From positions 1-32,251 of the forward strand of contig JAIKYQ010000185.1 of the NCBI GenBank assembly GCA_024683035.1: a DNA stretch of 32,251 nucleotides. Reading direction: 5' to 3'. The stretch comes from Eubacterium sp. (GTDB lineage: Bacteria > Bacillota > Clostridia > Lachnospirales > Lachnospiraceae). A program made the position numbers and the translations under genes. The notes under the pieces are model-generated. The model was not told where the DNA came from and searched no databases. It saw only the letters and a list, made by a program, of their open reading frames with translations. Positions 1 to 32,251 of this stretch are shown here, piece by piece (the stretch's first letter is position 1; each line of letters opens with the position of its first letter).

Positions 1-112
1 CGTCCTGATCATCGTTGTCCTGATCGGGCTGGTCATCATCTTTAAAAACCAGCTGACCAGCCTGGTCCAGAACATTCTGGAAAAAATCACAAGTCAGAGC
101 AACTCGGTATGA
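1..112 (+). CDS. Flp1-like type IVb pilin, C-terminal end only (5' truncated by window)
   Basis: Open frame from the window start, VLIIVVLIGLVIIFKNQLTSLVQNILEKITSQSNSV*, a hydrophobic pilin helix; the stop overlaps the next start (ATGA at 109-112). Confidence 0.7.
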   Translation, partial: VLIIVVLIGLVIIFKNQLTSLVQNILEKITSQSNSV

Positions 113-1599
113 GAAAAGGCAGCATAACGACATGGCTGAGCCTGATCCTGCTGGTGCTTCTGTCCCTGATCACTGCCGGGCTGTATTCGGCCCGGCAGGC
201 TGCCGGACGCGTCGTACTGGCCAGTGCGGCCGAGCAGGCTCTTTTCTCTACATTCGGCCAGTATGACAAGGATCTGATGGATACCTACGGCCTGCTGTTC
301 ATCGACGGAGGATATGGCGGAAGCAGCCTGCTCCCCGGCCATTTGCTGCAGGAGATCGAAGAAGAAGCCGGCTATATCCTGCAGCCGAAAAAGGGCCTGA
401 TCCTGACCGGCAGGGACCCGGTCGGCATCCGCCTGCAGGGTGACGAAGACCAGATTACCGGCTATGTACTGGCCACAGACGACCAGGGCCGCGCGTTCCG
501 CCGGCAGGTCTGCGAGATCATGCAGAAAAAGCTGGGGCCGGCCGGTCTGCTGTTCCTGCAGAACCGGCTGACAGAACAACAGCAGCAGGCGTATGAACAG
601 AAGCAGGAATATGAAACCTACGGAGAAGAAAACGCCGAACAGTACTACCAGGAGGACCGGCAGATGTTCGGCCCCCGGAAGATCCCTCTTAAAGAAACAG
701 AAACAGAAGACGGACGTATCACGGAAATCGACACGTCTTCCCTCCCGGCCATTGCCAGCCCCCTGGATACCATTCACAGCATGCAGGCCGCCGGCGTCCT
801 GCTCGCCGTACATCCCGGGATCGGAGATCTTTCCGCGGCCGGTATCCCGGAGGGAAGCATCGTCAGTCAGCGCACGCTCCAGAAGGGCATGAACATGGCG
901 GCAGACGGCTGGGAAGGAAACGGAGAACAACTTCTTCTGCTGGAATATCTGGCGGAAAACTTCCCCTGCTATACCTCCGAACACAACGAAAAAGGCCTGC
1001 AGTATCAGGTCGAATACGCCATCGGCAGGAAAAACACGGACCGGGAAAACCTGCAGGAAGTTCTTTTCCAGCTGCTGGTCCTGCGTGAAATAACCAATTT
1101 CCTGTATCTGATGAAAGACCCCGTCCGGAGACAGGAAGCCGACTCCATGGCCAATATCCTCAGCCTGCTGATCCTGACCCCGGAGGCAGCCCCGGCCATA
1201 TCCTTTGCGCTGAAAGCCGCCTGGGCCTATGGGGAAAGCATCCTGGATCTGCGAAACCTTCTGGACGGATCCCGGGTCCCTCTGATCAAAACCGCTTCCG
1301 ACTGGCAGCTTCCTCTGCACTCCCTGCTTTTTCTGCGGCTGACCGGAGATGCGCACCGGCATACGTCCGACAGCGGTCTGGATTATGCCTCCTATCTTCG
1401 GTTCCTGCTGTTTTTGAAAAATGCCGACAGTCTGACCGCCTCCCTGATGGATCTGGTGGAAATGAACCTGCAGACCGAAAAAGAACGGCCGGATTTCCGG
1501 CTTGATGCCTGCCTGGATGCCCTGCGGGTCGAGCTGCATGCGCGGATCGGAAGAAATGAGTATACGATTGAGCGCAGTTATGGATACAACGCTGCCTGA
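109..1599 (+). CDS. DUF5702-type protein of the Tad/Flp locus
   Basis: 496-aa ORF with an N-terminal TM helix (MRKGSITTWLSLILLVLLSLITAGLYSARQAAGR) and long soluble domain, between a pilin and TadE-like genes. Confidence 0.7.
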   Translation: MRKGSITTWLSLILLVLLSLITAGLYSARQAAGRVVLASAAEQALFSTFGQYDKDLMDTYGLLFIDGGYGGSSLLPGHLLQEIEEEAGYILQPKKGLILTGRDPVGIRLQGDEDQITGYVLATDDQGRAFRRQVCEIMQKKLGPAGLLFLQNRLTEQQQQAYEQKQEYETYGEENAEQYYQEDRQMFGPRKIPLKETETEDGRITEIDTSSLPAIASPLDTIHSMQAAGVLLAVHPGIGDLSAAGIPEGSIVSQRTLQKGMNMAADGWEGNGEQLLLLEYLAENFPCYTSEHNEKGLQYQVEYAIGRKNTDRENLQEVLFQLLVLREITNFLYLMKDPVRRQEADSMANILSLLILTPEAAPAISFALKAAWAYGESILDLRNLLDGSRVPLIKTASDWQLPLHSLLFLRLTGDAHRHTSDSGLDYASYLRFLLFLKNADSLTASLMDLVEMNLQTEKERPDFRLDACLDALRVELHARIGRNEYTIERSYGYNAA

Positions 1600-1660
1600 A
1601 CAGCAGAAAGGGAAACCCTCCTGTTCGGAGAAACTCCCAAATAAAGAAAGGAAAGGAACG

Positions 1661-2416
1661 ATGCGTAAAAAGAAAATCTCTCTTCCGGTCTGGAAAAGCC
1701 GTCTTATGCGGCTGTTATCCCCCCAGGTACTATTCAGCTCCGGCAGGAGGGCTTCCCTTTCTGCTGTTCGGAAAGCCAGTATGACCGTAGAAGCTGCCGC
1801 TGCCCTCCCTTTGTTTTTCCTGGCCGTCGTATCGTTGATCTGCATGATGGATCTTTACGGATCCTATGCGCAGCGGGTTGTCAAACTCCAGGAACAGGCA
1901 GAAACCGCAGCATCATGGGCCGGGGCAGCCGGCGACTATGCTCCCGGCTTCATCGATCTGCCGCTGGGTTTTACCTATCAACCCCAGTGGTATCCGGCCG
2001 CTTTGCCGGGCATCCGGCTTGCTGTCCGTGGAAGAGTCCATACATGGACCGGCCGGGACGCATCCGACACCGTTCCGGAAGAAACAGAACGAGAAGAGCT
2101 GGTCTATGTAACGGAACATGAAAGCGTCTATCACACCTCTTCCTCCTGCACGCATCTTTCCCTGTCCGTGCACGCTGTCGGCGGAGGGGAGGTGGATCAT
2201 CTGCGGAACGAAGACGGAAGCCGGTACCACGCCTGCGAAAAGTGTGTCGGCTCCGGCGGGCACAATGGAACCGTCTATATCACCCGGGAAGGAGATTGCT
2301 ATCATAATAACGCACAGTGCAGCGGCCTTACCCGGTCCGTCCGGCTTGTGAAAAAGACTGCTGTTGATTCCCTGCCTCTCTGCAGCCGCTGCGCACAGCA
2401 GGCGGCTTCATCATGA
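1661..2416 (+). CDS. TadE-like pseudopilin with Cys-rich C-terminal extension
   Basis: Start MRKKKISLP at 1661 with upstream GAAAGGAA; TadE-type motif KASMTVEAAAALPLFFLAVVSLICMMDLYG; overlaps the next gene by ATGA. Confidence 0.75.
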   Translation: MRKKKISLPVWKSRLMRLLSPQVLFSSGRRASLSAVRKASMTVEAAAALPLFFLAVVSLICMMDLYGSYAQRVVKLQEQAETAASWAGAAGDYAPGFIDLPLGFTYQPQWYPAALPGIRLAVRGRVHTWTGRDASDTVPEETEREELVYVTEHESVYHTSSSCTHLSLSVHAVGGGEVDHLRNEDGSRYHACEKCVGSGGHNGTVYITREGDCYHNNAQCSGLTRSVRLVKKTAVDSLPLCSRCAQQAASS

Positions 2417-2835
2417 ATCTCCCCTTCCTGATGACCTTCCTTCTACTGGGGATCAACAGCCTGTATGACCTGAAAAAGAAAGAGATCCTTCTGATTCCGA
2501 CCCTGTTGGCCGGCGCCGCCGGTGCGCTGTGGAAACTGGCAGAATCCGGATCCGTGATCCTCCTGCTGCTGTCCCTGGTTCCCGGTGCTTTTCTCCTCGC
2601 CGTCAGTATCTTAACCCGTGGCCAGGCTGGTGCCGGAGACGCCCTCCTGCTCTGTGCTGCCGGAACCTGGTCAGGAGCGCAAAGCATGCTCCTCTGTCTT
2701 TTCGTGGCCCTGTTTTTTCTATCTGTCCTGTCTGTTGTTTTTCAGCTCCTGAAAAAACCGGTGCGGGAAATGCCTTTTGTTCCTTTTCTGCTGGCCGGAT
2801 TCTTATGCCAGTATCTGTTGTTCGATTTCGGATAG
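2413..2835 (+). CDS. A24-family prepilin peptidase (TadV/CpaA-like)
   Basis: Polytopic 140-aa protein with the aspartyl pair NSLYDLKKKEI and GAGDALL typical of type IV prepilin peptidases. Confidence 0.85.
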   Translation: MNLPFLMTFLLLGINSLYDLKKKEILLIPTLLAGAAGALWKLAESGSVILLLLSLVPGAFLLAVSILTRGQAGAGDALLLCAAGTWSGAQSMLLCLFVALFFLSVLSVVFQLLKKPVREMPFVPFLLAGFLCQYLLFDFG

Positions 2836-2848
2836 GGAGGATGAAAAT

Positions 2849-3331
2849 ATGAAAAGAAAATGGCTGTCCCGCGGTGTGATCACGATCGAAGCCTCTTACA
2901 TTATTCCCTGGTCTGTCCTGATCATCGCCTTGCTGATCACCATGTTGTTTTTTGTACATAACCGGGCCTGGTATACGGCTGCCGCCTGTGAAACCGCGCT
3001 TTCCGGCAACCGCTATGTGGAAGGAAGTGCCGGTACCGGCAGCGCCGGCCTGCTGGACAAAAAAGGCGATCAGAATATCCCCGGTACGCACTATGCGGAA
3101 GAGACAGCTGCAGGACGGATCCGGGACCAGGCCATGCCGGGAAGCGGTCCGGAGAAACAGATCGCCTGCACGTACGACGCCACCGAAGTCCGGTTTTCCG
3201 GGCAGGATTTCCCGTTGTTTTCAGAAGCCTTTTCCTGGTCTGTGCAGGAATCGGTAAAAAGAGTCCGGCCGGCATGGATCATACGCAGCAGATGGCTGCT
3301 GCAGGGTATTATAGAAGGGGGAACACCATGA
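2849..3331 (+). CDS. TadE-like pseudopilin
   Basis: MKRKWLSRGVITIEASYIIPWSVLIIALLITMLFF; RBS GGGAGG upstream. Confidence 0.7.
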   Translation: MKRKWLSRGVITIEASYIIPWSVLIIALLITMLFFVHNRAWYTAAACETALSGNRYVEGSAGTGSAGLLDKKGDQNIPGTHYAEETAAGRIRDQAMPGSGPEKQIACTYDATEVRFSGQDFPLFSEAFSWSVQESVKRVRPAWIIRSRWLLQGIIEGGTP

Positions 3332-4551
3332 ATACTGAATACAGGCGCGATCTGCAGCACACCTGGATGATCCTGTCGGAAGGCAGTATCCCGGAAAAAG
3401 AAGCGTATCCGATCCGCATGCTCACGGAAAACCGGATCGAAGGGCTCCTGTACTGCAAAACCGTGGAACTGGACGGAGCCCTGCGGTTTTATTATGATAT
3501 TTCCGCACAGCATTCCTTACAGACCCATCTGGATATGTCCGCTGCCGGCAGGCTTCTGCTGGAATTGCTGTTTACCCGGCTGGCCGATACACTGAAACAG
3601 CTTTCCGAATACCTTCTGGACCCGGACGGGCTGCTCCTGGACCCGGCGTATATTTACCTCAACATGGAACAGACCGAGATCCGGTTCTGCTGGTATCCCG
3701 GAAAAGAACTGCGGTTTACGGAGCAGGTCAGAATTCTGGGCAAAGCACTGCTCCCCCATCTGGATCAGACTGATAAAGCCGGTATCGTCATGGGATACAG
3801 TTTTTATCAGCACTGTACGGCCGATGACGTTTCCATGGAAAACCTGCGGATGCTGCTGCAGCAACGGTCTTCCCAACGGGAAACGCATCGTCCTGTGACA
3901 AAAGAAGAGCTGGAACGCTCCGCCCTTCTGGATTCTTTTTTTGAGGATCCTGAAGAATCGGAAAACACGGTTTTCAAACGCCTCTCTTCCCGGATTAAAG
4001 GATGGTTTCGCAGAGATACACAAACCGATGCTTCCCGTACGGAAGACCCGGATCCTGCTGTTCTTTTTCCGGAGACCCCCCCAAGCGGCCGCGATATCCG
4101 CCCGGAAACCGTAAGCGGACCCATCCGCCCGGAAACTGGGTCCGGTCCGGAAAAAGTCTCTCCGATCCCGGAAGCTCCTGCATCCTGTTCCGGCCTCTCG
4201 GAAACGGTGGTCCTCCGTACAGAAACCGCGTGCACGCCGGGAAAAATCCACCGCCCCTGTCTGAAAGTACAGAACGGGACCGAACCCGAAAAAACCATAT
4301 GGCTGACAGAAGAACAGTATCTGGTTGGAAAAAAAGAAGCCGGTGCCACGCTGTCGTTTTCCTCTGCGGCAGTCAGCCGCCTGCATGCCCTGCTGCGAAA
4401 ACAGGGAGATACCTACAGCGTACAGGATCTGAATTCCCGGAATATGACACGGCTCAATGAAACGATCCTCCTGCCGGAGCAGAGCCTGCTGCTTTCTGAC
4501 GGAGACATGATCCGGTTCGCAGACGTCATCTGTCTGTTCTGTCTGGAATAA
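3328..4551 (+). CDS. DUF6382-type protein with C-terminal FHA domain
   Basis: Start at 3328 after GGGGGAACACC; C-terminus KTIWLTEEQYLVGKKEAGATLSFSSAAVSRLHALLRKQGDTYSVQDLNSRNMTRLNE fits FHA (SRLHA, DLNSRNMT). Confidence 0.8.
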   Translation: MNTEYRRDLQHTWMILSEGSIPEKEAYPIRMLTENRIEGLLYCKTVELDGALRFYYDISAQHSLQTHLDMSAAGRLLLELLFTRLADTLKQLSEYLLDPDGLLLDPAYIYLNMEQTEIRFCWYPGKELRFTEQVRILGKALLPHLDQTDKAGIVMGYSFYQHCTADDVSMENLRMLLQQRSSQRETHRPVTKEELERSALLDSFFEDPEESENTVFKRLSSRIKGWFRRDTQTDASRTEDPDPAVLFPETPPSGRDIRPETVSGPIRPETGSGPEKVSPIPEAPASCSGLSETVVLRTETACTPGKIHRPCLKVQNGTEPEKTIWLTEEQYLVGKKEAGATLSFSSAAVSRLHALLRKQGDTYSVQDLNSRNMTRLNETILLPEQSLLLSDGDMIRFADVICLFCLE

Positions 4552-4641
4552 AAAACCCGACTCTTCTTTTTCTTTACAGGAGAAGTGGTATATTTTATAC
4601 TTCTATGCGAAGCCGTTAAGACGCATACACAGGTATCACTC

Positions 4642-5349
4642 ATGACAAAAACCACTTCCCCTTCCCTTACCGGGAACCAGCTGAAAATCCTGGCCTGTAT
4701 TGCCATGTTTGCGGATCACGTGGTTAAGGGCTGGTATGTTCGCGGCCTGCCGGCTGTTCTTCTCTCCAGTGTCCTGGGGCGGATCGCCTTTCCCATCTAT
4801 TGTTTTTTTATAACGGAAGGGTTTTTCCACACAAGGAACCGCGCCAAATATCTGCTGCGGATGGTCGTTTTCGCCGCGATTTCCGAAATACCATTTAATC
4901 TGGGTCTGCATCATACCCTCATATACAAGACCACCCTCTGTACACTGTGGTCGCTGTCTCTCGGACTGCTTTTATTCAACTGCCTTGCTTTTGTGGAAAA
5001 GAAACGGGAGCTGCATATAGCCGTATCCTGGATCCTGCGTCTGCTCCTGGTGGCCGTTTTTGCCGTCGCAGCGCATTACCTGCATGTAGACTATCGCGAA
5101 CGCGGCCTGCTCTGCATGGCTGTTCTGTATTTCCTCCGAAACGAACGTCCCCATTCCGTCCCGGTTTTATGGGCCTGCCTGCCTCTGAACATGAAAAACT
5201 TCAGCAATCCCGGTTCCTTTCTGGCCGCCCTGCCTCTGCATTTCTACAATGGTGAACGCGGCCGTCTGAAACTCAAATATTTCTTTTATGCCTTTTATCC
5301 CCTGCACCTTATTTTTATTTACATAGCAGGCAAAATCATTCTCCGATAA
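4642..5349 (+). CDS. TraX-family membrane protein
   Basis: LTGNQLKILACIAMFADHV...RIAFPIYCFFITEGFFHTRNRAKYLLRM, a TraX-like polytopic protein. Confidence 0.8.
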   Translation: MTKTTSPSLTGNQLKILACIAMFADHVVKGWYVRGLPAVLLSSVLGRIAFPIYCFFITEGFFHTRNRAKYLLRMVVFAAISEIPFNLGLHHTLIYKTTLCTLWSLSLGLLLFNCLAFVEKKRELHIAVSWILRLLLVAVFAVAAHYLHVDYRERGLLCMAVLYFLRNERPHSVPVLWACLPLNMKNFSNPGSFLAALPLHFYNGERGRLKLKYFFYAFYPLHLIFIYIAGKIILR

Positions 5350-5352
5350 AAA

Positions 5353-5390
5353 ACAGCTCCGGACAGCCCGGCCGGGCTGTTCGAAGCTGT
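5353..5390. terminator. Bidirectional terminator hairpin between convergent traX-like and glgB
   Basis: Outer ACAGCT...AGCTGT plus perfect inner palindrome ACAGCCCGGCCGGGCTGT, between convergent stops. Confidence 0.75.
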
Positions 5391-5409
5391 GCTCTTCTGT
5401 CTGAATCCG

Positions 5410-7323
5410 TCAGAACCGGAACACCGCTGCTCCGTAAGGCGGAAGATCATACGCGATATGATACGGCTGGCTGTCGCATTCTCCTTCCACTGCCTTATAC
5501 AGGACCGGTACCTTATGGGTTCCGCCGAATTTGGCAGCATGACTGTCCAGGATCAGACTGCAGTTCTTTTTCAGCGGCAGTCCCACGCAGTAGTCCGGCC
5601 GTGCCATCGGCGTAAAGTTCACGACAAACAGCAGATTGTCCTTTCCGGTCGGTGACCACCGTACAAAACTGAAAATACTGCGGTCGGCATCATCTGCATT
5701 GATCCACTGGAATCCTTCAGGCCGGCAGTCATTGGCATACAGCGCAGGGTATTTTTTATACATCATCAGCAGATCCCGGACATACGCCTGCAGATGCTCG
5801 TGGCGTTTGTCTTTCAGAAGGAACCAGTCAACTTCCCTCTCTTCGCTCCATTCCCGGTACTGGCCGATATCCTGTCCCATAAACAGCAGCTTTTTCCCCG
5901 GATGCCCGAACATAAAACTGTAGCCCGCTTTCAGGTTGGCAAACTTGTCATCCTCAAGTCCCGGCATCTTGTTGATCATGGAGCATTTCAAATGTACGAC
6001 CTCATCATGGGACAGCACCAGAATATACTTTTCGCTGTACGCATAGGTCATGGCAAACGTCATTTTATTGTGGTTGAATTTCCGGAAATAGGGGTCGAGC
6101 TTCATGTATTCCAGAAAATCGTGCATCCATCCCATATTCCATTTAAGCGTAAAGCCAAGCCCGTCGTCTTCCGGTTTTCCGGTCACCCGCGGCCAGGCCG
6201 TGCTTTCTTCTGCGATCATCATAATGCCGGGATTTCTGCCGCGGATCAGGGAATTCAGGTGCTTGAAGAATTCGATCGCTTCCAGATTCTGGTTGCCGCC
6301 GTATTCGTTGGCGACCCATTCTCCGTCTTTCCGCCCGTAATCCAGATACAGCATGGAGGCAACGGCATCCACGCGCAGCCCGTCTGCATGGTATTCTTCG
6401 ATCCAGTACAGGGCATTGGCGATCAGGAAATTTTTCACTTCCGGACGTCCGTAATTAAAGATCTTTGTGCCCCAGTCCGGATGTTCGCCCTGCCGTGGAT
6501 CGGCATGCTCGTATACGGCATCGCCGTCAAATTCAGAAAGACCCTGTGCGTCCTTCGGAAAATGCGCCGGCACCCAGTCCAGGATCACCCCGATCTTATT
6601 GCGGTGCAGCTGATCGATCAGATACTTGAAATCCTGCGGGGTTCCGTAACGGGAGGTCGGTGCAAAGTAACCGGTGACCTGATATCCCCAGGAAGCATCC
6701 AGAGGATGCTCCGCGATCCCCATCAGTTCCACATGGGTATATCCCATATCTTTGACGTATTCCACCAGGCGTTTGGCAAACTGACGATAGGTATAGAATC
6801 CTTCGGGATTCTCTTCGGAATACGGATGTTTCATCCAGGAACCGGGGTGTACTTCATAGATAGAAACGGCTCCGGTTTCCGGATCAAAGTGATCCCGATT
6901 CTTCATCCAGACCGTGTCTCCCCAGCGATAACTGATATCCGCCACCCGGGATGCCGTTCCCGGCCGCTTTTCCGATGCAAACGCATACGGATCCGCCTTA
7001 TACAGCTTCCTGCCGTCGCGGGCTATGATCAGGTATTTGTAGAGCATGCCTTCTTTTGCATCGGGTATGAACGTTTCAAATACGCCGATGTCCGCGATTT
7101 TCTGCATCGGATTGGCCTGCTCGTCCCACTGATTGCATTCACCGATCACATACACCGCTACGGCGTTCGGTGCCCAGACGGTAAACCAGACGCCGTCCTG
7201 CCCGTCTTTTTTCGCGGGATGCGCCCCCATCTTTTTATACAGGTCATAATGCGTGGCATGCCCGAATAAATACTGATCCAGATCACTGAACCGCGGACCG
7301 CTGTTTTTCTGTTCCTTTGCCAT
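5410..7323 (-). CDS. glgB: 1,4-alpha-glucan branching enzyme
   Basis: YEVHPGSWMKHP, RVDAVASMLYLDYGRKDGEWVANEYGGNQNLEAIEF, LSHDEVVHLK; MAKEQK start with GGAGGC RBS. Confidence 0.95.
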   Translation of the reverse strand: MAKEQKNSGPRFSDLDQYLFGHATHYDLYKKMGAHPAKKDGQDGVWFTVWAPNAVAVYVIGECNQWDEQANPMQKIADIGVFETFIPDAKEGMLYKYLIIARDGRKLYKADPYAFASEKRPGTASRVADISYRWGDTVWMKNRDHFDPETGAVSIYEVHPGSWMKHPYSEENPEGFYTYRQFAKRLVEYVKDMGYTHVELMGIAEHPLDASWGYQVTGYFAPTSRYGTPQDFKYLIDQLHRNKIGVILDWVPAHFPKDAQGLSEFDGDAVYEHADPRQGEHPDWGTKIFNYGRPEVKNFLIANALYWIEEYHADGLRVDAVASMLYLDYGRKDGEWVANEYGGNQNLEAIEFFKHLNSLIRGRNPGIMMIAEESTAWPRVTGKPEDDGLGFTLKWNMGWMHDFLEYMKLDPYFRKFNHNKMTFAMTYAYSEKYILVLSHDEVVHLKCSMINKMPGLEDDKFANLKAGYSFMFGHPGKKLLFMGQDIGQYREWSEEREVDWFLLKDKRHEHLQAYVRDLLMMYKKYPALYANDCRPEGFQWINADDADRSIFSFVRWSPTGKDNLLFVVNFTPMARPDYCVGLPLKKNCSLILDSHAAKFGGTHKVPVLYKAVEGECDSQPYHIAYDLPPYGAAVFRF

Positions 7324-7392
7324 AGTTTGCCTCCATCGTTTTTTTATCCAGATCCCGTTATGAAGCTGGGACGACTGCAGCATGGTACGTAT

Positions 7393-8166
7393 TTACATTG
7401 TATTCATTCCATATAACCGGCAGGCATTCTGCCAGGTTGTTTCTTCTACTTCCTGCTCTGTGATCCCGCGGATCTCCGCGATCATCCGCACCACATGGTG
7501 CAGATTTCCGGAATGATTGCGCTTACCGCGATGCGGTTCCGGAGACAGATACGGACAGTCGGTTTCCAGTACAAGGGCGGAAAACGGCATCTGCTCCACC
7601 GTTTCCTTCAGCCGGCGTCCGTTTTTATAGGTCACAACGCCGCCGACACCGATAAAAAAGCCCATCCGGATATACTCTCTGGCTATTTCCCATGAATAGG
7701 AAAAGCAGTGTACAACGCCGCCGATGTCTTCGAAGTGGCGTGTTTTTGCCATGTGCAGCGTGTCTTCTGCGGCTTCCCGGCTATGGATCACAACCGGCAG
7801 CCCCAGCTCCTTCGCAAGAAACGCCTGTCGTTCAAACCATTCCTTCTGTTCAGTTTTATTATCCGCATTATGATAATAATCGAGGCCGATCTCCCCTACG
7901 GCGACCGCTTTTTCTTCTGCCAGAAACTCCCTCAGCTGCAGGAAGCGTCCTTCATCCAGATCTGCAATCTCATCCGGATGAATCCCGTAGGCGCCGTAAA
8001 TAAAATCATACTGCTGCGTCAGTGCCTTTGTCCTCGCAAGACTCTTCCAGTCGGAACCGATGTTCACGATCCGGCCGACTCCGGCAGCCTGCATACTGCC
8101 GAGCAGCGCTTCCCGGTCCTCATCGAACCAGCCGTCGTCATAATGCGCGTGTGTGTCAAATATCAT
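7393..8166 (-). CDS. tatD: TatD-family metal-dependent hydrolase
   Basis: MIFDTHAHYDDGWFD, GEIGLDYYH, VIHSREA, LETDCPYLSPEPHRGKRN. Confidence 0.92.
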   Translation of the reverse strand: MIFDTHAHYDDGWFDEDREALLGSMQAAGVGRIVNIGSDWKSLARTKALTQQYDFIYGAYGIHPDEIADLDEGRFLQLREFLAEEKAVAVGEIGLDYYHNADNKTEQKEWFERQAFLAKELGLPVVIHSREAAEDTLHMAKTRHFEDIGGVVHCFSYSWEIAREYIRMGFFIGVGGVVTYKNGRRLKETVEQMPFSALVLETDCPYLSPEPHRGKRNHSGNLHHVVRMIAEIRGITEQEVEETTWQNACRLYGMNTM

Positions 8167-8168
8167 GT

Positions 8169-10193
8169 TCAGCAGATCCCCGACCCGGACGGCATATCCT
8201 TCTCCGGCGTCATCAGGCATACATTGCCTTCCGCATCCTCTGCCGAGAGCAGCATGCCTTCCGACATCAGTCCGGCCAGCTTTGCCGGTTTCAGATTCAG
8301 CAGGACCATGACTTTTTTCCCGATCACTTCTTCTGGCTTATACCATTTTTTGATCCCGGAAACGATCTGCCTGGTCTGATCGCCGATCTTTATCTGGAAG
8401 CAAAGCAGCTTTTTGGACTTCGGCACCTCTTCGCAGGCCATCACTTCCCCGACGGCAAACTGGCATCTGGCAAAATCATCGTAATTGATCTCCTCTTTCA
8501 TTTCGATATGGATCTCTTCTGCCGGCTCCGCTTCGGTGCCTTCTGTGCTGCCGGCAGCCTCGTCTGCAGCCTTTGTTTCCGCGGCGGCTTCCGTACCTGC
8601 GGCAGCTGCCTGGGCAGCCTGCAGCGCTTCGACCTTTGCCATAACCTCTTTCAGATCCATACGGGCAAACAGGATCTCCGACTTATCCGTCACATGACTG
8701 CCGGACGGATACAGCCCGAACTGATCCAGCTGTTCGTATTCCCGCTTTCCTGTCTGCAGCTGTGCCAGGATCTTGCCGGTTGTTTCCGGCATGAACGGCT
8801 CCAGAAGGGATGCCCCGATCGTGATGCCTTCCACCAGGTTGTACAGTACGGTTGCCAGACGGTCTTTTTTCTCCGGATCCTTTGCCAGTACCCACGGCTC
8901 CGTTTCATCGATGTATTTGTTGCAGCGTTTGAAAATGGTAAAGATCTCCGTGATCGCATCCGCGACGCGCAGCTGCTCCATCTTCTTTTCAACTGCCGGA
9001 CCGGCGGCTGTGACTACCGCCTTCAGATCATCGTCCACGGCCTCTTTTACGCCTTTATCACAGACCTCGCCGCCAAAGTATTTATTGCTCATCGCAATCG
9101 TCCGGTTGACCAGATTCCCCATGGTGTTGGCCAGATCGGAATTCATACGCTCCACCATCAGCTCCCAGCTGATGACGCCGTCGTTTTCAAACGGCATTTC
9201 GTGCAGCACGAAATACCGTACGGCATCCACCCCGAACAGCTCCACCAGATCGTCGGCGTAAATGACATTGCCGCGGGACTTGCTCATCTTGCCGTCCGCC
9301 TGCAGCAGCCACGGATGCCCGAAGATCTGCTTCGGGAGCGGCTCGCCCAGACTCATCAGGAAGATCGGCCAGTAGATCGTGTGGAACCGGATGATATCTT
9401 TGCCGATCAGATGCAGATCCGCCGGCCAGAACTTTTTATACTGCTCCGAACTCTCTCCGCCGCAATTGTATCCGATGCCAGTGATATAATTGGACAGCGC
9501 ATCCAGCCAGACATAGACGACGTGTCCCTCATCAAAGTCGACCGGGATGCCCCATTTGAACGAAGAACGGGATACGCACAGATCCTGCAGGCCCGGCAGC
9601 AGGAAGTTGTTCATCATCTCGTTTTTCCGGGAAACCGGCTGGATGAATTCCGGATGCGTGTTGATGTGCTCGATCAGCCTGTCAGCATATTTGCTCATTT
9701 TGAAGAAATACGCCTCCTCAGACGCTTTTACGACCGGGCGGCCGCATTCCGGACACTTGCCGTCCACCAGCTGCGACTCCGTCCAGAAGCTCTCGTCCGG
9801 CGTGCAGTACCAGCCTTCATAAGAGCTCTTGTAAATGTCGCCCTGCTCATACATTTTGCGGAACATTTTCTGGATCTGCAGCTCGTGATCTTCATCCGTT
9901 GTACGGATGAATTTATCGTAGGATGTATTCATCAGATCCCAGATCCGTCTGATCTCGCCGGCCACGGTATCTACATACTCCTTGGGCGTGACTCCGGCCT
10001 CGAGGGCTTTATTTTCGATCTTCTGGCCGTGCTCATCCGTCCCTGTCTGGAAAAACACATCGTACCCCTGCATCCTGCGGAATCGAGCAATGCTGTCAGC
10101 CAGCACGATCTCATAGGTGTTGCCGATATGGGGTTTTCCGGACGCATACGCAATAGCTGTTGTCAGGTAATAAGGGTCATTTCTTTTCTGCAT
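8169..10193 (-). CDS. metG: Methionyl-tRNA synthetase with C-terminal tRNA-binding domain
   Basis: YYLTTAIAYASGKPHIGNTYE, KMSKSRGNVIYADDL; C-terminal EMAP/Trbp111-like domain after an Ala/Glu-rich linker. Confidence 0.96.
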   Translation of the reverse strand: MQKRNDPYYLTTAIAYASGKPHIGNTYEIVLADSIARFRRMQGYDVFFQTGTDEHGQKIENKALEAGVTPKEYVDTVAGEIRRIWDLMNTSYDKFIRTTDEDHELQIQKMFRKMYEQGDIYKSSYEGWYCTPDESFWTESQLVDGKCPECGRPVVKASEEAYFFKMSKYADRLIEHINTHPEFIQPVSRKNEMMNNFLLPGLQDLCVSRSSFKWGIPVDFDEGHVVYVWLDALSNYITGIGYNCGGESSEQYKKFWPADLHLIGKDIIRFHTIYWPIFLMSLGEPLPKQIFGHPWLLQADGKMSKSRGNVIYADDLVELFGVDAVRYFVLHEMPFENDGVISWELMVERMNSDLANTMGNLVNRTIAMSNKYFGGEVCDKGVKEAVDDDLKAVVTAAGPAVEKKMEQLRVADAITEIFTIFKRCNKYIDETEPWVLAKDPEKKDRLATVLYNLVEGITIGASLLEPFMPETTGKILAQLQTGKREYEQLDQFGLYPSGSHVTDKSEILFARMDLKEVMAKVEALQAAQAAAAGTEAAAETKAADEAAGSTEGTEAEPAEEIHIEMKEEINYDDFARCQFAVGEVMACEEVPKSKKLLCFQIKIGDQTRQIVSGIKKWYKPEEVIGKKVMVLLNLKPAKLAGLMSEGMLLSAEDAEGNVCLMTPEKDMPSGSGIC

Positions 10194-10284
10194 GAGCTTC
10201 TCCTCAGATTCTGTTTTTTATTCTCTTTCCGCTTCTGTCTTCCTGCATCCGATCGCATAAAAGAACAGACGGACATTTATAATC

Positions 10285-10313
10285 AGTATACGGCACAAGG
10301 TCGTTTCGGTCAA
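10285..10313 (-). promoter_or_regulatory. Sigma-A-type promoter for metG
   Basis: On the minus strand TTGACC-17 nt-TATACT, about 90 nt upstream of the metG start. Confidence 0.65.
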
Positions 10314-10439
10314 ATAAACAAAACACAAACTGGGCTAAAAGCAACGCAGAATTTGCGCAGGGAAAAAAAGGGTGTTATGATGATACTGCGCAGCTTGATC
10401 CGTCATGGCTGCAGCTTATTGTAAGGCAGGGAACACAAC

Positions 10440-11045
10440 ATGGATATGAACATTGTCTGTCTGGATCTGGAAGGTATTCTGGTTCCGGAAATCTGGATCG
10501 CTTTCGCGGATACCGTCGGCATTCCCGCACTGAGACGCACGACACGTGACGAACCGGACTACGATAAACTGATGAAATACCGGATCGATATTCTGCGGGA
10601 GCACCGGCTCGGTCTTTTTGAAATACAGGATACGATCGCAAAGATCGATCCCTTCCCCGGCGCCCGGGAATTTCTGGAGGCACTGAAAGAAGAAACACAG
10701 GTCATCATCCTGAGCGATACCTTCACGCAGTTTGCCCATCCCCTGATGAAAAAACTGGGATTCCCCACACTGTTCTGCAACACCCTGGAAGCAGACGAAA
10801 AAGGGGTGATCACCGGTTTCCGCATGCGGGTACAAAACTCTAAGTACACGACCGTAAAAGCGCTGCAGTCCATCGGCTTCCAGACTATTGCCGTCGGCGA
10901 CAGCCACAACGATCTGGCTATGATCGAGGCAGGCAAGGCAGGGTTCCTTTTCCGGTCGACCGATCAGATCAAGGCAGCACATCCCGAACTGCCGGCTTAT
11001 GAGGAATTTGACGATCTGCTGGAGGCCATCCGGAACGCACTGTAA
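10440..11045 (+). CDS. thrH: HAD-family phosphoserine phosphatase/homoserine phosphotransferase ThrH
   Basis: CLDLEGILVPEIWIAFADTVGIPALRRTTRDEPDYDKLMKYRIDIL... closely matches the ThrH pattern. Confidence 0.9.
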   Translation: MDMNIVCLDLEGILVPEIWIAFADTVGIPALRRTTRDEPDYDKLMKYRIDILREHRLGLFEIQDTIAKIDPFPGAREFLEALKEETQVIILSDTFTQFAHPLMKKLGFPTLFCNTLEADEKGVITGFRMRVQNSKYTTVKALQSIGFQTIAVGDSHNDLAMIEAGKAGFLFRSTDQIKAAHPELPAYEEFDDLLEAIRNAL

Positions 11046-11050
11046 ATCAT

Positions 11051-11110
11051 GGAGATAAACGGAGAAGGTACCTGAAGCATCTGCTTCGGGTACCTTCTCC
11101 GTTTATCTCC
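11051..11110. terminator. Long inverted repeat between convergent thrH and hom
   Basis: Perfect 22-bp arms GGAGATAAACGGAGAAGGTACC (11051-11072) and GGTACCTTCTCCGTTTATCTCC (11089-11110), with inner GAAGC-ATCT-GCTTC stem. Confidence 0.8.
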
Positions 11111-11122
11111 TGCCGTCTTACT

Positions 11123-12340
11123 TCACCACATCACACGGATCCGGTTCTTTGCGCCGGCAAGATCTTTGTATTTTCCGGCAAATACTGCTTCCTGCACTAT
11201 CCCGGTCAGGAAAGCACATTCCCCCGTGACACCGGGTGCTGTCACAGGCTCCGCTTCGCCAAATAACGCCCGGATCTCCGGCAGCCGCTCTTCCGGTTGT
11301 CCGGATACGCGTACCAGGAAACGGCTCTCTGCTTCTCCGGCCGGCATCAGTTCCAGCTGATCGGCAAGCCAGCCTCCCCGGATATGCTCTGCCGGATGCA
11401 TGGCACAGGCAACCACATCGGCTGCTACCGCGCTGGCGGTCGGCAGACTGCCGGCCCCGTTTCCGTACAGCATGGCGTCTCCCAGCATGTTGCCATGGAC
11501 AAACACGGCATTGAAGACATCGTTGACCGCATACAGCGGACTGTCCGGACGGATCATGACCGGACAGACCCGGGCCGTACAGCCTTTGTCTGTCAGACAG
11601 CTGGACGCCAGAAGTTTGATTCGAGCCCCGAGCGCCTTCGCATATTTAATATCGACAGCCGATATCCCGGCAATCCCTTCCGTGGACACGTCCCGGTAAT
11701 CCACATATTTCCCGTACGCCACTGAAGACAGGATCGCAATCTTACGGCAGGCATCGTGCCCTTCCACATCCGCTTCCGGATTCCGCTCGGCATAGCCTTT
11801 GTCCTGTGCCTCTTTCAGCGCATCGGAAAACTCCGATCCTTCTTCTGTCATCTTGCTGAGAATGTAGTTGGTTGTCCCGTTCAGGATACCGGTCACTTCC
11901 TCGATCCTGTCCGCTGTCAGCGCCTCATTCAGGACACGAATGATGGGGATCCCGCCGCCGCAGCTGGCTTCAAACAGGTAATTGACCTGCTTTTCTTCCG
12001 CTATCTGCAGCAGCTCCGTGCCATGCTGCGCCACCAGTTCTTTATTGGATGTACAGACATTTTTCCCGGCCAGAAGCGCCTGTTTTGTAAACGTATACGC
12101 CGGATCCACACCGCCCATGGTCTCCACAACGATACGCACATCCGGATCCTGCAGAATGACATCAAAATCATGTACCAGTATGGATTCCACCGGATCTCCC
12201 GGGAAATCCCGCAGATCCAGTACATACGATACTTCGATTTCTGTTCCTGCTTTTTTGGTGATCTGGTTTTTATTGGTACGTAAAACCTCAACTACGCCGG
12301 AACCGACCGTTCCGTAGCCGAGTATTGCTGCTTTGATCAC
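11123..12340 (-). CDS. hom: Homoserine dehydrogenase
   Basis: GTG start after GGAGG: VIKAAILGYGTVGSGVVEVL; ETMGGVDPAYTF, NGTTNYILSKM, AERNPEADVEGHDACRKIAIL. Confidence 0.95.
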   Translation of the reverse strand: MIKAAILGYGTVGSGVVEVLRTNKNQITKKAGTEIEVSYVLDLRDFPGDPVESILVHDFDVILQDPDVRIVVETMGGVDPAYTFTKQALLAGKNVCTSNKELVAQHGTELLQIAEEKQVNYLFEASCGGGIPIIRVLNEALTADRIEEVTGILNGTTNYILSKMTEEGSEFSDALKEAQDKGYAERNPEADVEGHDACRKIAILSSVAYGKYVDYRDVSTEGIAGISAVDIKYAKALGARIKLLASSCLTDKGCTARVCPVMIRPDSPLYAVNDVFNAVFVHGNMLGDAMLYGNGAGSLPTASAVAADVVACAMHPAEHIRGGWLADQLELMPAGEAESRFLVRVSGQPEERLPEIRALFGEAEPVTAPGVTGECAFLTGIVQEAVFAGKYKDLAGAKNRIRVMW

Positions 12341-12360
12341 GCTGTTCCTCCGTGCTTCTG

Positions 12361-13495
12361 TCAGATCTGCTGATGTCCTTCTTTCTTCTGGAGAGCCCGC
12401 CATTTCAGGTAGGCATTGATAAACGGATCCAGGTCTCCGTCCAGCACCCTGTCGGCCTGCCCGCGTTCCTCGTCGGTACGCAGGTCCTTGACCAGCGTAT
12501 ACGGCTGCAGGACATACGAACGGATCTGGTGCCCCCAGGCGATATCTGTCTTTTCTCCGCGGATTCCTGCCTCTTTTTCCGCCTGTTTCTCTCTCTCCAG
12601 CTCATACAGCTGCATCCGCAGAACCTGCATGGCCTTATCCTTGTTCTGGAATTGAGAGCGTTCATTCTGACAGGTCACCACAATGCCTGTCGGGATATGC
12701 GTAATCCGGATGGCCGAGGAGGTCTTGTTGATGTGCTGGCCGCCGGCGCCGCTGGAACGATAGGTATCGATCCGGATATCTTCATCCCGGATCTCGATAT
12801 CGATCTCCTGATCGATGACCGGCATCACATCACACTGGCAGAACGACGTCTGCCGTTTGGCCTGTGCATTGAACGGACTGATCCGTACCAGCCGGTGGGT
12901 TCCCTTTTCGGATTTCAGATATCCGTACGCATTCTCCCCGTTGACCTGGAACATGACTGATTTGATTCCGGCCTCGTCGCCTTCCTGATAATCCAGTACT
13001 TCGACTTTGTAGCCTTTGCGTTCCGCCCAGCGTGTGTACATACGGTACAGCATGCCGCACCAGTCCATGGCTTCGGTCCCGCCGGCACCGGACTGCAGCC
13101 GGAGGATAGCGTCACAGTCATCGAACTCTTCGGAGAGCAGCGTTTTCATCCGGATCGATTCAAGATCATTCTTGAATTCCTCCAGCATCTCCCGGACCTC
13201 CGGCACGACGGACTCGTCATCCTCTTCCTCGCCCATCTCGATCATCGTTTCGATGTCTTCCTTGGCGGAAACCAGCTTTTTATACGTATCCCGGTCTTCC
13301 TTGAGACTGCCCAGTTCCTTAACCTGCTTCTGCGCTTCTTCCGGTCTGTCCCAGAAATCCGGTTCCTCCATTTTTCGTTCTAATTCTTCGATCCTCTGCT
13401 CTTTATTGGCGAGGTCAAAGTGAATCCCTCACTTCCACAAGCGGCTGATCGTATGTGCGGATTTCATTTTTCATGTTCTGCAGTTCCACAACCAT
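12361..13495 (-). CDS. prfB: Peptide chain release factor 2 (programmed +1 frameshift)
   Basis: RF2 body with SGAGGTEAMDW and RSSGAGGQHINKTSSAIRITH; short 5' frame MVVELQNMKNEIRTYDQPLVEVRDSL* (ATG at 13495) joins it at CTT-TGA-C. Confidence 0.95.
13414..13420 (-). promoter_or_regulatory. prfB +1 frameshift site CTTTGAC
   Basis: Minus strand GTGAGGGATTCA-CTT-TGA-C; in-frame TGA after CTT with an upstream AGGGA; the +1 frame continues DLANKEQRIEELERKMEEPDFW. Confidence 0.93.
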
Positions 13496-13529
13496 CTTGC
13501 TCACCTTCTTTCTTAGTGAAATTTTATTT

Positions 13530-13900
13530 GATAAGCCTCCGGCAAGTGACGGCTGTTCCGCAGGCTTGCCTGCAGGAACATACCGGAATTTGCCGGGACA
13601 ACAGATATGAGCATGCAGGGCTGCGGCCCGGAATGCGAATATCTGCAGTACCGCGGAAGCTGCTTTGCAGCGAAGCGGTACGAGGCTTATTCATTTTATT
13701 CATGATCCATTCATATCACAGCAGTGCCGTGGCAGCTCGTTTTGTGAGTGAACATTCTGCCAGGAACGCAGCTGAGATCTACTGCTTACGAAGACTTGCT
13801 TCCGAAGTAAGAGAAAATCGTTCGTCGAATGCTTCGGAAGCTTAGCCGGAGTCAGCAGTCAGCTCAGCAAAGTGGGGCAGGTTCACGACAAAACCTGCTG
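13530..13900 (+). ncRNA. Candidate structured RNA or structured repeat in the secA-prfB gap (unnamed)
   Basis: Closing stem ATAAGCCTC/GAGGCTTAT (13531-13539/13682-13690) encloses three hairpins; more hairpins follow at 13710-13752, 13771-13868 and 13877-13898. Non-canonical positions look RNA-like only on the + strand. Confidence 0.4.
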
Positions 13901-13932
13901 CGGCGGCGCTGCGTCCGTCAACGATTCCTGTA

Positions 13933-16536
13933 TCAGGCCGGCTTCCGCCCGCAGCACTGCTTGTATTTCAGTCCGCTGCCGCAGGGGCAGGGATCATTCG
14001 GATAGATCTTTTTATCCTTGCGCTGTTTCGTCTTCTTCGTGCCGCCGTCATCCCGGTTGGTGCCGGTGACCTGCGCCACCTGTTCCCGTTCGACCGGCTC
14101 CTGGATCCGGACATGATACATCAGCCGGATGGTATCCTGCTGGATGCCGCCCGTCATCTCATTGAACATGTCGTACGCGATCATCTTGTATTCGATCTTC
14201 GGATCACGCTGTCCGTATGCCTGCAGGCCGATCCCCTGACGCAGCTGCTCCATATCGTCGATATGGTTCATCCATTTTTCGTCGATCACCTTCAGCAGGA
14301 CCACCCGCTCCAGTTCGCGGATCTTTTCTTCAGACGGGAACTGCGCCTCTTTTTCTTCATAGAGTTTGACGGCTTCTTCTTTGATCTTCTGTTTCAGCTC
14401 TGCCTGATTGCCGCCGGCAATATCGGCCTGTGTGACCGGTTTGATCGGGATGATCGGGATCAGCAGACGATTCAGCTCGTTCACATCCCATTCATTACTG
14501 TCATTTTCCCCAAAACAGGTTTCCACGGTGCTGTCCACCGTATCATAGATCATCTTCATGATGGACTCGCGCATATTTACGCCGTCCAGCACCTCCCGGC
14601 GTTCTTTATAGATGATCTCCCTCTGCTCATTGTTGACACTGTCGTAATCCAGCAGGCTCTTACGGATGCTGTAGTTATTGCTCTCAATCCGTTTCTGCGC
14701 CCGTTCGATCGCCGAAGACAGCATCTTATGCTCGATCTGCTCATTCTCTTCCACGCCCAGAGACGTGAATATGTTCATCAGCTTCTCGGATCCGAACAGC
14801 CGCATCAGATCGTCTTCCAGAGAGATATAGAAGCGGGATTCGCCCGGGTCTCCCTGACGGCCGGAACGGCCGCGCAGCTGGTTGTCGATACGGCGGGATT
14901 CATGCCGCTCTGTGCCGATGATCTTCAGACCGCCGGCAGCGCGTGCCTCGTCGTCCAGCTTGATATCGGTACCACGGCCGGCCATGTTGGTGGCGATCGT
15001 CACGGTCCCCGCCTCACCGGCATGGGAAACGATTTCCGCTTCCACGTCATGGAATTTGGCATTCAGCACCTGATGCGGGATCCCTTCCCGTTTCAGCATG
15101 CGGGAAAGCAGCTCGGAAGTCTCGATCGTGATCGTACCGACCAGGACCGGCTGTCTCTTTTCATGTGAAGCCTTGATCTCTTCGACAACCGCATGGAATT
15201 TCTCTTTTTTCGTCATATAGACGGCATCTTCATGATCCACACGGATCACCGGCACATTGGTCGGGATCTCGATGACGTCCATTCCGTAGATGTCCCGGAA
15301 TTCCTGTTCTTCCGTCAGAGCCGTACCGGTCATGCCGGCCTTTTTCTCATACTTGTTGAAGAAATTCTGGAACGTGATCGTTGCCAGGGTCTTGCTTTCG
15401 CGTTTGACCTTGACATGCTCTTTGGCCTCGATCGCCTGATGCAGACCGTCGGAATAACGGCGGCCCGGCAGCACACGGCCGGTAAACTCATCTACGATCA
15501 TGACCTGGTCGTCTTTGACGATATAATCCTGATCGCGGAACATCAGATTGTGCGCCCGCAGTGCCAGGATCGTATTATGCTGGATCTCCAGGTTTTCCGG
15601 ATCGGACAGGTTCTCAATGTGGAAGAACTGTTCGACTTTGTGCACGCCCTGCTCTGTCAGCGTAACGATCTTGTCTTTTTCATTGACAATGAAGTCACCG
15701 GTTTCGATGATCTCCTCGCCCATGATAGCCGTCATCTTCGTGACTTCCCCGGACGCCTCACCCTTCTGCAGCTGTCCTGCGAGGATATCACAGGTTTCGT
15801 ACAGTTTGGTGGATTTGCCGCTCTGCCCGGAAATGATCAGCGGTGTGCGTGCTTCATCGATCAGAACCGAGTCCACTTCGTCGATGATGGCAAACGCGAG
15901 GTCACGCTGCACCAGCTGCTCTTTATAGATGACCATGTTGTCACGCAGATAATCGAATCCGTCTTCGTTATTGGTGACATAGGTGATATCACAGGCATAC
16001 TGCTCACGGCGCTCATCGTTTTTCATGGAGTTCAGCACGCAGCCGACCGTCAGCCCCAGAAAACGGTGCACTTTGCCCATCCAGGCCGCATCACGTTCCG
16101 CCAGATAATCGTTGACCGTGATGATATGCACGCCGCGGCCCGTCAAGGCATTCAGATAGGCGGGCATAGTGGAAACCAGTGTTTTACCTTCACCGGTCCG
16201 CATTTCTGCAATACGTCCCTGATGCAGGATAATACCGCCGATGATCTGCACGCGGTACGGTTCCAGCCCTTTTCCCGGCTCCGGATCGATATCCGGTCCC
16301 GGCCCGATCACGCGGCGCGCCGCCTCGCGGACTGTTGCGAACGCCTCCGGCAGAAGATCATCCAGGGTCTCTCCGGCAGCCAGACGCTCTTTGAATTCCT
16401 TCGTCTTTCCCCGCAGTTCCTCGTCGGAAAGAGCCACCATGGTATCCCGGTAGGATATGATTTTATCAACCAGCGGCATAATGCGCTTCAGCTCGCGCTG
16501 GGAATGGGTTCCGAATAGTTTCTCGGTAAATTTCAT
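13933..16536 (-). CDS. secA: Preprotein translocase ATPase SecA
   Basis: [49 protein letters not shown]-terminal zinc motif [16 protein letters not shown]. Confidence 0.98.
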
Positions 16537-16539
16537 AGA

Positions 16540-17067
16540 TTATTCCTCCGGTTCGATCAAACCGTATGTGTTTCCTTTTCTCTTGTAAACAACATTCACC
16601 TGATCGGTATCGGCGTTCATAAACACAAAGAAATTATGGCCCAGCAGCTCCATCTGCACACAGGCATCTTCCGGATACATCGGCTTGATGTCAAACCGTT
16701 TGGAACGCACGATGCTGATGTCTTCGCTTTCCATATAGTCATTATCGATATAGGCTTTCTGGAAATTGACGGCACTTTGCTTTTTGTCGATGATCTTGTT
16801 TTTATATTTCCGAAGCTGGCGCTCGATCACTTCCTCAACCAGGTCGATCGATACGTACATGTCATTGCTGACCTGCTCGGAACGGATGATACGGCCTTTG
16901 ACCGGGATCGTGACCTCGATTTTCTGGCGTTCTTTTTCCACGCTGAGCGTTACATGCACGTCTGTATCCGGCGTAAAATACCGGTCCAGTTTACCAAGCT
17001 TCTCCTGTATAGCCTCCCGGAGGCTGGGAGTAATATCCATATTTTTTCCGCTGATTGTAATGTTCAT
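16540..17067 (-). CDS. hpf: Ribosome hibernation-promoting factor, long form
   Basis: MNITISGKNMDITPSLREAIQEKLGKLDRYF plus C-terminal domain EDACVQMELLGHNFFVFMNADTDQVNVVYKRKGNTYGLIEPE. Confidence 0.95.
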   Translation of the reverse strand: MNITISGKNMDITPSLREAIQEKLGKLDRYFTPDTDVHVTLSVEKERQKIEVTIPVKGRIIRSEQVSNDMYVSIDLVEEVIERQLRKYKNKIIDKKQSAVNFQKAYIDNDYMESEDISIVRSKRFDIKPMYPEDACVQMELLGHNFFVFMNADTDQVNVVYKRKGNTYGLIEPEE

Positions 17068-17099
17068 AAAGTGTCTCCTTTCCATGGTTTAACTAACAA

Positions 17100-17129
17100 A
17101 TTATAGCAAATATCTTTGATGGAAATCAA
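17100..17129 (-). promoter_or_regulatory. Sigma-A-type promoter for hpf
   Basis: Minus strand TTGATT-18 nt-TATAAT, about 33 nt upstream of the start. Confidence 0.7.
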
Positions 17130-17196
17130 CATGATCCCAAACTTTCCGTTCTGTTATTCCTATTGTACCATGCCGCCTGACTGCCGACAACTTAAA

Positions 17197-17219
17197 GAGG
17201 ACAGCGTCGCGCTGTCCTC
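17197..17219 (-). terminator. Hairpin terminator downstream of rsmI
   Basis: Perfect stem GAGGACAGCG-TCG-CGCTGTCCTC just past the rsmI stop; the T-tract on the minus strand is weak (TTTAAGTT). Confidence 0.55.
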
Positions 17220-17231
17220 CCGGCATCCTTT

Positions 17232-18098
17232 TCAACCGTCTGTATCTCCGTTTTTCATGACAGCAGCATAGATGTCCCTCTTCCCGCAGCCCCGGTCCCT
17301 GGCCGTCTGCTTCATGGCCTCCTTCTGATCCAGGCCCTGCGCCATATAAAAACGCACATGCTCCGCAATCGTCATTTCCTGCCATGCCGCCTGCTTTTCT
17401 GCCTGCACTGCTTCGCGGCTTCGTCCTTCGATCACCAGTACATATTCGCCTCGGGGTTCCTCCGCGTCCGCGCCATACCGCCGCAGCGCCTCTCCCAGCG
17501 TTTCCCGCAAAACCGTTTCGTGGATCTTCGTCAATTCCCGGCAAAGAGATACTCTGCGCTCTTCTCCCAAAACCGACGCCAGTTCCTGCAGTGTTTTTTT
17601 CAGCCGGTGCGGCGCCTCGTACAGGATGATCGTCCTGGTTTCCCGCTGCAGTTCTTCGAGGATCGCTTCCCGCTCCTTCTTATCCCGCGGCAGGAATCCT
17701 TCCATGGCAAACCGTCTTGCCGGCAGACCCGAAAGGGTCAGTGCCGTAATGCAGGCCGCTGCCCCGGGTAGGGATGTCACTTCGATCCCGGCTTCGGCCG
17801 CCATCGCCACCAGTTCTTCTCCCGGATCCGAAATCGCCGGCGTGCCGGCATCCGTGATCAGCGCAATCGTTTCCCCCTGCAGCATACGGCCGACCAGTTC
17901 CCGCCCGCGGTCAAACCGGTTGTTCTCATGATAGCTGACCATCGGCGTATGAATGTCAAAATGATTCAGCAGCTTTCTGCTGTTCCGCGTATCTTCCGCC
18001 GCAATCCGGTCAGCGCTTTGCAGCGCTTCCAGAACACGCGGCGTTATATCCCCCAGATTCCCGATCGGGGTCGCACATAAAACAAGTCTGCCTGCCAT
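17232..18098 (-). CDS. rsmI: 16S rRNA (cytidine(1402)-2'-O)-methyltransferase
   Basis: MAGRLVLCATPIGNLGDITPRVLEAL, AAEDTRNSRKLLNHF, LITDAGTPAISDPG, LYEAPHRL. Confidence 0.95.
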   Translation of the reverse strand: MAGRLVLCATPIGNLGDITPRVLEALQSADRIAAEDTRNSRKLLNHFDIHTPMVSYHENNRFDRGRELVGRMLQGETIALITDAGTPAISDPGEELVAMAAEAGIEVTSLPGAAACITALTLSGLPARRFAMEGFLPRDKKEREAILEELQRETRTIILYEAPHRLKKTLQELASVLGEERRVSLCRELTKIHETVLRETLGEALRRYGADAEEPRGEYVLVIEGRSREAVQAEKQAAWQEMTIAEHVRFYMAQGLDQKEAMKQTARDRGCGKRDIYAAVMKNGDTDG

Positions 18099-18162
18099 TC
18101 TCTCTTCCTTTCGTGGCTGCATAAACCCGGGCATCCCGCCTGTCATAACCTCTGTTGGCGGA

Positions 18163-18894
18163 TTACGCATGATAGATGCTGCGCACTTCTTCTGTGTATA
18201 CCCCCGGTTCTTCATACACGACCAGCGGCGGTTCGACCGTCATCCGTGCATTGCCTCCGTGCACCGCTTCGATCAGTACCAGATTCGCCTCTTTCCCGAT
18301 GAACGGATGCACCAGCCGCATCCGTTTCGGTTCCAGTTTATACGACCGCAGCGTATCCAGGATCTCCGCGAGCCGGAAAGGCCGGTGCACCAGATACAGA
18401 CGTCCATGATCCCGGAGAAGACCGGCCGCTGTGTGAGCCAGATCCCCGAACGTACAGGATACTTCATGCCTGGCCATTGCCACCTGCCTGTTCGGATTAA
18501 GCTTTCCGTGTGAAGCGATCATATACGGAGGATTGCTGATAAGTACATCAAAAGAAGCCGCCCCGAAACGGGACACGGCTTCCCGGATATCTCCCTCTAT
18601 CACAGAAATCCTGTCTTCCAGATGATTATAGGCAATGCTGCGCCTGGCCAGCTCCACGCTTTCCTTCTGTATTTCCAGCCCCGTGATGCGCGCGTCCGCA
18701 TGACGGGCAGTCAGAAGCAAGGGAAGGATCCCATTTCCGCAGCCCAGATCCAGGATCCGTTCCGCCGGCCGTATTTTCACGTAATCAGCCAGCAGGACCG
18801 CATCCATGCCGAAATGAAATCCGGTCTCTGACTGCAGAATATAGAGCCCGTTCTGCAGATCATCCAGCGTTTCTCCCTGCTGCAGCACAGTCAC
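18163..18894 (-). CDS. tRNA1(Val) (adenine(37)-N6)-methyltransferase-like SAM methyltransferase
   Basis: ILDLGCGNGILPLLLTAR and NPPY motif (ISNPPYM) of N6-adenine methyltransferases; TrmN6-like start. Confidence 0.85.
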   Translation of the reverse strand: MTVLQQGETLDDLQNGLYILQSETGFHFGMDAVLLADYVKIRPAERILDLGCGNGILPLLLTARHADARITGLEIQKESVELARRSIAYNHLEDRISVIEGDIREAVSRFGAASFDVLISNPPYMIASHGKLNPNRQVAMARHEVSCTFGDLAHTAAGLLRDHGRLYLVHRPFRLAEILDTLRSYKLEPKRMRLVHPFIGKEANLVLIEAVHGGNARMTVEPPLVVYEEPGVYTEEVRSIYHA

Positions 18895-20009
18895 TCACTC
18901 TGCTCCTTTTTCCTGCGATTTCTTCTCCTGCTGCGGGAACCGCTTCTTTCACCGCTCTGGCCGGCAGGTTTTTCCGTTTCCGCCGGTCTTTCATCTGCCG
19001 GAACGTTTTTGGCGGCATCTCTGTTCTTTCCGTGTCCGCCGCGGCCTCTGCCGGAACCTTTTGTCTCCGGCTTATCCTGCAGCTTTTCTTCGGATGGTTT
19101 TGCTTTTTCCGAAGGCACTGCTTCTTTTTCCGCCTTTACACGCTCGCGCTCTTTCTCCCGTTCTTTTGCCCGTTCCTTGTTCTTTTTCCGGCGTGTCATC
19201 ACGACTTCCAGCTGATCTGCCGGGAACTCTTCGATTTCTTTGTCGTCCTCGGTTTCGATCAGGACCCGGGCCGTCTGGCGCAGCACATTGACGGTCTGCA
19301 CCTCCCCGGTCTCTTCCCGGTCTGCGATCGATACGATATCCCCGACGCCGGGGAGGCGTTTGTTCAGATATTCGTACGTCTCCTGCTCATTCTTCAGGCA
19401 GCACATAAGCCGCCCGCAGGTCCCGGAGATCTTGGTCGGATTCAGGGAAAGATTCTGCTCCTTCGCCATCTTGATGGATACCGAAGAAAAATCAGAAAGG
19501 AATGTACTGCAGCACAGCGGCCGTCCGCAGATCCCGATACCGCCCAGCAGCCTGGTTTCGTCGCGCACACCGATCTGGCGCAGTTCGATCCGCGTCTTGA
19601 AGACCGAAGCCAGATCTTTCACGAGCTCCCGGAAATCCACACGCCCGTCTGCCGTAAAATAGAACAGGACTTTTTTATTGTCAAACGTAAATTCCGCCTT
19701 GATCAGCTTCATGTCCAGGCCGCGTTCCAGGATCTTCTGCTGGCAGATCCGGTATGCTTCCGCCTCTTTTTCGCGGTTGCTGCGTTCCCGTTCCAGATCT
19801 TCTTCCGTAGCGACCCGGATCACCGGACGCAGCGGCTGCGGCACCCGCTCATCCGCCACCTCTCGGGGCGACAGCACCACACTGCCGCATTCCATGCCGC
19901 GGGTCGTTTCCACGATCACCTTGCCCCCGCTTTTCAGAGGAAGGTCCTGCGGATCAAAATAATATACTTTTCCATTGTTGCGGAATCGAATTCCGATTAC
20001 TTTCGTCAT
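18891..20009 (-). CDS. ricT: PSP1/YaaT (RicT)-family protein with charged C-terminal tail
   Basis: VIGIRFRNNGKVYYFDP, GRVDFRELVKDLASVFKTRIELRQIGVRDETRLLGGIGICGRPLCCSTFL, ISGTCGRLMCCL; Lys/Arg/Glu-rich tail. Confidence 0.9.
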   Translation of the reverse strand: MTKVIGIRFRNNGKVYYFDPQDLPLKSGGKVIVETTRGMECGSVVLSPREVADERVPQPLRPVIRVATEEDLERERSNREKEAEAYRICQQKILERGLDMKLIKAEFTFDNKKVLFYFTADGRVDFRELVKDLASVFKTRIELRQIGVRDETRLLGGIGICGRPLCCSTFLSDFSSVSIKMAKEQNLSLNPTKISGTCGRLMCCLKNEQETYEYLNKRLPGVGDIVSIADREETGEVQTVNVLRQTARVLIETEDDKEIEEFPADQLEVVMTRRKKNKERAKEREKERERVKAEKEAVPSEKAKPSEEKLQDKPETKGSGRGRGGHGKNRDAAKNVPADERPAETEKPAGQSGERSGSRSRRRNRRKKEQSE

Positions 20010-20047
20010 AAACTTCCCTGTTCCCGCGTTCTGTTTTCCGTCGGCGG

Positions 20048-21055
20048 TTATTCTTCTTTCATGGTTAAAAACAGCAGTTCCATCGTCAGGTCAAAATTGA
20101 CATTGGCCCGCAGGCGGTCTTCGGCCGTGTGGATCGCCTCCAGGATCCGCTCCAGTCCCTCATAGGAACTGACTGCCGCCCGTTCGCGGATCGCAGGTAC
20201 CTCTTCCTTAAAGATCAGACTGTCAATGTCCTGCGTGGCTTTATACATAAGCACGTCATGAAACCACATCAGATAGATATCGAAATAATCCTGTATGTTC
20301 TGCTTTTCCGCCGAAAGATCCCGGACGGCGTCCACCATCTCATAGATCTCTTTCTCTTTCGAATGCTTCATCTGGTACACGGCATTTTCGACCATGTCCA
20401 TAAAGTCTGCCGATTCCGCAATCTTTCTGGCCTTGCCCGGATTTCCCTGTGCAAAAGAGGTTTCGATTTCGGCCTGATAATCCGGCACATGCAGCCGGTT
20501 CATCAGAAACGACCGGATCTCGCTGTTGCTGACCGGCTTCAGCCGCAGCGTGACGCAGCGGGACAGGATCGTCGGCAGCAGCATTTCGGGATGATCCGCC
20601 AGAAGCAGGATGACCGCATAAGCCGGCGGTTCTTCCAGCGTTTTCAGCAACGCATTCTGTGCCTGCGGTGTCATTTTGGAAGCATCGTTGACAATGTAGA
20701 CTTTATACGGACTTTCATATGGCCGGATGGCCACGTCTCCCACGACCTGCCTGCGGATGTCATCCACGCTGACACTGCCCGGCTTATCGTGCTTGACATG
20801 AAGGATATCCGGATGATTTCCGGAGAGCGCTTTCAGACAGGACGGACACTGGCCGCAGGGATCGGTGCCGTGCTTTTCACACTGGAGCGTCATGGCAAAG
20901 GTTTCCGCCAGCTGTGTTTTCCCGGATCCCTTTTCTCCTGCCAGAAGATAGGCATGCGAAATCTGACCCTTACGGATCGCATTCTGCATATGCGTAATGA
21001 TGTCCGCATGGCCGATGATTCCGGCAAATCCTGTTAATTCCTCTGCTCCCTGCAT
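20048..21055 (-). CDS. holB: DNA polymerase III delta' subunit
   Basis: ISHAYLLAGEKGSGKTQLAETFA, CGQCPSCLKALSGNHPD, QNALLKTLEEPPAYAVILLLADHPEMLLPTILSRC; start at MQGAEELTGF is an estimate. Confidence 0.9.
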   Translation of the reverse strand: MQGAEELTGFAGIIGHADIITHMQNAIRKGQISHAYLLAGEKGSGKTQLAETFAMTLQCEKHGTDPCGQCPSCLKALSGNHPDILHVKHDKPGSVSVDDIRRQVVGDVAIRPYESPYKVYIVNDASKMTPQAQNALLKTLEEPPAYAVILLLADHPEMLLPTILSRCVTLRLKPVSNSEIRSFLMNRLHVPDYQAEIETSFAQGNPGKARKIAESADFMDMVENAVYQMKHSKEKEIYEMVDAVRDLSAEKQNIQDYFDIYLMWFHDVLMYKATQDIDSLIFKEEVPAIRERAAVSSYEGLERILEAIHTAEDRLRANVNFDLTMELLFLTMKEE

Positions 21056-21171
21056 GTCCTGCTGTTCCTTTTCCGCTGCCGTATGTGCTGTCTGCCTGTC
21101 TGTGCGTTTCTGTTCCGGCCGGTTTTTTCTCCGGCTGTGTCTGCTTTTCAGTGTATCATATTCTCCGTGAT

Positions 21172-21762
21172 CTACATAGACCCGCGGATGGTTTTTTTGA
21201 TCTCTTCCACGCATGCCGAAAGGGCACCGTTGTTGGCATAACGCCGGTCGATCCCTGCCTCTGCCAGTTTCTTTTCCGAAAAATCTTCCTCGTCTGCCAG
21301 ATACCGCCGGCATATTTCAGCATACTTCGGATGCGGCTGTTTTCCTTCCCGGCGCATGGCCCTCTCCAGGCGGATCCGGTCCTCTGCTTCAATATACAGC
21401 GGCACCAGGGCATCCTGCCCGAAATAAGAAACCAGCTGGCAATACGACTCCAGTGTGCCGATGCCCAGATAATCCCGTTCCTTCAGATCGATCTGCCCGT
21501 CATCCGCCGTGAAATACACCCAGGGACCGTACACGGTATCGTATACCCGTTCTTCGATCACCTGTCCGCTCCGCCGGAATTGTTCCAGACGATCCTCATT
21601 CACAAAGAAATACTCCCGCCCGTCGGCTTCCCCGTTCCGCATCGGCCTCGTGGTATACAGCACCAGAGAAAAAAGCCGCAGGTCCTGATCCTGCAGCAGT
21701 TCTCTGTAAATATGATCTTTTCCTGCGGCGCTCTTGCCCATGATATAAAAGATCCTGCTCAT
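21172..21762 (-). CDS. Guanylate kinase-like protein
   Basis: MSRIFYIMGKSAAGKDHIYREL, YTTRPMRNGEADGREYFFV. Confidence 0.85.
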   Translation of the reverse strand: MSRIFYIMGKSAAGKDHIYRELLQDQDLRLFSLVLYTTRPMRNGEADGREYFFVNEDRLEQFRRSGQVIEERVYDTVYGPWVYFTADDGQIDLKERDYLGIGTLESYCQLVSYFGQDALVPLYIEAEDRIRLERAMRREGKQPHPKYAEICRRYLADEEDFSEKKLAEAGIDRRYANNGALSACVEEIKKTIRGSM

Positions 21763-21798
21763 GGTGGAATTGTACCTTTCCTGTATACGGTTGTCAAA

Positions 21799-24021
21799 TT
21801 ACAAAAGCTCCGTCAGTGTTTCCAGCGACTCCACGGTCATATCCGGTGCATACGGGTATTCTGCCAGTTCTTCCCGCTTTGTTTCCCCTGTCAGGACAAG
21901 GATCGAAAGAGCCTTTGTTCCCTCTGCGACCGCAATGTCCGTATACATCCGGTCTCCGACAAAAGCAATCTCATCTTCGCGGCATCCGGTATGGCGGATC
22001 ACGTAGTCCAGTGTCTCCCGGGCGGGTTTGCCGAAATACCGCGGCAGCTGCCCCGTCGTTGCCTCCATCAGGGCCGCCATGGCGCCGCAGTCCGGCATCA
22101 TGTGTTTCCCTTCCACCGGGCAGACCTTGTCCGGATGCACGCCATAATAGACCGCTCCCTGTTCCAGGAACCGACTCGCTTTATCCAGCTTCTCATAGAC
22201 CAGCGTCGTATCAAAACCCAGGATCACAATATCCGGATCTTCCTGTACCAGACGGCAGCCGCTTTCACGCAGTACCTTTTCCAGGCTGGGCGTTCCGACG
22301 ACATAACAGGTATCGTCGGGATGTTCGGCACGCAGATACTCCGCTATGACTTCCGAAGACGTGTACATCTTTTCCGGCACCGTCGGAATCTGCATGCGCT
22401 CCAGTTTTTCCAGATAATCCTGCTTGTTTTTGGAAGAATTGTTCGTGAAAAACACAAACTGCCTCCCGGTTTCCTCTACCTTCTCCAGAAAGGCTCTGGT
22501 AAAGGGGAACAGTTCATTGCCAAGGTAGATCGTGCCGTCCATGTCCAGCACGAAACACCGGGTTTTTTCCAGCTGTTTCCGCAGCTGCTGCTTCTGATGA
22601 TCCCGATAGACGGGCTGTCCCTCTTCGAAATATTCTCTCGCCGCTTTGGCGAACCGTTCCGACAGATCCAGATCCCAGAGGATCTGCAGGACCGTATACC
22701 GGTCGCGCACCTCTTTGGCCACACGCACGGCTTCCTCCACCAGGCCGGTATGCAGACCGATCTGTTCCGGATTGACCGGCGCTCCTGCCGTCAGCAGGAT
22801 CTTCTCCGCTTCTTCCGGTGCCGGCAGGCTTTCCCGGATCAGCTGCCGGATCTCCGGCCAGGCCGCTTCCATAACAGCCAGCCGCTTTTGCCTGGCTGCC
22901 TCGTCGTTCTTGTGCGTTTTCTGTTCCAGCTGCAAGATCCCGTCCGCGGCTTCTTTGTATTCCCGGCGGATCTCTCTTTCCCAAAACGCCGGGTCATGCA
23001 GAGAATCCTCACCGGCACGAACCGTGCCGTCCTGCTGCAGCGCTCCGGCAGACTGCTTCAGTGCTTCAAAATCCGGCTCTTCTTCTGCCAGCATCTGATA
23101 CAGCTTCAGGGACGTGACCAGTCCGATGGCCACTTTGATCCCGTGGAGGATGGATTTGCGCCCTTCCATCTGATACCGCATTTCCCAGAAATGAGACAGA
23201 TGGTGCTCACAGCCGGAGGCTGGCCGGGAGTTTCCGGCAAAGCTCATGGCCAGCCCGGTCAAAACCAGTGCCTTGGTCAGTGCTTCCGCCGCTTCCGGAT
23301 CCTGCTGCCCCAGGCGCGCACTCAGGGCCTGCACCCTCTGCAGCGCCTCTTCTACCATCCGGGCAATCTCCCCGCAGTAATACTCTCCGTTGATCCGGTG
23401 TGCCAGCTTCCAGTCCAGCAGGCAGGTATACTTGCCCAGCGTATCGCCCAGACCGGCCGTGATCATCTCCAGCGGCGCCTTCGCCAGGATCTCCGCATCG
23501 CCGATGACCGCCACCGGTCCGTGTGTCTCCAGTGTGGTCTTCACATGATGCAGGACCAGTGCCGCGCCCGTGGACGTAAACCCGTCCATCGACGGCGCGC
23601 TGGCGAAAATCATATAGTCGACATGATTTTTCCAGCTGATGAATTTGCACAGATCGTTGATCGTGCCGGCACCGACCGCCAGCACCAGGTCTGTGTCCGC
23701 CGGGAAAGCCACCTCCAGCTCACCGACCGCAATTTCGTCGGGTACCAGATCGTCTTCTCTTTGAAACACCAGTTTTTCGCAGGCAACCTGCGCCTTTTCC
23801 AGCTCTTCCGCCGCCGCTTTTCCCGCTGCCTGCCAGGTATTCTGATCGGCAACCAGAAAAATCTTTGCATACCCCAGTTCCCGCACATGGGCGGCCAGAC
23901 GCTGCGTGGCGCCGCGGGCTATATCGATGCATTTTACGGTTGTCTCATGGATGCGTCCGCAGGAACAGCGGATCTGCTTCCCGATATACTGGTTGATATC
24001 TATCTGCCTGTACTCTGTCAC
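21799..24021 (-). CDS. Fusion: sn-glycerol-1-phosphate dehydrogenase (AraM-like) + HAD-IIA phosphatase (NagD-like)
   Basis: N-terminal AraM/G1PDH motifs AVGAGTINDLCKFISW, SAPSMDGFTSTGAAL, GCEHHLSHFWEM; C-terminal HAD-IIA motifs FVLDMDGTIYLGN, FFTNNSS, AFVGDRMYTDIAVA; one uninterrupted 740-aa frame. Confidence 0.92.
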   Translation of the reverse strand: MTEYRQIDINQYIGKQIRCSCGRIHETTVKCIDIARGATQRLAAHVRELGYAKIFLVADQNTWQAAGKAAAEELEKAQVACEKLVFQREDDLVPDEIAVGELEVAFPADTDLVLAVGAGTINDLCKFISWKNHVDYMIFASAPSMDGFTSTGAALVLHHVKTTLETHGPVAVIGDAEILAKAPLEMITAGLGDTLGKYTCLLDWKLAHRINGEYYCGEIARMVEEALQRVQALSARLGQQDPEAAEALTKALVLTGLAMSFAGNSRPASGCEHHLSHFWEMRYQMEGRKSILHGIKVAIGLVTSLKLYQMLAEEEPDFEALKQSAGALQQDGTVRAGEDSLHDPAFWEREIRREYKEAADGILQLEQKTHKNDEAARQKRLAVMEAAWPEIRQLIRESLPAPEEAEKILLTAGAPVNPEQIGLHTGLVEEAVRVAKEVRDRYTVLQILWDLDLSERFAKAAREYFEEGQPVYRDHQKQQLRKQLEKTRCFVLDMDGTIYLGNELFPFTRAFLEKVEETGRQFVFFTNNSSKNKQDYLEKLERMQIPTVPEKMYTSSEVIAEYLRAEHPDDTCYVVGTPSLEKVLRESGCRLVQEDPDIVILGFDTTLVYEKLDKASRFLEQGAVYYGVHPDKVCPVEGKHMMPDCGAMAALMEATTGQLPRYFGKPARETLDYVIRHTGCREDEIAFVGDRMYTDIAVAEGTKALSILVLTGETKREELAEYPYAPDMTVESLETLTELL

Positions 24022-24062
24022 GTTTTATTCTCCCGTTTTTCTGAAGGCGTTGTCTCGCCGGC

Positions 24063-24998
24063 TTATTTCAGGAATCCGTTGATGATCTGCTCTTCTGCTT
24101 CCTGCTCGGTCAGGCCGAGCGTCATCAGCTTGATGATCTGGTCGCCGGCGATCTTGCCGATCGCTGCTTCGTGCACCAGCGCCGCATCCACATCGTTGGC
24201 TTCCAGACCGGGCACGGCCAGAATGCGGCCCTGGTCCATGATGATGGAATCACATTCGGTATGGCCGGAGCAGGGCGCATTGCCGATGATCTTCGCATCA
24301 AATTTCTGGAAAGACCGGTCACGGGCTACCGAACGGGACACGACATCGGCCGTGGCCCCTTCGCCGTTCAGTTTCACCACATAGGTACTGATCGCCCGCT
24401 GTTCCCCGTGTGTCATCAGCCGTTCCCGGACCAGCAGTTTTGCCCCCGCCGCCAGTTCGGCCGTCGTATCGCGGGTCGTGTCATCCACACCTTTGATCTG
24501 CACCATTTCCATTTCCACGGTGCTGCCTTCTGCCTGATATACTTCCGTGCCGGGATTCAAAATGCGCTTGCCGCTGCCGTTTCCGGAGCCGTAATGCTTC
24601 TCCACATACTTGATCTTCGCGTTTTTTTCCACATAAAACCGGTGAATTCCGTCATGCTCGGAATCCTGTGCGCCGCAGTTATCGATGCCGCAGCCTGCCA
24701 CGATCACCACATCCGCGTCTTCGCCGATGTGAAAATCGTTATACACCACTTCTTTCAGGCCTGTCTTTGTCATCACGACCGGAATATGCACGCTTTCATT
24801 TTTGGTGCCCGGCTTGATATAGATATCCAGTCCGCTGCCGTTTTCCTTCGGCTCGATCTGGATATTGGCCGTAGACCTGCGCCCGGCCGACTCACTGTTG
24901 GAACGTATATTGAAAGCTCCTTCCGGAACCTTGTGCAGATCAGCGACTTCCCGCAGGATCCGCATCTGTATTTCATCCATACCCAGCATATTTGCCAT
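24063..24998 (-). CDS. SufB/SufD-family Fe-S assembly scaffold protein
   Basis: NDFHIGEDADVVIVAGCGIDNCGAQDSEHDGIHRFYVEKNA, GNAPCSGHTECDSIIMDQG, LVHEAAIGKIAGDQIIKLMTLGLTEQEAEEQII. Confidence 0.92.
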   Translation of the reverse strand: MANMLGMDEIQMRILREVADLHKVPEGAFNIRSNSESAGRRSTANIQIEPKENGSGLDIYIKPGTKNESVHIPVVMTKTGLKEVVYNDFHIGEDADVVIVAGCGIDNCGAQDSEHDGIHRFYVEKNAKIKYVEKHYGSGNGSGKRILNPGTEVYQAEGSTVEMEMVQIKGVDDTTRDTTAELAAGAKLLVRERLMTHGEQRAISTYVVKLNGEGATADVVSRSVARDRSFQKFDAKIIGNAPCSGHTECDSIIMDQGRILAVPGLEANDVDAALVHEAAIGKIAGDQIIKLMTLGLTEQEAEEQIINGFLK

Positions 24999-25072
24999 CT
25001 CTGTTCTCCTTTCAAACCGCGTCCGTCATATCCATGAAGCCTGGGAGGACGATCCGGTCTGTTTGTCTGTAC

Positions 25073-25801
25073 TCATTGCAGCTTATCACATCCTTTGACA
25101 GCTGAATCCGTGCCGATCAGTCCCGGAAGGATCTCGTTCTTGTCTCCTTCTTTCTCCAGGCGTCCGTCTTTCAGGACAATGATCTCATCGGCAATGTTCA
25201 GGATGCGTTCCTGATGCGAAATGATCAGGATCGAACTGTCTTTAATGTTATGGCGCATACTCTGGAATACTTCGATCAGATTCTGGAAGCTCCAGAGATC
25301 AATGCCGGCTTCCGGTTCGTCAAAAATCGACAGCGCCGTTGCCCGGGCAAGAACCGTTGCAATCTCGATCCGCTTCAGTTCGCCGCCGGAAAGGCTGCTG
25401 TTCACTTCCCGGTCAATATACTCATGTGCGCACAGCCCCACTGCCGATAAATACTCGCAGGCATCGGCCACGGAAGTACGCTTTCCTGTTGCAATACGGA
25501 TCAGGTCCAGTACCTGGATCCCCTTGAAGCGGACCGGCTGCTGAAACGCGAATCCGATCCCCATTTTAGCCCGCTCGGTAATGGATTTCTCCGTAATATC
25601 CTCCCCGTTCAGAAAGATCTTCCCTGAGGTCGGTTTTTCAATTCCGGCAATCAGCCGGGCCAGCGTAGACTTGCCGCCGCCGTTCGGCCCCGTGATCACG
25701 ACCAGTTTTTTATCCGGTATGGTCAGACTGATATCACGGATGATCTCTTTGTTTTTCCCTTCATCATCAACCAGAAAAGACAGGTTTTTTATTTCCAGCA
25801 T
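25073..25801 (-). CDS. sufC: SufC-type ATPase
   Basis: VVITGPNGGGKSTLARLIAGIEKPTSGKIFLNGEDIT, SSLSGGELKRIEIATVLARATALSIFDEPEAGIDLWS; paired with the SufB-like gene. Confidence 0.92.
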   Translation of the reverse strand: MLEIKNLSFLVDDEGKNKEIIRDISLTIPDKKLVVITGPNGGGKSTLARLIAGIEKPTSGKIFLNGEDITEKSITERAKMGIGFAFQQPVRFKGIQVLDLIRIATGKRTSVADACEYLSAVGLCAHEYIDREVNSSLSGGELKRIEIATVLARATALSIFDEPEAGIDLWSFQNLIEVFQSMRHNIKDSSILIISHQERILNIADEIIVLKDGRLEKEGDKNEILPGLIGTDSAVKGCDKLQ

Positions 25802-26010
25802 ATGTATTCTTCCTCCTGTTTTCTTGTATGAATTGTATCTATTTCCCTACGGGAAAGCAAGGATATCCCGTTCGATTTTCTCCTTTTCTTCTTCCTTTTC
25901 GCATTTTCCTGTGTTTTCTGCTATACTTTGGTCGGACTGCAAAAGCGCTGTCCCTGAAATGCCCCGTCTCCTGATGCATACGGACTCCACGGGTCCGATG
26001 AAAGGATCTT

Positions 26011-26778
26011 ATGCACAGCCACACCGACCAATCCGCCGCACCCCGCCGCTATGATACGATCGATGCCTTCCGGGGGATCACCATCATCAGCATGGTTTTG
26101 TTCCATTTCTGCTATGATGTCTTCATGGTTTTCGGCAGGGATCCCTCCTGGTACAGCCATCCCGCAAGCCGCCTGTGGCAGCAGTCGATCTGCTGGAGTT
26201 TTATCCTGATCTCGGGCTTTGTCTGGTCCTGGGGCCGGAAAAAAGCGCTCCGGCGCGGCATACTCATCAATCTCTGCGGCCTTCTGGTTACGGCCGTCAC
26301 GCTCCTGGCCTTTCCCTCAGAAGCGATCTGGTTCGGTGTCCTCAACTTTCTGGGCTGCGCCATCCTGCTGATGATCCCCCTTCGCCCTGCCGCGGAAAAA
26401 ATACCGCCTTATACAGGACTGGCCGTCAGTTTCCTGCTTTTCCTGTTTTTCCGGAATCTCCAGGCGGGGTTTGTCGGCTTCGGCTCCCGTATATTCTTCC
26501 GTATTCCGGACGTTCTGTATAATATAAAAATACTTACGCCGCTCGGTTTTCCTTTCCCGGGCTTTTATTCTGCTGATTACTTTCCGATCCTTCCCTGGTT
26601 CTTTCTGTATCTCTGCGGCTGGTTTATGAATCGGATCTTCCTGCGTCATCCTTCCTGGCAGCAGGCCATGCAGCATCGCATCCCGCTGCTGACCCCCCTG
26701 GGAAAAAAGAGTCTCTGGATTTATCTGCTTCACCAACCGGTCTGCTATCTGATCTGCCTGCTGCTTTTTTCCGCATAA
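26011..26778 (+). CDS. HGSNAT-like (DUF1624) membrane acyltransferase-domain protein
   Basis: RRYDTIDAFRGITIISMVLFHFCYDVF... LPWFFLYLCGWF... KKSLWIYLLHQPV. Confidence 0.82.
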   Translation: MHSHTDQSAAPRRYDTIDAFRGITIISMVLFHFCYDVFMVFGRDPSWYSHPASRLWQQSICWSFILISGFVWSWGRKKALRRGILINLCGLLVTAVTLLAFPSEAIWFGVLNFLGCAILLMIPLRPAAEKIPPYTGLAVSFLLFLFFRNLQAGFVGFGSRIFFRIPDVLYNIKILTPLGFPFPGFYSADYFPILPWFFLYLCGWFMNRIFLRHPSWQQAMQHRIPLLTPLGKKSLWIYLLHQPVCYLICLLLFSA

Positions 26779-26835
26779 TGCGTTCTCCCTTAAGCTGCCT
26801 TTTCACACACGGAACCTGCAGGATGCGAAAAATAT

Positions 26836-26870
26836 ACGGCCGGAGTCATCCCCGGCCGTTTCTTTATTCC
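26836..26870 (+). terminator. Rho-independent terminator downstream of the HGSNAT-like gene
   Basis: ACGGCCGG-(8 nt)-CCGGCCGT followed by TTCTTTATT. Confidence 0.75.
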
Positions 26871-26892
26871 GAATGAATCATGTATCTGTTTT

Positions 26893-27450
26893 TTAGTATC
26901 CCCAGTCCACATAGCAGTTTTCAGCGCCATAGGTGGCTTCTTCATAGGTATATCCCCGGTTCATCAGATCGGTAATCAGCGATTCTTTGGAATAATACCC
27001 GTGATCCAGCAGGTCGTTGGCCGCATCCACGACCTTTTCCTGCCTGGCCAGCGTCGCTGCATCCGACTCTTCTTTTGTAACTCCGACCGCTGAAATGGTG
27101 CCTTCCGGCAGCACTGTCGGTTTTTCTATTTCCGGAGTCGGTGTCGCTGCCGGCTGCCCGTCTGCCCCCTCTGCCTCCGGATCCTCCAGCGGCGTCAGCG
27201 CCGTGGTTTTTGCATTTTCATCCAGTACACTCTGTACTTCCGGCGAAGGTGTCGGTTCCGGGGTCGGAGTCGGTGTGGGTTCCGGAGTCGGTGTAACCGT
27301 GTCGTGTTTTTCAATCGTCACCTTTTTGGGCACAGTAAACTGATTCTCCAGCACTCCTTCCAGCTGATCAGAACAGCCGGACAGACAGCAGGAGATAACC
27401 AGCAGCATCACTATGCCTGTGCATATGCGCAAAAAGGCGGTTTTTCTCAT
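26893..27450 (-). CDS. Ltp-family lipoprotein
   Basis: MRKTAFLRICTGIVMLLVISCCLSGCS signal/lipobox, PTPEPTPTPTPEPTPSPE linker, C-terminal Ltp-like module AANDLLDHGYYSKESLITDLMNRGYTYEEATYGAENCYVDWGY. Confidence 0.82.
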   Translation of the reverse strand: MRKTAFLRICTGIVMLLVISCCLSGCSDQLEGVLENQFTVPKKVTIEKHDTVTPTPEPTPTPTPEPTPSPEVQSVLDENAKTTALTPLEDPEAEGADGQPAATPTPEIEKPTVLPEGTISAVGVTKEESDAATLARQEKVVDAANDLLDHGYYSKESLITDLMNRGYTYEEATYGAENCYVDWGY

Positions 27451-27652
27451 CTTCATTTCTCCGGACAAATCTTTGTCCTAACAGTTTACCACAAAATTCT
27501 CTTTCCTGATATCCCCAGTTTTAAACCTGTCCTTATCAGGGCTACAAGTCCGAGTTTACTCCAATTCTCTCCGTGCGTAAATGAAGAATTCCAGAAAAGT
27601 TTTACGCATTACAGAAATTCGTTCCTGCATTACAAAAAACCGGTTTCCGATA

Positions 27653-28087
27653 TTACAGAAAACGGCTCCCGAAACTCAGCGGGAACAGTTCTTCCAATGT
27701 ATAACAGCGGTATTCCTCTGTTCCTTTTGCCAGAATAACCAGGAAGTTTTCCGGATCACAGAATTCTGTCAGAACCTGCCGGCAGATTCCGCAGGGCGGA
27801 CAGAACTCTTCATTCTTCCCTTCCGGGCCGCCGACAATGCAGATAGCCAAAAACGCGGTCTTTCCTTCTGAAACAGCTTTGAACAGAGCCGTTCTCTCGG
27901 CGCAGTTCCCGGCCGGATAAGATGCGTTTTCAATATTGCAGCCGGTATAAACCTCTCCACCAGCGCATAAAACAGCTGCCCCCACATAGAACTTGCTGTA
28001 GGGGGCATAGGCCTTTTTCTGCGCTTCAACGGCCGCCTGTATCATCTCCCGGATTGTCTCCTTTTCTAACTGCCTGTCTTTTTTCAT
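27653..28087 (-). CDS. cdd: Cytidine deaminase
   Basis: AYAPYSKFYVGAAVLCAGGEVYTGCNIENASYPAGNCAERTALF, CPPCGICRQVLTEF. Confidence 0.95.
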   Translation of the reverse strand: MKKDRQLEKETIREMIQAAVEAQKKAYAPYSKFYVGAAVLCAGGEVYTGCNIENASYPAGNCAERTALFKAVSEGKTAFLAICIVGGPEGKNEEFCPPCGICRQVLTEFCDPENFLVILAKGTEEYRCYTLEELFPLSFGSRFL

Positions 28088-28168
28088 ATGTGTTCCCTTT
28101 CGACGGCTTCCTTTCTGCTCTTGTTTCCCTCTGTCCTTCCTGTGCCTGACACCTGCCCGGCCGGTCCA

Positions 28169-28663
28169 TTATCGGAAATCCTCCAGGATAACGCCCCAGG
28201 CTTCTGCCAGTTTGTCCATCCCCCAGGCCGCATTGGCAGGCGATGTCGACGGCAGACAGATCGCTTCTCTTCCTGTCTGCGGCTGACAGTACCGCGCGTA
28301 GATTTCCTGTGATTTCCGCCCGTTCGTATAAATGTGGCGAATATCTGCCGCGTCCAGGATCTCCCTCAGATCGTTCGGTTCTACATTCCGGATCGAACTG
28401 TCGCTGGAACCGGTAATATCACAGGCATGGATCGAATCCCAGGCGGCAATCCGGTTCCGTTCCAGAAACGCCGCTTTCTCTTCGACCGTGCCCGGCACTT
28501 CCTCTTCTTCAAACAACCGTGCCATCAGTCTCCAGAACCGGTTCTGCGGATGGCCGTAGAAAAACCGGCTTTCTCTGGATTTGACGGAGGGAAAACTGCC
28601 GAGAATCAGAATGCGGGAATCCGGCCGGTAAAACGGCGGGATCGGATGCACGATATGCTCCAT
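28169..28663 (-). CDS. Mug-like DNA glycosylase (DNA-deoxyinosine glycosylase type)
   Basis: RILILGSFPSVKSRESRFFYGHPQNRFWRLMARLF, AAWDSIHACDITGSSDSSI, LPSTSPANA. Confidence 0.88.
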   Translation of the reverse strand: MEHIVHPIPPFYRPDSRILILGSFPSVKSRESRFFYGHPQNRFWRLMARLFEEEEVPGTVEEKAAFLERNRIAAWDSIHACDITGSSDSSIRNVEPNDLREILDAADIRHIYTNGRKSQEIYARYCQPQTGREAICLPSTSPANAAWGMDKLAEAWGVILEDFR

Positions 28664-28685
28664 GTTTTCAGGCTCTCCTTTCCTG

Positions 28686-28766
28686 CATCGATGCCTTCTC
28701 GCGACTCTACTCCTTTTGCGCTGCCTTTTCGCTGCCTGGCTCCTTTGGCGCTGCCTTCTCGCGGTC
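28686..28766 (-). repeat. Imperfect 30-bp tandem repeat spanning the stop codon of the flavodoxin-like gene
   Basis: Minus strand GAGTACGACCGCGAGAAGGCAGCGCCAAAG / GAGCCAGGCAGCGAAAAGGCAGCGCAAAAG / GAGTAGAGTCGCGAGAAGGCATCG... Confidence 0.75.
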
Positions 28767-30125
28767 GTACTCCTTTTCTGCCTGCTCGATCACCTTCCGG
28801 TATGCCATCATCATACCGTCTGTCATATCGATTTTTATCTTCTTCCGGAGTGTTTCGTTATTCATCAAGGCAGAGACCAGATACATCCCTGCGATACGTC
28901 CCTTTTTCTTCTGCGGGAAATCGTAAAACCCGTGCTCCTTATAAAAACGATGATCCTCCTTCATCAGGCCCTGCATCTGGTAGATCAGATCGCGGAAAAT
29001 CTTCAGTCCGCCGACCCCATAGAAATTCTGCGGCTGGGTATACCGATTCCGCACCGCATATACCACCGTTTTCACCAGCCGGTCGATTTCCGCATCCGGA
29101 TCGTTCTGATCCGTGGCCACGCCAGCCAGATAATTGCCGCCGACCTGGGCACGCGCTTCGATCAGCGTCCGCAGATTCTCTTCCGCTGCCAGCTCCCCGT
29201 CAACCAGATACCCGACCGGTTTCCCCATCGTTACTGTGCGGTGTCCGTTGCAGAACTGCCTGTCATCGTAGAGCTTAAACCGGTATCCCATGGAATGATC
29301 CCGGATCGTAAAGGCAAAAATGACTGCATCTGCACTGTTGATATGCTGCCGTAAAAAGGAATCAAACCCATCCTTATACACGCATGCCCCATCCGAAGCA
29401 CAGTGAAAACAGCCCATACACCCGCCCTGGAAAGGAAATTCATGCAGATTGATCTGTTCACAGGTCCCGGGCAGCCGCTTTTCAAAACGCCGGATCATGG
29501 CCACCAGTTCCTGAGGAGGTGCAGATGGATCATAGTCTGTTACGAGTGCCGTATGCAGTTTGTCTTTCACCGTTGTTTCCCGTACATCCGATGCGATAAC
29601 AGGATGGAACGTGGTCTCATTATTCCGGACCAGTCCCGTTTCGTAAAAACCATTCTGCATATTCCAGAGCAGGAATCGGAAGAAGCTTCTCGCCTCTTTC
29701 TGCCCTTTCTTCGTCAGGATGTCTTCCATATCTGCAGACAGTCCCCGGATATAGCGCAGCTTCAGATCCTGACAGCTGTCGGAAATAAAGCGATGCGCCG
29801 TCGTATCGTAAAAATGCTTGGACGTACTGATCTGCGACGCAAATTTTCCGGAAAGATCCACGCCGTTCTCCCGGATCAATTCAATAAACCGGTGCAGCTG
29901 CGCCGGCACCAGAAACGTATAAACCGGATAGGAGAACAAAATCAGTTCCGCCCGCTCCAGGGCCTGCCGCGCCTCCGAAAAATCATTCTCCAGGCTGCGG
30001 ATCCTTTGTCCGACATGCAGGATTTCATACGTATGTTCCGGAAATAATATTTTCAGGTATTCCACCGTCTGCAGTGTTATACTGTTCTTCCCCTTGGGGG
30101 ATCCGTTCAGGATCAGAATATTCAT
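28707..30125 (-). CDS. Two-domain flavodoxin/NADPH-dependent FMN reductase-like protein
   Basis: N-terminal MNILILNGSPKGKNSITLQTVEYL; second half GGCMGCFHCASDGACVYKDGFDSFLRQHINSADAVIFAFTIRDHSM. Confidence 0.8.
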   Translation of the reverse strand: MNILILNGSPKGKNSITLQTVEYLKILFPEHTYEILHVGQRIRSLENDFSEARQALERAELILFSYPVYTFLVPAQLHRFIELIRENGVDLSGKFASQISTSKHFYDTTAHRFISDSCQDLKLRYIRGLSADMEDILTKKGQKEARSFFRFLLWNMQNGFYETGLVRNNETTFHPVIASDVRETTVKDKLHTALVTDYDPSAPPQELVAMIRRFEKRLPGTCEQINLHEFPFQGGCMGCFHCASDGACVYKDGFDSFLRQHINSADAVIFAFTIRDHSMGYRFKLYDDRQFCNGHRTVTMGKPVGYLVDGELAAEENLRTLIEARAQVGGNYLAGVATDQNDPDAEIDRLVKTVVYAVRNRYTQPQNFYGVGGLKIFRDLIYQMQGLMKEDHRFYKEHGFYDFPQKKKGRIAGMYLVSALMNNETLRKKIKIDMTDGMMMAYRKVIEQAEKEYDREKAAPKEPGSEKAAQKE

Positions 30126-30208
30126 GCCGTCATTCCCTCCGGTTCTCCATGTTGGTCTTTCCTTCCGGCTCCTATTTATATGTTATCATAAAGCTTTTCC
30201 TTTGATAA

Positions 30209-30354
30209 GCCGGATCGGTATCCTATCGCGGCCGGATCGGCATCTTCACACAGCCGGATCTGTATCTTCACACAGCCGGATCGGCATCCTATCGGCTCAG
30301 ATCAGCATCTTCACACGGCCGGATCTGTATCTTCACGCGGCCGGATCTGTGTGA
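30209..30354. repeat. 22-bp imperfect tandem repeat array, about 7 units
   Basis: Units such as GCCGGATCGGCATCTTCACACA, GCCGGATCTGTATCTTCACACA, GCCGGATCTGTATCTTCACGCG in direct succession. Confidence 0.9.
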
Positions 30355-30459
30355 CAGAACTGTGATGATACACCGGTTACAATACAGATACAACAAAACA
30401 AACAGAGAAAACGACAAAACAGAGAAGGAAAAAACACAGAGATAAAGGAGGAAAAAGTC

Positions 30460-30771
30460 ATGGCAGATATGAAGAAGATCAACGAACAGAATCTGGAAGA
30501 GGTAAACGGCGGAGCGAACGGTGTTGCAGGCGCGGGAAATCAGAGAGTAGTCGCCAATCTGCAGGCGGGTTACCTGGCAGTCCGGACCGCACCGGATTAC
30601 AAGTATGAAAACGAAATCCAGAGCACCAAGCTGTACAACGGCGATGTTGTCGAGATCACCGGCGGTTATGTACAGGGCCCCGGAGTCGGAGGTGTGATGA
30701 CCACTTACGTATGGGTCTACGTTCCCAAAACCGGTGTTTCCGGATATGTAAACAGCTACTTCCTGGCATAA
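30460..30771 (+). CDS. Small protein with bacteriocin-type double-glycine leader and SH3-like domain
   Basis: RBS AAAGGAGG; MADMKKINEQNLEEVNGG leader; AGYLAVRTAPDYKYENEIQSTKLYNGDVVEITGG...YVWVYVPKTGVSGYVNSYFLA resembles a bacterial SH3 domain. Confidence 0.82.
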   Translation: MADMKKINEQNLEEVNGGANGVAGAGNQRVVANLQAGYLAVRTAPDYKYENEIQSTKLYNGDVVEITGGYVQGPGVGGVMTTYVWVYVPKTGVSGYVNSYFLA

Positions 30772-30852
30772 GGACAGACAGACAACAACCCACTTCTGAT
30801 ATAAGGATGGGGCGGGAGCAATCCCGAAAAGCATACATACTCATGGCAGAGG

Positions 30853-30890
30853 GGCATCGCGATCAAATCGCGATGCCTCTTCTGGTTTTC
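30853..30890 (+). terminator. Hairpin terminator between convergent genes
   Basis: GGCATCGCGAT-CAA-ATCGCGATGCC (11-bp perfect stem) followed by TCTTCTGGTTTTC. Confidence 0.75.
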
Positions 30891-30901
30891 AGTAAATATC
30901 C

Positions 30902-31753
30902 TCACCGGAGCAAATATTGATCTATGACGCTTTCCAGAATCCCGGTCCGAATCGGCCTCGTCGCTGTTTCATGCGTCAGGATCAGTTCTTGTCCAGGAAA
31001 AATTCCGGCCATAATATAGTAATTAATTCTTTCGAGTGCATGATCTCGATAAGACTCATCATCCATCATTCCCAAATGTTCCCAATACATTGTCTTTCTT
31101 CTTTTTTTGTTCAGTACCGTAAAGTCCGGATAAATGGTGCCCTGCCCCTTTAGATACAACGGTTTTTCATAATAAAACGGGATCTCTTTCTTCTCCAGCA
31201 TTTCCGCAATGATCAGTTCCGTTTTAGACCGCACTCTGATACCACTTCCCGTATAGTATTCTGTATCCGTATCCCGAAACCCCTTCTTTTCATAGGTTTC
31301 CGAAAGCCATCTCTGAACAAATGTTTCCGTATCGTCTGCAATTGGCATTACCAGTTTCCTTCTGGCTTCAATACTTTTTCTTAGCAGAAGTTCTTCGGGT
31401 CCGGAATAAAAATCAGGCATGACTATATTGTTTTGATCACTGATTTTCTTCATCGAGGTTTTGTAATACAAATCCAGTTTTTCCAGTAGTTTCTTCTCTT
31501 GTTTCAATATTTTCAAAACGCGCTTGTCATAATCTTTTTGAGCAAGCCGTTGGATTAATTGTTTCTCTGACCGCTGCAAATACCTGCCGGTATTATCTCC
31601 TGAAACCGTCACCTGATAGAATTGTATTCTTTTTCCATGCATACTCACTCGCAGTCTTCCTTCTGGTGCGTTATTCAGGTTCTTTTCCAAAACAGACAGC
31701 CGAAAGCTTAGTTCCTCCAATCTGGCATATACTTGTTCTGATAAAATACTCAT
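30902..31753 (-). CDS. PD-(D/E)XK nuclease-like protein
   Basis: AAAGGAGGAAAGGT-ATG start; N-terminal coiled-coil region; SKTELIIAEML...YPDFTVLNKKRRKTMYWEHLGMMDDESYRDHALERINYY fits the E / PD / ExK-like core. Confidence 0.7.
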   Translation of the reverse strand: MSILSEQVYARLEELSFRLSVLEKNLNNAPEGRLRVSMHGKRIQFYQVTVSGDNTGRYLQRSEKQLIQRLAQKDYDKRVLKILKQEKKLLEKLDLYYKTSMKKISDQNNIVMPDFYSGPEELLLRKSIEARRKLVMPIADDTETFVQRWLSETYEKKGFRDTDTEYYTGSGIRVRSKTELIIAEMLEKKEIPFYYEKPLYLKGQGTIYPDFTVLNKKRRKTMYWEHLGMMDDESYRDHALERINYYIMAGIFPGQELILTHETATRPIRTGILESVIDQYLLR

Positions 31754-31838
31754 ACCTTTCCTCCTTTGACGTAAATACGGCTTTTTATGGATCATTTGTA
31801 ATATAAAACGTCTATCGCCTTCCACTTGGTCTGATGAT

Positions 31839-32251
31839 GACAGCTTGATATAAAACATGGCATGATTTGAGGTACTGCCATCCGGATACCCATAGCCGTG
31901 GAGACAGCTTGATGAATAGCATGACGTGATTTGAGGTGCTGCCGTCCGGATACTCTTAGCCGTGGAGACAGCTTGATGAATAGCATGACGTGATTTGAGG
32001 TGCCACCGTCCGGATACTCTTAGCCGTGGAGACGGCTTGATGAATAGTTTGATGTGATTTGAGGTGCTATCGACCGAATAATCTTGGCCATGATGACAGC
32101 TTGCTTAACAGCTAGATGTGATTTGAGCTGCTGCCGCCCGAATACTCTTAGCCGTGGGGACAGCTTTATGAATAGCTTGATATGATTTGAGGTGCTATCG
32201 ACCGAATAATCTTGGCCATGATGACAGCTTGCTTAACAGCTTGAAATGATT
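31839..32251. repeat. 64-bp tandem repeat array (6 full units + partial, runs off the window)
   Basis: Units start at 31839, 31903, 31967, 32031, 32095, 32159, 32223, exactly 64 bp apart with no indels; consensus GACAGCTTGATGAATAGCATGACGTGATTTGAGGTGCTGCCGTCCGGATACTCTTAGCCGTGGA. Confidence 0.95.

Follow-up and report, generated by a model that had tools for sequence, protein, structure and literature searches.

Between secA and prfB, the window (the whole 32,251-nucleotide stretch of DNA analyzed here) contains a folded sequence that belongs to Clostridiales-1, an RNA family that is catalogued but unexplained. It is very probably one copy of a MITE-like, nonautonomous mobile element with the Clostridiales-1 RNA domain as its body. 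A cmscan search of the entire window against Rfam 15 returned a single match, RF01699 (Clostridiales-1 RNA) at 13531-13690 on the plus strand, which spans the full model (1-166) and scores 92 bits (gathering score, 48). The first-pass annotation had recognized no named RNA family here; the match overturns that statement and excludes a new ncRNA family. Rfam assigns RF01699 the type "Gene; sRNA," and the founding paper, in the parts available to us, lists it as probably RNA and probably not cis-regulatory, with occurrences in Clostridiales and the human gut (Weinberg et al. 2010, PMC2864571). The main-text passages of that paper that were searched, its supplement aside, contained no discussion of mobility or copy number. 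A literature search found no functional paper on Clostridiales-1 and, the founding supplement again aside, none that treats it as mobile.

The genes flanking this copy, identified with Pfam, are secA (13933-16536, minus strand) and prfB (12361-13371, minus strand, plus a frameshifted 5' part). What appears to be the usual programmed +1 frameshift site of prfB (CTTTGAC) lies at 13414-13431 on the minus strand, upstream of the open reading frame at 12361-13371, and prfB itself begins still farther upstream, near 13474. The features of the gap are as follows.

13521-13527, no strand: left target-site duplication, ATTTTAT, identical to 13693-13699 and fitting the family target consensus WTNNNAT
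Left copy to 13528 and right copy to 13700, no strand: the direct repeat in its extended form, ATTTTATT
13528-13692, plus strand: copy of the probable mobile element, TTGATAAGCC...AGGCTTATTC
13531-13690, plus strand: RF01699 Clostridiales-1 RNA match
13540-13595, plus strand: hairpin 1, with a CUUG tetraloop at 13565-13568; GCUUGC is conserved in the family
13602-13645, plus strand: hairpin 2, with a near-invariant tandem G-A (13609-13610 with 13637-13638)
13649-13680, plus strand: hairpin 3, whose purine internal loop is the conserved G-rich/GGA loop of the family alignment
13693-13699, no strand: right target-site duplication, ATTTTAT, identical to 13521-13527

The predicted RNA fold of 13520-13701 on the plus strand has a closed three-hairpin architecture at -93.8 kcal/mol, compared with a mean of -56.2 for shuffled sequences (z = -8.87; 0 of 200 as stable). 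The minus strand folds at -84.9 kcal/mol (z = -8.89), again with no shuffle as stable. The closing stem pairs ATAAGCCTC (13531-13539) with GAGGCTTAT (13682-13690) and adds a G13530-T13691 pair. The closed domain proposed at 13530-13691 by the first-pass annotation was thus borne out (z = -8.9), with every stem where it had been placed and the tandem G-A oppositions it quoted present in the window copy. Only this copy has the tandem G-A of hairpin 1, whereas that of hairpin 2 is a family feature.

Covariation was assessed in 38 diverse copies. Double compensatory changes occur in 34 of 36 pairs. Paired cells make up 91.5%, versus 32 to 44% when partners are slid, although the absolute percentages lean towards structure because the structure was derived from the alignment, itself made from sequence. 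In hairpin 2, 37 of 38 and 38 of 38 sequences retain the tandem G-A, and G-U combinations outnumber A-C in paired columns (58 versus 25). These alignments demonstrate what is evidently strong compensatory selection on the fold. Together with the RF01699 match on the plus strand, the G-U excess and the near-invariant tandem G-A uphold the earlier preference for that strand, and the conservation pattern favors a functional folded plus strand, as RNA or as single-stranded DNA alike.

The family is a dispersed intergenic repeat, essentially confined to Lachnospiraceae. The search for further copies that had been proposed alongside the original annotation yielded nine RF01699 matches in the window's own draft genome (2.24 Mb) and 1 to 67 in each of the 16 genomes of the genus, all of which carry the family. 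Named relatives identify the taxonomic family as Lachnospiraceae; the nearest relatives are metagenome-assembled genomes. Matches occur in 161 of 299 Lachnospiraceae genomes, in 9 of 291 genomes sampled across the class (seven of those nine being Lachnospiraceae), and in none of 14 control genomes. The complete 3.5-Mb chromosome of genome G285 holds about 93, spread around it. Its copies split about evenly between the two halves in a hand count that assumes the origin at position 1, and thus there is no sign of replication-fork targeting. The repeats are short (about 150 to 205 bp), noncoding, and intergenic. A second subfamily of about 205 bp (L333-L341 and L343) lies alongside the 153-bp one in the G285 chromosome, and in genome G062 a divergent subfamily (L195-L197) ends in GATTAAAGGGTCAAAAG or GATTCAAGGGTCAAAAG.

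Plasmids gave no match for a G285 copy, and a pattern scan of IMG/VR gave no match. Carriage by phages was considered and rejected, as the "phage" records with matches hold ordinary bacterial housekeeping genes. Six GenBank scaffolds labeled "UNVERIFIED: Bacteriophage sp." (MT837342, MT839188, MT840010, MT837314, MT837121, and MT837347) carry elements and encode, for instance, DNA polymerase III gamma/tau, phosphofructokinase, and pyrroline-5-carboxylate reductase. These scaffolds are probably chromosomal contamination.

Element edges were read across 118 copies, and target duplication was tested in 88 copies with shuffled pairings as controls. In 39 of these 88, the 7-mer to the left of the initial GAT is repeated exactly after the right end, compared with a mean of 1.87 and a maximum of 6 in 1,000 shuffled controls. 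Because the eighth base matches in only 14 of the 39, near chance, the duplication length is fixed at 7 bp. The target consensus is A+T rich and reads WTNNNAT, or A/T-T-N-N-T-A-T in an alternative form. Copies have inverted ends, GAT...ATC, with the right boundary mostly ATC. The inverted ends GATRCCAGGGTCAAAAG and GATGTTGGGGTCAAAAG were found in four genomes; since full-length G285 copies end in a tail hairpin, TAAGGGGTCAAATTACTTTTGACCCCAACATC, these outer ends are the inverted repeat there. The window copy has no tail hairpin, and its terminal inverted repeat, GATAAGCC / GGCTTATTC, doubles as the closing stem. The family therefore displays the terminal inverted repeats and fixed-length target-site duplication of a MITE. 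TATAAT-like hexamers peak near the left junction, and insertion aimed at a -10 promoter box was accordingly considered; it was dropped because the A+T-rich column composition predicts about as many by our estimate (13 observed versus about 9.6 expected at position -10).

A highly conserved RNA-type fold in a mobile repeat, with many end-truncated copies, also brings to mind a bacterial SINE-like retroelement, in which the folded RNA is reverse transcribed and integrated by target-primed reverse transcription. The fixed duplication length, truncations at both ends, and ends that are inverted repeats speak against such a route, which we consider highly improbable.

Recent amplification, genome by genome, is evident from comparisons among copies. 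In G285, the median identity of 58 copies to their nearest neighbor is 98%, the nearest neighbor resides in the same genome for 57 of 58, and six pairs of identical copies occupy unrelated loci. The window copy and most others in its genome are old, with 50 to 78% identity to their nearest relatives. Tandem pairs have the same 7-mer at their junctions (e.g., L104 and L100), which is true of full tandem dimers, and at five G285 loci (L101, L107, L109, L110, and L125), the right target duplication is directly followed by a short piece of another copy's left end. The dimers and fragments may have arisen because a single target was used repeatedly or through a tandem intermediate.

These observations bear on whether the family is a conventional trans-acting sRNA gene that happens to be multicopy, as its Rfam type, its strong covariation and plus-strand signal, and its founding rating as probably RNA and not cis-regulatory (PMC2864571, as far as that source was available) would suggest. 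Such a gene would not be expected to show exact 7-bp target duplications, inverted ends, element-free sites, or near-identical copies at unrelated loci. Moreover, the sequence upstream of the target has no position-specific composition typical of an element-owned promoter, and no promoter or terminator consensus was matched around the window copy. We therefore regard an sRNA gene as very unlikely. Of the original proposal of a candidate ncRNA, the conserved, covarying structure stands; an ncRNA gene belonging to the secA-prfB locus does not, as the family is a dispersed mobile repeat. Either a known Rfam family or a mobile repeat had been named beforehand as a match that would count against that proposal, and both were found.

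Read in the prfB direction, ATTTTAT becomes ATAAAAT, part of AATAAAAT, and AATAAAAT is present once in the prfB leader of G004, G006, G009, and G014, all of which lack an element in that gap. For these element-free sites, the alignment crosses the junction on the prfB side only, the secA side having diverged. Genomes G002 and G010 carry an element in the same gap and orientation, an arrangement that could suggest a locus-specific prfB leader or an antisense regulator selected at this site. However, the G002 and window copies share only 63% identity, nearer relatives have no element there, and around prfB in 80 other genomes only three loci have any match; site-specific regulation is therefore extremely improbable. 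The prfB gene of G006, with its empty gap, is 88% identical to that of the window genome, while those of G002 and G010 are 79% identical. Because the closer genome lacks the element and the more distant ones have it, either independent insertion or insertion followed by loss is needed, and either history would imply mobility. Elements also lie just downstream of prfB in congeners (G011, L143; G012, L142; G009, L136; and L228), and so the prfB neighborhood appears to be a repeated insertion site.

A search for the mobilizing enzyme, using patterns of the left and right ends together with 40 regions, found no autonomous transposon with the same ends. The pattern searches and regions yielded copies that were truncated or had internal deletions, plus a few full-length variants, with no gene between the ends; the lone ends examined in G285, G247, G206, G117, and G062 all turned out to belong to such truncated or deleted copies. 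Among transposase families, G285 lacks DDE_Tnp_1, G062 and G042 lack Transposase_mut, G247 lacks Y1_Tnp, and DDE_Tnp_IS1595 is missing from all four high-copy genomes. As each of these four families misses at least one high-copy genome, none is the common mobilizer. We use the term "MITE-like" and assign no transposon family because the parent transposon was not found in the genomes searched for ends.

The Y1 result is pertinent to REP/RAYT-like repeats, which a Y1 (HUH) transposase mobilizes by working on folded single-stranded DNA. The intergenic location, the hairpins with mismatched stems, and the tandem clusters, as well as the presence of Y1_Tnp in G285 and G042, fit that description. 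Nevertheless, Y1 transposition leaves no target duplication, contrary to the 7-bp duplications found, and G247 has 31 matches without Y1_Tnp. This is the least probable of the explanations that we weighed.

The MITE-like reading suggests the following course of events. An enzyme making a 7-bp staggered cut would insert the element, and gap repair would yield the duplication; the fixed 7-bp length points most simply to a DDE-type transposase provided in trans. The window copy would have inserted into the prfB leader at its A+T-rich AATAAAAT stretch, shortly upstream of the gene's ribosome-binding site, in antisense orientation to prfB. After insertion, the conserved fold may act as a leader RNA that insulates or processes mRNA. 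ERIC and NEMIS RNA have likewise been proposed to affect mRNA processing, in an orientation-dependent manner for ERIC (review PMC2229807). Alternatively, the fold may be the plus-strand DNA or RNA recognized by the mobilizing machinery.

Copies are sense to the right-hand gene in 92 of 135 cases, and the bias is seen in G285 (39 of 58; P = 0.012) and elsewhere (53 of 77; P = 0.0013), with genes called by a simple open reading frame rule and copies taken as independent. The family is most likely an intergenic, selfish element of MITE-like character. Its RNA fold would be maintained either for tolerance and processing inside host transcripts or for recognition by the mobilizer; owing to the sense-orientation bias, we lean slightly towards the former.

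On the MITE-like reading, what is catalogued as an sRNA gene is more aptly viewed as a mobile repeat present in high copy in Lachnospiraceae, a major group of gut bacteria, and the dozens of "sRNA genes" per genome in automatic annotation would be insertions. A puzzle is that the element preserves three covarying hairpins and unpaired purines that hardly vary, more than inverted-repeat DNA transposition by itself would call for. We can envisage mobile elements of a new class, for which the conserved structured RNA, or folded single strand, is required for mobility beyond the DNA ends and an undescribed enzyme uses the fold and the 7-bp WTNNNAT target, but we think this unlikely.

Compared with Clostridiales-1 as catalogued, the window copy agrees in its full-length model match, strand, fold, and conserved loops. 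The difference lies in the interpretation: a probable noncoding RNA in the available parts of the founding paper (PMC2864571) is here a mobile repeat bounded by inverted ends and flanked by 7-bp duplications. Those ends and duplications fall just outside the Rfam model, as does the right-end tail hairpin of many copies. The element shares with the bacterial MITEs ERIC, Correia/NEMIS, RUP, and YPAL (PMC2229807) a length below 200 bp, an intergenic location, the lack of an open reading frame, inverted ends, target duplication, and transcripts predicted to fold. Unlike them, it has no TA termini and a 7-bp WTNNNAT duplication, and in place of one long stem-loop, it has a junction of three hairpins that evolves by compensatory change and contains unpaired motifs that are near invariant. 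REP/BIME repeats with RAYT transposases (PMC2817692) are likewise intergenic, high copy, folded, and arranged in tandem clusters; in contrast to them, the Clostridiales-1 element has target duplications and no Y1 transposase common to its high-copy genomes.
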